In this document: positions 1 to 64,000 of the stretch, one piece after another | Position numbering within the stretch: the first letter of the stretch is position 1 | How the letters are laid out: each line of letters starts with the position of its first letter | DNA from: Streptomyces sp. NBC_00490 | Lineage (GTDB): Bacteria > Actinomycetota > Actinomycetes > Streptomycetales > Streptomycetaceae | NCBI RefSeq assembly: GCF_036013645.1 | Contig: NZ_CP107869.1 | Span: 6,386,001-6,450,000 of the forward strand | Direction of reading: 5' to 3' | Length of the DNA: 64,000 nucleotides | Position numbers and translations under genes: made by a program | The notes under the pieces: generated by a model | Databases searched by the model: none | The model's input: only the letters and a program-made list of their open reading frames with translations | What the model was told of the DNA's origin: nothing

Positions 1-26
1 TCGTTCTCGGGGTCGGACCACAGCAT
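1..26 (-). CDS. Possible 5' end of a gene leaving the window
   Basis: On the minus strand an ATG at position 26 opens a frame that reads MLWSDPENE and continues past the left edge. A GGAGG-like sequence sits almost directly upstream, closer than ideal. It would be divergent from the SGNH hydrolase gene. Only nine residues are visible, so no function can be given and the call may be wrong. Confidence 0.3.
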
Positions 27-60
27 GCCTCCAGGGTGCGCGGAGGCAGGGGGCGGCGCC

Positions 61-76
61 TGAGTACGCGTACTCA
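61..76. promoter_or_regulatory. Perfect 16-nt palindrome, candidate operator
   Basis: TGAGTACGCGTACTCA is its own reverse complement. It lies about 80 nt upstream of the SGNH hydrolase start, between it and the possible divergent gene at the left edge. This is a typical position for a dimeric repressor site. The protein that binds it cannot be told from the sequence. Confidence 0.45.
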
Positions 77-154
77 AATTCACCAAAAGGGTCTGGAGTT
101 CCGTTAGTCTGTCTGTGGTTAAAGGAACTCTGGTCCCGTTTGGAAGGGCGTGCC

Positions 155-1261
155 ATGTTCACCACCGTCTGGACCGCGTCACCTCAACTGCCGAGTGAGG
201 GCCTCACGCCCAACTGGTCCCGGGAGGGCTTCTGGCGGCAGTCGCTGCGTCAGGTCGTCCGGCTGAGCGCGGGCGGGGAGCGGGTGCGGGTGCGGCTGTC
301 CCACGCGTACGGCACCTCGCCGGTACGGATCGCGGGCGCGAGCGCCGGGTCCGCGGGAACGTCGACGCGGCTCACCTTCGCCGGCGCGCCGGACACCGAG
401 ATCCCGGCACGCGGGGAGGTCGTCAGCGACGCCGTGCCCCTCGCCGTCGCGGCGGGGGAGTCGATGACGGTCACGCTGTACTTCGACACGGCGACCGGGC
501 CCGCGACCTTCCACGCGCAGGCCTTCACGACCAGCATGCGGGGAGAGGGGAACCTGCTGGACGACGTGGACGGGGAGGGGTTCGACGCGGCGAGCGAGTC
601 CTGGTACTTCCTGAGCGCGGTGGAGGCGGACGCCGGCCGGACGGACGGGGTCGCCCTGTTCGGGGACTCCCTCACGGACGGCTTCGGATCCACCCCGGGT
701 GCGGACCGACGCTGGTCGGACACGCTGGCCCGGCTCACCGGGCGGCCCGTCCTGAACGCGGGGATCGGCGGCAACCTGCTGCTCAACGACTCCTCGTGGT
801 ACGGGGAGAAGGGGGTGCACCGGCTGCGGCGGGACGTCCTGGACCGGCCCGGCACGGACACGCTGGTCGTGCTGCTCGGGCTCAACGACATCGGGTTCAG
901 CGAGACGGACGAGCAGCCGACGTACAAGCCGGCGCCGGTGGTGGAGGCGGACGAGATGATCGCCGGGTACCGGGATTTGATACGGCAGGCCCGTCAGGGC
1001 GGCCTGCGCGTCGTCGGCTGCACCCTGCTCCCCTTCGCGGGCTCCGACCACTGGGGCGAGCGCGCGGCGAAGGTGAGTCACGAGGTCAACGAGTGGATCC
1101 GTTGCTCAGGGGAGTACGACGCCGTGGTGGACCTGCAACGCCTGATGGCCGATCCGCGGGACCCGGACCGGCTCCACCCCGCCTACGACTTCGGCGATCA
1201 CCTGCACCCGAACGACGAGGGATACGAGGTGATGGCCGAAGCCGTCGCGGCGGTCCTCTAA
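155..1261 (+). CDS. SGNH/GDSL hydrolase
   Basis: A predicted esterase or lipase-like hydrolase of the SGNH superfamily, about 368 aa. The first ~150 residues form a beta-rich N-terminal domain. The catalytic domain follows, with block I GDSLTDGFG (nucleophile Ser), block III GLNDI and block V DHLHPNDEG (catalytic Asp and His). No clear signal peptide is seen, so it is probably cytosolic; the natural ester substrate is unknown. The ATG at 155 is preferred over a TTG at 140 because GGAAGGG at 143-149 is a well-placed ribosome site for it. The 3' end overlaps the last codon of the convergent epsilon-subunit gene by 4 nt. The fold is secure; the substrate is not. Confidence 0.85.
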   Translation: MFTTVWTASPQLPSEGLTPNWSREGFWRQSLRQVVRLSAGGERVRVRLSHAYGTSPVRIAGASAGSAGTSTRLTFAGAPDTEIPARGEVVSDAVPLAVAAGESMTVTLYFDTATGPATFHAQAFTTSMRGEGNLLDDVDGEGFDAASESWYFLSAVEADAGRTDGVALFGDSLTDGFGSTPGADRRWSDTLARLTGRPVLNAGIGGNLLLNDSSWYGEKGVHRLRRDVLDRPGTDTLVVLLGLNDIGFSETDEQPTYKPAPVVEADEMIAGYRDLIRQARQGGLRVVGCTLLPFAGSDHWGERAAKVSHEVNEWIRCSGEYDAVVDLQRLMADPRDPDRLHPAYDFGDHLHPNDEGYEVMAEAVAAVL

Positions 1262-1467
1262 CCGGGCCAGTAGGTACGTGCCCAGGTCGCCGGCCCCGGC
1301 CGGGGCAGACGGTGTGCCGCGATGCGGGACGGGTCCGACCACCCGTCCCGCTGCTCGGGTGCGCCGGACGGAGCGGCCGCTGCCGCCGCGGCGCGGGCTC
1401 GGACCACCGCCAGAGCGGCGGCCAGCTCCTCGGGGGTGGGGTTGCCCCGTACGACTCTGATCGTCAC
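1258..1467 (-). CDS. pccE: Acyl-CoA carboxylase epsilon subunit
   Basis: A 69-residue protein that starts MTIRVVRGNPTPEELAA and continues as an Ala/Arg-rich helix. This pattern defines the small epsilon subunit of actinobacterial acyl-CoA carboxylases, which binds the beta core and stimulates carboxylation. It lies directly downstream of the beta-subunit gene with a 9-nt gap, so the two are surely cotranscribed. The biotin-carrying alpha subunit is not in the window. The Ala-rich centre is low complexity, as is usual for this family. The symbol follows the S. coelicolor propionyl-CoA carboxylase; substrate preference is inferred. Confidence 0.85.
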   Translation of the reverse strand: MTIRVVRGNPTPEELAAALAVVRARAAAAAAAPSGAPEQRDGWSDPSRIAAHRLPRPGPATWARTYWPG

Positions 1468-1476
1468 AGCGGCTCC

Positions 1477-3072
1477 TTAGAGGGGGATGTTGCCGTGCTT
1501 CTTCGGGGGCAGGGACTCCCGCTTGCTGCGCAGCTGGCGCAGGCCGCGGACGATGTGGCGGCGGGTCTCGGACGGCATGATGACCGAGTCGACGTAGCCG
1601 CGCTCGGCCGCGACGTAGGGGTTCAGGAGGGCGTCCTCGTACTCCCGGATCAGCCGGGCGCGGACCACCTCCAGATCCTCCCCGTTCGCCTCCGCCTCGG
1701 CGATCGTGCGCCGGTGCAGGATGTTGACCGCGCCCTGCGCGCCCATGACGGCGATCTGGGCGGTCGGCCAGGCGAGGTTGAGGTCGGCACCCAGGTGCTT
1801 GGAGCCCATGACGTCGTAGGCGCCGCCGAAGGCCTTGCGGGTGATCACCGTGATCAGCGGGACCGTGGCCTCCGCGTACGCGTAGATCAGCTTGGCGCCG
1901 CGGCGGATGATGCCGTCGTGCTCCTGGTCGACGCCCGGGAGGAAGCCGGGCACGTCCACGAAGGTGATGACCGGGATGTTGAAGGCGTCGCAGGTACGCA
2001 CGAAGCGCGCCGCCTTCTCGCTCGCCGTGATGTCGAGGCAACCGGCGAACTGCATCGGCTGGTTGGCGACGATGCCGACCGGGGCGCCCTCGACCCGGCC
2101 GAAGCCGGTGAGGATGTTCGGTGCGAACAGGGCCTGCGTCTCGAAGAACTCGGCATCGTCCAGGACGTGCTCGATCACCGCGTGCATGTCGTACGGCTGG
2201 TTCGCGCTGTCCGGCACGATCGTGTCCAGCTCGCGGTCCTCGTCGGTGAGGGCGAGGTCCGCCTCCTCCGGGAAGACCGGCGCCTCGGAGAGGTTGTTGG
2301 ACGGCAGGTACGACAGCAACTGCTTGACGTACTCGATGGCGTCCTTCTCGTCCCCGGCCATGTGATGCGCCACGCCGGACACCGAGTTGTGGGTGCGCGC
2401 GCCGCCCAGCTCCTCGAAGCCGACGTCCTCACCGGTGACCGTCTTGATGACGTCCGGGCCGGTGATGAACATGTGCGAGGTCTGGTCGACCATCACCGTG
2501 AAGTCGGTGATGGCGGGGGAGTACACGGCGCCGCCCGCGCACGGCCCGACGACCAGGCTGATCTGCGGGATGACCCCTGACGCATGGGTGTTGCGACGGA
2601 AGATCTCGCCGTACGCGCCGAGCGAGGCGACACCCTCCTGGATCCGCGCGCCCCCCGAGTCGTTGATGCCGATGACCGGACATCCGGTCTTCAGTGCGAA
2701 GTCCATGACCTTGACGATCTTCTGGCCGTAGACCTCGCCCAGGGCGCCGCCGAAGACGGTGAAGTCCTGCGAGAACACGGCGACGGGACGCCCGTCGACG
2801 GTCCCGTACCCGGTGACGACTCCGTCGCCGTACGGGCGGTTGCTCTCCAGGCCGAAGTTGGTGGAGCGGTGCCGCGCGAACTCGTCCAACTCCACGAAGG
2901 AGTCCTCGTCGAGGAGCAGCTCGATACGCTCACGGGCCGTCAACTTGCCCTTGGCGTGCTGCTTCTCGACGGCGCGTGCGGAGCCGGCGTGCGTCGCCTC
3001 ATCGATACGGCGCTGGAGATCCGCGAGCTTGCCCGCGGTGGTGTGGATGTCGATCTCTTCCGGCTCGGACAT
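1477..3072 (-). CDS. pccB: Acyl-CoA (propionyl-CoA) carboxylase beta subunit
   Basis: A 531-aa carboxyltransferase subunit that moves CO2 from carboxybiotin to propionyl-CoA or acetyl-CoA, giving methylmalonyl-CoA or malonyl-CoA. These are the extender units for fatty acids and polyketides. The sequence shows the N-terminal crotonase-fold half with [14 protein letters not shown] and a glycine pair in [12 protein letters not shown], and a C-terminal half with [16 protein letters not shown] and the end KKHGNIPL that is typical of the family. Length is normal. It heads a two-gene unit with the epsilon subunit and is divergent from the biotin ligase gene, which fits a shared need for biotinylated carboxylase. 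Confidence 0.95.
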
Positions 3073-3125
3073 CGGGGGTCGGCTCCCTGCCTGCTCAAAA
3101 GGGGGGACGGTTACTCATCCGTAGA

Positions 3126-3141
3126 GTAGTGGTGGCACTAC
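3126..3141. promoter_or_regulatory. Inverted repeat between pccB and birA
   Basis: GTAGTG and CACTAC are separated by 4 nt (GTGG) in the 110-nt gap between the divergent carboxylase and biotin-ligase genes. It is a candidate operator that could serve both promoters. The arms are only 6 bp, so the call is weak. Confidence 0.3.
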
Positions 3142-3182
3142 CAATCAGCAGTGCGGCGTTTCACACACCTAGGGTGGCTTGC

Positions 3183-4052
3183 ATGACGCCGCGAGATGCT
3201 TCAGACGACAGCCGTTGGTCCGACCTCGACCGTCCGCCCCTCAATGGGGCCGCGCTGCGGCGCGGGCTGGTGCGGGACGGGGGGCACGGCGGCCTGTACT
3301 GCGATGTGGAGGTCGTGCAGAGCACCGGGTCCACCAACAACGACCTCGTGGGCCTCGCCGTGAAGGGGGGCGCCGAGGAGGGTGCCGTTCTCGTCGCCGA
3401 GGAGCAGACGGCGGGGCGGGGGCGGCTGGACCGGCAGTGGACGGCACCGGCCCGCTCGGGCCTCTTCTTCTCCGTCCTGCTGAAGCCGGCCGAGGTGCCG
3501 GTGGCGCGCTGGGGCTGGCTGCCGCTGCTCACCGGCGTGGCCGTCGCGACCGGGCTGTCCCGGGCGGCGGGCATCGACACGGCACTCAAGTGGCCCAACG
3601 ACCTGCTGGTTTCCATCGGCGGCGAGGAACGCAAGGCCGGCGGGATCCTCGCGGAGCGGGCCGGGGAGGACGGGGTCGTCGTCGGCGTAGGCATCAATGT
3701 CACGTTGCGTGAGCAGGAGCTTCCGGTCCCCCAGGCGGGTTCGCTGCTGCTGGCCGGGGCGATCACCACGGACCGTGACCCTCTGCTGCGGGCCGTGCTG
3801 CGGTCGCTGGAGGAGTGGTACGGCCGCTGGCGCGAGGCGGGCGGAGACCCGGCGGTGAGCGGTTTGCAGGAGACGTACGCGGCGGGCTGCGCGACGCTGG
3901 GACGGACGGTACGCGCGGAGCTGCCGGGCGATCGTTCGATCACCGGGGAGGCCGTGGCGGTGGACGGCGACGGGCGCCTGGTGATCGCGACGGAGGAGGG
4001 GGTACAGGAGCCGGTGGGAGCGGGAGACATCGTCCACCTGCGACCTGCGTGA
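3183..4052 (+). CDS. birA: Biotin--[acetyl-CoA carboxylase] ligase
   Basis: A 289-aa biotin protein ligase that makes biotinyl-AMP and attaches biotin to the carrier lysine of acyl-CoA carboxylases. The catalytic loop motif AGRGRLDRQW and the substrate segment KWPNDLLV followed by RKAGGILAE are clear, and a C-terminal SH3-like domain begins near residue 235. The N-terminal winged helix of regulatory (group II) BirA is absent, so this is a group I enzyme without a repressor function. The ATG at 3183 is chosen because residues after it (MTPRDASDDSRW) begin the typical short N-terminus. It is divergent from pccB. Confidence 0.93.
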   Translation: MTPRDASDDSRWSDLDRPPLNGAALRRGLVRDGGHGGLYCDVEVVQSTGSTNNDLVGLAVKGGAEEGAVLVAEEQTAGRGRLDRQWTAPARSGLFFSVLLKPAEVPVARWGWLPLLTGVAVATGLSRAAGIDTALKWPNDLLVSIGGEERKAGGILAERAGEDGVVVGVGINVTLREQELPVPQAGSLLLAGAITTDRDPLLRAVLRSLEEWYGRWREAGGDPAVSGLQETYAAGCATLGRTVRAELPGDRSITGEAVAVDGDGRLVIATEEGVQEPVGAGDIVHLRPA

Positions 4053-4158
4053 ACGGCAAAACCCTTCTCTCGGCTCCACGGGAGTGAGCTACGGCACACC
4101 TGACGTAAAGTAAAGGCCGGTCGATACCTGACCGCGGCAGATCGGAAGGGCAGCAGGC

Positions 4159-5274
4159 GTGACCGTCGACGACACGGGGTCCGGCGCGGACACGAACGGC
4201 GCCACCCCCGGAGGGGACCCGCACCCGCTCGCCGTGCGTCTGGAGGCACTGATCCTCGGCGCCGAGCGGCGCTACACGCCCTTTCAGGCGGCCCGTACCG
4301 CCGGTGTCTCGATGGAGCTGGCCACCCGTTTCTGGCGGGCGATGGGCTTCGCCGACGTCGGACAGGCCAAGGCGTTCACGGAAGCCGACGTCCTCGCGCT
4401 GCGCCGGCTGGCCGGTCTGGTCGAGGCGGGGCTGCTGAGCGAGGCGATGGCCGTGCAGGTGGCCAGGTCCACCGGGCAGACCACCGCCCGGCTCGCGGAG
4501 TGGCAGATCGACTCCTTCCTGGAGGGCCTGACCGAGCCGCCCGAGCCCGGGATGACCCGTACCGAGGTGACGTACCCGATCATCGAGCTGCTCCTGCCCG
4601 AGCTGGAGGAGTTCCTCGTCTACGTCTGGCGGCGCCAGCTCGCCGCCTCGGCGGGCCGGGTCGTGCAGGCCGCCGACGACGAGGAGATGGTGGACCGGCG
4701 GCTCGCGGTCGGGTTCGCCGACCTCGTCGGGTTCACACGGCTGACCCGTCGTATGGAGGAGGAGGAACTCGGCGAGCTCGTCGAGGCCTTCGAGACCACC
4801 GCCGCCGACCTGGTCGCCGCACACGGCGGCCGGCTCATCAAGACCCTCGGCGACGAGGTGCTGTACGCCGCCGACGACGCGGGCGTCGCCGCCGAGATCG
4901 CGCTGCGGCTCATCGAGACGATGGCGAACGACGAGACCATGCCGGAGCTGCGGGTCGGCATCGCCTTCGGCACGGTGACCACCCGTATGGGCGATGTGTT
5001 CGGTACGACGGTGAACCTCGCCTCCCGGCTGACCTCGATAGCTCCCCGGGACGCCGTGCTCGTCGACGCCGCGTTCGCCGAGGAGCTGATCCGCACCACC
5101 GAGGCCCCCGCCTCCGAGGCGGAGGCCGCCGAGGCCGCGGCCACCGCCGAGAAGGAGGGCGAGGAGCCGCCGACGTACCGCTTCGCGCTCCAGCCGATGT
5201 GGCAGCGGCCGGTGCGTGGCCTGGGCGTGGTGGAGCCCTGGCTGCTGACGCGGCGCGCGGGCGGGCCCGCGTAA
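4159..5274 (+). CDS. cya: Class III adenylate/guanylate cyclase
   Basis: A 371-aa cytosolic cyclase expected to make cAMP. Residues ~25-110 are a helical N-terminal domain. The cyclase homology domain starts at GFADLVGFTRLTRR, which holds the first metal Asp. It continues with KTLGDEVLYAAD, carrying the substrate Lys and the second metal Asp, and GTTVNLASRLT, carrying the transition-state Asn and Arg. All key residues are therefore present. The GTG start is supported by GGAAGGG at 4144-4150. It follows birA, as in S. coelicolor, where the orthologue is the main cAMP source affecting germination and antibiotic production (from memory). Confidence 0.92.
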   Translation: MTVDDTGSGADTNGATPGGDPHPLAVRLEALILGAERRYTPFQAARTAGVSMELATRFWRAMGFADVGQAKAFTEADVLALRRLAGLVEAGLLSEAMAVQVARSTGQTTARLAEWQIDSFLEGLTEPPEPGMTRTEVTYPIIELLLPELEEFLVYVWRRQLAASAGRVVQAADDEEMVDRRLAVGFADLVGFTRLTRRMEEEELGELVEAFETTAADLVAAHGGRLIKTLGDEVLYAADDAGVAAEIALRLIETMANDETMPELRVGIAFGTVTTRMGDVFGTTVNLASRLTSIAPRDAVLVDAAFAEELIRTTEAPASEAEAAEAAATAEKEGEEPPTYRFALQPMWQRPVRGLGVVEPWLLTRRAGGPA

Positions 5275-5281
5275 CCGCCGC

Positions 5282-5911
5282 TCAGCGGCCCAGCGGACCC
5301 ACGCACAGCCCGATGACGGGCACACACACTCCGCCGGGCTGCTGCGGTCCGGGGGCCGGCGTGGTCTGACTCGGTGCCGGAGTGGGCGCGGGCTGCGGGG
5401 CCGCGCTGCTCGGGGCCGCCGCCGGGGGTGTGGTCGCGGGTGCCGGGGTGTTCGGGGCGTCGGGGATGGTCGTGGAGACGGCCGCGGGGACCGCGGAGCC
5501 CGCCGGTACGACGGTCGTCGCGGACGGGAGCGGTACCGAAGGCGAGCCTGTCGGTGTCGCGCCGGCCCCGCCCATCGTGGCGGTCGCCGACGGGCTCACC
5601 TTCGGTACCGAACCGACGGTCGCGGCGGCGTTGGTCGCCCGGCCCGCCCCGGTGCCCGGGTCGTCGAAGCGGGGTTCGGCCTCTGTGCTGCCGGTGCCCG
5701 GGCCGCCGCCGAGGCCCGGCTCGGACGCCAGCCGTACGAGGCCCAGTGCTCCGGCGGCCAGGGCGAGGCCGCCGGCGGCGAGGAGGATCTTGCGGGGGCG
5801 GGGACGGCGGTGCCGGCCACGGGGAGCCGCGAAGAGCCGGGGTGGCGCGATCTCCGGAGCCTGGGCGAAGACCGCGTCCAGCTTCGGTGCGGTGTCCGTC
5901 ATCGTCGTCAT
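5282..5911 (-). CDS. Pro/Thr/Ala-rich membrane-anchored hypothetical protein
   Basis: A 209-aa protein with a short cytosolic head rich in Arg/Pro (residues ~25-40) and one membrane segment (KILLAAGGLALAAGALGLV, about residues 41-60). A long low-complexity outer region rich in Pro, Thr, Ala and Ser follows. It ends in VCVPVIGLCVGPLGR, with two Cys that could form a disulfide. No known domain is seen. GGGAGG lies 7 nt before the ATG at 5911. It is convergent with the cyclase gene at 8 nt distance. The layout suggests an extracytoplasmic stalk; the role is unknown. Confidence 0.7.
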   Translation of the reverse strand: MTTMTDTAPKLDAVFAQAPEIAPPRLFAAPRGRHRRPRPRKILLAAGGLALAAGALGLVRLASEPGLGGGPGTGSTEAEPRFDDPGTGAGRATNAAATVGSVPKVSPSATATMGGAGATPTGSPSVPLPSATTVVPAGSAVPAAVSTTIPDAPNTPAPATTPPAAAPSSAAPQPAPTPAPSQTTPAPGPQQPGGVCVPVIGLCVGPLGR

Positions 5912-6103
5912 CGCGATCCCTCCCCATGCGCTCGCGCCCCCGGTGCGCCGCGGCGGAGCGCACGCTATGCGCTCCTGTGGGCGGTGGGACCCGAGTTGGG
6001 CGGGATGTCACTCGAACGGGGAGTCGGACGGGGATGCGGGAACCGTCCGTGCCTGCTGCCCTTTCGCGCCGGGGGCCGGGCTGCGATGATCGGGGCGGAT
6101 GTT

Positions 6104-6119
6104 GTTAACCCGCGTTAAC
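6104..6119. promoter_or_regulatory. GTTAAC dyad upstream of enoyl-CoA hydratase
   Basis: Two GTTAAC hexamers are separated by 4 nt (CCGC), 11 nt before the ATG at 6131. The spacing would place a bound dimer over the promoter or ribosome site, as TetR- or GntR-type repressors of acyl-CoA genes do. No regulator gene is adjacent. Confidence 0.35.
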
Positions 6120-6130
6120 CGGAGGGTGTC

Positions 6131-6925
6131 ATGAGCGAGGAACGGTTCGGGGAGTTCGTGCTGGTGCGGCGGCACGGGCACGTCGCGGAACTGGCCCTCG
6201 ACCGGCCGAAGGCCATGAACGCCGTGTCGACCGGGATGGCCCGGTCGCTGGCGGCGGCCTGTGCGGCGCTGGGGGACGACAAGGACGTCCGGGCGGTCGT
6301 GCTGACGTCGACGCACGAGCGGGCGTTCTGCGTCGGGGCGGACCTGAAGGAACGGAACTCCTTCAGCGACGCCGACCTGGTGCGCCAGCGGCCGGTGGCC
6401 CGCGGTGCGTACACCGGGGTCCTGGAACTGCCGGTGCCGACGATCGCCGCGGTGCACGGCTTCGCGCTCGGCGGCGGTTTCGAGCTGGCCCTGTCGTGCG
6501 ACGTGATCGTGGCGGACCGTACCGCCGTGGTGGGGCTGCCGGAGGTCTCGGTCGGGGTGATTCCGGGCGGCGGGGGCACGCAGCTGCTGCCGCGTCGGGT
6601 GGGGGCCGCCCGGGCCGCGGAGCTGATCTTCACGGCGCGACGGGTCGAGGCCGGGGAGGCCCGGGAGCTGGGGCTCGTGGATCTGCTCGTGGAGGAGGGG
6701 CGGGACCGGGAGGAGGCGCTGGAACTGGGGGCGCGGATGGCCGCGAACTCCCCGGTGGGGTTGAGAGCCGCGAAGAAGGCGTTGCGACTCGGCCACGGGC
6801 TGGACCTGAGAGCGGGCCTCGAGGTCGAGGACGCGGCATGGAGGTCGGTGGCGTTCTCGGGCGACCGGGCGGAGGGGGTACGGGCCTTCAACGAGAAGCG
6901 GCCACCTGAGTGGCCGGGGGAGTAG
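6131..6925 (+). CDS. Enoyl-CoA hydratase/isomerase family protein
   Basis: A 264-aa crotonase-superfamily enzyme, likely hydrating trans-2-enoyl-CoA in fatty- or amino-acid degradation. The oxyanion-hole motifs AFCVGADLKER and HGFALGGGFELAL are clear. PEVSVGVIPGGGGTQLLPRRVG contains the usual catalytic Glu region. The C-terminal trimer helices end in NEKRPPEWPGE, which resembles the typical family end. GGAGGG at 6121-6126 supports the ATG. It stands alone between convergent and intergenic repeat DNA. The exact acyl substrate cannot be told. Confidence 0.9.
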   Translation: MSEERFGEFVLVRRHGHVAELALDRPKAMNAVSTGMARSLAAACAALGDDKDVRAVVLTSTHERAFCVGADLKERNSFSDADLVRQRPVARGAYTGVLELPVPTIAAVHGFALGGGFELALSCDVIVADRTAVVGLPEVSVGVIPGGGGTQLLPRRVGAARAAELIFTARRVEAGEARELGLVDLLVEEGRDREEALELGARMAANSPVGLRAAKKALRLGHGLDLRAGLEVEDAAWRSVAFSGDRAEGVRAFNEKRPPEWPGE

Positions 6926-7038
6926 TGGCTGAGGGCGTGGGGGCCGGGCTGGGCTTGGCGGGGCGGGGAGCGCCCCAGGCGGCACGCATGCCCGCAGGCT
7001 AGGTGGGTTCACGGCCATCCGCCGGCTGCGCCGGGCAA

Positions 7039-7070
7039 CCCAGGGGCGCGGGGAACTGCGCGACCAGCCC
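7039..7070. repeat. Dispersed intergenic repeat, copy 1
   Basis: The block beginning CCCAGGGGCGCGGGGAACTG and ending GCGCGACCAGCCC recurs almost exactly at 14964-14994. From memory this GC-rich element is scattered in intergenic DNA of many Streptomyces genomes. Here it directly abuts a 60-bp tandem repeat array. Confidence 0.75.
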
Positions 7071-7343
7071 CCACGCGCCCGCGCTCCGCCGACCCGCTCA
7101 GCCGCCCCTGCCTTTCCGGCGCACCAAGCCCCACGCGCCCGCGCTCCGCCGACCCGCTCAGCCGCCCCTGCCTTTCCGGCGCACCAAGCCCCACGCGCCC
7201 GCGCTCCGCCGACCCGCTCAGCCGCCCCTGCCTTTCCGGCGCACCAAGCCCCACGCGCCCGCGCTCCGCCGACCCGCTCAGCCGCCCCTGCCTTCCCGGC
7301 GCACCAAGCCCCACGCGCCCGCGCTCCGCCGACCCGCTCAGCC
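7069..7343. repeat. 60-bp tandem repeat, about 4.6 units
   Basis: Four full 60-bp units start at 7069, 7129, 7189 and 7249 and a partial unit starts at 7309. Units 1-3 are identical; unit 4 has one T-to-C change (ccttcccgg). The period is a multiple of three, so both strands stay open for long stretches, but no ribosome site or family match supports a protein. Together with the dispersed element it fills the 500-nt gap between the enoyl-CoA hydratase and GGDEF genes. Confidence 0.9.
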
Positions 7344-7424
7344 ACCCCCCACCTTTGCGGCTCCCCCACACCTGTTCGGCGCATCAATGTCCCTGTTCGT
7401 CCCAAACCTCCCTAGCCTGGAGTG

Positions 7425-8573
7425 ATGGGTGAGGACAAGCGGCTCGCGGCCGTCGTCGCGTTGGCTCAGGGCATGGCGGCAGCCCATGGTTCACGCGAGG
7501 CGTGGCGCGCCGCGGCGGCCGGTGCCTGCCGTGCCCTCGGCGGGAGCTTCGCCGCGCTGTCCGTATGGGAGCGGGAGCTCGGACGGCTCAGGGTCCTCGT
7601 CAACGTCGGGGAGCGGGCGCCGGACGAGGAGGAGTTCCCCGACGGCGAGGCGTACCCCGTCCATCAGTTCCCCGAGATCACCGAGTTCCTGCACGAGCGG
7701 TGGGCCGGGGGCGGCGAGCCCAACGCCTGGGTGGAGACGGCCGAGGGACCCGCCGCCGGGCGCCGGCCCGGATACGTCCACCAGCGCGTCGCCGCCCTGC
7801 GCAGAAGGGGCCGCGGCTGCTGCGTCGTCGCCCCCATCGTGCTCAACGGCCGCGCCTGGGGCGAGCTCTACGTCGCCCGCCCCGCCGGACACCCCGTCTT
7901 CGACCGCGCCGACGCCGACTTCGCCACCGTCCTCGCCTCCGTCGTCGCCGCCGGGATCGCCCAGACCGAGCGGCTGGAGGAGGCGAGACGGCTGGCGTTC
8001 ACCGACGCGCTCACCGGACTCGCCAACCGTCGCGCCGTCGACGTACGCCTTGACGAGGCGGTGGAGCGGCACAAGCGGGAGGGCGTCGTCGTCAGCCTCG
8101 TCGTCTGCGATCTGAACGGGCTCAAGCGCGTCAACGACACCCAGGGGCATGCCGTGGGTGACCGGCTTCTGGAGCGGTTCGGGTCCGTGCTCTCCCTCTG
8201 TGGAGCCATGCTGCCGGGGGCGCTCGCCGCGCGGCTCGGCGGGGACGAGTTCTGTCTGCTCGTCGTCGGGCCCGGTGCCGACGAGGTGGTCAAGGCCGCC
8301 GACGAGCTGTGCCGCCGGGCCTCCGAGCTGGAGCTGGGGGACGGTGTGGCCTGCGGTGTCGCGTCGACCGAGGATCCCATCGGGCCCGTCCGTTCGGCCC
8401 GCCGGCTGTTCCGGCTCGCGGACGCCGCGCAGTACCGGGCGAAGGCCGAGCACGCCGCCAAGCCGGTCGTCGCGGGGCGGGAGGGGCCAGACGACCCCGT
8501 CGTACGGCTGGCGGACGAGCCCTCCGGGGAGGGGCGGGCGGAGCGCCGGCGGTTCCGGGGGCGGCGGCTGTGA
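7425..8573 (+). CDS. GAF-GGDEF diguanylate cyclase
   Basis: A 382-aa cytosolic protein. Residues ~15-180 form a GAF-type sensor domain. The GGDEF domain begins at FTDALTGLANRRAVD and has the intact active-site sequence RLGGDEFCLLV, so it should make c-di-GMP from two GTP. The position five residues before GGDEF lacks the RxxD inhibitory site, so product feedback is not expected. The arrangement resembles the Streptomyces GAF-GGDEF enzyme CdgE (from memory). c-di-GMP controls BldD and development in this genus. The ATG at 7425 has only a close GGAG; an overlapping GTG at 7422 is possible. Confidence 0.9.
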   Translation: MGEDKRLAAVVALAQGMAAAHGSREAWRAAAAGACRALGGSFAALSVWERELGRLRVLVNVGERAPDEEEFPDGEAYPVHQFPEITEFLHERWAGGGEPNAWVETAEGPAAGRRPGYVHQRVAALRRRGRGCCVVAPIVLNGRAWGELYVARPAGHPVFDRADADFATVLASVVAAGIAQTERLEEARRLAFTDALTGLANRRAVDVRLDEAVERHKREGVVVSLVVCDLNGLKRVNDTQGHAVGDRLLERFGSVLSLCGAMLPGALAARLGGDEFCLLVVGPGADEVVKAADELCRRASELELGDGVACGVASTEDPIGPVRSARRLFRLADAAQYRAKAEHAAKPVVAGREGPDDPVVRLADEPSGEGRAERRRFRGRRL

Positions 8574-8637
8574 CGTACGCACGGGTAAGGGGCAAACCCC
8601 TACCCCACTCGTGACATCCTCGTCTTCAGTGCGTACG
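8574..8637. promoter_or_regulatory. Inverted repeat flanking the hutH promoter region
   Basis: CGTACGCAC at 8574-8582 and its exact reverse complement GTGCGTACG at 8629-8637 bracket the gap between the GGDEF gene and hutH. The right arm lies 10 nt before the hutH start. They could be two half-sites for a looping or cooperative repressor; the 46-nt spacer argues against a simple terminator. Confidence 0.35.
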
Positions 8638-8646
8638 CTCCTGAAT

Positions 8647-10191
8647 ATGGATATGCACACTGTGGTGGTGGGGACGTCCGGGGTGACCGCGTCCGACGTT
8701 CTCGCCGTGGCGCGCGACGGCGCCCGGATCGAGCTCTCCGCCGAGGCGGTCACGGCACTCGCCGCCGCCCGCGAGATCGTGGAGGCGCTGGCCGCCAAGC
8801 CCGACCCCGTCTACGGCGTGAGCACCGGCTTCGGCGCACTGGCCACCCGGCACATCAGCACCGAGCTCCGCGCCCAGCTGCAGCGCAACATCGTCCGCTC
8901 GCACGCCGCCGGCATGGGCCCGCGCGTCGAGCGGGAGGTCGTACGGGCCCTGATGTTCCTGCGGCTGAAGACCGTCTGCTCGGGGCACACCGGTGTCCGT
9001 CCCGAGGTCGCGCAGACCATGGTCGACGTGCTCAACGCCGGGATCACCCCGGTCGTCCACGAGTACGGCTCCCTCGGCTGCTCCGGAGACCTCGCGCCCC
9101 TGTCCCACTGCGCCCTCACGCTCATGGGCGAGGGGGACGCCGAGGGACCCGACGGGGTCCTGCGGCCCGCCGGTGAACTGCTCGCCGCGCACGGCATCGC
9201 CCCCGTCGAGCTGCGGGAGAAGGAGGGCCTCGCCCTTCTCAACGGCACCGACGGCATGCTCGGCATGCTGGTCATGGCACTCGCCGACCTCGACATGCTC
9301 TACAAGTCGGCCGACATCACGGCCGCCCTGTCGATGGAGGGCCTCCTCGGCACCGACAAGGTCCTCGCCCCCGAACTGCACGCCATCCGCCCCCACCCGG
9401 GGCAGGGCGCCAGCGCCGCCAACATGCTGGCCGTGCTGGAGGGTTCGCAGCTCACCGGGCACCACCAGGACGACGCGCCGCGCGTCCAGGACGCCTACTC
9501 GGTGCGCTGCGCCCCGCAGGTCGCGGGCGCCGGGCGGGACACCATGGCCCATGCGCGGCTGGTCGCCGAGCGCGAGCTGGCGTCCGCCGTCGACAACCCC
9601 GTCGTGCTGCCCGACGGACGGGTCGAGTCCAACGGCAACTTCCATGGCGCGCCCGTCGCCTACGTCCTGGACTTCCTGGCCATCGCCGCCGCCGACCTCG
9701 CGTCCATCACCGAGCGGCGTACCGACCGGCTGCTCGACAAGAACCGCAGCCACGGCCTGCCGCCGTTCCTCGCGGACGACGCGGGCGTCGACTCGGGGCT
9801 GATGATCGCCCAGTACACCCAGGCCGCGCTGGTGAGCGAGATGAAGCGGCTGGCCGTGCCGGCGTCGGCGGACTCGATCCCGTCCTCCGCGATGCAGGAG
9901 GACCACGTCTCCATGGGCTGGTCGGCGGCGCGCAAGCTGCGGACGGCCGTCGACAACCTCACCCGGGTCGTCGCCATCGAGCTGTACGCCGCCACGCGCG
10001 CGGTGGAGCTGCGCGAGGGACTGTCCCCGGCGCCGGCCTCGCGGGCGGTCATCGAGGCCGTACGGAAGGCGGGCGTCCAGGGTCCGGGCCCGGACCGGTT
10101 CCTCGCGCCCGACCTGGCCGCGGCGGACGCGTTCGTGCGCAGCGGGCAGCTGGTGGCGGCGGCCGAGACGGTCACCGGACCGCTTCGCTAG
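8647..10191 (+). CDS. hutH: Histidine ammonia-lyase
   Basis: A 514-aa enzyme that removes ammonia from L-histidine to give trans-urocanate, the first step of histidine use. The N-terminal family signature PVYGVSTGFGAL is present. The MIO cofactor site reads GSLGCSGDLAPLSH, with Cys-Ser-Gly where most family members have Ala-Ser-Gly. Further conserved parts are the QDAYSVRC and SNGNFHG segments. The start is ATG 8647 or ATG 8653 (MDMHTVV). Other hut genes are not adjacent, as is usual in Streptomyces where the pathway is scattered. A strong hairpin follows the gene. Confidence 0.95.
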   Translation: MDMHTVVVGTSGVTASDVLAVARDGARIELSAEAVTALAAAREIVEALAAKPDPVYGVSTGFGALATRHISTELRAQLQRNIVRSHAAGMGPRVEREVVRALMFLRLKTVCSGHTGVRPEVAQTMVDVLNAGITPVVHEYGSLGCSGDLAPLSHCALTLMGEGDAEGPDGVLRPAGELLAAHGIAPVELREKEGLALLNGTDGMLGMLVMALADLDMLYKSADITAALSMEGLLGTDKVLAPELHAIRPHPGQGASAANMLAVLEGSQLTGHHQDDAPRVQDAYSVRCAPQVAGAGRDTMAHARLVAERELASAVDNPVVLPDGRVESNGNFHGAPVAYVLDFLAIAAADLASITERRTDRLLDKNRSHGLPPFLADDAGVDSGLMIAQYTQAALVSEMKRLAVPASADSIPSSAMQEDHVSMGWSAARKLRTAVDNLTRVVAIELYAATRAVELREGLSPAPASRAVIEAVRKAGVQGPGPDRFLAPDLAAADAFVRSGQLVAAAETVTGPLR

Positions 10192-10199
10192 AGAGCGTG

Positions 10200-10229
10200 A
10201 AGGGGCCCTGTCGTGCGACAGGGCCCCTT
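10200..10229. terminator. Bidirectional hairpin terminator
   Basis: AGGGGCCCTGTCG pairs with CGACAGGGCCCCT around a short loop, lying between the convergent hutH and lipoprotein genes, so it can end both transcripts. Confidence 0.8.
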
Positions 10230-10239
10230 GCGGCGGTGC

Positions 10240-11040
10240 TTACTTGAGCTTCTTGGCCTGCGCGTCGACGACGGTGCCGTCGATCGGGTACGGCTTGCCG
10301 GTCATCAGCGAGCCGAGGTTGATCGTGTAGTACGTGGCGATGGTGTTGCCGTGCCGGACGACCTCGGCGTGGACGGTACCGGTGTCGGCCGAGCCCTCCA
10401 TCTCGCCCTCGGAGGCGAAGGCGATCGACTCGTCGCCGACGCCCGAGCCCTTCTCCGTGGTGATCTTGGTGAGCTTCTGCTTCTCACCGTCCGCGTTGAC
10501 CGTGAAGCCGCCGGAGCAGCTCGCGACGGCGTCCGAGACGGACTTGAAGGTCTTCGTCGCCCCGTCGCCCTCGTAGGAGGAGAGGCCGACGATCGTCACG
10601 TTGACGCTCATCGCGTCCGTGAGGGTGTCCTCCACCTCGCCCTCCGACAGGTCCTCCACGGACTTGGAGGCGGTGTCGGTGGGGTTCTTCTCCTGAGTGG
10701 CCTGGACGCTGGCCTCCGCGGTCGCGTCGCCGGGCGCCTGGGCCGACATGGCGAAGGCGAGCGGCCGGCACTTCTCGTCGGAGGTCGTGACCTCGTCCTT
10801 GGTCTCCGGAGCCCCGAGGGTCTTGGCGACCTTGTAGCCGTCCAGGTCCCCCTGGGCGAGGATCAGCTTCTTCAGTTCGGCCGCGGTGTACGTCTTCCCG
10901 GCCGGGGCCGACGAGGAGGAATCCGACCCCGTCTCCTTGGCGTCGTCCGAACCCTCGTCCGAACAGCCCGTGATGAGGGCGAGTGACAGCGCGCTCACGG
11001 CGAGCGTGGCGCCTATGCGCGCCCCCGGTGATCTCTTCAT
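10240..11040 (-). CDS. Secreted lipoprotein of unknown function
   Basis: A 266-aa lipoprotein. It has a charged N-terminus (MKRSPGARIG), a hydrophobic stretch, and the lipobox LITGC with the Cys at about residue 26. A Ser/Asp-rich linker and a globular domain follow. The segment ELKKLILAQGDLDGYKV and the C-terminal DAQAKKL recur in weaker form in the lipoprotein at 27550-28257, so the two are paralogues. One Cys pair (KCRPLAF and ASCSGGF) may form a disulfide. It lies downstream of the sortase-anchored protein gene with a 42-nt gap and may share its transcript. Function is unknown. Confidence 0.8.
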   Translation of the reverse strand: MKRSPGARIGATLAVSALSLALITGCSDEGSDDAKETGSDSSSSAPAGKTYTAAELKKLILAQGDLDGYKVAKTLGAPETKDEVTTSDEKCRPLAFAMSAQAPGDATAEASVQATQEKNPTDTASKSVEDLSEGEVEDTLTDAMSVNVTIVGLSSYEGDGATKTFKSVSDAVASCSGGFTVNADGEKQKLTKITTEKGSGVGDESIAFASEGEMEGSADTGTVHAEVVRHGNTIATYYTINLGSLMTGKPYPIDGTVVDAQAKKLK

Positions 11041-11082
11041 GAGCGGACTATGAGGTTTTGGTCAAACGCGCGTCAAGTCGAT

Positions 11083-11382
11083 TCAAAAACCGAGACGTTC
11101 CCGGCGCACCGAATAGACGACGAACCCGGCACCGAGCCCGAGGAAGGCCGTGCCGCCGACGACGTACGGCGTGGTGTCGAAGCTGCCGGTGTCGGCGAGC
11201 CGGGCGCCGTCCTGTGTGTCCTGGTCCTGGGCCGCCTCGGCGGTCGTGGCCCTGGCCTGCTGCGTGACCTGCGTTCTCGCCGGTTCGTCCTGGGACGCGT
11301 TGGCGGAAGGGACGAACCACAGGGCGCCCAGGAGGGTGCCCGCGGCGGTGGCGGTCAGCAACGAACGGCGAGCGGGTGACAC
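11083..11382 (-). CDS. Small LADTG sortase-anchored surface protein
   Basis: A 99-aa protein with a signal peptide (RRSLLTATAAGTLLGALWF, cleavage near ANA-SQ) and a Gln/Asp/Ala-rich mature part of about 35 residues. It ends in a cell-wall sorting signal: LADTG, then the hydrophobic helix YVVGGTAFLGLGAGFVVY and the charged tail RRERLGF. LAxTG is the pattern used by class E sortases in Streptomyces, so the protein is probably cross-linked to peptidoglycan. The mature part is too short and simple to be an enzyme; a spacer or coat role is a guess. GTG start with AGGGG upstream. Confidence 0.8.
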   Translation of the reverse strand: MSPARRSLLTATAAGTLLGALWFVPSANASQDEPARTQVTQQARATTAEAAQDQDTQDGARLADTGSFDTTPYVVGGTAFLGLGAGFVVYSVRRERLGF

Positions 11383-11492
11383 GGAATATCGATCCCCTTG
11401 TGGCGCTGGCGAATTGGCCGTGTGGGGCGATGTTAATGAAAGGGGCGGGTCACAGGAAAGTCACGGGGACGAAGGGCCGTACTCTCCGGGAC

Positions 11493-11846
11493 ATGAGCAC
11501 TTCAGAGACATCACGTTTTGTCCGCCTTCGCGTGGAACTCGTCGTCGAGATCGGCGACGAGGAGGCCGTGACGAGGGCCGCGCTGGAGCGGATCGCCGAC
11601 GATTCCGAGATCCCGGCCGACGAGCAGGCACACGCCGAGAGCGCTGTGACGGAAGACACCGCGGAGGCCCTCGCGTATCTCGTCGATCCGTTCGACCTGG
11701 TCAGCGAGGTGCCAGGGGTCGAACTCGTCCAGGCCTCCTGGTCGAGCGAGCAGACCGACTACGACCCGGATTCGCCGGAGTGGGACCTCGACGAGGATGA
11801 TGTGACCGAGGACGAGGAAGAAGAAGCGACATCGGCGGCCGGCTGA
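11493..11846 (+). CDS. Acidic conserved hypothetical protein
   Basis: A 117-aa acidic protein starting MSTSETSRFVRLRVELVVEI. Its first ~60 residues look like alternating strand and helix (RLRVELVVEIGDEEAVTRAALERIAD). The C-terminus is very acidic (DLDEDDVTEDEEEE) and probably disordered. No signal peptide or membrane segment is seen. It is a single gene between divergent surface-protein genes and the L,D-transpeptidase, followed by a terminator. I do not recognise a function. Confidence 0.7.
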   Translation: MSTSETSRFVRLRVELVVEIGDEEAVTRAALERIADDSEIPADEQAHAESAVTEDTAEALAYLVDPFDLVSEVPGVELVQASWSSEQTDYDPDSPEWDLDEDDVTEDEEEEATSAAG

Positions 11847-11866
11847 GCAGTCTTGGGGAAATCGTG

Positions 11867-11894
11867 ACCCCGGACGGCAACCGCCGTCCGGGGT
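11867..11894 (+). terminator. Hairpin terminator
   Basis: ACCCCGGACGGC pairs with GCCGTCCGGGGT over a 4-nt loop and is followed by a short T-rich stretch, 20 nt after the acidic protein gene. Confidence 0.8.
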
Positions 11895-12067
11895 TTGCTC
11901 GTCTCAGGGGGCGCACGGACCGAGATCCACACCACCCGCCACGGCGGACGTGGTGTGCCCCACACCTTCGAAGAATGTGGAACGGGACGAACCGGTCGTA
12001 GCGTTGAAGATTCATTAACGGGGACTCTCGGGGTTTTGGGGATTCGGCAACGATGGAGAAGCGTGTG

Positions 12068-13315
12068 ATGACGGTCAGTAAGCGGCGCAGGGGCCTGACG
12101 GTCGCGTCCGCACTGCTCGGCGGTGTACTCGTACTGTCGGCCTGCTCCAGCGGCGACGACGATGCCGCCGGCAGCAGCAACGACACCTCGCAGGCCAAGG
12201 CCGACGAGGCGGCGGCCAAGAAGACGTCCGAGGCCGACATCAAGATCACGCCCAAGGACGGTTCGGACAACGCCTCCATCAACAACTCGGCCGCCGTCAC
12301 CGTGAGCAAGGGCACGCTCACGGACGTCTCCATGACGACCGCCGACGGCACCGAGGTGGCGGGCGCGCTGTCCGCCGACAAGACCAGCTGGAAGCCGAGC
12401 GCCCAGCTGGAGCGCTCGACCACCTACAAGCTGGCCGCCGAGGCCAAGGACTCCAACGGGCGCGTGGCCCACGAGAACGCCTCGTTCACCACGGTCTCAC
12501 CGACCAACAGCTTCATAGGCAACTTCACGCCGGAGGACGGTTCCACCGTCGGCGTGGGCATGCCGGTGTCGATCAACTTCGACAAGGCCATCACGAACAA
12601 GTCGGCCGTCCAGAAGGGCATCACCGTCTCCTCGTCCAGCGGCCAGGAGGTCGTCGGGCACTGGTTCAACGCCAACCGCATCGACTTCCGCCCGGACGAC
12701 TACTGGACCGAGAACTCCACCGTCACGCTGAAGCTCGCGCTCGACGGTGTCGAGGGCGCGGACGGTGTCTACGGCGTCCAGCAGAAGACGGTCACCTTCA
12801 AGATCGGCCGCAACCAGATCACGTACGTCGACGCGAAGACCAAGCAGATGAAGGTCACGCAGGACGGCAAGACGGTCAAGACGATCCCGATCTCGGCCGG
12901 CTCCCCGGAGAACAAGACGTACGAAGGCATCATGGTGATGTCCGAGAAGTTCAAGGAGACGCGCATGAACGGCGCGACCGTGGGCTTCACCGACGACGAC
13001 GGCAAGGGCGAGTACGACATCAAGGACGTGCCGCACGCCATCCGCCTCACCAACTCCGGCACCTTCGTGCACGGCAACTACTGGGGCGCGAAGTCCATCT
13101 TCGGCAGCGTGAACACCAGCCACGGCTGCGTCGGCCTCTCGGACACCAAGGGCGCCAACGACAAGGGCACCGCGGGCTACTGGTTCTACAACAACTCGAT
13201 CGTCGGCGACGTCGTGATCGTCCAGAACACCGGCGACAAGACGGTCTCCCCGGACAACGGTCTCAACGGCTGGAACCTCAGCTGGGCCGACTGGAAGGCC
13301 GGCTCGGCCGTCTGA
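12068..13315 (+). CDS. L,D-transpeptidase lipoprotein (YkuD domain)
   Basis: A cell-wall enzyme of ~415 aa that forms 3-3 peptidoglycan cross-links. It has a signal peptide with lipobox LSAC, then two bacterial Ig-like domains (to about residue 260), and a C-terminal YkuD catalytic domain. The catalytic His is in FVHGNYWG and the nucleophile Cys in SHGCVGLSD. This is the architecture of mycobacterial LdtMt2. The ATG at 12068 (or GTG 12065) is preferred over an ATG at 12053 because GGAGAAG lies at a proper distance. A GGAAC at 11979-11983 with CGTAG 14 nt on weakly resembles a sigma-E promoter, which would fit a cell-envelope-stress gene. Confidence 0.9.
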   Translation: MTVSKRRRGLTVASALLGGVLVLSACSSGDDDAAGSSNDTSQAKADEAAAKKTSEADIKITPKDGSDNASINNSAAVTVSKGTLTDVSMTTADGTEVAGALSADKTSWKPSAQLERSTTYKLAAEAKDSNGRVAHENASFTTVSPTNSFIGNFTPEDGSTVGVGMPVSINFDKAITNKSAVQKGITVSSSSGQEVVGHWFNANRIDFRPDDYWTENSTVTLKLALDGVEGADGVYGVQQKTVTFKIGRNQITYVDAKTKQMKVTQDGKTVKTIPISAGSPENKTYEGIMVMSEKFKETRMNGATVGFTDDDGKGEYDIKDVPHAIRLTNSGTFVHGNYWGAKSIFGSVNTSHGCVGLSDTKGANDKGTAGYWFYNNSIVGDVVIVQNTGDKTVSPDNGLNGWNLSWADWKAGSAV

Positions 13316-13338
13316 TCCAGGGTCAGTTCACAGTTTCC

Positions 13339-13365
13339 CGATGCCGCCCCCAGGGGCGGCATCGG
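13339..13365 (+). terminator. Hairpin terminator
   Basis: CGATGCCGCCCC pairs with GGGGCGGCATCG, followed by GTGTTT, shortly after the L,D-transpeptidase stop. Confidence 0.8.
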
Positions 13366-13451
13366 TGTTTCCGGGCCTCACCACAGCCTTCTCATGCATC
13401 TCTTATTTGGGCCTTATCCAGTCATCACGCGCCGTACCTAGCTTGCGGCGC

Positions 13452-14927
13452 ATGTTCTTCACCTACCTGAGGCGCGAACTGCGCCGCCGCAGAAAGGCGG
13501 CCCTCGTCGTCGCCTCCGGGCTCGCGCTCGGTATCGCGCTGGTCATCGTGGTCAACTCCGTGTCCTCGGGCATGGGCAAGGCCCAGGACAAGGTCCTGGA
13601 GTCGCTCTACGGTCTCGGCACCGACATGACGGTCACCAAGGCCGCCCCGGCACAGTCGGGCGACAACGCCCAGCAGCGCCCGCGTTTCCAGTTCGACGCG
13701 CAGGACGGCGACTCCGACGCGGAGCAGAGCAGCGACATCGTCATGCCCCAGGGCTTCCAGACGCTGGCCGCCACCACCGTCACCAAGGTCGGTTCGCAGA
13801 ACGGTGTCGCGGACGCGGTCGGCGGTCTGAGCCTCCAGGTCATCAAGGTCGACGGCCAGTTCACCCGCGGCCAGTTCCAGCAGAACGACAGCGGCGGGCA
13901 GCAGCAGGGCCGCCCCGGTGGGAACGGCGGCGGCACCGGCCAGCCGCAGGGCGAAGTGCGGGGCGGCGGCGCCGACTTCGACGTCAACAACTACTCCGTC
14001 TACGGCACCGACGTCACGCAGTCCGGCGCCGGCCCGCTGACCTCCTCCAAGATCACCAGCGGCCGTACCTTCAAGACGACGGAGACCGACGCCAAGGTCG
14101 CCGTCGTCGACTCGGCCTACGCCAAGGAGAAGGAACTCAAAGTCGGCTCCACGGTCACCATCAAGAAGGTCAAGTTCAAGGTGATCGGCGTCGCGACCGC
14201 GGACAGCGGCGACGCGGCGGCCAACGTGTACATCCCGCTCAAGCAGGCGCAGACGATCAGCGACCAGAAGAACAAGGTCACCACGATCTACGTCAAGGCG
14301 ACGGACTCCCAGCGGATCGACGCCGTCAAGTCGACCATCCAGAAGAACATCTCGGGTACGACCGTGACGACCTCCGCCGACCTCGCGGACACCGTCTCCG
14401 GCTCCCTGTCCACCGCCTCCGACCTCGCCACCAGCGTCGGCAAGTGGCTCTCCATCGCGGTCCTCATCGCCGCGTTCCTGGTCGCCGGTCTGCTGACCTC
14501 CTCGGCGGTCTCCCGCCGGGTCCGTGAGTTCGGCACGCTCAAGGCCCTGGGCTGGCGCTCGGGCCGGGTGACCCGGCAGGTCGTCGGCGAGGCGATGGTC
14601 AACGGGCTGCTCGGCGGCGCGCTGGGGATCGCGCTCGGCCTGGCGGGCGCGTACGTCGTCACGGCCATCAGCCCCACCCTGGAAGCCCAGTTGGGCGGGG
14701 GCACAAACGCCGGTGGCGGTCCCGGCGGAGGCGGCGGCTTCGGCGGCGGCCCCGGCCGCCAGGCCGCGTCCCGGACCCTGGACGTCGCCCTGACGGCCCC
14801 GGTGAGCGTGACGACCGTGGCCATAGCGGTGGGCCTCGCGGTGGCCGGCGGCCTGATCGCGGGCGCGTTCGGCGGCTGGCGCGCGTCACGGCTGCGCCCG
14901 GCGGACGCGCTGCGGCGAGTCGAGTAG
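13452..14927 (+). CDS. MacB/FtsX-family ABC transporter permease
   Basis: A 491-aa permease of the MacB/LolE type. The N-terminal helix lies at residues ~17-40 (ALVVASGLALGIALVIVV). A large outer domain with a Gly/Gln-rich loop follows, then three C-terminal helices of the FtsX fold. The cytosolic loop VRRVREFGTLKALGW-like segment (SRRVREFGTLKALGW) is the family signature. Another Gly-rich insert (residues ~415-440) sits between the last helices. The start ATG 13452 gives the usual MFFTYLRRELRRRRK head. It is followed by its ATPase gene, so the pair should form a mechanotransmission-type exporter; cargo is unknown. Confidence 0.88.
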   Translation: MFFTYLRRELRRRRKAALVVASGLALGIALVIVVNSVSSGMGKAQDKVLESLYGLGTDMTVTKAAPAQSGDNAQQRPRFQFDAQDGDSDAEQSSDIVMPQGFQTLAATTVTKVGSQNGVADAVGGLSLQVIKVDGQFTRGQFQQNDSGGQQQGRPGGNGGGTGQPQGEVRGGGADFDVNNYSVYGTDVTQSGAGPLTSSKITSGRTFKTTETDAKVAVVDSAYAKEKELKVGSTVTIKKVKFKVIGVATADSGDAAANVYIPLKQAQTISDQKNKVTTIYVKATDSQRIDAVKSTIQKNISGTTVTTSADLADTVSGSLSTASDLATSVGKWLSIAVLIAAFLVAGLLTSSAVSRRVREFGTLKALGWRSGRVTRQVVGEAMVNGLLGGALGIALGLAGAYVVTAISPTLEAQLGGGTNAGGGPGGGGGFGGGPGRQAASRTLDVALTAPVSVTTVAIAVGLAVAGGLIAGAFGGWRASRLRPADALRRVE

Positions 14928-14963
14928 CGCGGGGTTCCGCTGGGACTGGCGGGACTTGACCCA

Positions 14964-14994
14964 CCCAGGGGCGCGGGGAACTGCGCGACCAGCC
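14964..14994. repeat. Dispersed intergenic repeat, copy 2
   Basis: This matches 7039-7069 over about 30 nt (CCCAGGGGCGCGGGGAACTG, then CGCGACCAGCC). It sits in the 109-nt gap between the ABC permease and ATPase genes, where it may form part of the untranslated spacer. Confidence 0.7.
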
Positions 14995-15036
14995 ACGACG
15001 CACCCGCAGTCGAACAACACTCAGGAGCCACCCACC

Positions 15037-15720
15037 ATGTACGAACTCAGAAGCGTCACCAAGCGCTACACCCGCGGCAAGGAATCCGTGGACGCCCTCG
15101 CCGGCATCGACCTCACCATCGCCGACGGCGACCGCCTCGTCATCCAGGGCCCCACCGGCGGCGGCAAGTCCACCCTCCTCCAGATGCTCGGCGGCCTGGA
15201 CCGCCCCACGGCGGGCGAGGTCGTCCTCGACGGCACCGACCTGGCCAAGCTCTCCGAGGCCAAACTCACCAGGGTCCGCAGCGAGAACATCGGATTCGTC
15301 TTCCAGTCCTTCAACCTGATCCCCACGCTCACCGCACAGGAGAACGTGGAAACCGCCCTCGTCCCCCTCGGCACGAAGGTGAAGGAGCGCCGCGAACGGG
15401 CCGCCGAGGCACTGAAGTCCGTAGGTCTCGGGGAACGCCTCGGACACCTGCCCGGCGAGATGTCCGGAGGACAGCAGCAGCGCGTCGCAATCGCCCGCGC
15501 CCTCGTCAAGAACCCCAAGGTGCTGCTCGCCGACGAACCCACCGGCAACCTCGACGAGTCGATGCGCGACGAGATCATGGACGTACTCGAACGCATGTGG
15601 AAGGAGCTCGGGCTCACTTTCATCATGGTCACGCATGACTCGGCCCTCGCGAAGAAGGCCCCGCGGATCGCGACCATTCGCAAGGGCAAGATCACGGTGA
15701 AGGAGAACGCGGGCGCCTGA
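15037..15720 (+). CDS. ABC transporter ATP-binding protein (MacB-type)
   Basis: A 227-aa ATPase partner of the preceding permease. Walker A GPTGGGKST, Q-loop FVFQSFNLIPTLTA, signature MSGGQQQRVAIARAL, Walker B VLLADEPTGNLD and the H-loop FIMVTHDSALA are all intact. The family is the LolD/MacB group that drives lipoprotein or peptide export. AGGAG at 15023-15027 supports the ATG at 15037. The gene ends ahead of a strong hairpin. Confidence 0.93.
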   Translation: MYELRSVTKRYTRGKESVDALAGIDLTIADGDRLVIQGPTGGGKSTLLQMLGGLDRPTAGEVVLDGTDLAKLSEAKLTRVRSENIGFVFQSFNLIPTLTAQENVETALVPLGTKVKERRERAAEALKSVGLGERLGHLPGEMSGGQQQRVAIARALVKNPKVLLADEPTGNLDESMRDEIMDVLERMWKELGLTFIMVTHDSALAKKAPRIATIRKGKITVKENAGA

Positions 15721-15778
15721 ATATGAGCAACACGTAACAGTGCCTCCTGTGGGGTTCCTGTCTATTGAGGTGCCTGAT

Positions 15779-15810
15779 CACCCCCCGGCATACTGCGTAT
15801 TCCGGGGGGC
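15779..15810 (+). terminator. Hairpin terminator
   Basis: CCCCCCGG and CCGGGGGG form a stem around a 13-nt loop, about 60 nt after the ABC ATPase stop. Confidence 0.6.
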
Positions 15811-15884
15811 GACGCGCATGCGTACGGGACCACCCCCGGCTGGGTGAACGGGGAATTCACCCGGTTCTTCTGCAAGGGGGAAAC

Positions 15885-18800
15885 TTGCGCAGACAAGTGA
15901 AAAGAGTGTGTGCTGCCACCGTGGCCACGGGAGCAGCGGTCGCCCTCGCGGCGGGCATGACCAGCCCCGCGGCGGCGCAGCCGGAACAGGCGGCGCCCTC
16001 ACCGGCCGCCTCCTCTTCGCTCAAGGCACACCACCGCATCACCCTCATCACGGGTGACCGGGTCTCCGTGACCGCCAAGGGGCAGGTCGTCAGCGTCGAG
16101 CGGGCGGAGGGGCGCGAGCACATACCCTTCCAGATCCGCAAGGCCGACGGGCACACCCTGGTCATCCCCGGCGACGCGGCCCGTCTGGTCACCGCCGGCA
16201 AGCTCGACCAGCGACTGTTCGACATCACCGAGCTCAACAAGTCCGCGACCCGCAAGTCGCAGGCCAAGGGCCTGAAGGTGATCGTCGGCTACAAGGGCGC
16301 CGCCACCGCCGCCAAGGACGACGTCCGCGACGCCGGTACCCTGCGCCAGACCCTCAAGGCGCTGAACGCGGACGCGGTGCAGACCCCGGCCGCCGACGCG
16401 CCCGAGCTCTGGGACGCGGTCACCAACGGCGACAAGACGGCCTCCGGCATCGCGCACGTCTGGCTCGACGGCGTCCGCAAGGCCAGCCTCGACAAGTCCG
16501 TCCCGCAGATCGGCGCTCCCAAGGCGTGGGCCTCGGGTTACGACGGCAAGGGCATCAAGATCGCCGTCCTGGACACCGGCGTCGATGCCACTCACCCGGA
16601 CCTCAAGGACCAGGTGATCGACGCCAAGAACTTCTCCGCGGCCGCCGACGCCACCGACCACTTCGGCCACGGCACGCACGTCGCGTCCATCGCGGCGGGC
16701 ACCGGCGCCAAGTCGGGCGGCAAGCTCAAGGGCGTGGCGCCCGGCGCCAAGATCCTCAGCGGCAAGGTCCTCGACGACTTCGGCGGGGGCGACGACTCCG
16801 GCATCCTCGCCGGCATGGAGTGGGCGGTCGCGCAGGGCGCCGACGTCGTCAACCTCAGCCTCGGCGGCATGGACACCCCGGAGATCGACCCGCTGGAGGC
16901 GGCGGTCAACAAGTTCTCCGCCGAGAAGGGCACGCTCTTCGCCATCTCGGCGGGCAACTCCGGTCCGCAGTCGGTCGGTTCGCCGGGCAGCGCGGATGCC
17001 GCGCTCACCGTCGGCGCCGTCGACGACAAGGACAAGCTGGCCTCGTTCTCCTCCACCGGCCCGCGGATCGGCGACAGTGCCATCAAGCCGGACGTGACCG
17101 CGCCGGGCGTGGACATCACGGCCGCCTCGGCCAAGGGCAGCGTCATCGAGCAGGAGGTCGGCGAGAAGCCGGCCGGCTACCTGACCCTCTCCGGTACGTC
17201 GATGGCTGCCCCGCATGCCGCGGGTGCCGCGGCGATCCTCAAGCAGGAGCACCCGGACTGGACGTACGCCGAACTGAAGGGCGCGCTCGTCGCCTCCACC
17301 AAGGGCGGCAAGTACACCCCGTTCGAGCAGGGTTCGGGCCGGATCCAGGTCGACAAGGCCATCAAGCAGACCGTGATCGCCGAACCGGTGTCGGTGAGCT
17401 TCGGTACGCAGCAGTGGCCGCACACCGACGACAAGCCGGTCCCCAAGAAGCTGACGTACCGCAACCTCGGTGACAAGGACGTCACGCTGACGCTCTCGTC
17501 GAAGGCCACCAACCCCAAGGGCGCGGCGGCTCCGGCGGGCTTCTTCAAGCTCTCCAAGACGAAGGTGACCGTCCCGGCGGGCGGCACGGCCTCCGTCGAC
17601 TTCACCGTCAACACCAAGCTGGGCGGCACGGTCGACGGCGCGTACTCCGCGTACGTGACCGCGACGGGCGGCGGCCAGACGGTCCGTACGGGCGCGGCCG
17701 TGGAGCGTGAGGTGCAGTCGTACGACCTCACCATCAAGCACATCGGCAAGGACGGCCGGCCCACCAAGGACTACGACTCCGTCCTCGTCGGCTACACCGG
17801 CCTGGCCAAGGACCGCGGCTACCGGGTGACGGTCGACGAGTCCGGCACCACGAAGATGCGGCTGCCCAAGGGCGACTACCTGCTGGACGCGTGGATCGCC
17901 AAGGACTGGGTGAACTTCGAGGGCGGTCTCGACTGGGTGGTCCAGCCGAAGCTGAGCATGACCAAGAACCGCTCGGTGACGATCGACGCCCGTAAGACCA
18001 AGGCGTCCGACATCACGGTCCCGGACGCCTCGGCCAAGCCGGTGTCCGCGATGATCAGTTACTTCTACGAGCCAGCGATGCTGCCCATCGGGGTCGGCAT
18101 GGACTCCTTCGAGAACATCCGGATCGCGGCGCTCGGTGCCGATGTCCCCAGCGGTCTGACCCAGACCTGGTTCGGGCAGTGGGCCAAGGGCGCGAACACC
18201 GAGTACGACGTGGCGACCAGTGCCAACGTCAAGCACCTCGTCGGCGACAAGGTCCGGCACTACAAGCAGAGCGAGCTCGCCACGGTCAAGGCCGCCATGG
18301 GTGCCGCGGCGAGTGGCAAGACCGGCGCGATCAGCCCGTGGGGCCTGCTGCCGAACGACTACGTCTTCGGTGCGCCCGTCGAGCAGCCGCTGCCCGGCAC
18401 CCGCACCGTCCACCTGTCCACGGGTGACCACATCAAGTGGGGCCTGGACTTCCTGCAGTACGGGGGAGCCAAGGACCCGGAGGGCCTCTCCATCCCGGAG
18501 GCCGGCTACACCCTGGGTGACCCGCAGACGTTCAAGCCGGGCACCACCTCCACGAAGACCTTCAACACCGCGGTCTTCGGCCCGCACATCAACAAGGCCA
18601 ACGGCGTCTTCCGCGAGGGCAACTACCTCTACGGAGCCATGTCGCTGTTCGCCGACGGTGCCCAGCACTCGGGCTCGTCCGACTTCACCGCGGTGAAGAC
18701 CGAGCTGTACCGCAACGGCACGAAGGTCGGTTCCAACCAGGACCCGCTCTTCGGGGAGACGTTCACGGTTCCCGCCGCCGACGCCGAGTACAAGCTGACG

Positions 18801-19205
18801 TCCTCCGTGAAGCGGAGCGTCAAGCTGGCGGCGGCCTCGACGCGGATCGACGTGAGCTTCACGTTCCGCTCGAAGAAGGCCGCGGGCGACGACGCCGTCA
18901 CGCTGCCCGCCTCCACGGTCCGCTTCAACGCCAAGACCGGGCTGGACAGCCGCGTCAAGGCCGGCGAGACGGTGAAGATCCCGGTCACCGTCGAGGGCGC
19001 GGCCAAGGGTTCCAACCTGAAGTCGCTGTCGGTGTACGTGTCGTACGACTACGGCAAGACCTGGAAGAAGGTCACCGTCACGGGCGGCAAGATCACCGTG
19101 AAGAACCCGGAGAAGGGGAAGGGCATCTCCTTCCACGCCAAGATCGCCGACAAGAAGAACAACAAGTCGACGATCTCGATCTACAACGCGTACTACGGAA
19201 AGTAG
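15885..19205 (+). CDS. Secreted S8 subtilisin-like serine protease
   Basis: A 1106-aa secreted protease. It has a signal peptide (RRQVKRVCAATVATGAAVALAAG, cleavage near AAA-QP), a propeptide to about residue 200, and then the S8 catalytic domain. Asp is in AVLDTGVDATHPDL, His in GHGTHVASIAAG and Ser in SGTSMAAPHAAG. About 600 further residues form beta-rich C-terminal domains, ending KSTISIYNAYYGK. The TTG start at 15885 is chosen because AAGGGGG lies 4 nt before it and it gives a proper signal peptide. It is monocistronic, closed by a terminator. Such proteins in Streptomyces serve in extracellular protein breakdown. Confidence 0.93.
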   Translation: MRRQVKRVCAATVATGAAVALAAGMTSPAAAQPEQAAPSPAASSSLKAHHRITLITGDRVSVTAKGQVVSVERAEGREHIPFQIRKADGHTLVIPGDAARLVTAGKLDQRLFDITELNKSATRKSQAKGLKVIVGYKGAATAAKDDVRDAGTLRQTLKALNADAVQTPAADAPELWDAVTNGDKTASGIAHVWLDGVRKASLDKSVPQIGAPKAWASGYDGKGIKIAVLDTGVDATHPDLKDQVIDAKNFSAAADATDHFGHGTHVASIAAGTGAKSGGKLKGVAPGAKILSGKVLDDFGGGDDSGILAGMEWAVAQGADVVNLSLGGMDTPEIDPLEAAVNKFSAEKGTLFAISAGNSGPQSVGSPGSADAALTVGAVDDKDKLASFSSTGPRIGDSAIKPDVTAPGVDITAASAKGSVIEQEVGEKPAGYLTLSGTSMAAPHAAGAAAILKQEHPDWTYAELKGALVASTKGGKYTPFEQGSGRIQVDKAIKQTVIAEPVSVSFGTQQWPHTDDKPVPKKLTYRNLGDKDVTLTLSSKATNPKGAAAPAGFFKLSKTKVTVPAGGTASVDFTVNTKLGGTVDGAYSAYVTATGGGQTVRTGAAVEREVQSYDLTIKHIGKDGRPTKDYDSVLVGYTGLAKDRGYRVTVDESGTTKMRLPKGDYLLDAWIAKDWVNFEGGLDWVVQPKLSMTKNRSVTIDARKTKASDITVPDASAKPVSAMISYFYEPAMLPIGVGMDSFENIRIAALGADVPSGLTQTWFGQWAKGANTEYDVATSANVKHLVGDKVRHYKQSELATVKAAMGAAASGKTGAISPWGLLPNDYVFGAPVEQPLPGTRTVHLSTGDHIKWGLDFLQYGGAKDPEGLSIPEAGYTLGDPQTFKPGTTSTKTFNTAVFGPHINKANGVFREGNYLYGAMSLFADGAQHSGSSDFTAVKTELYRNGTKVGSNQDPLFGETFTVPAADAEYKLTSSVKRSVKLAAASTRIDVSFTFRSKKAAGDDAVTLPASTVRFNAKTGLDSRVKAGETVKIPVTVEGAAKGSNLKSLSVYVSYDYGKTWKKVTVTGGKITVKNPEKGKGISFHAKIADKKNNKSTISIYNAYYGK

Positions 19206-19226
19206 TCCGCGGCAGTAGGCCATGAG

Positions 19227-19268
19227 CGAAAGCCCCACCGGAGGTGCAGCCTCCGGTGGGGCTTCCGT
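19227..19268 (+). terminator. Hairpin terminator
   Basis: GAAAGCCCCACCGGAGG and CCTCCGGTGGGGCTTCC form a long near-perfect stem just after the protease gene. Confidence 0.85.
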
Positions 19269-19283
19269 GTTTGTGTGGGGCCC

Positions 19284-20054
19284 ATGACCGCCCACACCGT
19301 GGAATACGTCCGGTACCACATCCCGGAAGACCGTTCGGCGGAGTTCCTGGCCGCCTACACCCGCGCCGCGGCCCAGCTGGCGGCGGCGCCGCAGTGCGTG
19401 GACTACGAACTGGCGCGCTGCGAGGAGGACTTCGCGCACTTCGTCCTGCGCATCACATGGACCTCGACCGAGGACCACCTCGAGGGATTCCGGAAGTCGG
19501 AACTCTTCCCCGCCTTCCTCGCCGAGATCCGCCCGTACACCGCCGACATCGAGGAGATGCGGCACTACAAACCGACGACGGTACGCGGCGCCGGCTCGGC
19601 CGTGCCCACGCTGTACGAGTGGGCGGGCGGCGCCGAGGCCTTCGCCCGGCTGACGTCGGTCTTCTACGGCAAGGTCCTCAAGGACGACCTGCTGGCCCCG
19701 GTGTTCGACGGACTGGCCCCCGAGCACGCCGAGCACGTGTCCCTCTGGCTGGCGGAGGTCTTCGGCGGCCCGCCCGGGTACTCCGAGACCCAGGGCGGCC
19801 ACGGCCACATGGTCGCCAAGCACCTGGGCCGGGGCATCACCGAGCCCCAGCGCCGCCGCTGGGTCGGCCTCATCCAGGACGCCGCCGACGAGGCCGGCCT
19901 GCCGACCGACGCCGAGTTCCGCTCGGCCTTCCTCGCCTACGTCGAGTGGGGCACCCGGCTCGCGGTGTACTTCTCCGGACCGGACGCCAAGCCGCCGGCG
20001 GAGCAGCCGGTGCCCAAGTGGGGGTGGGGGATGATGCCGCCGTACCAGGGGTGA
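19284..20054 (+). CDS. ABM-domain/truncated haemoglobin fusion protein
   Basis: A 256-aa two-domain protein. Residues ~1-95 are an antibiotic-biosynthesis-monooxygenase (ABM) domain (VEYVRYHIPEDRSAEFLAAY and ITWTSTEDHLEGFRKSELF). Residues ~105-245 are a group II truncated globin: LYEWAGGAEAFARLTSVFY, the FGGPPGYSE segment and the haem-proximal His region MVAKHLGRGITEPQRRRWV, then the W/Y-containing end YVEWGTRLAVYFS. Such chimeras are known from Streptomyces and Frankia. They bind haem; a role in oxygen, NO or quinone chemistry is proposed but not settled. ATG 19284 is used. It is followed 14 nt later by an unknown gene. Confidence 0.88.
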   Translation: MTAHTVEYVRYHIPEDRSAEFLAAYTRAAAQLAAAPQCVDYELARCEEDFAHFVLRITWTSTEDHLEGFRKSELFPAFLAEIRPYTADIEEMRHYKPTTVRGAGSAVPTLYEWAGGAEAFARLTSVFYGKVLKDDLLAPVFDGLAPEHAEHVSLWLAEVFGGPPGYSETQGGHGHMVAKHLGRGITEPQRRRWVGLIQDAADEAGLPTDAEFRSAFLAYVEWGTRLAVYFSGPDAKPPAEQPVPKWGWGMMPPYQG

Positions 20055-20068
20055 CGTAGGGTCCGCGC

Positions 20069-20581
20069 ATGACCGCTGCCGTGACCGCCATGATCACCGC
20101 CGTGGTCGGTGTCCTCGGCACTCTCTTCGCCCCTGTCCTCAGCCAGCGGCTGACCTCGCGACAGCGGGCGCAGGAGGCCGAAGTCGCCGAGCACAGGCGG
20201 CTGTTCGAGGACCGCCGGACCGCCTACACGGCGATGAACCGGGCCTCGCGGCACTTCCACACCCTCCTCAAGGACGCCCTGCACCGGCTGCGCGACGACG
20301 TCTACACCGACCACGACCGCGAGCAGCTGGAGGAGGTGCGGCGGGAGTACCGGGACCGGTACGCCGAGGCGCAGATGGTCGTGCCCGAGCGGATCCTCGA
20401 TGCCTCGCGGGCCGTGAACGAGGTGCTCGCGGGCATCGACGCCTTGGTGAAGCGGCTCGACCGGGGGCGGGCCCGGGACGGGGAGAGCGCCGTGCAAGCG
20501 TTGCTCGACCTGAAGGAGGCCGAGCCGCGGCTGTCCGAGATGCGGCGGCTGATGCGCGAGGACCTCGGCGTCGCGGACTGA
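20069..20581 (+). CDS. Membrane-anchored coiled-coil hypothetical protein
   Basis: A 170-aa protein with an N-terminal membrane helix (VTAMITAVVGVLGTLFAPVL, residues ~5-24). The rest is almost wholly helical and highly charged (SRQRAQEAEVAEHRRLFEDRR and further), so it is a cytosolic coiled coil. Similar small proteins are widespread in Streptomyces without an assigned role. It lies 14 nt after the globin fusion, so cotranscription is likely. Confidence 0.7.
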   Translation: MTAAVTAMITAVVGVLGTLFAPVLSQRLTSRQRAQEAEVAEHRRLFEDRRTAYTAMNRASRHFHTLLKDALHRLRDDVYTDHDREQLEEVRREYRDRYAEAQMVVPERILDASRAVNEVLAGIDALVKRLDRGRARDGESAVQALLDLKEAEPRLSEMRRLMREDLGVAD

Positions 20582-20590
20582 GGCGCCCGG

Positions 20591-21511
20591 TCAGGCCCGC
20601 GGGGCCGTCGAGCCCTTGCCCGCCCGGGTCGCGTCCGTGCCCCAACTGGCCAGCAGGCGCAGGGCCTCCGCCGAGGGCGAGCCGGGTTCGGCGTGGTAGG
20701 TGATCAGCATCTGTTCGCTGTCGTCGGAGAGCCGGAACGACTCGAAGGAGAGGGACAGTTCGCCCACCAGGGGGTGGCGGAAGTGCTTGACGCCGTAGCC
20801 CTTCTCCTTGACGTCATGGGTGGCCCACAGACGTCTGAACACCTCGCTCTTGACCGAGAGTTCGCCGACCAGGGCGGACAGGCGCGGGTCGTCGGGGTGG
20901 CAGCCGGCGTCCATGCGCAGATAGCTGACGATGTCGGTCGCCTTCGATTCCCATTCCACGAACAGGTCGCGGTACTCGGGCCGCAGGAACACCATCCGGG
21001 CCCAGTTGCGGTCCTGCGGCGGCAGTTCGGACCAGTCGCCGAAGACCGCCGCGGCCATCCGGTTCCAGGCGAGGATGTCGGAGCGCCGGCCCGAGATGTA
21101 GGCCGGGACCCCCTCGATCGAGTCGAGCAGCTGGAGCAGCGCTCCGCGCACCTGCTGGGTCCGCCCGGTCTGCTTCTTCTTGTGCTGCTTTGGCTTCGCG
21201 AGATGCGTGAGATGGGCGTGCTCGGCGTCGGTCAGCCGCAGGGCACGGGAGATCGCGTCCAGGACCTCCGCCGACACGTTCCGTCCGTTGCCCTGCTCCA
21301 GGCGCGTGTAGTACGCCACCGACACCCCGGCCAGCTGCGCCAGCTCCTCGCGCCGCAGCCCCGGCACCCGCCGGTGCCGTCCGAAGTCCGGCAGGCCCAC
21401 GTCCTCCGGCTTCAGCCGGGCCCGCCGGGTGCGCAGGAACTCGCTCAGCTCGGCACGCCGGTCCAGCGCGCCGCCGGAGGGCTCCTGTACGGGTTCGGGG
21501 CGTTCGTCCAT
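20591..21511 (-). CDS. XRE-family regulator with MmyB-like domain
   Basis: A 306-aa transcription regulator. The N-terminal helix-turn-helix reads LRREELAQLAGVSVAYYTRLEQG. The C-terminal MmyB-type ligand-binding domain (AYISGRRSDILAWNRMAAAVFGDW and RMVFLRPEYRDLFVEWE) is PAS-like and binds small hydrophobic molecules in related proteins. These regulators often control a divergent oxidoreductase gene. Here a zinc alcohol dehydrogenase starts 170 nt away on the other strand and is the likely target. Confidence 0.88.
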   Translation of the reverse strand: MDERPEPVQEPSGGALDRRAELSEFLRTRRARLKPEDVGLPDFGRHRRVPGLRREELAQLAGVSVAYYTRLEQGNGRNVSAEVLDAISRALRLTDAEHAHLTHLAKPKQHKKKQTGRTQQVRGALLQLLDSIEGVPAYISGRRSDILAWNRMAAAVFGDWSELPPQDRNWARMVFLRPEYRDLFVEWESKATDIVSYLRMDAGCHPDDPRLSALVGELSVKSEVFRRLWATHDVKEKGYGVKHFRHPLVGELSLSFESFRLSDDSEQMLITYHAEPGSPSAEALRLLASWGTDATRAGKGSTAPRA

Positions 21512-21680
21512 GCCTCAAGTATTCACGGTCGTACGCTCATCATCCTGACCCCGCCAGTAGTAGGAACAGCGAACGTAGGCAGAGCGGTGACCTGGGTGAA
21601 CGTCCTCCGGTCGGGCAGGGTGGTGTCGTACCCGGTCAGAAGGCGGCCGGGTGCGACACCACTGCTAGGAGAACCCCGGC

Positions 21681-22724
21681 ATGACCACCGTTGCTGCGTA
21701 CGCCGCCCCCGCCGCGAAGGCTCCGCTGGAGCGCACCACCATCGAACGGCGCGCGGTTGGCGAGTTCGACGTCCTGATCGACATCAAGTTCGCCGGCATC
21801 TGCCACTCCGACATCCACCAGGCCCGCGAGGGCTGGGGCGAGGCCATCTTCCCGATGGTCCCCGGCCACGAGATCGCCGGCATCGTCTCCGAGGTCGGTC
21901 CCGGCGTCACCAAGTACGCCGTCGGCGACCGGGTGGGCGTCGGCTGCATGGTCGACTCCTGCCGCGAGTGCGACAACTGCAAGGCCGGCCTGGAGCAGTA
22001 CTGCACCGGCGGCGGCATGGTCGGCACGTACAACGCCGTCGGCAAGGACGGCGAGCCCACCTACGGCGGCTACTCGGAGAAGATCGTCGTCGACGAGAAC
22101 TACGTCGTCGGTATCCCCGAGGGCATCGCCCTCGACGAGGCCGCGCCGCTGCTCTGCGCAGGCATCACCCTGTACTCCCCGCTCAAGCACTGGAACGCCG
22201 GCCCCGGCAAGAAGGTCGCCATCGTCGGTCTGGGCGGCCTCGGCCACATGGGCGTCAAGATCGCCCATGCGCTCGGCGCCGAGGTCACGGTCCTCTCCCA
22301 GTCGCTGCGCAAGAAGGACGACGGCCTGAAGCTGGGCGCCGACCACTACTACGCCACCAGCGACCCGAAGACCTTCGAGGAGCTGGCCGGCACCTTCGAC
22401 CTGATCGTCTCCACGGTCTCGGCGCCGATGGACTTCGGCGCCCTGCTGTCCCTGCTCAAGCGGGACGGCGCCCTGGTGAACGTCGGCGCCCCCGAGGAGC
22501 CGATCCCGCTCAACCTCTTCTCGGTGATCGGTGGCCGCAAGACCCTCGCCGGTTCCATGATCGGAGGTATCGCCGAGACCCAGGAGATGCTGGACTTCTG
22601 CGCGGAGCACGGCTTCGGCGCGGAGATCGAGCTGATCCGCGCCGACGAGATCAACGAGGCGTACGAGCGGGTGCTGGCGAGCGACGTCCGGTACCGCTTC
22701 GTCATCGACACGGCGACGATCTGA
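21681..22724 (+). CDS. Zinc-dependent NAD(P) alcohol dehydrogenase
   Basis: A 347-aa medium-chain dehydrogenase of the cinnamyl-alcohol/YahK type, likely reducing aldehydes with NADPH. The catalytic zinc ligands are in [14 protein letters not shown] and [11 protein letters not shown]. The structural zinc Cys cluster is [15 protein letters not shown]. The nucleotide fold has [18 protein letters not shown] at 21667-21671 supports the ATG. It is divergent from the MmyB-like regulator, its probable controller. Confidence 0.93.
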
Positions 22725-22758
22725 GACACGGCGGCGATCTGACGCCTCCCGCATGACC

Positions 22759-22792
22759 GAGGGCCCCGGAGCCGCACTGCTCCGGGGCCCTC
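22759..22792. terminator. Bidirectional hairpin terminator
   Basis: GAGGGCCCCGGAGC pairs perfectly with GCTCCGGGGCCCTC over a 6-nt loop. It lies between the convergent dehydrogenase and iron-permease genes, and its right arm touches the permease stop codon. Confidence 0.85.
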
Positions 22793-23810
22793 ACCGCTTC
22801 CCCAGCAGCCACAGCAGATACGGCCCGCCGACCAGCGCGGTGAGCGCGCCGACCGGGATCTCCAGCGGAGGCAGGAGGGTGCGGGCCGCGAGATCGGCGG
22901 CGACCAGGACCACGGCACCCGTCAACGCGGCGTTGACCAGCGGCAGTTGGGGTGTGCGGGTGAGGCGGCGGGCCAGCTGGGGTGCGGTGAGGGCGACGAA
23001 GCCGATGGGCCCGGCCGCGCCGGTCGCCGTCGCGGCGAGCACGACCCCGAGGACGGTGAGCCCGAGCCGCACCCGGTCCACCCGCACCCCGAGCGCGGCC
23101 GCCGTGTCGGGGTCCAGCCCGAGCGGCAGGGACGCCCGGCTCGCCCATCCGAGCGCGGGCAGCGAGAGCAGCAGGACGACGGCCAGGGGCCCCGCCTGCT
23201 CGTAGCCCCGCCCGTTGAGGCTCCCCGTCAGCCACAGCTTGATCTGCTCGGCCGCCTCCAGCTCGCTGTCCGTGAGATACAGCTGCACGACGGCGGAGAG
23301 CGCGACCCCGATCCCGACGCCCGTGAGCACGAACCGGCTCGGCTGCATCCCGTGCCGCCAGGCGAGGACGTAGACCAGCGCGGCGGCCGCGAGCCCGCCG
23401 GTGACCGCGACGACGGGCATCGCCCCGGGTGCGGTGACGGTCCCGGTGGCCAGCGCGAGGACGGTCGCGGCGGCGGCTCCGTGTCCGACGCCGATGACGT
23501 CGGGGCTGGCGAGGGGATTGCGGGTGACGGTCTGCACGAGCGCCCCGGCCAGCCCCAGGGCGGCGCCGACGAGCGCGCCGAGCACGATGCGGGGTACGCG
23601 GAACTCGGCCACGACGAGTGCGTGCGGGCCGTCCCCGGTACGCAGCGTGTGCCAGACCTCGGCGGGGGAGACGTACGTCTGTCCGAGGCAGGCCGAGGCC
23701 AGCATGACGCCGGCCAGGAGACCGAGGAGGACGACGGCCACCGCGGCGGAACGCCGATGCACCAGGAGCGAGGTGGTCGGCGTGGGTCGCAGGACGGTCC
23801 GCGTCTTCAC
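22791..23810 (-). CDS. Iron-siderophore ABC permease (FecCD family), second subunit
   Basis: A 339-aa FecCD-family permease with about nine to ten membrane helices. The family sequence VQTVTRNPLASPDVIGVGHGAAAATVLAL is at residues ~80-110, and the coupling region PIGFVALTAPQLARRLTR, which contacts the ATPase, lies near residue 260. The GTG start at 23810 overlaps the stop of the upstream permease (GTGA), which means translational coupling. It is the last gene of the siderophore uptake run; no ATPase gene follows in the window. Confidence 0.9.
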   Translation of the reverse strand: MKTRTVLRPTPTTSLLVHRRSAAVAVVLLGLLAGVMLASACLGQTYVSPAEVWHTLRTGDGPHALVVAEFRVPRIVLGALVGAALGLAGALVQTVTRNPLASPDVIGVGHGAAAATVLALATGTVTAPGAMPVVAVTGGLAAAALVYVLAWRHGMQPSRFVLTGVGIGVALSAVVQLYLTDSELEAAEQIKLWLTGSLNGRGYEQAGPLAVVLLLSLPALGWASRASLPLGLDPDTAAALGVRVDRVRLGLTVLGVVLAATATGAAGPIGFVALTAPQLARRLTRTPQLPLVNAALTGAVVLVAADLAARTLLPPLEIPVGALTALVGGPYLLWLLGKR

Positions 23811-24793
23811 GAGGCCATGCCTCTGCGTCGTACGAGAACCACCAGCACGGGCACTCCGACCAGCGCGGTCATGACCCCGGCCGGCACCTCCGCGGGAGCC
23901 CGCACCACCCGGCCCGCCACATCGGCGCCGAGCAGCAGCGCGGCTCCCAGCAGCGCCGACAGCGGCAGCACCGCCCGGTGCCCGCCACGGACCAGCCGCC
24001 GGGCCAGATGCGGCACCGCGAGCCCCACGAAGGCGATGGGTCCCGCCGCGGCCACCGCGGCGGCGGTCAGCAGCGTCGCGCCGAGCGCCGCGGAACCCCG
24101 TACGAGACGCACCCGGTGCCCCAGCGCCCGAGCCGTCTCGTCGCCGAGCGCCAGCGCGTCCAGTCCTCGCGCACAGGCCAGCACCAGCACCGCCCCGGCA
24201 CACAGGAACGGCAGCATCCGTACGACCGTCCCGGCGTCCCGGCCGCTCAACGCGCCCACCTGCCAGAACCGGAACTGATCCAGCGTCGCCGAACTCGACG
24301 TCAGGACCACCGTCGTCCCGCCGGCCGTCATCGCCGAGAACGCCGTCCCCGCCAGCGCCAGCTTCACCGGCGAGGCCCCGCCCCGGCCACGCGCGGCGAG
24401 GGCGTACACCAGGCACGCGGCGACGACGGCACCGGCGAAGGCGTACCGGACGTAACCGGCGAAGCCGTTCGCGAGGCCGAGGGCGATGGCCAGCACGACC
24501 CCGGCCGCGGCGCCCTGGCTCAGCCCGAGGATGCCGGGGTCGGCGAGGGGGTTGCGGGTGACGCCCTGGAGCGCGGCGCCCGCGAGCCCGAGCGCGGCCC
24601 CGGCGGTGAGCCCGACCTCGGTGCGGGGCAGCCGCAGGGACCGTACGACGAGCGCGTCCGGTGAGCCCCCGCCGTGCAGCAGCGCGTCGAGGACGGCCGA
24701 GGGCGGGACGGGTCGGGTGCCGACGGCGAGGCTGAGCAGTGCCGCGGCGGCCACCGCGAGGACGGCCGCCGGCCAGGCGAGACGTGCGGTCAC
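23807..24793 (-). CDS. Iron-siderophore ABC permease (FecCD family), first subunit
   Basis: A 328-aa FecCD-family permease paralogous to its neighbour. It shares LQGVTRNPLADPGILGLSQGAAAGVVLAI and the ATPase-contact sequence PIAFVGLAVPHLARRLVRG. The GTG start at 24793 overlaps the stop codon of the binding-protein gene (GTGA). A longer upstream frame exists but has no ribosome site and would run inside the binding-protein gene. The two permeases form the membrane heterodimer of a ferric-siderophore importer. Confidence 0.9.
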   Translation of the reverse strand: MTARLAWPAAVLAVAAAALLSLAVGTRPVPPSAVLDALLHGGGSPDALVVRSLRLPRTEVGLTAGAALGLAGAALQGVTRNPLADPGILGLSQGAAAGVVLAIALGLANGFAGYVRYAFAGAVVAACLVYALAARGRGGASPVKLALAGTAFSAMTAGGTTVVLTSSSATLDQFRFWQVGALSGRDAGTVVRMLPFLCAGAVLVLACARGLDALALGDETARALGHRVRLVRGSAALGATLLTAAAVAAAGPIAFVGLAVPHLARRLVRGGHRAVLPLSALLGAALLLGADVAGRVVRAPAEVPAGVMTALVGVPVLVVLVRRRGMAS

Positions 24794-25854
24794 TCGCCGA
24801 TGTGCTCGGTGAGCTGTCGTACGACCAGACGCGCGGCGGTGGGACCGGCGTTGAGATACCAGGGGTCGTCGTCGACCTTCACCGTGTGTCCGGCCCGGAC
24901 CGCCTTCATGGACTTCCACAGCGGGCCGGCGAGGACGCTCGAGGCGTCGGTCTTCTTCGCGTCGCCCTGCACGGAGTAGAAGATCCAGTCCCCGTCGGCG
25001 GTGTCGACGCTCTCCGGCCCGATGTCCTCCGAAATGGCGTGGAACCGCTGGGACTCGGGGCGGTCGAGGCCCATGTCCACGGCGAGGGAGCCGGTGAAGG
25101 AGGAGACGCCGAACATGCGGGTGCGGTCGGGGGTGAAGCGGACCATGGAGACGGTGGGGCCGGTGCCGAGTGCCGCGCCCTGCTTCTTGGCGTCGGCCAC
25201 GATGTCGTCGAGCAGTTCCTGGGCCCGCTGCCCCTTGCCGACGGCCGCGCCGACGAGCAGGAGGTCGCGCTTCCAGTTGATGCCGTTGCCCGCGGTGATC
25301 ACGGTGGGCGCGATCTTCGACAGCTTGGGGTAGAGGTCGCCGAGGGAGTCGTTGGCGAGGATCAGGTCCGGCTTCGCGGCGGCGAGCGATTCGAGGTTGG
25401 GGGCCTGGCGGGTGCCCGCGTCGGTCATGCCGGCGAGCTCGGCCCTGTCCTCGGGGAAGGCGTCGGCGAGGTAGCCGGGGACGAGTCCGGCGTTGTCGGC
25501 GCGGGTGGTCGCGGTGGGGACGAGGCCCAGGGACAGCAGGTCGTCGAGCTGGCCGGTGCTGAGCACGGCTATCTTCTTCGGCTCGGTCTTGAGGGTCGTT
25601 TCGCCCTTGAAATGGGTGACCGTGCGGGGGAAGGTGCCGTCGGTGTCCTGGTCGGAGCCCATGCCGGCGGCGAGGGCGGTGGGGGCTGCGGAGGGGCCTT
25701 CCGAAGCGCCTTCCGAAGCGCCTGCGGAGGCGCCGATGACGTTGCTGCGGGAGCCTTCGTCCTTCTTCGCGCCCGCGTCCGTCGACGAACAGCCGACGAG
25801 GAGCCCTCCGATGGCGACCGCGGCCAGGACGGCCTTCGTTCTCACTGCGCGCAC
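24790..25854 (-). CDS. Iron-siderophore binding lipoprotein
   Basis: A 354-aa periplasmic-binding-type lipoprotein (FecB/FepB fold) that captures ferric siderophore outside the membrane. A signal peptide with lipobox LVGC at about residues 18-21 is followed by a Ser/Ala/Glu-rich linker. The binding domain begins at DGTFPRTVTHFKGETTL and includes PKKIAVLSTGQLDDLLSLGL. The GTG at 25854 is preferred over an upstream TTG because GGAG (complement of 25861-25864) is 6 nt before it. It is the first gene of the operon. An iron box lies about 35 nt upstream, so iron should repress it. Confidence 0.9.
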   Translation of the reverse strand: MRAVRTKAVLAAVAIGGLLVGCSSTDAGAKKDEGSRSNVIGASAGASEGASEGPSAAPTALAAGMGSDQDTDGTFPRTVTHFKGETTLKTEPKKIAVLSTGQLDDLLSLGLVPTATTRADNAGLVPGYLADAFPEDRAELAGMTDAGTRQAPNLESLAAAKPDLILANDSLGDLYPKLSKIAPTVITAGNGINWKRDLLLVGAAVGKGQRAQELLDDIVADAKKQGAALGTGPTVSMVRFTPDRTRMFGVSSFTGSLAVDMGLDRPESQRFHAISEDIGPESVDTADGDWIFYSVQGDAKKTDASSVLAGPLWKSMKAVRAGHTVKVDDDPWYLNAGPTAARLVVRQLTEHIGE

Positions 25855-25887
25855 GACGTGCTCCGGCAATCTTGTGGGGGGATTTGC

Positions 25888-25906
25888 TTAGGCAAGGCTT
25901 ACCTTA
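25888..25906. promoter_or_regulatory. Iron box (DmdR1/IdeR operator)
   Basis: TTAGGCAAGGCTTACCTTA matches 15 of 19 positions of the actinobacterial iron box TTAGGTTAGGCTAACCTAA (consensus from memory). It lies directly upstream of the siderophore-binding protein gene, where the Fe2+-loaded repressor DmdR1 would block transcription. Confidence 0.85.
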
Positions 25907-26040
25907 AGCGGTGTCGCTGTGTGCTCCTCGCTCGGGACGAGAAAGCAATACGAGAAAAAATCCGCCGCGCCTGTCACATCGTCCCGACGGCCGGGGTCAG
26001 TCCGGTGAAGGCAGTCGAACCTCGCGGAACTGGAGCAGAC

Positions 26041-26811
26041 ATGACGAAGACGGCACCCCTTCTGGTCACCGGCGGCACGGGCACCCTGGGCGGTCACGTG
26101 GTTCCGCTGCTGCGGGCGGCCGGTCACGAGGTGCGGGTCCTGAGCCGCGGTGCCCGCGAGGGCGGGGACGGCGTCGAGTACGTCACCGGCGATCTCCTGA
26201 CGGGGGAGGGCGTGGCGGCGGCGGTGGCCGGTGTGGAGACGGTCCTGCATCTGGCGGGCGGGCCGAAGGGGGACGACGAGGCGACCCGGAATCTGGTGCG
26301 GGCCTGCGTCGGCACCGACGTGCGCCACCTCGTCCAGATCTCGGTCATCGGCGCCGACCGCGTGCCGCTGGCCTGGCTGCGGAGCAAGCTCGACGCGGAG
26401 CGGGCCGTCGCCGGCTCGGGCATCCCCTGGACGACCCTGCGGGCGGCCCAGTTCCACGACCTGACCCTCACGATGATCGAGAAGATGACGAAGCTGCCGG
26501 TGCTCCCGGTGCCCGGAGGCCTGCGTCTTCAGCCGGTGGACTCGGCCGAAGTGGCGGCGCGACTCGTCGAGTTGACGCTGGGGGAGCCCCAAGGGCTGGT
26601 ACCCGACATCGCGGGTCCGAAGACGTACGACATCGCCGAGCTGGCCCGTCCATACCTCGAACTCCGCGGAAAGCGGACCCGGTTGAGGATGCCGGTGCGG
26701 ATACCGGGCAAGGCGGGGAAGGCGTACCGGGCGGGGGCGAACCTCACGCTGCGGGGGGCGGAGACGGGGAAGCGCACGTGGGAGGAGTTCCTGGCGGGGC
26801 GCGTGGAGTGA
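26041..26811 (+). CDS. NmrA-like NAD(P)-binding SDR protein
   Basis: A 256-aa atypical short-chain dehydrogenase. The nucleotide-binding motif TGGTGTLGGHV is at residues 10-20. The fold continues with VLHLAGGPKGDD and a Rossmann core. The catalytic YxxxK is not seen (SKLDAERAVAGSG stands in the usual place), so it may be a redox sensor or isomerase-like rather than a classical reductase. The GGAGCAGAC before ATG 26041 is a fair ribosome site. It is divergent from the siderophore operon and could share the iron-controlled region. Confidence 0.85.
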   Translation: MTKTAPLLVTGGTGTLGGHVVPLLRAAGHEVRVLSRGAREGGDGVEYVTGDLLTGEGVAAAVAGVETVLHLAGGPKGDDEATRNLVRACVGTDVRHLVQISVIGADRVPLAWLRSKLDAERAVAGSGIPWTTLRAAQFHDLTLTMIEKMTKLPVLPVPGGLRLQPVDSAEVAARLVELTLGEPQGLVPDIAGPKTYDIAELARPYLELRGKRTRLRMPVRIPGKAGKAYRAGANLTLRGAETGKRTWEEFLAGRVE

Positions 26812-26812
26812 C

Positions 26813-27429
26813 TCAGTCGGCGGGGGCGCGGGTCCACAGGGTCACGTCGCTGCTGGTCGCCACGGCGAGAGTACGGCCGGAGGGGGAGAAGCCGACGGCT
26901 CGCAACTCGGACCAGGTCGAGTGGAAGATGTGCCACCACCCCTCTCCGTGCGGCGCGCGGTGCGACATGCTGCTGCCGCGGGACAACAGGACCCGGTCGT
27001 GCGGCCAGTCGGGACTCACGACCTCCAGGACCCAGCCGTCCCCGCTGCTCGTGTGCAGAGCACCGCCGAGAAGCCCGGCGACGTGCACCCGGCGACCGGC
27101 GATCGGCCCGAGCCCCCTGCACAACAGCCCGGGAGGCGCGTCGCGCCCGCACTCCTCGGCATCGGGATCCGGGTCGCGGTCCCGGGCGATCCTCTCTCCC
27201 GTCACAGCGTCGAACAGCCCGTGCCCGTCCCCGGAGACGACCATCACCAGGTCACGCCCATTCCCCGGATGCGTGGCGAAACCGATACCGAGCAACCCCC
27301 CGACGGGGACACCCCCCTCGAAAACCGACCGCCAGGGCTCGGGCGCGGGCACGACCGGGGCGGCGAGCATACGGTCCCGCAACTCCGCCTGATAGGCAGT
27401 CAGTCGACCGCGGCCACCGACCTGCTCCA
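26813..27429 (-). CDS. Conserved hypothetical protein
   Basis: A 205-aa soluble protein starting MEQVGGRGRLTAYQAELRDRM. The C-terminal segment AVGFSPSGRTLAVATSSDVTLWTR reads like a single WD40-type blade, and MVVSGDGHGLFDAVTGERIAR looks like another beta-propeller strand set. No catalytic motif is visible. ATG 27429 is used; a GTG 9 nt upstream is possible. It is convergent with the SDR gene and divergent from the lipoprotein gene. Function unknown. Confidence 0.65.
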
Positions 27430-27549
27430 TGTTTGTCACCCCACCATGATCCCGGATCTTGGTTCGGGCCTTCGGGAGTGGGGCTGACGTTCTACTCTGC
27501 TGGTCGATGCTCCGGTGGGGAGCTGGGGGGGGAACGGGTGGGGGCGGCG

Positions 27550-28257
27550 ATGGTTCGGCAGTCACGGGTGGGCGTTTCTCTGGCGGTGCTCACGTTGTGC
27601 GTGACGGTCGCCGGATGCGGTTCCGGCGCGGAGGCCTCGGCGGACGTGGGCGTCGTGGAGGGGGAGCCGTTGAGCGCGGTGGAGCTCGAAGAGGCGGTGC
27701 TCGCGGGGGCGGATCTCGGGGGTTATGAGGTCGAGAAGGTGGTGACGGGTACGTCCGCGTCGCGGCGTACGGCTGATCCCGACGAATGCGACCCCGTCGT
27801 CCGGGCGTTGGGGGGAAGCAGCGGCTTCGGCGCTGTCGCGCGTGCCGGCCGGATGGTCTTCTCGAAGAAGGACAGCGCGACCGGCGCGACCGTGATCCTG
27901 TCGTCGCACAGCGGTCAGGACGCCGCGCTGGTGATCGCCGAACTCCGTACCGCCGCCGAGGAATGCGAGACCTTCGAGGACGTCACGGCGGACTTCCCCT
28001 ACGAGGACACCGAACTGCGGCCCGACCCGGGTTACGGCGACGAGTCCGTGTCCCTGCGACTCACTCAGGTCGCGGCCGGAGCCGGGGACGAGGAGCCTGT
28101 CCGGGTGCCCTTCGCGGTGGTGGCCGTCCGGCAGGGAGCCACGGTCGCCATGTTCTACGAGTTCGACCGGCCCCGTGCGTCGGGAGACTCGCCCCCGGCC
28201 GCCGTGCCGGAAGAGATCGTCGAGGCGCAGCTGAAGAAGCTGACGGCTTCCGGCTGA
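27550..28257 (+). CDS. Secreted lipoprotein, paralogue of the one at 10240-11040
   Basis: A 235-aa lipoprotein with a signal peptide and lipobox TVAGC. The mature domain has ELEEAVLAGADLGGYEV and ends in EAQLKKLTASG. Both segments match the lipoprotein at 10240-11040 in order and spacing, so they are members of one family. Two or three Cys (DECDPVV and EECETFE) could make disulfides. It is convergent with the DUF3152 gene. No function is assigned; the layout is like soluble sensor domains seen on some Ser/Thr kinases, but that is only a resemblance. Confidence 0.75.
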   Translation: MVRQSRVGVSLAVLTLCVTVAGCGSGAEASADVGVVEGEPLSAVELEEAVLAGADLGGYEVEKVVTGTSASRRTADPDECDPVVRALGGSSGFGAVARAGRMVFSKKDSATGATVILSSHSGQDAALVIAELRTAAEECETFEDVTADFPYEDTELRPDPGYGDESVSLRLTQVAAGAGDEEPVRVPFAVVAVRQGATVAMFYEFDRPRASGDSPPAAVPEEIVEAQLKKLTASG

Positions 28258-28276
28258 GCGTGACCCCGGTGCGGCG

Positions 28277-29158
28277 TCAGGGCACGGCCGGTCCGGTGAT
28301 GAGCCGTCCCTGGGCGTCGTAGGGCCAGACGTTGGGGACACAGCCCTTCAGGCCCTTGATCTGCTGCATCATCGCCGGGGCGGGTTCGCCGGGGCCGGGG
28401 CAGGTGACGTGGCCGTGGTGCAGGAAGTGGCCGACCTCGTGGTTGACGATCAGGGCCCGGTAGGACCGTACGTCGTCGGCGTAGTACTGGGTGGCCAGTT
28501 CCCAGCGCTTGAGGTTGACCATGACGTCGTCGTTCACGCTGCAGTTGTACTCACCCCCGGTGTCCAGGCCCTGCGTCGCGCAGATCTTGTCGACGGTGCC
28601 CGGAGTCGCGACCTTGACCACGAAGTCGGCGGCCCCCGAGGAGATCCGCTGGAAGGCGGAGGTGCCGTCCGCAGTCCAGCCCCGGGGGTCCGCCAGGATG
28701 CGGTCCACCTGCTCGGCCACGTCCGCCGTGGACAGGTCGAGCCCCGTCTCGACCTCGACGCGGTAGCGCAGGGCCCTTCCGTTGCCGGCCTTGGGGCTGC
28801 CGCCGGACGCGGTGACGAAGGTTCCGGGGCCGGTCGCGGGGATCGTGCGGGGCGAGGTCTTGCGGGACGGGGCGGGGGCCGGTTTGGCCCGCTGGGTGGA
28901 GCGCGCGTCGGTCGTCGGCGCCGGGGTCGATGTCGGTGTTGCAGTTTGGTCGGGGGCCGTCTTCCGCCCGGCATCCGTCCTGGCCTCCCCGTCCCCGGGC
29001 GGCGCCCACTGGGCGGCTGCGAACCCGGCGGCACCGAGGACGGTCAGGGCGACCAGGCCCGCCCACACGCGACCCGTTCCGCGCCGCCGCCCGGAGGCGT
29101 GTGTGGCGCCGCGTCGGCGGCGTCGGGAACGGGCGGGTGTGCTGGTGTGGGCGGTCAT
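28277..29158 (-). CDS. DUF3152 protein with HExxH-like metalloprotease motif
   Basis: A 293-aa protein. A basic head and one membrane helix (AGLVALTVLGAAGFAAAQW, residues ~32-50) are followed by a Thr/Pro/Ala-rich linker to about residue 120 and the DUF3152 domain. The domain has the motif NHEVGHFLHHGH, which fits the HExxHxxxxH zinc-protease pattern except for spacing. Three or four Cys suggest disulfides. It should therefore be an extracytoplasmic, membrane-tethered putative zinc protease. The gene is divergent from the two-component system at 29298 with a 139-nt gap. Confidence 0.85.
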   Translation of the reverse strand: MTAHTSTPARSRRRRRGATHASGRRRGTGRVWAGLVALTVLGAAGFAAAQWAPPGDGEARTDAGRKTAPDQTATPTSTPAPTTDARSTQRAKPAPAPSRKTSPRTIPATGPGTFVTASGGSPKAGNGRALRYRVEVETGLDLSTADVAEQVDRILADPRGWTADGTSAFQRISSGAADFVVKVATPGTVDKICATQGLDTGGEYNCSVNDDVMVNLKRWELATQYYADDVRSYRALIVNHEVGHFLHHGHVTCPGPGEPAPAMMQQIKGLKGCVPNVWPYDAQGRLITGPAVP

Positions 29159-29297
29159 GGTTGGTCAGATTGTGGCCGCCATGTGATCGGATCTGGCCCG
29201 AATGGTCACGAAACGATAACGAACGATCCGTCGCGAGCTGTGTGATCATCCGGTAACAGAGTCCGGGCGCGCGCCCGACGGTCCCGATACTGAGCCC

Positions 29298-29993
29298 ATG
29301 CCACGAGTTCTGCTGATCGAAGACGACCGCGCCGTCCGCGAAGGGGTCGCCCTGGCACTGCGTCGCCAGGGACACGACGTCGCCGCCGCCGCGACCGGCG
29401 AGGACGGCATGGCGCACCTGACGTCCTTCCGCCCCGACGTCGTGGTCCTCGATCTGATGCTGCCCGGCATGACCGGCCTGGACGTGTGCCGGGGCATCCG
29501 CTCCGTCGACCAGACCCTGCCGATCGTCATGGCGACCGCGCGGGGCGACGACGTGGACATCGTCGTGGGCCTGGAGGCGGGCGCCGACGACTACGTCGTC
29601 AAGCCGGTGCAGGCCGGTGTGCTGAACGCCCGTATCCGCGCGGTACTTCGCCGGGCCGGCGGCACCGCGCCCGACGGCGGCGGCCTGCCGAGGATCGACA
29701 CCCACGGCGACCTCGCCATCGACCGGGCCGGTCTCACCGTCACCGTCGCGGGGACCCCGGTCGCCCTCGCCCCCTCCGAACTCCGCCTCCTGCTCACCCT
29801 CTCCGCCTCGCCCGGACAGGTCTTCAGCAGACAGCAACTGCTGGAGGCGGTCTGGGAGCACAGCTACCACGGCGACGCCCGCCTGGTGGACGCCTGCGTG
29901 AAACGCCTGCGCGCCAAGATGGGCGAACCGCCGCGGGACCCGCGCTACATACAGACGGTGCGTGGCTTCGGCTATCGGTTCGCGGCCAAGTGA
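29298..29993 (+). CDS. OmpR-family response regulator (AfsQ1-like)
   Basis: A 231-aa response regulator. The receiver domain has the acid pair in LIEDDRAV, the phospho-acceptor Asp in VVLDLMLPGMTG, the Thr in MATARGDD and the Lys in DYVVKPV. The winged-helix DNA-binding domain begins near residue 135 and ends VRGFGYRFAAK. Its text, and that of the kinase next to it, resembles AfsQ1/AfsQ2 of S. coelicolor (from memory), but no sigma-factor gene is beside it, so the symbol is withheld. It overlaps the kinase gene by 4 nt (GTGA). Confidence 0.93.
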   Translation: MPRVLLIEDDRAVREGVALALRRQGHDVAAAATGEDGMAHLTSFRPDVVVLDLMLPGMTGLDVCRGIRSVDQTLPIVMATARGDDVDIVVGLEAGADDYVVKPVQAGVLNARIRAVLRRAGGTAPDGGGLPRIDTHGDLAIDRAGLTVTVAGTPVALAPSELRLLLTLSASPGQVFSRQQLLEAVWEHSYHGDARLVDACVKRLRAKMGEPPRDPRYIQTVRGFGYRFAAK

Positions 29994-31549
29994 GACGTCG
30001 CACGGGAGTGGGTCGTACGGCGGTGAGCGGGCGTACGAAGGTGGGGTTCCCGGCGTGGATCGCGCGCGGCGGTCTGCGGATGCGGCTGGTCGTGGCGTTC
30101 GGGCTCGTCGCCGCCCTGGCCACCATGACGACCGGCGCCCTGGCCTTCCGGGAGGCCCGCAACGGGGTCCTCAAGCAGAGCCAGGACACGGTGATCGCGC
30201 AACTGCGCGCCCAAGTCGGGCGCCTCGCACCGGACGTGCCGTATCCCCCGTCCCGGCAGGCGCTGAGGCAGTTCGCCGTGGACGTGGCCCGCGCCGAACC
30301 TGCGGCCACCTGGCGGGTGTTGGTCCGCTACAAAGGGATCTCCGAGACCTCGGCCCCGGGCGACCCCTTCGACGCGCTGACGCCGGCCGTGCGCGAGGCC
30401 GTCGACGCGAGCCAGGCCACGGTGTTCCAGCGGGTGCGCGACGGCGGACGTACCTCGCTGCTCGTCGGTATGTCGGTCGTCTTCGCCGGCCCCACCGGGG
30501 GCGTTCCGGTGCTGTCCGGCGTCCAGGTCTTCCTGACCGTGCCCCAGACCGGCGAACAGGCGTCCGTCGACGCCCTGGTCACCGCGGTGGAGCGGGCGAT
30601 GGTCCCGGCCCTCGGCGCCGCCGTACTCCTCGCCCTGTTCGCCGCGCGCGGCGTACTGCGTCCGGTCCGTGCCCTGCGCCGCGCCACCCGCAGCATCGCC
30701 GAGGGCCACCTCGACACGCGCCTCGACGTCAACGGCTCCGACGAACTCGCCGATCTGTCCCACACGTTCAACGAGACCGCGACGGCCCTGGAGCAGTCCG
30801 TCGCCGAACTGCGCGCCATGGAGGCGCGGGCCCGCCGTTTCGTGGCGGACGTCTCCCACGAACTGCGCACCCCGCTGGCCGCGATGTCGGCGGTCACCGA
30901 CGTCCTCGACGAGGAGGCCGGGCACCTCGATCCCGACACGGCCACCGCGGTACGGCTGATCAGCGAGGAGACGGTCAAACTCGCCCGTCTGGTCGAGGAC
31001 TTGATGGAGGTCTCCCGTTTCGACGCGGGCGCGGCGGTCCTCCACCTGGACGAGATCGACCTCGCCGAGTCGATCCGCCGCACCCTCGCCTCCCGCGGCT
31101 GGTCGGACGAGGTGGAGACGGCCCTGCCGGGCCCCGACGAACTGCGCGGAAGGGTCGACCCGCGGCGGCTGGACGTGGTCGTGGCCAACCTGGTCGGCAA
31201 CGCGCTGCGGCACGGGGCGCGGCCGGTGCGGATCCGGTTGTCGGCGGGCGTACCGGCGGAGGGGGTACCGGCGTCCGTACCGGCTGCCGCCTCGGTGATC
31301 GTCGAGGTGACGGACAGCGGCCCCGGCATCCCGGCCGACGTACTGCCGTACGTCTTCGAGCGCTTCTACAAGTCGGACAGCGCGCGCACCCGTACGGAGG
31401 GCAGCGGGCTGGGCCTCGCGATCACGGAGGAGAACGTACGGATGCACGGCGGGACGATCCGCGCGGCGAACCGCCCCGAGGGCGGCGCGGTCTTCACCGT
31501 AGAACTGCCGCTGCGACGGGACGAGTCGGAGAGCGGGGGGTCTTCATGA
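29990..31549 (+). CDS. Sensor histidine kinase (AfsQ2-like)
   Basis: A 519-aa membrane kinase. The first helix is at residues ~25-48 (RLVVAFGLVAALATMTTGALAF), then an outer sensor domain to about residue 200, and a second helix (VPALGAAVLLALFAARGVL). A HAMP linker follows, then the dimerisation/phosphoacceptor site FVADVSHELRTPLAAM and the ATPase domain with NLVGNALRHG, VTDSGPGIP and GSGLGLAI. The GTG start is translationally coupled to the regulator. The TCS-lipoprotein order suggests that the downstream lipoprotein tunes sensing of the envelope. Confidence 0.93.
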   Translation: MRRRTGVGRTAVSGRTKVGFPAWIARGGLRMRLVVAFGLVAALATMTTGALAFREARNGVLKQSQDTVIAQLRAQVGRLAPDVPYPPSRQALRQFAVDVARAEPAATWRVLVRYKGISETSAPGDPFDALTPAVREAVDASQATVFQRVRDGGRTSLLVGMSVVFAGPTGGVPVLSGVQVFLTVPQTGEQASVDALVTAVERAMVPALGAAVLLALFAARGVLRPVRALRRATRSIAEGHLDTRLDVNGSDELADLSHTFNETATALEQSVAELRAMEARARRFVADVSHELRTPLAAMSAVTDVLDEEAGHLDPDTATAVRLISEETVKLARLVEDLMEVSRFDAGAAVLHLDEIDLAESIRRTLASRGWSDEVETALPGPDELRGRVDPRRLDVVVANLVGNALRHGARPVRIRLSAGVPAEGVPASVPAAASVIVEVTDSGPGIPADVLPYVFERFYKSDSARTRTEGSGLGLAITEENVRMHGGTIRAANRPEGGAVFTVELPLRRDESESGGSS

Positions 31550-32106
31550 AGACGGGGACACTCATGAAGCCGGCCCGCGGCGCCGCGCTGCTCGTCGCGG
31601 CGTCGGTCCTCCTGCTCTCCGGCTGCGACATCCCCACGACCGGCGTGGTGGAGGCGGGCGGACCCGCGAGCGGAATCCCCCCGACCGTACCGATCTACCT
31701 GATCCGGGACGGCGCCCTGGTCGCGGTGGACCGCACGGTCTCCGACGCCGGCGAACCCGTGGCAGCCGTCGAGTCACTCCTCAAGGGCCCGACCCCACAG
31801 GAACAACGCGAACGCCTGACCACCGAACTGGCCCGCCCACTCCCCGCCGCCACCCTCCCGACCCCCGCACCCGCCGAGCCGGCCCCCGAGGAGTCGCTAC
31901 GGCTGATGACGGAGACCGACCGGCTCCGCCTCGAACTGCCGCGATACGCAGGCAAGTTGACTCCCCTCGCGGCGAACCAGGTCATCTGCACCGCCGCCCG
32001 CGCGTATCTGCTCACCCGCCCGGATCTGGACTCGACGACGGTGACGGTGACGGACGCGGCGGGCAGGACCTTCGAAGGGGGCGTGGAGCGCTGTCCTGAG
32101 CTGTAG
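31546..32106 (+). CDS. Lipoprotein cotranscribed with the two-component system
   Basis: A 186-aa lipoprotein with a signal peptide and lipobox LLSGC (Cys ~residue 27). The domain has VPIYLIRDGALVAVDRTV and AVESLLKGPTPQEQRERLTTEL, which fits a GerMN/LpqB-like domain. The ATG at 31546 overlaps the kinase stop (ATGA). In S. coelicolor lipoproteins encoded beside kinases (CseA with CseC) damp signalling; the same role is inferred here. Confidence 0.85.
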   Translation: MKTGTLMKPARGAALLVAASVLLLSGCDIPTTGVVEAGGPASGIPPTVPIYLIRDGALVAVDRTVSDAGEPVAAVESLLKGPTPQEQRERLTTELARPLPAATLPTPAPAEPAPEESLRLMTETDRLRLELPRYAGKLTPLAANQVICTAARAYLLTRPDLDSTTVTVTDAAGRTFEGGVERCPEL

Positions 32107-32123
32107 TGCGAGGCGTCCTCGCT

Positions 32124-32717
32124 TCATCCCCGCAGGTGGGTGAGGAGTCCGTCGGCCTCGGGGAAGGGGAGTTCCTCGGGCAGCAGCCGGGCGGCGGAGT
32201 CCAGATCGCCGCCGCAGACCCGTGCGTGTATCTCGCGGGCGAGCGGGGTCACGTCACGGATGGCGACCGTCCACTCGTCCGCGTATCGCCGTACGGCCTC
32301 GCCGGAGAGGCCGAGTTGCAGGGCGCGGTGGGGCAGGGGCCGCAGGTGCAGGTCCCGCTCGGGATCCCACTGCACACGGGCGGGTGCGCTTTTCAACTGG
32401 CGCTGCCAGGCGGCCCGGTCGGGGTGCAGACCGCGGACGTAGCCGGACAGGCACGCGTGGCGCAGCGCCCACTCGAAGCCGTCACGGGTGATCTCGACGG
32501 CGAGCACGGTCTCCTGCCCCTCCTTCGTGGCCCAGCCGCAGCGGTACATCATCCAGAGAAAGCTGGGCTTGATCCACGTCATCCGGTCGCGCTTCCACGC
32601 CGCCGGGAAGCGGCCCTCGCGGGCGGCCGGCAGGCCGAGGGCGGGGGAGTACGCCTGGTAGACGGTGATCGTGGATGCCGTGTGGGCCGCACGGATCTGG
32701 TGGCGGGGCTGTTCCAT
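32124..32717 (-). CDS. DUF4291 family protein
   Basis: A 197-aa soluble protein of the DUF4291 family. The motif-rich parts are VYQAYSPALGLPAA, DRMTWIKPSFLWMMYRCGWATK and RVQWDPERDLHLRPLPHRALQLGL. ATG 32717 gives the usual MEQPRHQIRAAH head. The function of the family is not established. A broken second copy lies at 36598-36855. The gene is convergent with the lipoprotein gene and divergent from msrA. Confidence 0.85.
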   Translation of the reverse strand: MEQPRHQIRAAHTASTITVYQAYSPALGLPAAREGRFPAAWKRDRMTWIKPSFLWMMYRCGWATKEGQETVLAVEITRDGFEWALRHACLSGYVRGLHPDRAAWQRQLKSAPARVQWDPERDLHLRPLPHRALQLGLSGEAVRRYADEWTVAIRDVTPLAREIHARVCGGDLDSAARLLPEELPFPEADGLLTHLRG

Positions 32718-32930
32718 GGCGTACAGGGTGGGGCCGGTCCGGGTGGTGGGACCAGTGGTTTTCGACCCGCCCGGACCTGCCCGGACCTGTCCTGGAGCGT
32801 CGTGGCGGGCCGTGTGCCCGGTACGGAATCGTCGGAAGCCCTCGTGCGTTGAGGGGGGTGGGTCCGGGATGCCCGTCGTGCGAGCCGAGCAGCCCGAGTG
32901 ACCGAGAAGGCAGATATGGGAGGAGCGGGA

Positions 32931-33443
32931 ATGGCTGCGCAGACGCAGAGGGCCGTGCTGGCGGGCGGATGCTTCTGGGGGATGGAGGAGCTGATCCGCC
33001 GACTTCCGGGCGTGACGGCGACCCGGGTGGGATACACCGGGGGTGACGTGCCGAACGCGACGTACCGCAACCACGGCACGCACGCGGAGGCCATCGAGAT
33101 CCTCTTCGACCCCGAGAAGACCGACTTCCGCGCGATCCTGGAATTCTTCTTCCAGATCCACGACCCGAGCACCAAGAACCGGCAGGGCAACGACATCGGT
33201 CTGAGCTACCGCTCGGCGATCTACTACGTGGACGACGAGCAGAAGCGGATCGCCGAGGACACGATCGCGGACGTGGACGCCTCGGGCCTGTGGCCCGGCA
33301 AGGTCGTCACCGAGGTGGAGCCGGTGGGCCCGTTCTGGGAGGCCGAGCCGGAGCACCAGGACTACCTGCAGCGTTACCCGGACGGCTACACCTGCCACTT
33401 CCCGCGCCCGGGATGGCGGCTGCCCGCCCGCGCCGAGGGCTGA
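32931..33443 (+). CDS. msrA: Peptide-methionine (S)-S-oxide reductase
   Basis: A 170-aa MsrA that reduces the S-epimer of methionine sulfoxide in proteins. The catalytic Cys is in [11 protein letters not shown]. The substrate-pocket segments [20 protein letters not shown] and FFQIHDPST are present. The C-terminus ([11 protein letters not shown]) has one further Cys as a possible resolving residue and is unlike that of the second MsrA at 40983. The ATG at 32931 follows GGAGGAGCGGGA closely and beats ATG 32916. Confidence 0.92.
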
Positions 33444-33507
33444 CCGAGGGGCGGCCCGGCAGCGGGGCCCGGGCCGGGCGGTTCTACGCGGTACCCCGGC
33501 AGAACCG

Positions 33508-34506
33508 TCACCCCGCGTCCCGTAGCCGAAGAAGGTAGGCCGCCGTGAGCGCGACGGCACGGTCCCCGTCGCCGGACAGCTCCATGAGGGCGCCCGAAGC
33601 CGTGGGCCCCGGGATGTCCGCCAGCGCCTGCGTCAGCCGTACGCGTGCGGGCGCCTCGGTGGTGTCGTGGGCGAGGTGGTCGACGAGCCTGGTGGCGATC
33701 CGGTCCGCCGTCGCGGTGTCGCCCGCCAGCGTGCTCAGGGCGTCGGCCGCCTCGGTGTCGTTCCGGCCCTCCACGATCAGGTCGACGAGAGCCGGGACCG
33801 CTTCGGCCACTCCCCGCGTCCCGAGCGCCAGAGCCGCATGGCCGCGGACCACGGCATCCGGGTCCGTGAGGGCGTCCCGCAGCCGGGCGGTGGCCTCGTC
33901 GCCGGGCAGCTCGGCGAGGGACCGGACGGCACGTTCCCGCACGGCGGCCACCGGTGAGCCGAGGCCCTTGGCCAGCAGTGCCGTGGCGCCGTCGCCGGAT
34001 CGCGCCAGGGCCCAGCGGAGGGCTCCGGCGACGTTCGGCTCCGACTCCCTGAGCACCGCCTCGACCAGGGCCTCCACCGGAATCTCGGCGTCTGGGGAAA
34101 GGGCCGCGCGCTGGCGGGCGGCAGGGCTCTTCGACCCCAGCGCCTGGAGGAACACGACGATCTGGAGGACGTCCTCCCAGCCGGCGGGCTCGGCGGCGTC
34201 GATCCTGCGAAGGCGTGTGAGCAGCTCGGTCTCGGCCGCGATGCGTTCGCGGGTCTGCCGGATGAGGTCGTCGACCAGCGCCGAGGGCGTGAAACCGGGA
34301 TCGTCCAGCGCCCGCCCGATCTCCCGCAGCGACAGCCCCAGCGACCGCAGGCTCTCGATGTGGAAGATCCGCCGGATGTCGTCGCCGGAGTACTCCCGGT
34401 AGCCGGAGCCCGTACGGGCGGAGGGCCGCAGCAGTCCGAGCGACTCGTAATGCCTGAGCATGCGGGCACTGACCCCGGACCGTCGCGCCACCTCACCGAT
34501 CAGCAC
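33508..34506 (-). CDS. MerR-family regulator with C-terminal HEAT-like repeats
   Basis: A 332-aa regulator. Residues 1-70 are the MerR winged helix (MLIGEVARRSGVSARMLRHYE, GYREYSGDDIRRI). Residues ~75-110 are the dimer coil. From ~115 on, about five HEAT-like helical repeats (for example AVRERAVRSLAELPGDEATARLRDAL) replace a small-molecule domain, so the effector may be a protein or peptide. It is the second gene after another HEAT protein, 4 nt apart. A MerR-type dyad lies upstream of that operon. Confidence 0.88.
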   Translation of the reverse strand: MLIGEVARRSGVSARMLRHYESLGLLRPSARTGSGYREYSGDDIRRIFHIESLRSLGLSLREIGRALDDPGFTPSALVDDLIRQTRERIAAETELLTRLRRIDAAEPAGWEDVLQIVVFLQALGSKSPAARQRAALSPDAEIPVEALVEAVLRESEPNVAGALRWALARSGDGATALLAKGLGSPVAAVRERAVRSLAELPGDEATARLRDALTDPDAVVRGHAALALGTRGVAEAVPALVDLIVEGRNDTEAADALSTLAGDTATADRIATRLVDHLAHDTTEAPARVRLTQALADIPGPTASGALMELSGDGDRAVALTAAYLLRLRDAG

Positions 34507-34509
34507 GCC

Positions 34510-35175
34510 CTATTGTCCCGCCTGGCCCGATCCGCCGAGGGCCACCACGCGTTTCGCCTCCTCGATGGCGAACTCGAAACCGGCGTCCGGGTCGCGCAGC
34601 AGCCGCTCCGTCGCGAGAGCGTGCGTGCGAACCCGAGGTTCAGTGGCCGTCGCCGCGGCCCGCAGAGCCGGCAGTACGACCTCACCCAGCCCGACCAGCG
34701 CCCGGCTGAGGCTCAGCTGCGTCTCGCGCTCACCGCGCCCGAACTGTGTCGTCAGTACCGCGGCCAACTCCGGCTCCTCGCCCTCCGGCACGAGCACGAC
34801 CGCGGCCCGCCAGGCACTCCGCGCCACCTCGTCGTCGGCGTCGCACAGCAGCGCCCGGGTGATCGCCGGCCACGCCTGCCGGTCCCCGATCTTGGACAGC
34901 GTGTGCAACGCCTGGCTCCGTGCCTGCGCCCGCTCCGAACGGACTTCGCGGAGCAGCACGGGGAGCGTCACGGACACCGGGTGGCGGGCGAGCGCCCACG
35001 TCAGCATGTCGCGGACGAAGAACTCGGGCTCGATCGCGCAGCGCTCGACGAGCTTGTCGACGAAGCGCGGCTCGGGCGTCGTGCCGACCGCCATGGCCGC
35101 CCGCAGCCGCACGGACGAACGGTCGTCCTCCAGCTGCCGCAGCACTGCCGGCTCGTCCGTGTCCTGTCGCGTCAT
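34510..35175 (-). CDS. HEAT-repeat protein
   Basis: A ~221-aa protein built of HEAT-like helical pairs (SSVRLRAAMAVGTTPEPRFVDKL, FFVRDMLTWALARHP, ARSQALHTLSKIGDRQAW). No signal peptide or enzyme motif is seen, so it is probably a scaffold or protein-binding partner. It precedes the MerR-HEAT gene with a 4-nt gap and shares its repeat type; the two likely interact or arose by duplication. ATG 35175 is used, with GTG 35181 as an alternative. Confidence 0.8.
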   Translation of the reverse strand: MTRQDTDEPAVLRQLEDDRSSVRLRAAMAVGTTPEPRFVDKLVERCAIEPEFFVRDMLTWALARHPVSVTLPVLLREVRSERAQARSQALHTLSKIGDRQAWPAITRALLCDADDEVARSAWRAAVVLVPEGEEPELAAVLTTQFGRGERETQLSLSRALVGLGEVVLPALRAAATATEPRVRTHALATERLLRDPDAGFEFAIEEAKRVVALGGSGQAGQ

Positions 35176-35211
35176 GGTCACCGTGACCACCTCCTCGGCA
35201 AGCAGTGAAGG

Positions 35212-35230
35212 CCTTGTCACCGTGTCAAGG
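35212..35230. promoter_or_regulatory. MerR-type operator dyad
   Basis: CCTTGTCACCGTGTCAAGG is a near-perfect 19-bp dyad (CCTTGxCAC/GTGxCAAGG). It lies ~40 nt before the HEAT protein start, with TTGACC next to it on the minus strand as a possible -35. MerR regulators bind just such dyads in long-spacer promoters, so autoregulation by the MerR-HEAT protein is likely. Confidence 0.6.
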
Positions 35231-35250
35231 TCAAACGCTCGTCGATCTCC

Positions 35251-36372
35251 CTAGGACGGGACGGGGGCGTCCGTGTCCAGCCCGTCGGTCCCCGGCCCCG
35301 GGCCTTCGGACGGTTCGCTGAGCTGCTCGCGCACATAGTCCCAGCACACCGCGATCAGCGCCGTGACCGGCACCGCGAGCAGGCTCCCCACGATGCCGAA
35401 CAGACTGCCGCCCAAGGTCACCGCCAGCAGGATCACGGCCGCGTGGAGGCCGAGCCCACGACTTTGGATGATGGGCTGGAGCACGTTGCCCTCGAGCTGC
35501 TGCACCACCACGATGATCGCCAGCACGATCAGCGCGTCCGTCAGGCCGTTGGAGACCAGCGCGATGAGCACCGCGACGAAACCGGCGAACAGGGCACCGA
35601 CGATCGGCACGAACGCGGAGACGAAGGTCAGCACCGCCAGCGGAAGCACGAGGGGTACGCCCAGGATCCACAGCCCCAGCCCGATCAGAACGGCGTCGAT
35701 CAGACCGACAGCCGCCTGCGAACGCACGAACGCGCCCAGGGTGTTCCAGGCGCGGTCGGCCACGGTCGGGACGTCGGTGGCGAGTCGGCCGGGCAGCTGC
35801 CGGGCCAGCCACGGCAGGAACCGTGGACCGTCCTTGAGGAAGAAGAACATCAGGAAGAGGGCCACCACTGCGGTGACCAGACCGTTCAGCACGGTGCTCA
35901 CTCCCGTGACGACAGCGCCCGCCACGTTGCCCAGACTGCCCTGCGCGCGGGAGACAGCGGTGTCGAAGGCCTTGTTGATCTGCGCGTCATCGATGTTCAA
36001 CGGCGGCCCGGCGGCCCACTCGCGCAGCTCCTGAATGCCCTTGAACACCCCGTCGCTCAGTTCCCCGGACTGCGATGCCACCGGCACCGCGATCAGCGCC
36101 ACGACCCCCATGGCGACCAGAAGGAACAGCACCGTCACGACCGACGCGGCCAGAGCGGGCTTCCACCCGCGACGCCGCAGGAACCGAGTCGGCGGCCAGG
36201 TCAGCGTGGTCAGCAGCAGGCCGATCAGCAGCGGCCAGACGATCGACCACATCCGGCCCAGGATCCACAGAGTCACCGCGAGCATCAGCAGGACGAGCAG
36301 CAACTCCCCGGAGGTCCGCGCGGATGTACGCAGCGCGGCCCGGGCTCGCGTGGAACTCAACGTCGCAGTCAC
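35251..36372 (-). CDS. AI-2E family transporter
   Basis: A 373-aa membrane protein with about seven to eight helices, of the AI-2E/PerM exporter family. Paired N-terminal helices (ELLLVLLMLAVTLWILGRMW and WPLLIGLLLTTLTW) precede an outer loop near residues 110-160. The family block LLFMFFFLKDG-like (LFLMFFFLKDGPRFLPWL) follows, and PIVGALFAGFVAVLIAL and NVLQPIIQSRGLGLH close it. Substrates vary in this family (small molecules, Na+/H+ exchange), so none is assigned. Upstream lies the stranded msrA end and the foreign element. Confidence 0.88.
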   Translation of the reverse strand: MTATLSSTRARAALRTSARTSGELLLVLLMLAVTLWILGRMWSIVWPLLIGLLLTTLTWPPTRFLRRRGWKPALAASVVTVLFLLVAMGVVALIAVPVASQSGELSDGVFKGIQELREWAAGPPLNIDDAQINKAFDTAVSRAQGSLGNVAGAVVTGVSTVLNGLVTAVVALFLMFFFLKDGPRFLPWLARQLPGRLATDVPTVADRAWNTLGAFVRSQAAVGLIDAVLIGLGLWILGVPLVLPLAVLTFVSAFVPIVGALFAGFVAVLIALVSNGLTDALIVLAIIVVVQQLEGNVLQPIIQSRGLGLHAAVILLAVTLGGSLFGIVGSLLAVPVTALIAVCWDYVREQLSEPSEGPGPGTDGLDTDAPVPS

Positions 36373-36456
36373 GGAGGCACCCTATGGCGACTCCCGCCAC
36401 TTGGGCATCACTCCTGGCAGCTTGTATGCCTGGTTGTGCGGGTCCGTGCACCCGGC

Positions 36457-36507
36457 TCAGCCATCCGCCCGGGCCACACCGATCGGGCAGGAGACACCGG
36501 TCCCGCC
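36457..36507 (-). pseudogene. msrA: Stranded native 3' end of msrA
   Basis: On the minus strand 16 codons plus a stop read GGTGVSCPIGVARADG. This is the usual C-terminus of the Streptomyces MsrA encoded at 40983-41684, whose own tail now differs. The remnant has no start of its own. It marks the far side of the inserted element and shows the original reading frame of the target gene. Confidence 0.8.
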
Positions 36508-36533
36508 GTGCCTGTGGTGCCATGTGACCCGTG
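36494..36533. other. Attachment-site junction (right/distal end of msrA element)
   Basis: The 9-nt block GTCCCGCCG at 36500-36508 is shared with the msrA junction at 41062-41070. On its element side the sequence GCCTGTGGTGCCATGTGACCC resembles GCCTGTGCTGCCATGTGCCCC at 40396-40416. It is therefore the arm of an integrase site joined to the native msrA end. Confidence 0.6.
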
Positions 36534-36597
36534 GGCCTGGAGTCGTCTTGATCAGCTCGCCATCCGCGGAGCAGGGCAAGGACTTCGTCCTCAACGG

Positions 36598-36855
36598 GTT
36601 GGGGTCCTCCTGCGGCAGCAGCCGGGTGGCGGCGTCCAGGTCGCCGCCGCTGACGAGAACATGGATCTCGTGGGCGAGTGGGGCCACGTCGCGTATGGAG
36701 ATGGTCCACTCGTCGGCGAAGCGTCGTGCGGCCTCGCCGGAGAGGCCGAGTTGCAGGGACCGGTACGGCGTGGGTCGCAGGTGCAGGTTCCGCTCCGAGT
36801 CCCATCTGCACGCGGGCGGGAGAGCGTTTCAGCTGTCGCTACCAGGTGGCACGGT
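36598..36855 (-). pseudogene. Broken DUF4291 gene copy
   Basis: The minus strand encodes segments that match the DUF4291 protein of 32124-32717: QLKRSPARVQ, then after a one-base frameshift near 36805 WDSERNLHLRPTPYRSLQLG, GEAARRFADEWTISIRDVAP and LAATRLLP-like DLDAATRLLPQEDP. The 5' two-thirds is missing; it breaks off at ~36855, exactly where a different decayed gene begins. The frame runs on into the stranded msrA end. It is a non-functional fragment. Confidence 0.75.
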
Positions 36856-37384
36856 TGGAGGTGCCGCAGCGGGCGGAGGGCACGGCCGAGTACCTGGACC
36901 TCCTGTGTATCGGCCCCTCGACCCGCACCGCGATCGAATTCAAGTACTTCACCCGGAGATAGACGGGCACGGTCGGTACTCCTGCCCAGGACTACGCTCT
37001 AAAAGGGCACGCCGCCGCGGACCTCGCTAGTCTGCACCTCGTGCGGGACATAGTCAGGCCGGAGCGCTTCTGCCAACGGTCCGAGCAGAACGGTCTCGCC
37101 ATCATGCTGACCAACGACGCTTCCCTGCGGGCTCTCTGACAGGCGCCGGTCGCGGGCGGACTCGGGATCGGGAGTTCAGAATCCATCAGGGGTGGGAGTT
37201 TGCCGGCACGCTGCTGTGGGCCGAGGGCGCCTACACGGCCAACACCTGCACGCTGAGGGGTACATACCTCCTCGATTGGGTGCCGTACTCCGAACTGGAG
37301 GGACCAGGCGGAGAGTTCCGGTATCTCGCCGTGTCCGTCGGCCCGCTGTCGGACGTGGCCGACGACAGCCCGTCGCATGCGTAG
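36855..37384 (+). pseudogene. Decayed PD-(D/E)xK-nuclease-like gene
   Basis: One reading frame gives EGTAEYLDLLCIGPSTRTAIEFKYF, then an in-frame TAG at 36960. It continues DYALKGHAAADLASLHLVRD and NGLAIMLTNDASLRAL to a TGA at 37137. The other frame then continues FRIHQGWEFAGTLLWAEG, TCTLRGTYLLDWVPYS and FRYLAVSVGPLSDVADD to 37384. The pieces read as one protein broken by two stops and a frameshift. The D-x14-ExK-type pattern (LDLL...IEFKYF) suggests a PD-(D/E)xK nuclease fold, as in restriction-like proteins; this is inference. The 5' end is lost at the DUF4291 junction. Confidence 0.65.
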
Positions 37385-37527
37385 CGAGGACAACCCGAAC
37401 TGCTGCGCAGGGCGTAGCCCGCACCAACAACACAAACGGCTTGGCCGGACAGCCTTTCAGCCTCTGCTGTCGGTTCCTTGGGTTCCATGAACCCTGCTCG
37501 CCGGTAGCCGGACACGACGGGGAGAGC

Positions 37528-38166
37528 TCACTGCCCCTCAGGGGTAGGACGTGGTTTGTCATTAGCTTCCTGGAGAGTTACGACGGGAGTGCTGCCAGGT
37601 TGTATCAAGAGCCAGGCCCATGCGGCATACTCCTTTTCTTGGACTGCGATCTCCCGAAAGCTGCCGAACGAAAGGCCCGGCAGACCACTCATGACGACAT
37701 CCTGATAGAGGCTATCGGACACGGCTAGGGCGACTCCAGTACCGGATGATTCACTCAGAGCAGTTCGCAGCGCACCGGAACCGACGATCCTTGCTGCGGA
37801 GATGATTGCGCGACCCACATATCCGTTCGGTGCTTGACGCACAACGCCAGCATCCAATGCGGCCCGCAACCTGATTCGGGATTCTTCCCGTAGCGGCTCA
37901 TTGATCCATTCAACAGCCTCCATGAGTGCGGACACCAAGCGGGGAAGAACTCGCGGTAGAGGAATGTGCGGGTGGACTAACAGCAGGGCTCCATCGCCCT
38001 GTTCCTGCTTGACGACCTCCTCGTCGGTGAGGCCGGCGCCGTCGCGGGCTCTCTCGATGATCTCGACGAGCCATCCTTGGATGCGAGACTGGTCTGCAAT
38101 TGGGCGCTGGCTGTAGCCTTGCACATCTATGAACAAGCACAACCTGGTCAGACCGTCAAATTCCAC
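37528..38166 (-). CDS. Small class III nucleotide-cyclase-like protein
   Basis: A 212-aa stand-alone cyclase domain. Metal Asp 14 lies in LFIDVQGYS and metal Asp 58 in KQEQGDGALLL. The segment GRAIISAARIV keeps Arg 126 but has Ile where canonical adenylate cyclases have the transition-state Asn. Base-selecting residues also differ, so the substrate could be other than ATP (pyrimidine cyclases of Pycsar systems also deviate here). The GTG start has GGTGGAG 6 nt upstream. It is the last gene of a four-gene run that includes a Crp-type protein, the obvious receptor for its product. Confidence 0.75.
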   Translation of the reverse strand: MEFDGLTRLCLFIDVQGYSQRPIADQSRIQGWLVEIIERARDGAGLTDEEVVKQEQGDGALLLVHPHIPLPRVLPRLVSALMEAVEWINEPLREESRIRLRAALDAGVVRQAPNGYVGRAIISAARIVGSGALRTALSESSGTGVALAVSDSLYQDVVMSGLPGLSFGSFREIAVQEKEYAAWAWLLIQPGSTPVVTLQEANDKPRPTPEGQ

Positions 38167-38221
38167 GCGTTCTCCACCTCACTTTGATGTTATCTGCGGG
38201 TGCCCGTCTCGGGATGGGCCC

Positions 38222-38527
38222 TCAACTCCTACGTGCCTCTTTTCGAACTCTCACTCGATGCCGCCCCCATGCGGCGCCACCATAGAGTAGCGTCGCCAGG
38301 GCGGCCCCGCCGCCAGCCATTGGACCGCTCTGCCTTACGACAAATTGGTAGACGGCTATCGCGAATAGCGAAGAGGCCGAGATCCAGCAAAGAGCGGTCA
38401 GCGCGACGAGGAGGTAATCGATCGCGCGTTCAATCCTTTCTAGCCGTCGCTCCATGTCGACATGATCGCGACGCAGGCAGAGGGGGGTTTCTTGAGCTCC
38501 AGATCCGACGGTTGTGTGGTGGGACAT
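38222..38527 (-). CDS. Small two-helix membrane protein
   Basis: A 101-aa protein with a charged amphipathic segment (DHVDMERRLERIERAIDYLL). Two membrane helices follow, ALTALCWISASSLFAIAVYQFVV and GGGAALATLLYGGAAWG, and a basic tail HRVRVRKEARRS. GGGAG precedes the ATG at 38527. No family is recognised. Its place between the nucleotidyltransferase and the cyclase suggests it belongs to the module, perhaps as membrane effector or anchor; that is inference from layout only. Confidence 0.6.
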   Translation of the reverse strand: MSHHTTVGSGAQETPLCLRRDHVDMERRLERIERAIDYLLVALTALCWISASSLFAIAVYQFVVRQSGPMAGGGAALATLLYGGAAWGRHRVRVRKEARRS

Positions 38528-38609
38528 CGACGCTCCCGCGTTTGACGATGTTCTGGTTTTAGCTGTCGGTGAATGCCGCTTTCCACCTGGCGTGATGTTC
38601 AAAGATCTG

Positions 38610-39056
38610 TCAGCCGGCCGCACTTTCTGAGTGGCTGACGGCATTTCCCTCTATGATCCGAAGATCATCTACGTCTTTAGGGCGCATTAGCTTCTTCTTG
38701 TATGCGGCGACATCGGATAGGGATGCGAATGGCAGTCCGCCGATCCAGTCCGCACGCTCCATCAATTCTTCAAACGCGAAGCCCGGAGAAATCCATTCGT
38801 TGTACACCTCAATGCGCCCACCCCAGAAATGCATGGCGCCGCTGTTGGTTGAAGTTCCCGTAGCTGGAATCCCTAGTCGGCATGCCTCGCTCCATGCGGC
38901 CCCTCGGGCCAATACATCCACATCGCTGATACTCCTTCGGATGCCGTGGGCCAACAGGGGAGCACTTCCGAAGATGAGAAAGTCGCCTATTGTAAAGTTC
39001 AAGGAAATTAGGCGCCGGACGAGAGGGTGTCTTGTGATGTTCTTATTGACTTCCAT
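38610..39056 (-). CDS. Nucleotidyltransferase-fold protein
   Basis: A 148-aa protein with the minimal nucleotidyltransferase signature: Gly30-Ser31 in LIFGSAPLLAHG and the metal pair Asp45/Asp47 in SDVDVLARG. The C-terminal helix KKKLMRPKDVDDLRIIEG is common in MNT/AbiEii-like proteins, which nucleotidylate proteins or tRNA as toxins or antitoxins. No HEPN partner is adjacent. It lies 40 nt downstream of the Crp-type gene and shares the run. The target is unknown. Confidence 0.7.
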   Translation of the reverse strand: MEVNKNITRHPLVRRLISLNFTIGDFLIFGSAPLLAHGIRRSISDVDVLARGAAWSEACRLGIPATGTSTNSGAMHFWGGRIEVYNEWISPGFAFEELMERADWIGGLPFASLSDVAAYKKKLMRPKDVDDLRIIEGNAVSHSESAAG

Positions 39057-39096
39057 GGTGGGCGGATCTCTCTCGGTTTTGGTTTTGAAATGTCGA

Positions 39097-39774
39097 CTAG
39101 GATGAGGCGGTAAAATTCCCCTCGGCGATACGGGACAATGACGGGAGATCTCGAATTGTGATTACCTGACGTCCAGTGGTTACAATACCTCTCTCTTTGA
39201 ACTTTCTGATCACTTGCGTCACCGATTCGCGTGATGCGCCGACCAGATCCGCGAGATCCTGTTGGCTAAACCGCAAAGCGAGTCCGTTCTCAGTCTGGAT
39301 TCCCAGCTCCTTCGAGGTCAGTTCGACTAGCCCCTTAGCGAGTCTCTGCTCTACGCCCAGGAAAGACTCGACGCTCTTGCGGGTCGCTTCCTCGAGGCGT
39401 TCATCGGCGGCGATCAGTTGAGCGTGCATTGCGCGCGGGTGCTCGTACAAGAAGTGAAGCCATGTCGTGGCAGGCAAGTACAACGCCTCTACGTCATCGA
39501 GGGCGAAGACGCTGGCCGAGCGTGGTTTCTGTCTGACTGCGGCCATTTCGCCGATGATCTCGCCTGGGCCGCGGAGGGCCACGATGTGTGGAGGATTCCC
39601 GATCTGCACCTTGACGTGTCCACTGCGAATGAGTAGGGCGAAGTCCGTCTCCTCGCCCTCTCCGAAGAGGACGCTGCCGGAGGGGTATCGCAGTACATGG
39701 CCCAGATCTTCCAGTGCGGCTACCTCGTCTTCCACGAGGAGGGGAAGACCGCTTTCCGGGGAATGATTACTCAC
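39097..39774 (-). CDS. Crp/Fnr-family cyclic-nucleotide-responsive regulator
   Basis: A 225-aa regulator. The cyclic-nucleotide domain (residues ~15-125) has an intact phosphate-binding cassette, IIGEMAAV with Glu76 and PRSASV with Arg85, so it can bind a cyclic mononucleotide. The dimer helix lies at ~130-150 and the winged helix reads FSQQDLADLVGASRESVTQVIRKF. No Cys cluster is seen, so it is not an Fnr-type iron-sulfur sensor. GTG start 39774 lies inside an inverted repeat, which suggests autoregulation. It heads the four-gene run that ends with a cyclase. Confidence 0.88.
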   Translation of the reverse strand: MSNHSPESGLPLLVEDEVAALEDLGHVLRYPSGSVLFGEGEETDFALLIRSGHVKVQIGNPPHIVALRGPGEIIGEMAAVRQKPRSASVFALDDVEALYLPATTWLHFLYEHPRAMHAQLIAADERLEEATRKSVESFLGVEQRLAKGLVELTSKELGIQTENGLALRFSQQDLADLVGASRESVTQVIRKFKERGIVTTGRQVITIRDLPSLSRIAEGNFTASS

Positions 39775-39786
39775 ACTGTTGAGTGT
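39773..39786. promoter_or_regulatory. Operator-like inverted repeat over the Crp gene start
   Basis: ACACT-GTTG-AGTGT overlaps the start codon of the Crp/Fnr gene. The wider block CACTGTTGAGTGTAGT (39774-39789) recurs exactly at 50318-50333 in the serine-recombinase element. A regulator bound here would block expression of the module. Confidence 0.5.
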
Positions 39787-39833
39787 AGTACTTCACATAG
39801 CTCTGCGGAAGGGTACGCTGAGAGTAGCTCGGT

Positions 39834-39847
39834 GATCAGTACTGATC
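39834..39847. promoter_or_regulatory. Perfect 14-nt palindrome
   Basis: GATCAGTACTGATC lies ~60 nt upstream of the Crp/Fnr gene start, in the presumed promoter region of the four-gene run. It is a candidate second operator. Confidence 0.4.
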
Positions 39848-40331
39848 TAGGACGGGCGCCTGCTGGGGGCGACCCGCTGGGGCCGTCGCCTCGCCACACA
39901 GGCTCAGGTCTCCTAGCTGGCCACCGCTGCTGGCCAGCATGCTCAGCCACCCAACCGGACGGCCAACCTGCTCTGGTCCTCGTCCAGGTCCTATAGCGCG
40001 GCCGAGATGCCTGCGGCAGCGCGAGTCCCGTCGCCACACGCGACCAGACGAAGCCGCCGCGGCGCCGCAGCTTGAGAAGCGGCCACATCCTGAAGCTGAG
40101 CGGCATGCGGTCGTGGGTGCGCGCGTCTGGGCCGTAGAGGGGAGGTGACGTGGTCACGAAAGGAGCCCATCCAGACCCGTATTTGCGCAGGCGTGTTTGG
40201 ACCAGAGGCAGGTGCTCGGTGCTTCCTGAAACTGATTTCGGCGATGCGACGATCATCGAACCCGGGCACCGGCGCCCGGGGTGGGGACGCCGACGTACGG
40301 ACAGTCATGCGTGGCGGCAGGCGTGAGGCTG
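39848..40331. other. Stretch without a supported gene
   Basis: GC-rich sequence between the Crp-type gene and the internal attachment-like site. Open frames exist on the minus strand but lack a ribosome site and family features. A strong hairpin, CCCGGGCACC/GGCGCCCGGG near 40261-40280, is the only structure noted. Confidence 0.4.
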
Positions 40332-40418
40332 GTTGAGCAAGACGCACCCCAGTTCGTCTCGGACAGGATACTTAGCCTGATTCCATCCAGACGAGCCTGT
40401 GCTGCCATGTGCCCCGTC
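40332..40418. other. Internal attachment-like site with both arms
   Basis: Its left part (GTTGAGCAAGACGCACCCCA, then GTTCGTCTCGGACAGGATACTTAGCCTGA) matches 41008-41058. Its right part (GCCTGTGCTGCCATGTGCCCC) matches 36508-36530. The centre ATCCAGACG at 40385-40393 stands where GTCCCGCCG stands at the outer junctions (6 of 9 identical). This is what an unrecombined or element-element junction would look like. Confidence 0.55.
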
Positions 40419-40932
40419 ACGCAGCGGGCTGGACCTCGTATTGCTGTGGTGGCCTGCCCATTTCCCGGAGCCACCCGTGCCCGTCCGCGTCCTGGAAGTT
40501 GAAGATGACGACAAGACCGATGCCTGGGGCTTGGCTGACAGGCTCCCCGGAGTCATCGATCAACTGCACTTTTGCCACCAGTGATTCCCCTGGCTGAAGG
40601 AGGCACGCGGTCCGGGCGTTCGGTCCGGAGGTGGGGTCGAGTAGCCAACTGTCACCAGGGCACTCAGGGCGGCGCCGAACCTCTGTGACTTCGACGCCTG
40701 TGATGGCGGTGGAGCCTCCGTTGGTGATCCGCACTTCGATCGTCGCGTTGCTCGTCCACGGAGCTAACGCGATCACCAGAGCCGCCCGGCCTTGGGCCGC
40801 TCTGGAGTCACGCGCGATGGCCTCCCGGTCGACCTTGAGCGTTCGTCGCCATTGGGTCCACCAGGCTGCAACGGTGACAGCCGAGGCACCGGCCCCGCTG
40901 ACGGCGCCAATCGCGGTCCACAGTTCGCCCAT
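40417..40932 (-). CDS. Hypothetical protein within the msrA insertion
   Basis: A 171-aa protein starting MGELWTAIGAVSGAGASAVTV. An N-terminal hydrophobic stretch (residues ~5-22) may be a weak membrane anchor, followed by WWTQWRRTLKVDREAIARDS. The C-terminal ~110 residues are a beta-rich domain (NATIEVRITNGGSTAITGVEV, LQPGESLVAKVQLID) like an immunoglobulin-type fold. It is the only gene between the internal attachment-like site and the msrA junction, so it is the cargo of the smaller tandem unit. Function unknown. Confidence 0.65.
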   Translation of the reverse strand: MGELWTAIGAVSGAGASAVTVAAWWTQWRRTLKVDREAIARDSRAAQGRAALVIALAPWTSNATIEVRITNGGSTAITGVEVTEVRRRPECPGDSWLLDPTSGPNARTACLLQPGESLVAKVQLIDDSGEPVSQAPGIGLVVIFNFQDADGHGWLREMGRPPQQYEVQPAA

Positions 40933-40982
40933 GTCAGTCCGCCCCCTACAGCCCTGACCCGAGAATCGACCGAGTGTCTCGG

Positions 40983-41684
40983 CTACTCCCCAACAGGAGC
41001 AATGCCCGTTGGGCAAGATGCTCCCCAGTTCGTCTCGAACGGGTCACCTAGCTTGACCCCCGTCCCGCCGATCCCGCAGTAACCGGCCGGGTTCTTGTCC
41101 AGGTACTGCTGGTGGTATCCCTCGGCCGGATAGAAGGCGCGCCCCGTCGCCGGCAGGATCTCCGTGGTGATCGTGCCGTGGCCCGTGCCGGTGAGGCGCT
41201 GCTGGTAGGTCTCGCGGGAGGCTTCGGCGGTGGTGGCCTGGGCGGGGGTGTGGGTGTGGATCGCGGAGCGGTACTGGGTGCCGACGTCGTTGCCCTGGCG
41301 GAAGCCCTGGGTGGGGTCGTGGGACTCCCAGAAGGTCTTCAGGAGGCGCTCGTAGGAGATGAGCGAGGGGTCGTACACGACGCGGACGACCTCGGTGTGA
41401 CCGGTCAGGCCGGAGCAGACCTCTTCGTAGGTGGGGTTCTCGGTGTGGCCGCCCTGGTAGCCGACCAGGGTGGTCCAGACGCCGACCGGGAGCTGCCAGA
41501 ACGTGCGCTCGGCGCCCCAGAAGCAGCCCAGGGCGAAGTCGGCGATCCCGTAGCCCTCGGGGTAGGGGCCGAGCAGCGGGGTGCCGAGGACGGTGTGGCG
41601 GTCGGGCGCCGTGAACACCGGGGTGGGGCGGCCCTTCAGCGCCTGCTCGGCGGTGGGCAGGACGGGCGTACGGCCGAACAGCAT
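40983..41684 (-). CDS. msrA: Peptide-methionine sulfoxide reductase with element-encoded tail
   Basis: A 233-aa MsrA. The catalytic Cys is in [43 protein letters not shown] and [23 protein letters not shown] are typical. The resolving Cys lies in [11 protein letters not shown]. From there the sequence leaves the family: instead of VSCPIGVARADG it reads [23 protein letters not shown], encoded by the inserted element. A Ser-Cys-Pro in a similar context is kept, so enzyme recycling may survive. GAAGGAG precedes ATG 41684. The native tail is stranded at 36457-36507. Confidence 0.9.
41008..41070. other. Attachment-site junction inside msrA
   Basis: The core GTCCCGCCG (41062-41070) joins msrA to an element arm (41008-41058) that is ~80% identical to 40332-40381. 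The arm is translated as the new MsrA tail. Confidence 0.6.
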
Positions 41685-41809
41685 GGGCGCGGGCTCCTTC
41701 TCGTCTCCTCGCCGGTCCCTGCGGGGGTGGCCGGCAGCGGCATCCCGCACAACGGCCCGGCGCCGCCCCGCATTCCGTCCAGGCGGGGCGACGCCGGTTC
41801 CGGTGCCCC

Positions 41810-42928
41810 TCAGTGCGGCAGCGTCGCCGGGCTGCCGCCGTTCGCCTCGTAGCCCGCCACCGCCAGCGCCCGGTAGACCGCGAACTCGGCCGCCGGATCG
41901 GGGGACAGGGTCCACGGTAGGGCGCCCACGTGGCCGTCGATGTGTATGAGCTGGTTCATGGCCTCCTGCCACCGCTCGCCGCGGACCAGGAAGAAGACCA
42001 GCATGTGCCGCACATGCGCCAGCATCGGGTCGTCCGCGCGGGCCGAGTGCACGGCGTGCAGCGCCCCGTGCATGGCCTTGGTGACGGTCTCGCTCTGGTA
42101 GAAGCCGCTGACCAGGTTCACCTCGGGCAGGTGCTCGAAGACCGCGAACAGGGGCATGGCGGCGAGGAGGGAGCCCTGCGGGGCGCGGGCCGCGGCCGCC
42201 TCCGCGAAGGACATCGCCAGCTCACGCGAGCCGTGCCACTTCTCGCACCAGTAGTGGAGCGCCGCCAGATGCGCGCCCATGTGCGCCGGGGCGCGGTCCA
42301 GGATCTTCAGCCACAGCTGCTCGAACTCCGCCCGCGGATAGGCGAGGCCACGGGCCACCGACAGCTCGACGATGTACGGGATCGGGTCGCCCGGCGCCAG
42401 CAGCGCGGCCTCTCCGCACGCCGCCTTCGCCTCCTCCATGATGATCCGGAACGAGTCGGTGCCGGGCGTCGCCGTGCGCCACGCCTGCTGCACCAGGAAC
42501 TCCGCGTGGATGGCCGCACCACCCGCGTCCTTGGGCTGCTCGGACCGCCACACCCGCAGCCACTGGCCGCCCGGCGACTCGCTCACCCCGCCCGGCCGCT
42601 GCGACAGCTCCAGGGAGGCCGCGCCGGCGAAGGCCTGCACTCGCTGCCAGCGCAGCTCGCCCGTCGCCTCGGTGCCCGCCAGCAGTTGGGTGGCCGCCCG
42701 GTAGTCCTGGGTGCGCTGCACCAGGTCCAGGACGTCCAGCAGGTCCTGGTCGGGGCCGGGCATGCGGACGTCCAGCTCCTCCTGCCGTACGAAGCCGTAG
42801 TCCGCGGGGTCCGCCGCGTCCGGGTGGCCCGGCGGGACCTGCTCGATCATGCCCCGGCGGCGGCGCAGGACCGGCAGCAGCACGAAGCCGAGCATGACCA
42901 CCGCCATCAGGACCCAGAGAATTTCCAT
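41810..42928 (-). CDS. Membrane-anchored conserved hypothetical protein
   Basis: A 372-aa protein with one N-terminal helix ([21 protein letters not shown]) followed by RRRR, so the body is cytosolic. The body is helical, with regular short repeats of TPR-like look ([44 protein letters not shown]). No catalytic motif is seen. In S. coelicolor an orthologue sits between msrA and metB (from memory), so it is a core gene. Function unknown. Confidence 0.75.
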
Positions 42929-42976
42929 GCCTCAAGCGTTCCAGACGCCGACGACAATTGGCCAACCCGGTCCCGG

Positions 42977-43072
42977 GCCTGTGGATAACCCCTGTCCCGG
43001 CTCCGGGTGCCTGGGGAAAACCTCCCGTCCAGGCCCCGCGGCCTGGGGAAAACCCTTCTCCAGCCTCGCTGT
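42977..43072. repeat. 32-bp tandem repeat, three units, upstream of metB
   Basis: Units start at 42977, 43009 and 43041 with an exact 32-bp period. Each begins GCCTGKGGAWAACC. The first contains TGTGGATAA, the complement of a canonical DnaA box; the other two are degenerate (TGGGGAAAA). The array ends 38 nt before the metB start, so it sits in its promoter or leader. Confidence 0.65.
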
Positions 43073-43110
43073 GCCACGCCTGCCCCGCGAGCGGACTACG
43101 CTCGGTGCCC

Positions 43111-44265
43111 ATGAGCGACAGGCACATCAGTCAGCACTTCGAGACGCTCGCCATCCACGCGGGCAACACGGCGGACCCCCTCACCGGTGCGGTCGTCCCG
43201 CCGATCTACCAGGTCTCGACCTACAAGCAGGACGGCGTCGGCGGCCTGCGCGGCGGCTACGAGTACAGCCGCAGCGCCAACCCGACACGTACCGCCCTGG
43301 AGGAGAACCTCGCCGCCCTCGAGGGCGGCCGACGGGGCCTCGCGTTCGCGTCCGGACTGGCGGCCGAGGACTGCCTGCTGCGCACGCTGCTCAGCCCCGG
43401 CGACCACGTGGTCATCCCCAACGACGCGTACGGCGGCACGTTCCGGCTCTTCGCGAAGGTCGTCGCCCGCTGGGGCGTCGAATGGTCGGTCGCCGACACC
43501 AGCGACCCGGCCGCCGTCCGGGCCGCCATCACCCCGAAGACCAAGGCCGTGTGGGTGGAGACCCCCTCCAACCCGCTGCTCGGCATCACCGACATCGCCG
43601 CCGTCGCGCAGATCGCCCGGGACGCCGGCGCGAAGCTCGTCGTCGACAACACCTTCGCCACGCCGTATCTGCAGCAGCCGCTGTCACTCGGCGCCGACGT
43701 GGTCGTGCACTCCCTGACCAAGTACATGGGCGGCCACTCGGACGTCGTCGGCGGCGCGCTGATCACCGCCGACGAGGCGCTCGGCGAGGAACTGGCGTAC
43801 CACCAGAACGCGATGGGCGCGGTCGCCGGGCCCTTCGACTCCTGGCTGGTGCTGCGCGGAGCCAAGACGCTGCCGGTGCGGATGGACCGGCACAGCGAGA
43901 ACGCGGCCAAGGTCGCCGACATGCTGACCCGGCACGCGCGCGTGTCGAAGGTGCTCTACCCGGGTCTGGAGGACCACCCCGGTCACGAGGTCGCCGCCAA
44001 GCAGATGCGGTCCTTCGGCGGCATGGTCTCCTTCCGCGTCGCGGGCGGCGAGGAGGCGGCCGTCGAGGTCTGCAACCGCGCCAAGGTGTTCACGCTGGGC
44101 GAGTCCCTGGGCGGCGTGGAGTCCCTGATCGAGCACCCCGGCCGTATGACGCACGCGTCGGTCGCCGGCTCGGCCCTCGAGGTCCCCGGCGACCTCGTGC
44201 GCCTCTCGGTGGGCATCGAGAACGTCGACGACCTGCTGGAAGACCTTCAGCAGGCCCTGGGCTAG
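43111..44265 (+). CDS. metB: Cystathionine gamma-synthase/lyase
   Basis: A 384-aa PLP enzyme of the Cys/Met metabolism family. It joins O-acyl-homoserine and cysteine to cystathionine, or cleaves cystathionine in the reverse pathway. N-terminal HAGNTADPLTGAVVPPIYQVST and YEYSRSANPTRTALE bind PLP phosphate from the next subunit. The PLP Lys is in VVHSLTKYMGGHSD. The C-terminal ESLGGVESLIEHPGRMTHAS is typical. Gamma-synthase and gamma-lyase cannot be told apart by sequence alone. ATG 43111 is used. Confidence 0.92.
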   Translation: MSDRHISQHFETLAIHAGNTADPLTGAVVPPIYQVSTYKQDGVGGLRGGYEYSRSANPTRTALEENLAALEGGRRGLAFASGLAAEDCLLRTLLSPGDHVVIPNDAYGGTFRLFAKVVARWGVEWSVADTSDPAAVRAAITPKTKAVWVETPSNPLLGITDIAAVAQIARDAGAKLVVDNTFATPYLQQPLSLGADVVVHSLTKYMGGHSDVVGGALITADEALGEELAYHQNAMGAVAGPFDSWLVLRGAKTLPVRMDRHSENAAKVADMLTRHARVSKVLYPGLEDHPGHEVAAKQMRSFGGMVSFRVAGGEEAAVEVCNRAKVFTLGESLGGVESLIEHPGRMTHASVAGSALEVPGDLVRLSVGIENVDDLLEDLQQALG

Positions 44266-44302
44266 TCCCTTCGACGGTTCACGAGCGGGCCGGTCCGGCC
44301 GG

Positions 44303-44551
44303 TCACCAGCCGGTCAGCGGTGGAGTCGTCTCCGACGGCGGCTCCACCCAGGGCCGGGCCGTCACCGCCCACACCACGAACGCGACGCTCGCCGCGAACA
44401 TCAGGAACCACATCAGCCGCAGGGCCGCCCGTCTGCGCCGCAGCATGCGGCCGCCCCGGCGCACCACCTCGGCATGAAGCTCCGGCGGCACCGGCGGATG
44501 CGCCTGCTCCATGATGCGGCGTACGGCGGCCTCGCGTTCGGGCCGGTTCAT
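44303..44551 (-). CDS. Small single-helix membrane protein
   Basis: An 82-aa protein with a charged N-terminal half (MNRPEREAAVRRIMEQAHPP, RRGGRMLRRRRAALR), one membrane helix (MWFLMFAASVAFVVWAV) and a short outer tail. It lies 31 nt after the sigma-region-4-like gene. The layout, a small membrane protein beside a sigma-like protein, recalls sigma/anti-sigma pairs, but no zinc-binding or anti-sigma motif is seen. Confidence 0.65.
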   Translation of the reverse strand: MNRPEREAAVRRIMEQAHPPVPPELHAEVVRRGGRMLRRRRAALRLMWFLMFAASVAFVVWAVTARPWVEPPSETTPPLTGW

Positions 44552-44582
44552 GGCCGCTCCCTTCCCGGGTGGCCGTTCGCCC

Positions 44583-45086
44583 TCATGACGCCGCCACCTT
44601 CGCGCCGCCCACCGCCGGAGCGGGCCCCCGCGGGGGATGCAGCAGTGTCGCCGTCGCCCGGTCGCAGATCGTGCGGACGCGTTCCGTGGCGAGTCCGAGC
44701 AGGGCGGCCGTCTGTTCCTCGGCGACGCCCTCGTAGAGCCGCAGGACGAGGACGAGGCGCTCCTGCGGGGCCAGCGCGGCCAACGGGCTCGCGGGGTGCG
44801 GCCGGTGACCGCCCAGGCCGCCGTACTGGTGCCAGGCGCCGTGGGCGAAGCGGCTGGCCAGGTACTGGCGGGTGCGGTCGTAGGGGTCCTCGCCGCGCAG
44901 CCCGTCCCAGCACGCGTACGTGTGGGCGAGCGCCAGCGTCAACAGGCGCCGCGCGCGGGGGTTGTCGTCCGGCGCCTCCGCCGTCAGAAGCGTCGCGGCA
45001 TGCAGCAGCCGCCCGGCGGCGCCCGCGACGAACGCCTTGAACTCCCGGGCCCGGCGGGCGTCCTGGGACGCATGCCGTTGTCGCAC
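44583..45086 (-). CDS. Sigma-region-4-like protein
   Basis: A 167-aa protein. The C-terminal part LAPQERLVLVLRLYEGVAEEQTAALLGLATERVRTICDRATATL is a sigma-70 region 4 helix-turn-helix in the style of SigE-family ECF factors. The N-terminal half is helical but does not clearly show region 2 -10 recognition, so it may be a divergent ECF sigma factor or a sigma-like regulator. The small membrane gene that follows may be its partner. Confidence 0.7.
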   Translation of the reverse strand: MRQRHASQDARRAREFKAFVAGAAGRLLHAATLLTAEAPDDNPRARRLLTLALAHTYACWDGLRGEDPYDRTRQYLASRFAHGAWHQYGGLGGHRPHPASPLAALAPQERLVLVLRLYEGVAEEQTAALLGLATERVRTICDRATATLLHPPRGPAPAVGGAKVAAS

Positions 45087-45277
45087 CGCGCGCCTCCCGC
45101 CTCGAGGGGCGAACCATGAGGGAACGGGACCCGCGATACGTTCCGGATACGGAACCGTGTGCGAGTCGAGGACCCGGTCTCATATGAGGCCAGGGGTGGC
45201 CTTTCGGTCAAGGGCCGCGCACCCCTCGAGAGCCCCGCACCCGGGAAACGGGTGCGCCACGCGCGCGTGAAGGACGG

Positions 45278-45802
45278 TCAGGACGCCGACGGGGCGTCCG
45301 CGCCCGGCAGGCCCTGGGCCGCCATCCGGGAGGAGAGCGCGGTGTTGAAGCGCGTGAGGAGCGTGCAGAACGACTCGCGCTCCTCCGGTGACCAGTCGTG
45401 TGTCAGCTCGGCCATCAACTGACGCCGGGAGGAACGCACTTCCTCCAGCCGCGACAGCCCGCGCGGGGACAGCTGGAGCACCACCGCCCGGCCGTCCTCC
45501 GGGTGCGAGGTGCGCTTGACGAGCCCGGTGTCCACGAGCGGCGCCACCTGCCGGGTGACCGTCGACGAGTCGATGCCCATGCTCGCGGCGAGCGCCTTGA
45601 CGCCCATCGGGCCTTCCTTGTCGAGCCGGTTGAGCAGCAGATACGCGGCGCGGTCCATGGAGTTGCGCACCTGCCCGACTCCGCCGAGCCGGGTCTGTTC
45701 GGCACGACGGGCGAAGACCGCCACCTCGTGCTGCAGCGTGTCGAGGAGACCGGTGTCACCGACGGTCGTCATGTCCATCGACATTTCAGGTGTTGTGGGC
45801 AT
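45278..45802 (-). CDS. MarR-family transcription regulator
   Basis: A 174-aa winged-helix dimer. The fold is seen in NSMDRAAYLLLNRLDKEGPM, the recognition helix region VKALAASMGIDSSTVTRQVAPLVDTGLVKR and the wing HPEDGRAVVLQLSPRG. Such proteins answer to phenolic ligands or oxidation. It is divergent from ilvA with ~145 nt between them, which may be its control region. Confidence 0.88.
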   Translation of the reverse strand: MPTTPEMSMDMTTVGDTGLLDTLQHEVAVFARRAEQTRLGGVGQVRNSMDRAAYLLLNRLDKEGPMGVKALAASMGIDSSTVTRQVAPLVDTGLVKRTSHPEDGRAVVLQLSPRGLSRLEEVRSSRRQLMAELTHDWSPEERESFCTLLTRFNTALSSRMAAQGLPGADAPSAS

Positions 45803-45947
45803 GGCCGGGGGCTCACTTCAGATAAGGGGTGCTGGGTTGGGGGACAGGGTACGCGGCCGGAAGGCGGGCCGTACCGGCGCTGCGGAAACCGGTCTCGGAG
45901 GTTGGTCACAGCGGCCGCTTGCGCCTGTGAACTGCGATGCTTGTGTC

Positions 45948-47186
45948 ATGAGCTATGGCACGGCTGACTCCTTGCACTCCCTGCGGCCCGTCACCCTGGA
46001 CGATGTGCGCGGCGCCCGGAAGATGCTCATGGGGGTGGCACGGGTGACCGCGATGGAGGGCAGCCGGCACCTGACCCAGCTGGTGGGCTCCCCGGTGCAC
46101 TTCAAGTGCGAGAACCTCCAGCGGACGGGCTCGTTCAAGCTGCGCGGAGCGTACGTCCGGATCGCCGGGCTGCTGCCCGAGGAGCGGGCCGCCGGGGTCG
46201 TCGCCGCGAGCGCCGGCAACCACGCGCAGGGCGTCGCGCTGGCGTCGGCCCTGCTCGGTGTGCGTTCCACGGTGTTCATGCCGAAGGGCGCCCCGCTGCC
46301 GAAGATCAGCGCGACCCGGGAGTACGGCGCCGAGGTCCGGCTGCACGGGCAGGTGGTCGACGAGACGCTGGCCGCCGCGCAGGAGTACGCGGAGCAGACC
46401 GGCGCGGTGTTCATCCACCCCTTCGACCATCCCGACATCATCGCCGGTCAGGGCACGGTCGGCCTGGAGATCCTGGAGCAGTGCCCGGAGGTGCGCACGA
46501 TCGTCCTCGGCATCGGCGGCGGCGGTCTCGCGGCCGGTGTCGCGATCGCGGTGAAGTCGGTGAGGCCCGATGTGCGGATCGTCGGCGTCCAGGCCGCGGG
46601 CGCGGCCGCGTACCCGCCCTCGCTGGCGGCCGGGCGTCCGGTGTCGATCGAGAACCCGGTGACGATGGCCGACGGCATGAAGGTCGGGCGGCCCGGCGAT
46701 GTGCCGTTCGAAATCATCGGCGAGCTCGTCGACGAAGTGCGTACGGTGTCGGAGGACGAGCTGTCCGCCGCGCTGCTGCTGAGTCTGGAGCGGGCCAAGC
46801 TGGTCGTCGAGCCGGCCGGGGCGAGCCCGATCGCGGCACTGCTGAGCGACCCCGGTGCCTTCGAGGGGCCGGTCGTGGCGGTGCTGTCCGGCGGCAACGT
46901 CGACCCGGTGCTCCTGCAACGCGTGCTGCGCCACGGTATGTCCGCGCAGGGTCGCTATCTGGCCGTACGGCTCAGGCTGACGGACCGGCCGGGCGCCCTC
47001 GCGACACTTCTCGGGGCGTTGTCAGTGGTGGACGCTAACGTCCTGGACGTGAGTCACGTACGGACCGATCCACGGCTCGGGCTCACGGAGGCGGAGGTGG
47101 AGCTGCACCTGGAGACGAAGGGTCCGGAGCACTGCGTCGAGGTCGGCCAGGCCCTGCGGGACGCGGGCTACACGGTCATCGACTGA
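45948..47186 (+). CDS. ilvA: Threonine ammonia-lyase (threonine dehydratase)
   Basis: A 412-aa PLP enzyme that turns L-threonine into 2-oxobutanoate, the entry to isoleucine synthesis. The PLP Lys is in ENLQRTGSFKLRGAY; the phosphate loop is GIGGGGLAAG. Residues ~330-412 form one ACT-type regulatory domain (LRLTDRPGALATLLGALSVVDANVLDVSH), so it is the short-regulated form. ATG 45948 is chosen for its MSYGTADSL head. Confidence 0.92.
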   Translation: MSYGTADSLHSLRPVTLDDVRGARKMLMGVARVTAMEGSRHLTQLVGSPVHFKCENLQRTGSFKLRGAYVRIAGLLPEERAAGVVAASAGNHAQGVALASALLGVRSTVFMPKGAPLPKISATREYGAEVRLHGQVVDETLAAAQEYAEQTGAVFIHPFDHPDIIAGQGTVGLEILEQCPEVRTIVLGIGGGGLAAGVAIAVKSVRPDVRIVGVQAAGAAAYPPSLAAGRPVSIENPVTMADGMKVGRPGDVPFEIIGELVDEVRTVSEDELSAALLLSLERAKLVVEPAGASPIAALLSDPGAFEGPVVAVLSGGNVDPVLLQRVLRHGMSAQGRYLAVRLRLTDRPGALATLLGALSVVDANVLDVSHVRTDPRLGLTEAEVELHLETKGPEHCVEVGQALRDAGYTVID

Positions 47187-47380
47187 GCCGCCGGAACACC
47201 GGACTCCCAGCTCAGGAGCTTCTTCATCACTCGTTCGAGTAAGTCCATTGAGGGACGCGATACATCGCGTTATGGTGTGTCTCGTGGCTGGATCGCCGCC
47301 ACTGTGCCGCCACCCATCAGGCGGAGCAAAACGTACAATCCTAGGCTTTTCGAAGAATCCCCGACGACGTGGAGACTCAT

Positions 47381-48409
47381 ATGCCAGGCGCCATCTATGC
47401 CGAAGGCCTGGTGAAGACCTTCGGTGACGTAAGGGCTCTGGACGGCGTCGACCTCGACGTGCCGGAAGGCACCGTCCTGGGCCTGCTCGGGCCGAACGGC
47501 GCGGGCAAGACGACGACCGTCCGCTGTCTGACGACCCTGCTGCGACCCGACAGCGGCAAGGCGGTCGTCGCGGGCCTCGACGTGCTCAAGCATCCCAACG
47601 AGGTGCGGCGCTCGATCGGTCTGTCCGGCCAGTTCGCCGCCGTCGACGAGTATCTGACCGGCCGCGAGAACCTCCAGATGGTCGGCCAGCTCTACCAGAT
47701 GAAGGCCAAGGACGCGAAGGTCCGGGCCGGTGAACTGCTCGACCAGTTCCACCTCGCGGACGCCGCCGACCGCCCCGCGAAGACCTACTCCGGAGGCATG
47801 CGCCGCCGCCTCGACCTCGCGGCCGCCCTGGTCGTCTCCCCGCCCGTGATGTTCATGGACGAACCGACGACCGGCCTCGACCCGCGCAACCGCCAGCAGC
47901 TGTGGGAGGTCATCAAGCAGCTCGTCTCCGGCGGTACGACCCTGCTGCTGACCACGCAGTACCTCGAGGAAGCCGACCACCTCGCGCACGACATCGCGGT
48001 CGTCGACCAGGGCCGCGTCATCGCCCGCGGCACCTCCGACCAGCTCAAGGCCCGCACCGGCGGCGAGCGCGTCGAGGTCGTGGTGCACGAGCGCGAGCAC
48101 ATCCCGACCGCCCGGGACGTGCTCGCCGGCTTCGGCAAGGGCGAGACCACCGTCGAGGACCACACCCGCAAGCTCACCGTGCCCGTCACCGGCGGCGCGA
48201 AGCTCCTCGCCGAGGTCATCCGCGAACTCGACGTGCGCGGCATCGAGATAGACGACATCGGCCTGCGCCGCCCCACCCTCGACGATGTCTTCCTCTCCCT
48301 GACCGGCCACCACGCGGAGGCCGAGACCGAGGAGAACGGTGCCGCCACTGCGAGCGGTGCCGCCAAGGATGCCAAGGACCGGGGCCACAAGAAGGAGGCC
48401 GGCCAGTGA
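47381..48409 (+). CDS. DrrA-type ABC transporter ATP-binding protein
   Basis: A 342-aa ATPase of the DrrA drug-export group. Walker A GPNGAGKTTTVRCL, the signature YSGGMRRRLDLAAAL, Walker B VMFMDEPTTGLDPRNR and the switch LLLTTQYLEEADHLA are intact. The C-terminal ~90 residues hold the DrrA-type extension (LRRPTLDDVFLSLTGHHAE), then a charged tail. GGAGACTCAT precedes ATG 47381. It is cotranscribed with the permease at 48456, now a chimera. Substrate unknown. Confidence 0.92.
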   Translation: MPGAIYAEGLVKTFGDVRALDGVDLDVPEGTVLGLLGPNGAGKTTTVRCLTTLLRPDSGKAVVAGLDVLKHPNEVRRSIGLSGQFAAVDEYLTGRENLQMVGQLYQMKAKDAKVRAGELLDQFHLADAADRPAKTYSGGMRRRLDLAAALVVSPPVMFMDEPTTGLDPRNRQQLWEVIKQLVSGGTTLLLTTQYLEEADHLAHDIAVVDQGRVIARGTSDQLKARTGGERVEVVVHEREHIPTARDVLAGFGKGETTVEDHTRKLTVPVTGGAKLLAEVIRELDVRGIEIDDIGLRRPTLDDVFLSLTGHHAEAETEENGAATASGAAKDAKDRGHKKEAGQ

Positions 48410-48459
48410 GCGCCGTCACCGACCTGCACGTGAGCGCCCGGAAGGAGCAGGTCGCATGA
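48406..48459 (+). CDS. 17-codon linking reading frame
   Basis: A GTG at 48406 overlaps the ATPase stop (GTGA) and opens MSAVTDLHVSARKEQVA, whose TGA overlaps the permease ATG (ATGA). It holds the permease ribosome site. It may act only to couple translation of the two genes, or be a former permease N-terminus in another frame. Confidence 0.3.
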   Translation: MSAVTDLHVSARKEQVA

Positions 48460-49262
48460 GTGCCACGACTGACGCCCTGGTCATCGCCCGCAGGAACTTG
48501 ATTCGCATGACCAGGATTCCCGAAATGATCCTGTTTGGCGTCATTCAGCCCGTGATGTTCGTGGTCCTCTTCACGTACGTCTTCGGTGGCTCGATGAGCG
48601 TCGGAGGGTCTACCGATCCGGACGTCTACACCAACTTCCTGATGGCCGGGATCTTCGCCCAGACGGTGACGTTCGCGACCGCGGGATCGGCGGCCGGCAT
48701 CGCGGACGACATGCAGAAGGGGCTCGTCGATCGCTTCCGCTCCCTGCCGATGGCTCGCGGTGCGGTACTCACTGGCCGGACCGTCGCCGATCTCGCGCAG
48801 ACGTGCATCACGTTGCTTGTCCTGGCGATCGTGGCGCTGCTCGTGGGCTGGCGTACCGGCTCGGCGGAGCCGACCAATGCGGGTCGGGTGCTGGCGGCCT
48901 TTGGCCTTCTGCTTCTTCTCGGCTATGCCTTCACGTGGATCGGTGCTCTGATCGGGCTCTCGGTCAGCACTCCGGAGGCGGCCACCTCGGGCGGGATCAT
49001 CTGGCTGTTCCCGGTGACGTTCATCTCGAACGCCTTCGTCGACTCCTCGCAGATGACGCCCTGGCTTCGGCACATCGCCGACTGGAACCCGTTCAGCGCC
49101 ACGGTCCAGGCCTCCCGCGTGCTCTTCGGCAACCCGGGGGTCTCGACCTCCGACGCCTGGCCCATGCAGCACCCGGTGTGGGCGTCGCTGATCTGGTCCG
49201 TGCTGATCGTCGCGATCTTCCGGACTCTGGCAGTACAGAAGTACCGCTCGGCGGACGGCTGA
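48456..49262 (+). CDS. DrrB-type ABC-2 permease, chimeric gene
   Basis: A 268-aa ABC-2 permease with six helices. It has the head MSATTDALVIARRNLIRMTR, the family loop GLVDRFRSLPMARGAVLTGRT and the end LFRTLAVQKYRS-like FRTLAVQKYRSADG. GGAAGGAG precedes ATG 48456. Only codons 1-60 are native: from TTCCTGATGGCCGG (48636-48649) onward the gene comes from the integrated element. A second, native 3' part is stranded at 52528-53142. The full frame and all helices are kept, so the exporter should still work. Third-position GC is visibly lower in the imported part. Confidence 0.9.
   Translation: MSATTDALVIARRNLIRMTRIPEMILFGVIQPVMFVVLFTYVFGGSMSVGGSTDPDVYTNFLMAGIFAQTVTFATAGSAAGIADDMQKGLVDRFRSLPMARGAVLTGRTVADLAQTCITLLVLAIVALLVGWRTGSAEPTNAGRVLAAFGLLLLLGYAFTWIGALIGLSVSTPEAATSGGIIWLFPVTFISNAFVDSSQMTPWLRHIADWNPFSATVQASRVLFGNPGVSTSDAWPMQHPVWASLIWSVLIVAIFRTLAVQKYRSADG
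48636..48649 (+). other. Left attachment core (attL)
   Basis: TTCCTGATGGCCGG, in frame as codons 61-65 of the permease gene. The sequence to the left is native, that to the right imported. Confidence 0.75.
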
Positions 49263-49276
49263 CGACCTCCCAGAAC

Positions 49277-49301
49277 GGCCCCCATCCAACGGATGGGGGC
49301 C
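49277..49301 (+). terminator. Hairpin terminator after the chimeric permease
   Basis: GGCCCCCATCC pairs with GGATGGGGGCC over a 3-nt loop, 15 nt after the stop. It belongs to the imported segment. Confidence 0.8.
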
Positions 49302-49841
49302 TGCTTCATGTTCGAGCTGACTCAGGCGGACTGCCAGTAAGTGAAGCCGAGTGACGTAAGGCCCCCGGACGGGCATAGACGATCCGAGGCGCCTTCGACC
49401 TCGGTTTGCAGGAGCTGGTAGGCAGCCCCGGTGGCTGGCCTCCAGTGCATGGCGCGAGCCGCAGCACAAGTCCCAGCCCTTGGCCGCGCATCCGTGCGCG
49501 GCGTACGAACTACTGCGAGGAGGCAGCCCTGTCGGCTTGCCTCTGCGCCACGCACGCCTATTCCTGGCGGGGGTACGCAGACGCCCCCGACCGCGAATCG
49601 ACCTGGGGCGCCCGCCTCTTGAGTCACAAGATTCACACAGTGCGGCGCCGGTTGTGCGGCGCCGCACTGTCACACTTCGACGCCGGTGAGCTCGACCAGC
49701 ACCTGATGACACGTTTGGCGGTGCCTGCCTGGTAGCTGGCCTGAATGGCGAGGGATCGGGTCTGTTCCAGGGGCCTGTCCTGCGGCGGCGCCTCTACGGG
49801 GAGAAAGGCGTCGTTCTGGTCGATCCCACTGGTCACTGAGA

Positions 49842-50130
49842 ATGATCGCCTCCTTCGCCCCCTCAGCGAGCTGGCCCAGCAAGGCCCGGGTCTGGAGGCC
49901 GGCGAGTTCGGCAGCGTAGTACGGGCGGGAACAGGCGAGGCCATCGTCCGGGTTCCGCCAGAAGTACATCAGGGTCTCGTCGTCGTAGTGCTCGCCCTTG
50001 TTGTTGGGTTTCTCGGGCGAGATGTTCTGCTCCGTCCGGCGCCGAATCGTGCTCTTGTGGGGCCGAGAAGGTTGCTGATCGCGCCGTACTTCCAGTCGAG
50101 GCCGAACCGAATGACGACTGCCCCGTTCAT
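49842..50130 (-). pseudogene. Possible frameshifted gene remnant
   Basis: From ATG 50130 the minus strand reads MNGAVVIRFGLDWKYGAISN and LLGPTRARFGAG. A shift of frame then continues NISPEKPNNKGEHYDDETLM, YFWRNPDDGLACSRPYYAAE and LAGLQTRALLGQLAEGAKEA. The composition is protein-like on both sides of the shift. I do not recognise the family, and the call rests on sequence texture alone. Confidence 0.25.
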
Positions 50131-50470
50131 TCAGGTGGAGCTCGATATTTCGGCTCCGATCACACCTTGGGTGCTGTTCTGCTCGCCGCTGGAATTGCGG
50201 CACACCTTGCCGTAAATCTCGAATTCGTGCGCGAAGCGATGAACGGACAGAGGCGGGGTGAATAGGCTGCCGTATGAAGAAGCAACCGCATCCTGGCGAA
50301 TTGGTTTCTCGATGGTGCACTGTTGAGTGTAGTGATCGCGAAGAATAGCGGCTGGCTGATCTCCTATTTGGCCGCCTGCTCCAGTATGCATAAGAACAGG
50401 GGCAGTTGCTGCGGACAGCCCGCCAAGTGGCACGTAAAGCGGCTATCCTGACGAGACATCACCACATGGA

Positions 50471-50540
50471 GGTCCCAGGGGGTTGCCGCCCCCTGGGACC
50501 AGGCCAGTCAAGGACTGGCCTGCCAGTCACGGAGGGACTG
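50471..50540 (+). promoter_or_regulatory. Structured leader of the recombinase gene
   Basis: Stem 1: GGTCCCAGGGGG/CCCCCTGGGACC (50471-50500). Stem 2: AGGCCAGTC/GACTGGCCT (50501-50521). Stem 3: CAGTC/GACTG (50524-50539), with the ribosome site GGAGGG in its loop. CCAGTC/GACTGG repeats allow alternative pairings, so translation of the recombinase could be controlled. Confidence 0.5.
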
Positions 50541-50542
50541 AC

Positions 50543-52534
50543 ATGGGGAAGAGTACCGTCATGCGTGGGCATCGGACCGCTCGCGGCGTGATGCGGGTAG
50601 CCATCTATCTTCGCGTATCGACTGCGAAACAGGTTGAAGGATACGGTCTCGATACGCAGGAAAAGCAATGCAAGAAATGGCTCGACTGCAAGGTCGGCCC
50701 TGGTAAGTACGAGATCCACAAGACTTACGTCGATGGTGGGGAGTCAGGGAAGAAGGACTCCAGGCCCGATCTCGACGATATGACAGAGGCCATCGAAAAG
50801 GGCTTCATCGATCTCGTTGTGTTTGGCAAGTTGGATCGCATCGGACGAACTATGGAGGACATCCACCTCTGGGTGTTCAACGCCACCAAGCATCACAAGA
50901 TCAGGGTCGCTACGGCAGATGGTCGCCTGGACAGTGACGACGAACTGTTTGGCGCCATGGTCAGCCTGCTGTCGTACATGGCGGAGCTGGAACACACCCT
51001 CATCCTTGAGCGAACCATGGGTGGCCGTGATCAGAAGGTGGCTGCCGGCGGCTGGCCTCTTGGTCAACCCCCATACGGCGTGAGTCTCAACGGCAAGGGC
51101 AGCAAAGCGATTCCCGTCCTTTGCGAGGACGAAGTGCGTGTGATCAGCATCGCCGCGAATCTGATCGTGGACCTTGGCTACTCGCGCGACGAGGCTGCCG
51201 AGCACCTGAACACCCTTGGTATCCGGACCCGTAAGGGCCTGCCGTGGACCGGCACAAATCTGGCTAGGCGTCTCAACTCCACTGCGCTTGACGGGTACGT
51301 GGAGTTCCGTATTGAGCGCGCGGCTGAGGACGACGACGAGGAGACCTTCGAGATCTTCCGGATCGAGGTTCCCCGTCCGATCAGCGATCCGAAGCGAGTG
51401 GAAGCTCTCCGCGCGGCCCTCAACCGGCGCTCGTTCAAGAAGAGGAACCTCACTCACTACCTGTTCACCGGTCGACTGCACGCGGTGTGCGGCGGCTACT
51501 ACACGGGAGCGAAGCCTGTCGACTCTCCCATTGGTTACTACCGGTGCATGGGCAAGCGGCTAGGGCTGAAGTGTGGGTGTGCGGAGCTCCCGGCACCCGA
51601 CGTTGACAAGGCCATCTGGGCTGAGGTTGAGACCCTGCTGTCGGCCGTGAACAAGTTCAGGGCACTTGCCGCCAAGTGGTTGGGAGCGATCCCGGCGCGC
51701 GCCGAGACGTATCGGCGGCGTCTCGCTGAGCTGGACGCACAGATCGAGAAGAAGAGGGCCAGCCGCAAGGGCCGGCTCCTCGCCAAGCTCACTCAGCTCT
51801 TCGAAGACGAGATGGGCGACTCCGCGGGTGACAGCATCGATGAGGACACCATTCGGGAGGTGAAACAGGCCCTTCGAGCCAATGAAAACGAACTCGTCGA
51901 AGAGCGTGACCGTATGGCTCGCTGGCTAAGGGAGGCCGAAGAGCAGCAGCAGCGTGCGGACGAGATCGTTGCCCTAGTGGAGGAACGGGCAACCGAAATG
52001 GGTTCCTTCACGGCTGCGCAGCGTCGAGACCTGCTTGACCTGCTGGACGTTCGCGTACACGTGACCGGCAAGGGGCAGTCGCACCGGAAGGGAGTCGTCG
52101 AACCCCTCACAGAGTGGCACAGGGCGACGGGCACGCTGGTGCCTCTCAAGATCAGCGATGCGGAGTGGGAGACGGTTGGTGCCGTGCTTCCAGACTCTCG
52201 CCAGAACTGGACGCCCAAGCGGGAGATGTTCGAAGCGATCTTGTGGAAGCTGCGGACTGCTGCGCGGTGGAGCGATGTGGTGGTGTCCGGGAACTCCTGG
52301 AGCGCTGTCAGACGGCGCGCCGAAGTCTGGCGCACCACGGGCGCCTGGGCGTCGGCCATGGAAGCTCTGAAGGACGCGGACGGGGTTCTCGTGCCACCGC
52401 TCATGGTCCTGCCGCCCATGGAAGTCTGGGGCAGTATCGATCCGAGGTTCGCGGCACTGGGCCTGGAGACCTGCGAGGGTGATGGGGAGGCCTGCAACCA
52501 GAACCACGCCCACTCGTCTACCGCGAGTTCCTGA
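50543..52534 (+). CDS. Large serine recombinase with C-terminal DUF4096-like domain
   Basis: A 663-aa site-specific integrase. The resolvase domain starts at VMRVAIYLRVSTAKQ with catalytic Ser26, followed by the Arg-rich active region (LDRIGRTMEDI). The recombinase domain spans ~190-300 (GYSRDEAAEHLNTLGIRTRKG), then a zinc ribbon with Cys in HAVCGGYY, YRCMG and KCGCAE, and a coiled coil to ~530. The last part (ISDAEWETVGAVLP, EAILWKLRTAARWSDV, RAEVWRTTGAWASAMEAL) looks like the DUF4096 domain of IS5-type transposases, an odd fusion. GGAGGG supports ATG 50543. The stop TGA lies inside the attR core. Confidence 0.92.
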   Translation: MGKSTVMRGHRTARGVMRVAIYLRVSTAKQVEGYGLDTQEKQCKKWLDCKVGPGKYEIHKTYVDGGESGKKDSRPDLDDMTEAIEKGFIDLVVFGKLDRIGRTMEDIHLWVFNATKHHKIRVATADGRLDSDDELFGAMVSLLSYMAELEHTLILERTMGGRDQKVAAGGWPLGQPPYGVSLNGKGSKAIPVLCEDEVRVISIAANLIVDLGYSRDEAAEHLNTLGIRTRKGLPWTGTNLARRLNSTALDGYVEFRIERAAEDDDEETFEIFRIEVPRPISDPKRVEALRAALNRRSFKKRNLTHYLFTGRLHAVCGGYYTGAKPVDSPIGYYRCMGKRLGLKCGCAELPAPDVDKAIWAEVETLLSAVNKFRALAAKWLGAIPARAETYRRRLAELDAQIEKKRASRKGRLLAKLTQLFEDEMGDSAGDSIDEDTIREVKQALRANENELVEERDRMARWLREAEEQQQRADEIVALVEERATEMGSFTAAQRRDLLDLLDVRVHVTGKGQSHRKGVVEPLTEWHRATGTLVPLKISDAEWETVGAVLPDSRQNWTPKREMFEAILWKLRTAARWSDVVVSGNSWSAVRRRAEVWRTTGAWASAMEALKDADGVLVPPLMVLPPMEVWGSIDPRFAALGLETCEGDGEACNQNHAHSSTASS

Positions 52535-52541
52535 TGGCCGG
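52528..52541 (+). other. Right attachment core (attR)
   Basis: TTCCTGATGGCCGG again. It contains the recombinase stop codon and opens the stranded native permease end. Confidence 0.75.
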
Positions 52542-53142
52542 CATCTTCGCCCAGACCGTCACCTTCGCCACCGCGGGCGCGGGCGCCGGGATCGCCGACG
52601 ACATGCACAAGGGGCTCATCGACCGCTTCCGCTCGCTGCCCATGGCGCGTGGCGCGGTGCTGACCGGGCGGACCCTCGCCGACCTGGTGCAGACGGCGCT
52701 CACGCTGTTCGTGCTGGCGATGGTCGCCCTGCTGGTCGGCTGGCGCACCCACACCAGCGTCGGCGAGGTGCTCGGCGCCTTCGGTCTGCTGCTTCTGCTC
52801 GGGTACGCCTTCACCTGGGTCGGCGCGCTGATCGGACTCTCCGTGCGGACCCCGGAGGCGGCCACCTCGGGCGGGCTGATCTGGCTCTTCCCGGTCACCT
52901 TCGTCTCGAACGCGTTCGTGGACTCCAGCCAGATGACGCCCTGGCTGCGCCATGTCGCCGACTGGAACCCGTTCAGCGCCACGGTCCAGGCCTCCCGCGT
53001 GCTCTTCGGCAACCCAGGGGTCTCCACCTCCGACGCCTGGCCCATGCAGCACCCGGTGTGGGCGTCGCTGATCTGGTCCGTCCTGATCGTCGTCCTGTTC
53101 AGGACGCTGGCGGTGCGGAAGTACCGGTCCGCGACCGCGTGA
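52528..53142 (+). pseudogene. Stranded native 3' part of the ABC-2 permease gene
   Basis: 205 codons read FLMAGIFAQTVTFATAGAGA through IDRFRSLPMARGAVLTGRTL to VRKYRSATA. This equals residues 61-268 of the permease and is in frame with codons 1-60 at 48456-48635. It lost its start and promoter through insertion of the recombinase element. An ATG at 52534 exists, without a ribosome site of its own. High third-position GC and its place beside greA mark it as the original host sequence. Confidence 0.88.
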
Positions 53143-53167
53143 GAAGGCGCCGGGCGGCATGACGAAA

Positions 53168-53196
53168 CCCCCGGCGTCGGTAGGACGCCGGGGGTC
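53168..53196. terminator. Bidirectional hairpin terminator
   Basis: ACCCCCGGCGTC and GACGCCGGGGGT form a 12-bp stem between the stranded permease end and the convergent greA gene. Confidence 0.85.
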
Positions 53197-53222
53197 TGTC
53201 GGGGCAATGCGGGGTAAGGGAA

Positions 53223-53723
53223 TCAGGCGCTGTAGGGCTCGGCCTTGAGAATCTTCACGGAGGCCTTTCTGCCGTTCGGCAGTTCGTACTCCGCGTCCTC
53301 GCCGACCTTGTGGCCGAGCACGCCGGAGCCCAGCGGGGACTGCGGCGAGTAGGTCTCGATGTCGGAGCTGGCGTATTCGCGGGAGGCGAGCAGGAAAGTC
53401 GTCGTGTCGTCCTCGTCACCGTCGAAGGCGATCGTCACGACCATGCCGGGCGCCACCGCGCCGTCAGCGGACGCCGGAGCCTCGCCGACCTTGGCCTTCT
53501 CCAGGAGCTGGGTCAGCTGGCGGATGCGGAGCTCCTGCTTGCCCTGCTCTTCCTTGGCCGCGTGGTACCCGCCGTTCTCGCGCAGGTCGCCCTCCTCGCG
53601 CGCTGCCGCGATCTTCGCGGTGACTTCCTCGCGCGCGGGACCAGACAGGTACGCCAGCTCTTCCTTGAGCTTGGTGTACGCCTCCTGCGTAAGCCAGGTG
53701 ACGTCTTCGCTGGTCTGGGTCAC
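53223..53723 (-). CDS. greA: Transcription elongation factor GreA
   Basis: A 166-aa Gre factor that rescues backtracked RNA polymerase by stimulating transcript cleavage. The N-terminal coiled coil carries the acidic tip AREEGDLRENGGYHAAKEEQG (Asp/Glu that reach the active site). The C-terminal FKBP-like domain starts near residue 85 and includes SPQSPLGSGVLGHKVGE. The GTG at 53723 has AGGAG 5 nt upstream. Confidence 0.95.
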   Translation of the reverse strand: MTQTSEDVTWLTQEAYTKLKEELAYLSGPAREEVTAKIAAAREEGDLRENGGYHAAKEEQGKQELRIRQLTQLLEKAKVGEAPASADGAVAPGMVVTIAFDGDEDDTTTFLLASREYASSDIETYSPQSPLGSGVLGHKVGEDAEYELPNGRKASVKILKAEPYSA

Positions 53724-53891
53724 AGGTGCTCCTCGTAGGTACTGGGAATACAAAGCATCGCCCTACCCAGAAGAATGTTCCTTCACGGATGGGCGAAACC
53801 ACGAGCCTAACAATTCAGCGGCCCAAGGGGGAGGACATAAGCCGTCAGAATCACATCGAAGCAGGTCAGCAAGTACGTAATGCGGACCAGG

Positions 53892-54290
53892 TCAGTCGGC
53901 GTGACAGCCGAGCAGCTCCGCGGTCGTGCCCGGTGACGTCGTACGCAGTGTGACGACCCTGTCGATGCGGGTGGCGTCCCCGTCGAAGCGGAAGTCGGCC
54001 CGGCCGACCTCGGCACCGCTCTCGGCCTGGGAACGCAGCGTGCAGTAGCCGCTCGCACCGGAGTCCTTGCGGACCTCCAGATGCACCTTCACGGCGTCCT
54101 TCTCCTGCTCGAAGCTGATCACCTCGGCGCTGATCTTGTTCTGACCGACGTAGTGGTAGGCGAAATACCCCATCAGCGCGAGCAGCAGCGCCCCGAGAAC
54201 GGCACCGGCGATCTTGAGCTTGTGGTCGGCGCGCTCGTCCGAGGAACGGCCGTAACGGCCCTCGGGCAGTCGCGTGCTCGCCGTGCTCAT
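53892..54290 (-). CDS. DUF4307 membrane protein
   Basis: A 132-aa protein of the DUF4307 family. It has a basic head with PEGRYGRSSDERADHKLK, one membrane helix (IAGAVLGALLLALMGYFAYHYV, residues ~27-48) and an outer beta-rich domain with two Cys (GYCTLRS and LLGCHAD) that may pair. It lies between greA and mca on the opposite strand to mca, as in other actinobacteria. Function unknown. Confidence 0.88.
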   Translation of the reverse strand: MSTASTRLPEGRYGRSSDERADHKLKIAGAVLGALLLALMGYFAYHYVGQNKISAEVISFEQEKDAVKVHLEVRKDSGASGYCTLRSQAESGAEVGRADFRFDGDATRIDRVVTLRTTSPGTTAELLGCHAD

Positions 54291-54396
54291 GATCGTCCTC
54301 CGGACACCGGAATTATTCGCCCCCCGATTCGGTCACTATAGAAGCGCCGATCGCCCCCGTTCACATCAGGGGCGCCGACTTACCAAGGATTGAGTC

Positions 54397-55278
54397 TTGA
54401 CTGACCAGCTGCGACTGATGGCCGTCCACGCCCACCCCGACGACGAGTCGAGCAAGGGCGCGGCGACCATGGCGAAGTACGTGTCCGAGGGGGTGGACGT
54501 GCTGGTCGTGACCTGCACGGGCGGGGAGCGCGGCTCCATCCTCAATCCGAAGCTGCAGGGCGACAAGTACATCGAGGAGAACATCCACGAGGTACGCAAG
54601 AAGGAGATGGACGAGGCCCGCGAGATCCTCGGCGTCAAGCAGGAGTGGCTCGGCTTCGTCGACTCCGGCCTGCCCGAGGGCGACCCGCTGCCCCCGCTCC
54701 CCGAGGGCTGCTTCGCCCTGGAGGACGTCGACAAGGCGGCCGGCGAGCTGGTGCGCAGGATCCGCTCGTTCCGTCCGCAGGTGATCACGACGTACGACGA
54801 GAACGGCGGTTACCCGCACCCCGACCACATCATGACCCACAAGATCTCGATGGTGGCGTTCGAGGGCGCGGCGGACACCGAGAAGTACCCGGAGGGGGAG
54901 TTCGGCCCGGCGTACCAGCCGCGGAAGCTCTACTACAACCAGGGCTTCAACCGGCAGCGCACCGAGGCGCTGCACAACGCGATGCTGGAGCGCGGACTGG
55001 AGTCGCCGTACGGGGAGTGGCTCAAGCGCTGGAGCGAGATCGAGCGCACCGAGCGCACGCTGACCACGCACATCCCGTGCGCCGACTTCTACGAGATCCG
55101 TGACAAGGCGCTGATCGCGCACGCCACGCAGATCGACCCCGACGGCGGCTGGTTCCGCGTTCCGATGGAGGTCCAGAAGGAGGTCTGGCCGACCGAGGAG
55201 TACGAGCTCGCGAAGTCCCTCGTCGATACCTCCCTCCCCGAGGACGACCTCTTCGCGGGCATCCGGGACAATGCCTGA
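54397..55278 (+). CDS. mca: Mycothiol S-conjugate amidase
   Basis: A 293-aa zinc amidase of the LmbE-like family. It cuts mycothiol conjugates of toxins and drugs to release mercapturic acids for export. The zinc motif is AVHAHPDDESSKG, with the third ligand in GGYPHPDHIMTHK. TTG 54397 with AAGGA 7 nt upstream is the start. It detoxifies electrophiles together with mycothiol, which is specific to actinobacteria. The small membrane-protein gene downstream overlaps it. Confidence 0.94.
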   Translation: MTDQLRLMAVHAHPDDESSKGAATMAKYVSEGVDVLVVTCTGGERGSILNPKLQGDKYIEENIHEVRKKEMDEAREILGVKQEWLGFVDSGLPEGDPLPPLPEGCFALEDVDKAAGELVRRIRSFRPQVITTYDENGGYPHPDHIMTHKISMVAFEGAADTEKYPEGEFGPAYQPRKLYYNQGFNRQRTEALHNAMLERGLESPYGEWLKRWSEIERTERTLTTHIPCADFYEIRDKALIAHATQIDPDGGWFRVPMEVQKEVWPTEEYELAKSLVDTSLPEDDLFAGIRDNA

Positions 55279-55519
55279 CATGAGCGCAAGCGTGAGCCTG
55301 GCAATGACCCACTTCGCGACCTTCGCCAAGGAGGTCGACGAGGACAAGGTCACCCCCGGCGTCCTCGGTTTCGTCGTCTTCGCGGCGATGGCCCTGGCCG
55401 TGTGGGTGCTGATGAAGTCGATGAGCAAGCACATGGGCAAGGTCGACTTCAAGGAGACCCCGGACCCGGAGGCCGGGTCCGAGGAGCCCTCGGCCGAGCC
55501 CCGGGCCCGCCAGAGCTGA
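55271..55519 (+). CDS. Small membrane protein overlapping mca
   Basis: An 82-aa protein with one helix (TPGVLGFVVFAAMALAVWVLM, residues ~28-48) and an acidic, Pro/Glu-rich tail. ATG 55271 lies inside mca by 8 nt; ATG 55280 just after its stop is an alternative. The coupling suggests joint expression with mca. Function unknown. Confidence 0.75.
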   Translation: MPDMSASVSLAMTHFATFAKEVDEDKVTPGVLGFVVFAAMALAVWVLMKSMSKHMGKVDFKETPDPEAGSEEPSAEPRARQS

Positions 55520-55547
55520 CGCCCGCGGGCGTGGGGGTGTGCGGCGG

Positions 55548-58500
55548 TCAGTTCGCGGCCGGTACCGCCACCCCCATCACCTCGCGGGCATGCCGGTTCG
55601 GGACCATGCCCAGGCGCCACGCCTGCCAGCCGGCTTCCAGATTCACTCCGCGTTCCAGCAGGAGCTGGTACGCCTCGACGTAGTCGTCGAGCTTCTCGTC
55701 CCGCAGCGGGTGGCTGTTACGGCCCAGCTGGGACAGGTCCTCCTGGGCCACCGCCGTGCCGACCTCGACGCCGCCCGGTGCCGCGTACGGCAGCAGCGTG
55801 CAGCGCAGGAAGCGGGCCCAGTCCTCGCCGCGGCGGTCTCCGTAGGACGTGAACAGGCCGATCGCCTCGTCGCACAGCGTCAGGGCCTGCTGGGTGCGGG
55901 TGTTGCCGGCGTCGACCACGGCCAGTTCCAGGCACGTCCATGCCTCGCCGTGGGCGACGCCGATGCGCTGGAAGTCCGCACGCGCGTCGACCAGGAGCTG
56001 GCGCGCGAAGCCGGAGTTCCGCAGCGAGCCGGTCTGTGCCGCGCGCTGGTCGCGCGTCACCCGGGCCGAGTGGTGGCGGGCGCAGGCCAGCCCGTAGACG
56101 TCCCGCATCCGCGAGAACATGGTTCTCGACCTCTCCAGTTCCCGTACCGCCAGGTCCAGGTTGCCCGTCTCCTCCAGCGCCTGGCCCAGGTAGTACACCG
56201 TCCACGCCTCGCCACGGGCGTCCTCGTTGTCGCGATGCCGGGACGCCGCCTGACGCAGGCCGTCGACCGCGGGGGAGGGGTCGCCGGCGACCAGGCGGGC
56301 GCGGGCCAGCTGGGTCAGGGCCCAGGCCTCGCCACGCGCGTCGCGGGTGCGGCCGTACAGGTCCAGGGCGGTGCGCAGCTCGGTCTCCGCGCGGGGGACG
56401 TCGCCCATGCGCAGGCCCAGCTGGCCGAGCTGGAAGTGGGCCCAGGCCTCGCCGTGCACGGACTCGCCCTCGCGGTGCAGGACCAGCGATCGGGTGAGCA
56501 GCTCCATGGCCTCGCCCACCCGTGCCCGGTCGCGTTCCACCGCCGCCAGCGCGTGCATGGTCCAGGCGCGGTCGGTGGCCAGTGCGGGGGCCGCCTGGAG
56601 ATCGAGGGCCTCGTGGAGCTTCGCGGCGGCCTCCGTCAGGTTGCCCTGGTGGTGCAGGGTGATGCCCAGGGAGCACAGGGCACGGGCCGCGCCCGCGTCG
56701 TGGTGGGCCTCCATGTAGAGGTCGACCACCGAGGTCAGGGTCGTGCGGGCCTTGTCCAGCTCGCCGAGCTGGCGGGCCGCGATGCCGGTGCGCCACTGGA
56801 CCGACCTCAGCAGCAGACCCTGGTCCACGGCCTGCGCCAGTTCGCTGATCTCGCCCAGGCGGTAGAGGTCGCCGCGCAGGAGGCAGTAGTCGCACAGGGC
56901 GCCCAGGAGGTTGAGCACCGCGCCCTGGTTCACGCCCTCCGCATGGCGCAGCGTCGAGGTGATGAAGCTGGACTCGTCGTCCAGCCAGCGCAGCGCCTCG
57001 TCCAGGGAGGTGAAGCCGTGCGGGCTGAAGCGGTCCGAGCGGGTCGACATGTTGCCGTCGACCAGGCGCAGGACCGAGTCGGCCAGCTCGGCGTAGTTCA
57101 CGATGAGACGTTCCTGCGCGGAGTTGCGCTCGGCCGGTTCCTCCTCGTCCAGGAGGCGGGCCTGGGCGAAGGCGCGGACCAGATCGTGCAGGCGGTAGCG
57201 GTCACCGCGGACGTGGTCGATCAGGCCCGCCCGGGACAGCGCGACCAACTGGCGGGTGGCCTCCGCCTGGTCGGTGGCCAGCAGCGCCGCGGCCGCCGCC
57301 GCGCCCAGGGACGCCCGGCCGGCGAGGGCCAGCCGCCGCAGCAGTCGCCGGGCGGTGTCCGACTGATCGGTGTAGCGCAGCCACAGCACCCGCTCGACCG
57401 GCTCCACCGGCCCGTACGCCCCGAGATCCGAGGCGAGCGCGCGCGGTGACCGCGGGCCGAGGGAGGAGCCCGCGACACGCAGCGCCAGCGGCAGGCCTCC
57501 GCACAACTCCCGCACCCGGTCGGTCGCATCGGCGTCGTAGGGACCCGACGCGTCCTGCGCCGCCGCGCCCAGCAGCTCCTCCGCGCCCGCCGCGTCCAGC
57601 GCCTCGACCGGCAACTGGTGCACCCAGGCCGGCAGTTCGGCGGGCAGGTCCAGGGCGGTGCGGGCGGTGACCAGGACCAGGCTGTCGGAGCGCTCGGGGA
57701 CGAGGGTGCGGACCTGTTCGGGGTCCGAGGCGTCGTCCAGGACGATCGTCACCGGCAGCCCCGTCAGATGCTGGTGGTACAGCTCACCCAGCCGCTTGAC
57801 CTGCTGGTCCGCTGAGGAGCGCTCACGGAAGAGGAGTTGCTCGCGGGGCGCGCCCAGCCGGTTCAGCAGATGCAGCAGGGCGTCCCGCGTCGACAGCGGC
57901 GGTTCCTCCGGGCTGTCGCCGCGCAGGTCCACGACGCACGCGCCGCGGAAGTAGTCCTTCAGCTCGTGGGCCGCCTGCAGCGCGAGCGCCGAACGGCCGC
58001 TGCCCGAGGACCCGTGCAGCACCACCACCGTCGGCCGGGTCTCCGTGCTCGCCCGGGCCGCCTGCACCCACTGCCGGATCCGCCCCAGCTCCTGGCGCCG
58101 GCCCGCGAACGCGGCCACTGGTTCCGGGAGTTGACCGAACGATTGCTGGAGCACGTTCCGGCCGCGCGCCGCCGCGCTCTTGTCGGCGCCCTTCAGCCGC
58201 GGTCCCGTCTTCTTCGGCCCCGTCGAGGCGCTCAGCACCCGCTGCTGGTCGAGGAAGGGCCGGATGCCCCGCACCTCCAGCGCCGTCAGCCACGCCAGCC
58301 GCAACTGCTCGGGCCCGCCCGGCTGTCCCACCGCGCCCGCCTGATGATGCGCGGCCGGCAGATGGGTACCGGCGACCTTCACCACGGTCGCCGCGGCCCC
58401 CACGACGCCGACGGCCGCCCCGGCACCGAGGGCCGTGCCCGCGCCGGTGCCGAGTGCCAGGTCCGTGACGACGGCCGCGAGTGCCGCGACGCCCGCCACC

Positions 58501-58748
58501 ATCAGCGGAGTTCCGCCGCCCTCCTTCGCGTACCGCTGCCCGAACGTGAGCCGGCCGGCCGCCGCCTCGTCCAGCGCGCGCGTGTAGGCCTCGTACTCCT
58601 CCGCGGCGCTCTGCGCCATGGCGTCCAGCGCCCCACGCCCTCGCGCCATCAGCACCGGCCCGTCGGTACGCCCGCCGGAGCGCCGCACCTCCTCCTCCAC
58701 GGCCCGTGCCAACAGCCGCTCGGCGTCCGCCCGATGGCTGTCCCGCAT
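55548..58748 (-). CDS. STAND NTPase with TPR repeats
   Basis: A 1066-aa signal-transduction ATPase. Residues ~1-75 are helical and a Gly/Ala-rich membrane-like stretch lies at ~80-125. An NB-ARC-type NTPase follows at ~205-500. Its P-loop LHGSSGSGRSAL has Arg instead of the usual Lys. Walker B is VTIVLDDASD and GLPLAL is the GxP motif. About ten TPR-like repeats fill ~600-1000 (for example GEAWAHFQLGQLGLRMGDVPRA). No SARP DNA-binding domain is present, unlike AfsR. Such proteins act as regulatory or defence switches; the input is unknown. Confidence 0.88.
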   Translation of the reverse strand: MRDSHRADAERLLARAVEEEVRRSGGRTDGPVLMARGRGALDAMAQSAAEEYEAYTRALDEAAAGRLTFGQRYAKEGGGTPLMVAGVAALAAVVTDLALGTGAGTALGAGAAVGVVGAAATVVKVAGTHLPAAHHQAGAVGQPGGPEQLRLAWLTALEVRGIRPFLDQQRVLSASTGPKKTGPRLKGADKSAAARGRNVLQQSFGQLPEPVAAFAGRRQELGRIRQWVQAARASTETRPTVVVLHGSSGSGRSALALQAAHELKDYFRGACVVDLRGDSPEEPPLSTRDALLHLLNRLGAPREQLLFRERSSADQQVKRLGELYHQHLTGLPVTIVLDDASDPEQVRTLVPERSDSLVLVTARTALDLPAELPAWVHQLPVEALDAAGAEELLGAAAQDASGPYDADATDRVRELCGGLPLALRVAGSSLGPRSPRALASDLGAYGPVEPVERVLWLRYTDQSDTARRLLRRLALAGRASLGAAAAAALLATDQAEATRQLVALSRAGLIDHVRGDRYRLHDLVRAFAQARLLDEEEPAERNSAQERLIVNYAELADSVLRLVDGNMSTRSDRFSPHGFTSLDEALRWLDDESSFITSTLRHAEGVNQGAVLNLLGALCDYCLLRGDLYRLGEISELAQAVDQGLLLRSVQWRTGIAARQLGELDKARTTLTSVVDLYMEAHHDAGAARALCSLGITLHHQGNLTEAAAKLHEALDLQAAPALATDRAWTMHALAAVERDRARVGEAMELLTRSLVLHREGESVHGEAWAHFQLGQLGLRMGDVPRAETELRTALDLYGRTRDARGEAWALTQLARARLVAGDPSPAVDGLRQAASRHRDNEDARGEAWTVYYLGQALEETGNLDLAVRELERSRTMFSRMRDVYGLACARHHSARVTRDQRAAQTGSLRNSGFARQLLVDARADFQRIGVAHGEAWTCLELAVVDAGNTRTQQALTLCDEAIGLFTSYGDRRGEDWARFLRCTLLPYAAPGGVEVGTAVAQEDLSQLGRNSHPLRDEKLDDYVEAYQLLLERGVNLEAGWQAWRLGMVPNRHAREVMGVAVPAAN

Positions 58749-58780
58749 GTCACGTCCCCCTCCGGTGACAACTTCCTTGC

Positions 58781-59155
58781 CTATGAGTGTCCTTCGGGGG
58801 AGCCGTCAATGCGAGAGGGCCGACGATCACCGAGTGCGAGAAAGACACAGGCGCCGGCGAGCGCGGCCTCCGCCACCGCACACGCCAGTGCCTGCGCGAG
58901 GGCGGAGCCCGGCGGTGCGGTGGTGAGGTCGAACCAGGCGTCCAGCGCGGCCGTGGCGGCGGTCGCGGACGCCGTGAGATGTGCGCGCGGGTCACCGCGC
59001 AGGCCCAGTAACGCCGTTGCCGCACAGCCCGTGGCCATCAGGACGTCGAGGCCGATCCAGGCCGGCGACCAGTTCCTGACCTCCGTACGACTCGGCAGGG
59101 TCAGGGCGAGGACGACCATCCACGGCACGAGCAGGACGGCGGCGGAACCGAGCAC
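58781..59155 (-). CDS. Four-helix membrane protein, 5' end probably lost
   Basis: About 124 residues with four membrane helices (LGSAAVLLVPWMVVLALTLP, AWIGLDVLMATGCAATALLGL, TASATAATAALDAWFDL, ALACAVAEAALAGACVFLALG). The only fair start is GTG 59155, which has no ribosome site and would put the first helix at residue 2. The divergent HTH gene begins 7 nt away without a start codon. Both facts suggest that a deletion removed the shared upstream region. Confidence 0.6.
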   Translation of the reverse strand: MLGSAAVLLVPWMVVLALTLPSRTEVRNWSPAWIGLDVLMATGCAATALLGLRGDPRAHLTASATAATAALDAWFDLTTAPPGSALAQALACAVAEAALAGACVFLALGDRRPSRIDGSPEGHS

Positions 59156-59161
59156 CCGCCC

Positions 59162-59689
59162 GAGCTGACCAGCCTCGCACGCACCGCTCTCTACAAGTCC
59201 CTCGGCAACCCGCTGCGCCGCCGGATCCTTCAGTTCCTCGGCGAGAGCTCGGGCACGACCAGCTACCACCTGCGCAAACTCGCCGAGCAGCGGCTCGTCG
59301 AGGAGATCCCGGAGAAGTCCGGCGGCCGCGAACGCTGGTGGCGGACCCTGCCCTTTAGCCACACCACCCCCGACCCGGCGACGATGACGGCCGAGGAGTA
59401 CGCCGCCGCCGAGCACCTCGCCCTGCTGAAGATCGACGTGGACACGGAACTCTTCCGCCGCGCCCACCAGGAGTACCGGGGCCCGGAGGGCTGGGCCCAG
59501 GTCCAGCGGCACGGCGGCTGGATGACCCAGGACGAACTCCACGCCTTCCTGCGCGACTACAACGCCCTCCTGGACAGCTACAGCCACGCGCGCGAGGACG
59601 CCCCCGAGGGGGCGCGCCCGGTCTCCCTGCGCTTCTACGCCGTACCGGACGGCGTGGGAGAGTGGAACGGTGAACCGACTGGCCCATGA
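59162..59689 (+). pseudogene. HTH regulator lacking a start codon
   Basis: An open frame reads ELTSLARTALYKSLGNPLRR, RILQFLGESSGTTSYHLRKL and AEQRLVEEIPEKSGGRERWW, then a helical C-terminal domain to [15 protein letters not shown]. It is an ArsR-like winged-helix regulator. No ATG, GTG or TTG occurs in frame upstream for at least 90 nt. The first helix-turn-helix also looks ~16 residues short between ILQFLGE and SSGTTSYHL. An ATG at 59384 would give only the C-terminal half. It overlaps the DUF255 gene by 20 nt. Confidence 0.6.
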
Positions 59690-61700
59690 GACGTCCCCGT
59701 ATCTGCTCCAGCACGCCGACAACCCCGTCGACTGGTGGCCCTGGTCCGACGAGGCCTTCGAGGAGGCCCGCAAGAGCAACAAACCGGTCCTGCTCAGCGT
59801 CGGATACAGCAGCTGCCACTGGTGTCACGTCATGGCCGGCGAGTCCTTCGAGGACCAGGAGACCGCCGACTACCTCAACGCCCATTTCGTGAGCGTCAAG
59901 GTCGACCGGGAAGAGCGCCCCGACGTCGACGCCGTCTACATGGAGGCCGTCCAGGCCGCCACCGGGCAGGGCGGCTGGCCCATGACCGTGTTCCTCACCC
60001 CGGACGCCGAACCCTTCTACTTCGGCACGTACTTCCCGCCCGAGCCCCGCCACGGCATGCCGTCCTTCCGCCAGGTCCTGGAGGGCGTGCGGAGCGCCTG
60101 GAGCGACAAGCGGGACGAGGTCGCCGAGGTGGCCGGGAAGATCGTGCGGGATCTCGCCGGGCGGGAGATCAGCTACGGCGACACCCAGGCACCCGGTGAG
60201 GAGGAGCTCGCCAAGGCGCTGCTCGGGCTGACCCGGGAGTACGACCCGCAGCGCGGCGGATTCGGCGGGGCGCCGAAGTTCCCGCCGTCCATGGTCCTGG
60301 AGTTCCTGCTGCGGCATCACGCCCGGACCGGCTCCGAGGGCGCGCTCCAGATGGCGCGGGACACCTGTGAGCGGATGGCCCGCGGGGGCATCTACGACCA
60401 GCTCGGGGGCGGGTTCGCCCGCTACTCCGTCGACCGCGAGTGGGTCGTGCCGCACTTCGAGAAGATGCTCTACGACAACGCCCTGCTCTGCCGTGTCTAC
60501 GCCCATCTCTGGCGCTCCACCGGCTCCGAGCTCGCCCGCCGGGTCGCCCTGGAGACCGCCGACTTCATGGTGCGCGAACTGCGCACCCCGGAAGGCGGGT
60601 TCGCCTCCGCGCTCGACGCCGACAGTGACGACGGCAGCGGCAAGCACGTCGAGGGGGCCTACTACGTCTGGACGCCCGAGCAGCTCACCGAGGTCCTCGG
60701 CGCCCAGGACGCCGAACTGGCCGCCCAGTACTTCGGTGTCACCGAGGAGGGGACCTTCGAAGAGGGTGCCTCCGTCCTCCAGCTTCCGCAGCATGAGGGC
60801 GTGTTCGACGCCGGGCACATCGAGTCCGTGAAGGGCCGGCTGCTGGAGGCGCGGGGCCGGCGCCCCGCTCCCGGCCGGGACGACAAGGTGGTGGCCGCCT
60901 GGAACGGGCTGGCGATCGCCGCGCTCGCCGAGACCGGCGCCTACTTCGACCGGCCCGACCTCGTCGACGCCGCGGTCGGGGCCGCCGACCTCCTCGTACG
61001 GCTGCATCTCGACGAGCAGGCGCGGCTCTCGCGTACCAGCAAGGACGGTCATGCCGGCGCCAACGCGGGGGTGCTGGAGGACTACGCCGATGTCGCCGAG
61101 GGGTTCCTCGCGCTGGCCTCCGTCACCGGTGAAGGGGTCTGGCTGGAGTTCGCCGGCTTCCTGCTCGACCACGTCCTGGCACGGTTCGTCGACGAGGAGT
61201 CCGGCGCGCTGTTCGACACCGCCTCCGACGCCGAGCGGTTGATCCGGCGCCCCCAGGACCCGACCGACAACGCGGCCCCCTCGGGATGGACCGCCGCCGC
61301 CGGCGCCCTGCTCGGCTATGCCGCCCAGACCGGTGCCGAGCCCCATCGCACCGCCGCCGGGAAGGCCCTCGGGGTCGTCAAGGCGCTCGGTCCGCGGGTG
61401 CCGCGGTTCATCGGGTGGGGGCTCGCCGTCGCCGAGGCGCTGCTCGACGGGCCGCGGGAGGTCGCGGTCGTCGGGCCCGCGCTCGACGACCCGGGCACAA
61501 AGGCCCTGCACCGTACGGCACTTCTCGGCACCGCCCCCGGCGCCGTGGTCGCCGTCGGGGTGACGGGGAGTGACGAACTGCCGCTGCTCGCCGACCGGCC
61601 TCTCGTGGGCGGTGAACCGACCGCGTACGTCTGCCGTAACTTCACCTGTGACGCTCCGACGACCGACCCGGACCGGCTGCGCGCGGCGCTGAACGGCTGA
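59670..61700 (+). CDS. DUF255 thioredoxin-domain protein
   Basis: A 676-aa cytosolic protein of the YyaL/SSP411 family. The N-terminal thioredoxin-like domain has [24 protein letters not shown] and the motif SSCHWCHVM (CxxC). The rest is an (alpha/alpha)6 barrel of the glycosidase/epimerase type ([31 protein letters not shown]). The biochemical role is not settled. GTG 59670 is supported by GGGAG at 59656-59660. Confidence 0.9.
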
Positions 61701-61884
61701 AACGCCGTTACCCGGCAGCCATCCGGTGTTCGGATTCGCCCCTAAGTCTCCACACTCCTCCGAAACACACTATTTATGGGAGCAGATCCCTCTGTTCACA
61801 GTTCACCCATAACCTCTCCACAGTGATCACGGCGGATATGACCCATCGTCGTGGCAGGGGGTTTCGGGGATCTGGGGGGATCTG

Positions 61885-63153
61885 TTGCTGACGTCTGTCT
61901 TCATCGCCGCCGTCTCGCTCGCCTTGTTCTGGATGGCGGCGTTCACCCTGTGGTGGCAGATGCACGCGTGGCGCACGCCCGAGGTGCTCGCCTCCACCCG
62001 GTTCAGCAGACCGGACGGGGGCGAGCATGTGTCGTTCTCGCTGCTGCTGCCCGCGCGCCACGAACAGGCCGTGCTGGACCACACCATCCAGCGGCTGCTG
62101 GAGTCCAGCCACACCGACTTCGAGATCATCGTCATCGTCGGGCACGACGACCCGGAGACCACGGCAGTGGCCGAGAAGGCGGCGGCGCGTGACCCGCGCG
62201 TCCGCGTCGTCGTCGACACCCACGAGAAGAAGAACAAGCCGAAGGCCATGAACACGGCGCTGCCGCACTGCCGCGGCGACGTCGTCGGGGTCTTCGACGC
62301 CGAGGACCAGGTCCACCCCGAGCTCCTCGCCCATGTCGACCACGCCTTCAGGACCACCGGGGCCGACGTCGTCCAGGGCGGTGTGCAGCTCATCAACTTC
62401 CACTCCAGCTGGTACAGCCTGCGCAACTGCCTGGAGTATTTCTTCTGGTTCCGCTCCCGGCTGCACCTGCACGCGCAGAAGGGGTTCATCCCGCTCGGCG
62501 GCAACACCGTCTTCGTGCGGACCGGCACCCTCAAGGAGGCCGGGGGCTGGGATCCCGACTGTCTCGCCGAGGACTGCGACCTGGGCGTACGGCTCTCCAG
62601 CGTCGGCAAGAAGGTCGTCGTCGCCTACGACTCCGACATGGTGACCCGGGAGGAGACCCCCGGCTCGCTCATGTCGCTGCTCAAGCAGCGCACCCGCTGG
62701 AACCAGGGCTTCCTCCAGGTCTACCGGAAGAAGGACTGGAAGCAACTCCCCGGTCTCGGACAGCGGTTGCTCGCCCGCTACACCCTCATGACGCCGTTCC
62801 TCCAGGCCTTCTCCGGCGTCGTCATCCCGCTCAACGTGGCGATCGCGCTCTTCCTCGACGTGCCGGTCGGCGTCGCCTTCATCACCTTCCTGCCGGCCGT
62901 CACCGCACTGGTCACGTTCGTCTTCGAGATCGTCGGACTGCACGACTTCGGCAAGCAGTACGGCCTGCGCGTGCGCTCCGTCCACTACCTCAAGCTCGTC
63001 GTGGGCGGCCCCTTCTACCAGGTGCTCCTCGCCGGGGCCGCCGTCCGCGCCGTATGGCGTGAGCAACGCGGCCGGAACGACTGGGAGTTGACCACCCATG
63101 TCGGTGCGCATCTGAACCAGGCACCGGCGCTCCGAGAGGACGTCCCCGCGTGA
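61885..63153 (+). CDS. Family 2 glycosyltransferase, membrane-bound
   Basis: A 422-aa glycosyltransferase. It has an N-terminal helix (FIAAVSLALFWMAAFTLWW). The GT-A domain has LLLPARHEQAVLDHTI, the metal motif in GVFDAEDQ, the acid pair CLAEDCDLGVRL and QRTRWNQG (QxxRW of processive enzymes). C-terminal membrane helices follow. TTG 61885 with GGGGGGA upstream is the start. It is coupled (GTGA) to the GT-C gene, so both likely build a cell-surface glycan or glycolipid. Confidence 0.9.
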   Translation: MLTSVFIAAVSLALFWMAAFTLWWQMHAWRTPEVLASTRFSRPDGGEHVSFSLLLPARHEQAVLDHTIQRLLESSHTDFEIIVIVGHDDPETTAVAEKAAARDPRVRVVVDTHEKKNKPKAMNTALPHCRGDVVGVFDAEDQVHPELLAHVDHAFRTTGADVVQGGVQLINFHSSWYSLRNCLEYFFWFRSRLHLHAQKGFIPLGGNTVFVRTGTLKEAGGWDPDCLAEDCDLGVRLSSVGKKVVVAYDSDMVTREETPGSLMSLLKQRTRWNQGFLQVYRKKDWKQLPGLGQRLLARYTLMTPFLQAFSGVVIPLNVAIALFLDVPVGVAFITFLPAVTALVTFVFEIVGLHDFGKQYGLRVRSVHYLKLVVGGPFYQVLLAGAAVRAVWREQRGRNDWELTTHVGAHLNQAPALREDVPA

Positions 63154-64000
63154 CCTCCACCCTTCCCGCGGTGACCGTTCCCCAGGTCCCCGCGCAGCGG
63201 CAGCCTGTGCCCGACGTGCGTCCGGCCGGCCGAACGGCCCCGTCGAAACGCCCCGACCTCCTCCTGTGCGGTGCGCTCCTCGTCGCGATCCTCACCGTCC
63301 AGGGCTGGAACATCGCCGACTACCCGACCCTCAGCGACGACGAGGGCACCTACCTCGCCCAGGCCTGGGCCGTCCAGGAGGGCAAGGGCCTGGCCCACTA
63401 CACCTACTGGTACGACCACCCGCCGCTCGGCTGGATCCAGATAGCCGTGCTCACCTGGATCCCGAAGATGCTGAGCCCCGAGTCGATGACCGTCGGCTCG
63501 ATGCGGGTGACGATGCTGCTGGTCAGCGCGGTCAGCGCGGCCCTCGTGTACGTCCTCGGGCGCCGGCTCGCCCTGCCGCGCTGGGCCGCCGGGCTCGGCA
63601 TGGCCCTCTTCGGGCTCTCCCCGCTCTCCGTGGTCCTCCAGCGGGAGATCTTCCTCGACAACCTCGCGGTGATGTGGACGCTCCTCGCGTTCACCCTCGC
63701 CGCGTCCCCGAGCCGCCACCTCTGGCACCACTTCGGTGCGGGCGTCGCCGCCGCGACGGCCGTCCTCACCAAGGAGACGATGCTCGTCGTCCTGCCGGCG
63801 CTGCTGCTCACCATGTGGCGCCACAGCCACCGGGACACCCGCAAGTTCGCCCTCACCGGCGCCATCACGGCATGCACGCTGCTCGGTCTCGCGTACCCCC
63901 TGTTCGCCCTGCTCAAGGGCGAGTTGCTGCCCGGCGGCGGACACGTGTCGCTGTGGGACGGGGTCAAGTACCAGATGACCAGGCCCGGTTCGGGCTTCAT
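63150..64000 (+). CDS. GT-C glycosyltransferase (PMT/ArnT-like), partial
   Basis: The first 283 residues of a polytopic glycosyltransferase that runs off the right edge. A basic Pro-rich head is followed by a helix (LLLCGALLVAILTVQGW) and the outer loop with the catalytic acid motif TLSDDEGTYLAQAW. Then come YWYDHPPLGWIQ and several helices (VTMLLVSAVSAALVYVLG, AAATAVLTKETMLVVLPAL). This fits the dolichyl- or polyprenyl-phosphate-sugar dependent PMT/ArnT fold. The GTG start overlaps the stop of the GT2 gene. Confidence 0.88.
   Translation, partial: MTSTLPAVTVPQVPAQRQPVPDVRPAGRTAPSKRPDLLLCGALLVAILTVQGWNIADYPTLSDDEGTYLAQAWAVQEGKGLAHYTYWYDHPPLGWIQIAVLTWIPKMLSPESMTVGSMRVTMLLVSAVSAALVYVLGRRLALPRWAAGLGMALFGLSPLSVVLQREIFLDNLAVMWTLLAFTLAASPSRHLWHHFGAGVAAATAVLTKETMLVVLPALLLTMWRHSHRDTRKFALTGAITACTLLGLAYPLFALLKGELLPGGGHVSLWDGVKYQMTRPGSGF

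Follow-up and report, generated by a model that had tools for sequence, protein, structure and literature searches.

A probable temperate-element remnant that supplied a replacement 3′ part to an ABC exporter permease gene in Streptomyces

How can a permease gene stay open when a recombinase-bearing element has integrated inside it? The question is raised by the window analysed here, that is, the whole stretch of 64 000 nucleotides from Streptomyces sp. NBC_00490, in which an element of ~4.0 kb (~48519–52513) lies inside the ABC-2 permease gene of a locus with the conserved order ATPase–permease–greA–mca. The Resolvase, Recombinase and zinc-ribbon domains of its large serine recombinase (LSR), all above the Pfam cut-off, lie in one frame that runs for 663 aa without a stop; on these domains, 50543–52534 is a predicted large serine recombinase integrase. 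A second permease 3′ part follows, visible as an ORF at 52534–53142, and alignment of the two permease copies gives two families of direct repeats, 235 nt (81%) and 300 nt (88%) long. The layout is thus that of target-gene restoration, with a chimeric gene in frame and the displaced native part beyond the element (Table 1). The frame is probably kept open by a somewhat diverged copy of the last nine tenths of the gene, which the element carried in.

Table 1. Features of the permease locus, in window coordinates.
Feature	Position	Strand	Basis
ABC ATPase gene, upstream partner of the permease, with DrrA-type C-terminal domain	47369..48409	+	Pfam ABC_tran 1.1e-29, DrrA1-3_C 4.9e-8; gene order same in relatives
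Permease ORF, ABC-2 type	48456..49262	+	Pfam ABC2_membrane 1.7e-26 over whole ORF
Probable native 5′ end of permease, codons 1–21, left of putative crossover	48456..48518	+	In six relatives the right copy restarts at codon 22
Putative imported permease part, codons 22–268 and stop, in frame with native start	48519..49262	+	ABC2_membrane over whole ORF; nests among lineages other than that of the right copy
Putative attL crossover dinucleotide CC in codon 22	48519..48520	+	Register fitting attL, attR and Tefunt/Haizum integrase end
Conversion tract, left copy	49075..49201	+	Partner is 52955–53081
Fragment resembling R4-like phage gene (gp48 region of Tefunt)	49666..50004	-	blastn to viral contigs; Tefunt annotation
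Predicted large serine recombinase, 663 aa, open frame	50543..52534	+	Pfam Resolvase 1.4e-29, Recombinase 4.6e-6, Zn_ribbon_recom 2.8e-6, DUF4096 2.8e-12
Right junction, attR core missing	52510..52516	.	Element ends ..CCCAC (52513), permease resumes at codon 57 (52516); aligned to L067, L099 and L105 right junctions
Displaced native permease 3′ part, codons 57–268	52516..53142	+	Nearest rows: G027 (native gene), NRRL S-646 (right copy)
Conversion tract, right copy	52955..53081	+	Partner is 49075–49201
greA, next gene to the right of the permease where the site is empty	53223..53753	-	Pfam GreA_GreB_N 1.7e-25

A preliminary description, made from the sequence alone, had proposed that a recombinase element split the permease gene and restored it with an element-borne 3′ part, and had advised comparison with relatives and a search for the same recombinase beside a permease 3′ part elsewhere. 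Both lines of evidence support it. The site is empty in 78 of 89 relatives, where the gene is uninterrupted and the permease–greA gap is 67–237 bp, and the layout recurs in nine further loci, so that the LSR family occupies this permease gene at 10 distinct loci, the window included. The left chimeric permease is free of internal stops in all 10. One of the nine (G057) is a complete 53-kb R4-like prophage at the same place, with its structural module; two others hold AICE-like elements, that of S. colonosanans with RepSA and FtsK/SpoIIIE and that of NRRL S-646 with RepSA only. It should be noted that eight of 11 expanded permease–greA gaps contain neither a permease remnant nor an LSR and were not counted as scars; Pfam matches on ORFs of three of these eight (L204, L209, L225) are to hydrolase, MIP channel, methyltransferase and molybdopterin-enzyme domains, with a weak NACHT match below cut-off and two ORFs unmatched.

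The position of the crossover had to be revised. The 14-mer TTCCTGATGGCCGG, found at 48636–48649 and 52528–52541 and first taken for the direct repeat that bounds the element, is common permease coding sequence (codons 61–65): it is complete in 11 of 16 aligned left or empty-site genes, and its first 11 bases occur in all 16, which rules it out as the attachment site. The native part resumes at codon 22 directly after the LSR in six of the 10 loci, and it is this that places the crossover at codon 22 rather than 60. The earlier division into 60 native and 208 imported codons accordingly becomes ~21 and ~247, so that about 247 of 268 codons, or 92% of the gene, would be imported; the element, first put at 3.9 kb, measures ~4.0 kb. 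The crossover core is probably CC, in a register that fits attL, attR and the integrase end of the phages Tefunt and Haizum. A reservation about the native status of codons 1–21 comes from a motif over codons 15–22, which is present in 8/8 left genes but in 4/78 empty genes. Compared by alignment with those of L067, L099 and L105, the window's right junction lacks ~115 bp including the attR core, owing to which the right copy there resumes at codon 57; the native 3′ part beyond the recombinase is confirmed, starting at 52516 and not at 52528. An excisable element needs both att sites, and with the attR core absent excision by the integrase is not expected.

We consider, with a probability of about 0.8, that a temperate element, an R4-like prophage being the likeliest kind, integrated at codon 22 of the permease gene, brought a replacement 3′ part and then decayed to what the window now contains. 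A serine integrase would have recombined attB, at codon 22 of this conserved ABC-2 exporter gene, with an attP that brought codons 22–268 in the mobile form; once integrated, these would have taken the place of 92% of the gene, while start and promoter remained native. Later decay would have reduced the element to ~4 kb, with loss of the attR core. The attL and attR of the intact G057 prophage would imply such a tail-bearing mobile form, but no free phage or viral record carrying the permease tail was found: the permease matched only four Listeria phage records (30–32%) and nothing in IMG/VR, and its 156 matches in plasmid records were all below 60% identity.

Alternatively, the permease might have been duplicated in tandem, with a recombinase element invading between the copies later. 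This order of events is improbable. Duplicate 3′ parts without an LSR, which the preliminary description had named as telling against insertion, do occur in three of 92 surveyed genomes (G182, G277, G380), but they can be read as scars; the left motif over codons 15–22 is present in G182 and absent from G277 and G380. Sisterhood of the left and right copies is also not rejected in the window (p 0.065), G297 (0.185) and G057 (0.65), but is rejected at p < 0.05 in the other four of seven loci tested, namely G146 (4e-5), G326 (0.001), S. colonosanans (0.004) and NRRL S-646 (0.049). Moreover, in six loci the right copy sets in at one and the same codon immediately after the LSR, and a conversion tract makes the two copies of the window seem more alike than they are. 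The tract has 2/127 differences vs 104/497 outside it, a strength matched by 0/200 shuffles and 0/246 native pairs, and shows recombination between the window's two copies. It is similarly hard to credit that integration in the window took place at codon 57 or 61, away from the site used by the related elements. Such a site would fit the restart of the right copy at codon 57 and the short string CGTCTAC, which occurs at both junctions, but codon 22 is where the LSRs of G297 and S. colonosanans, 80–83% identical to that of the window, make their join; on the element side the sequence tracks that of the relatives until 11 bp before the core, then jumps. Added to this is a GC3 of 0.79 in left codons 22–54, against 0.88–0.97 in neighbouring genes, a contrast over 33 codons only and beside a value of 0.81 for native codons 1–21.

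Whether the remnant derives from a phage is less clear-cut. It might instead come from an integrative element of AICE type that used its att sites in the same way, a source that is somewhat doubtful but deserves to be taken seriously: the best matches of the window LSR are those in S. jeddahensis (84%) and S. colonosanans (83%), the latter in the element with RepSA and FtsK/SpoIIIE, and the 400 bp before the window LSR are 75% identical to that S. colonosanans element. Against this, the fragment at 49666–50004 resembles R4-like phage sequence (blastn 71% over 343 bp to viral contig L112; 72–80% over 85–113 bp to L106, L107 and L115) and lies in the expected orientation, while viral contig L105 has an LSR of the same group (73%). 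The 1.3 kb in the window show neither RepSA nor a transfer gene, and no Rep or FtsK-type transfer gene is among the seven window proteins scanned with Pfam, all of them outside 49263–50542, where the largest ORFs are short. The R4-like structural gene module is likewise absent from the 1.3 kb; the window holds an R4-like prophage remnant at most. Its LSR, 47% identical over full length to those of Tefunt and Haizum, is a predicted integrase of the R4-like (Arquatrovirinae) phage clade. An R4-like Streptomyces prophage is the most likely source, but two elements at this site have an AICE-like and not a phage-like appearance, which leaves a phage origin of the remnant probable at best.

Left and right permease copies do not differ in dN/dS. 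The ratio is 0.085–0.264 for left copies (10 rows) and 0.081–0.246 for right copies (five in-frame rows, those of G297, G326, S. jeddahensis and G182 having been dropped as frameshifted or short), with a native median of 0.134 (30 pairs), and no relaxed selection on these right copies is seen, which counts against the reading preferred here. A single clade for all left tails is rejected (p 5e-54). Across 76 genomes, permease distances track those of the flanks poorly (Spearman 0.21–0.27 vs 0.26–0.51 for other pairs), which is suggestive only. In 10 hand-picked, non-independent pairs of empty-site genomes with close flanks, the divergent permease block starts at +10, +43, +43 and +70 bp relative to codon 22 in four pairs, at +211 and +220 in two and at −140 to −182 in four; L172 and L202 differ upstream of codon 22 as well. 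Gaps near the N-terminus make these starts shaky, and they are therefore not used as evidence.

A broader reading can be offered tentatively. One module of integrase, attP and permease tail, shared by phages and AICE-like elements, may act as an allele shuttle: each integration would swap 92% of a core ABC exporter permease, and homologous recombination between the copies would exchange alleles or remove the element, so that the permease of strains with an empty site would be a patchwork of alleles left by earlier elements. Such changes might alter the specificity of export and how readily the next element integrates. If this is correct, target-gene restoration extends from short gene ends to nearly a whole membrane protein, and integration gives phages and conjugative elements a way to exchange core transporter alleles. 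Programs that find islands by their identity blocks could place such sites wrongly, since the replacement is a diverged allele and no near-identical copy. The presence of tail-bearing elements and a tailless phage in one integrase clade makes it testable how and why the tail was gained.

Target-gene restoration as such is known, and the diverged tail of 741 bp seems to be an extreme variant of it, a spare part far longer than such elements usually carry. SXT-type ICEs in prfC likewise supply part of the coding sequence of their target gene, but they replace its 5′ end and use a tyrosine integrase. In the known cases, as far as the excerpted accounts go, the element also carries a replacement that keeps the recombinant target gene functional, but with identity blocks of up to ~250 bp, as against ~741 bp (92% of the gene) of a diverged allele here. 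No report of such an element stands among the literature matches listed, as excerpted. Amongst R4-like phages (Arquatrovirinae), the Tefunt LSR is 75–77% identical to those of G146, S-646 and G326; Tefunt and Haizum have the same TTC-CC near the integrase end and no permease tail after attP, Tefunt being a free phage with an LSR of the same clade. Of 144 AICEs, 19 use a serine recombinase, some being integrated in protein genes, and one in Frankia disrupts its target (PMC3218068); the S. colonosanans and S-646 elements share RepSA with this group, for which the excerpt of that survey makes no mention of large target-gene replacement. A further parallel is phiJoe, an R4-related Streptomyces phage whose serine integrase, like that of the window's element, uses a site within an ORF; its attB lies 74 bp from the ORF end, so that little needs replacing (PMC5311408).

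The large serine recombinase (LSR) element of the window lies in an ABC-2 permease gene, between a left copy that joins the native start to a probably imported 3' part and a right copy that is the displaced native 3' part (see table). Alignment of the permease parts with each other gives direct-repeat families, one of 235 nt (81%) and one of 300 nt (88%); the genome carrying them is of 10.8 Mb. When the LSR was searched for in 392 genomes of the genus, 44 had a match; 30 of the 49 matches listed were obtained as loci, and five of these sit inside this permease (the window and the relatives G297, G057, G146 and G326). A scan of contigs of GTDB species gave six LSR loci, all six at the permease–greA place and one of them G146 again. 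The distinct loci thus number ten, with S. colonosanans, S. jeddahensis, NRRL S-646 (S-646), A1277 and AC1-42W added to the first five. A further draw of 343 genomes, searched at a stricter limit, gave no additional locus, every match being already in the first draw. At all ten loci the left permease is free of internal stops, the tested stretch beginning downstream of the start codon in three of them (G297, S. jeddahensis and A1277). The LSR is open across the tested stretch at all loci, although the match covers just its later part in two (G297, from residue 125; G326, from residue 191); in A1277 and AC1-42W it is split into two pieces.

Features around the recombinase element in the window
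Feature	Position	Remark
ABC ATPase	47369-48409	
ABC-2 permease (left copy)	48456-49262	
Interval between left permease and LSR		1.3 kb, no long gene
LSR	50543-52534	663 aa
Second permease 3' part (right copy)	52534-53142	
greA		strand opposite to permease, after right copy

Towards its C-terminus (residues 537-604), the LSR of the window carries a fused DUF4096, which Pfam names as the N-terminal part of an IS4/5-type transposase. The same domain occurs in the S. colonosanans LSR, and the corresponding place in G057 matches a PHROG transposase family. The genome of the window holds two more LSRs, at C1:7534481-7536415 (40% identical) and C1:4595655-4597463 (34% identical); no permease was seen near the former in the 14 kb inspected.

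At six of the ten loci (G297, G057, G146, G326, S. colonosanans and S-646), permease codon 22 follows directly on the LSR end, and a viral contig, L105, the LSR of which is 73% identical, terminates at the same string as those LSR ends. A TTCCC string lies approximately 13 codons ahead of the end of the integrase gene in Haizum and in Tefunt, a free R4-like phage with an LSR of the same clade. From these sequences, we infer that the crossover core is CC in codon 22, the register compatible with attL, attR and an in-frame empty gene. The att core lies within the LSR reading frame (L105 11970-11986; L067 6715-6780; L151 4894-6960) and, because the frame crosses it, the integrase of the integrated form must have other final residues and another stop codon than that of the free form. 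At the right junction of the window, the element matches its relatives until CCCAC (52513) and then jumps to permease codon 57 (52516), such that approximately 115 bp, including the attR core, are absent. The right permease part of S. jeddahensis begins near codon 225. On the right side of A1277 and AC1-42W, a short inverted permease fragment alone was matched, at the LSR end (L103 11712-11819; L104 11548-11679), and this is a rearranged right junction. All eight left genes compared share ATTCGnATGnnnnGGATTCC at codons 16-22, a pattern derived from these same eight genes; it is present in 4/78 empty genes and 3/14 remaining surveyed genes. It may be the mark of an attB preference or, alternatively, the imported tract may extend farther upstream in the genes that have it.

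The survey of relatives comprised 92 genomes, 12 picked from 60 relatives and 80 taken down the ATPase-similarity list; it omitted the element carriers G000 and G146, as well as G001, and included G182, the duplicate of which was known beforehand. greA lay inside the examined stretch in 89 of the 92. The permease end is 67-237 bp from greA in 78 of these 89, and the usual state is therefore an uninterrupted permease gene; in the other 11, the distance is 690-5419 bp. Three of the wide gaps (those of G182, G277 and G380) contain another partial permease but no LSR, and these duplicates are read as scars. Other DNA, of 0.8-5.4 kb, fills the gap in eight of the 89 genomes (L085, L204, L209, L219, L220, L225, L232 and L234), so that the gap seems to take insertions besides LSR elements.

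The origin of the tails was addressed with a tree of codons 22-268, the part presumably borne by the element. The tree has 56 rows, after exclusion of two right fragments that were short and of three near-duplicate natives, and in it the left copies fall among native genes from several lineages. The left copy of the window is near G215, G136, G195 and the AC1-42W left copy, and its right copy is near G027 and the S-646 right copy. Sisterhood of left and right copies within one genome was rejected for G146 (p = 4e-5), G326 (0.001), S. colonosanans (0.004) and S-646 (0.049), and was not rejected for the window (0.065), G297 (0.185) and G057 (0.65). A single clade of all ten left copies was also tried and rejected (p = 5e-54).

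There is sequence evidence of recombination between the two permease copies of the window, which an allele shuttle would require. Within one tract (49075-49201 vs 52955-53081), they differ at 2/127 positions, compared with 104/497 elsewhere; a tract this strong occurred in none of 200 column shuffles and none of 246 native pairs. The left copy is equally near to the kin of the right copy (0.138) and to its own (0.139) within the tract, and not before it (0.228 and 0.153, respectively), a hint that sequence passed from the right copy to the left. A similar long tract was not seen in the six other left/right pairs, where single low windows occur in G326 and G057. Among 76 empty-site genomes, permease distances correlate poorly with those of the flanks (Spearman 0.21-0.27, against 0.26-0.51 for other pairs), which fits, without proving, repeated replacement of the permease. 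Empty-site pairs such as L179/L185 and L172/L202 have flanks 2.5-3.5% apart and permeases 14-19% apart, as if the permease alone had been exchanged. The left gene looks constrained, with dN/dS to the nearest native of 0.085-0.264 (natives, median 0.134); relaxed selection is not visible in the dN/dS of the in-frame right copies (0.081-0.246).

The G057 element, of approximately 53 kb, matched 121 PHROG families over 46 ORFs, the 25 with the most matches including terminase, portal, head, tail, tape measure, helicase, primase, ribonucleotide reductase and integrase, and an unbroken 8-kb stretch of it is 79% identical to the R4-like phages BroPlease and phiHau3. As in AICEs, RepSA is present in the elements of both S. 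colonosanans (14.3 kb) and S-646 (9.5 kb), and FtsK/SpoIIIE in the former. The former element (L255 5921-16912) additionally encodes an APH-family phosphotransferase, an HNH endonuclease and a Schlafen/AlbA-type protein. From this gene content and the G057 prophage, one site seems to be used by both phages and AICE-like elements. A quick LSR tree, four rows of which are partial sequences, groups the window with G297, S. colonosanans, S. jeddahensis and L105; a second group holds G057, AC1-42W, A1277, G326, G146 and S-646, with Tefunt among them. Tefunt shares 75-77% LSR identity with G146, S-646 and G326, yet neither the examined stretches of six phage genomes nor Streptomyces phage records yielded a permease; the tail therefore seems to be optional. 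Within the window, positions 49666-50004 are similar to R4-like phage sequence (the Tefunt gp48 region) in the expected orientation, and the 400 bp ahead of the LSR are similar to the S. colonosanans element. A prophage origin of the window element is favoured, although not strongly.

It is described as usual that a split target gene is made whole by a replacement borne on attP, with identity blocks of up to ~250 bp (PMC10111431). AICEs with serine recombinases are known, some in protein genes (PMC3218068), and the R4-related phiJoe uses an attB 74 bp from the end of an ORF (PMC5311408). As far as the literature was searched, what is new at the permease is the length of the replacement (741 bp, 92% of the gene), its being a diverged allele, the recombination between the copies, and the apparent use of one site by phages as well as AICE-like elements.
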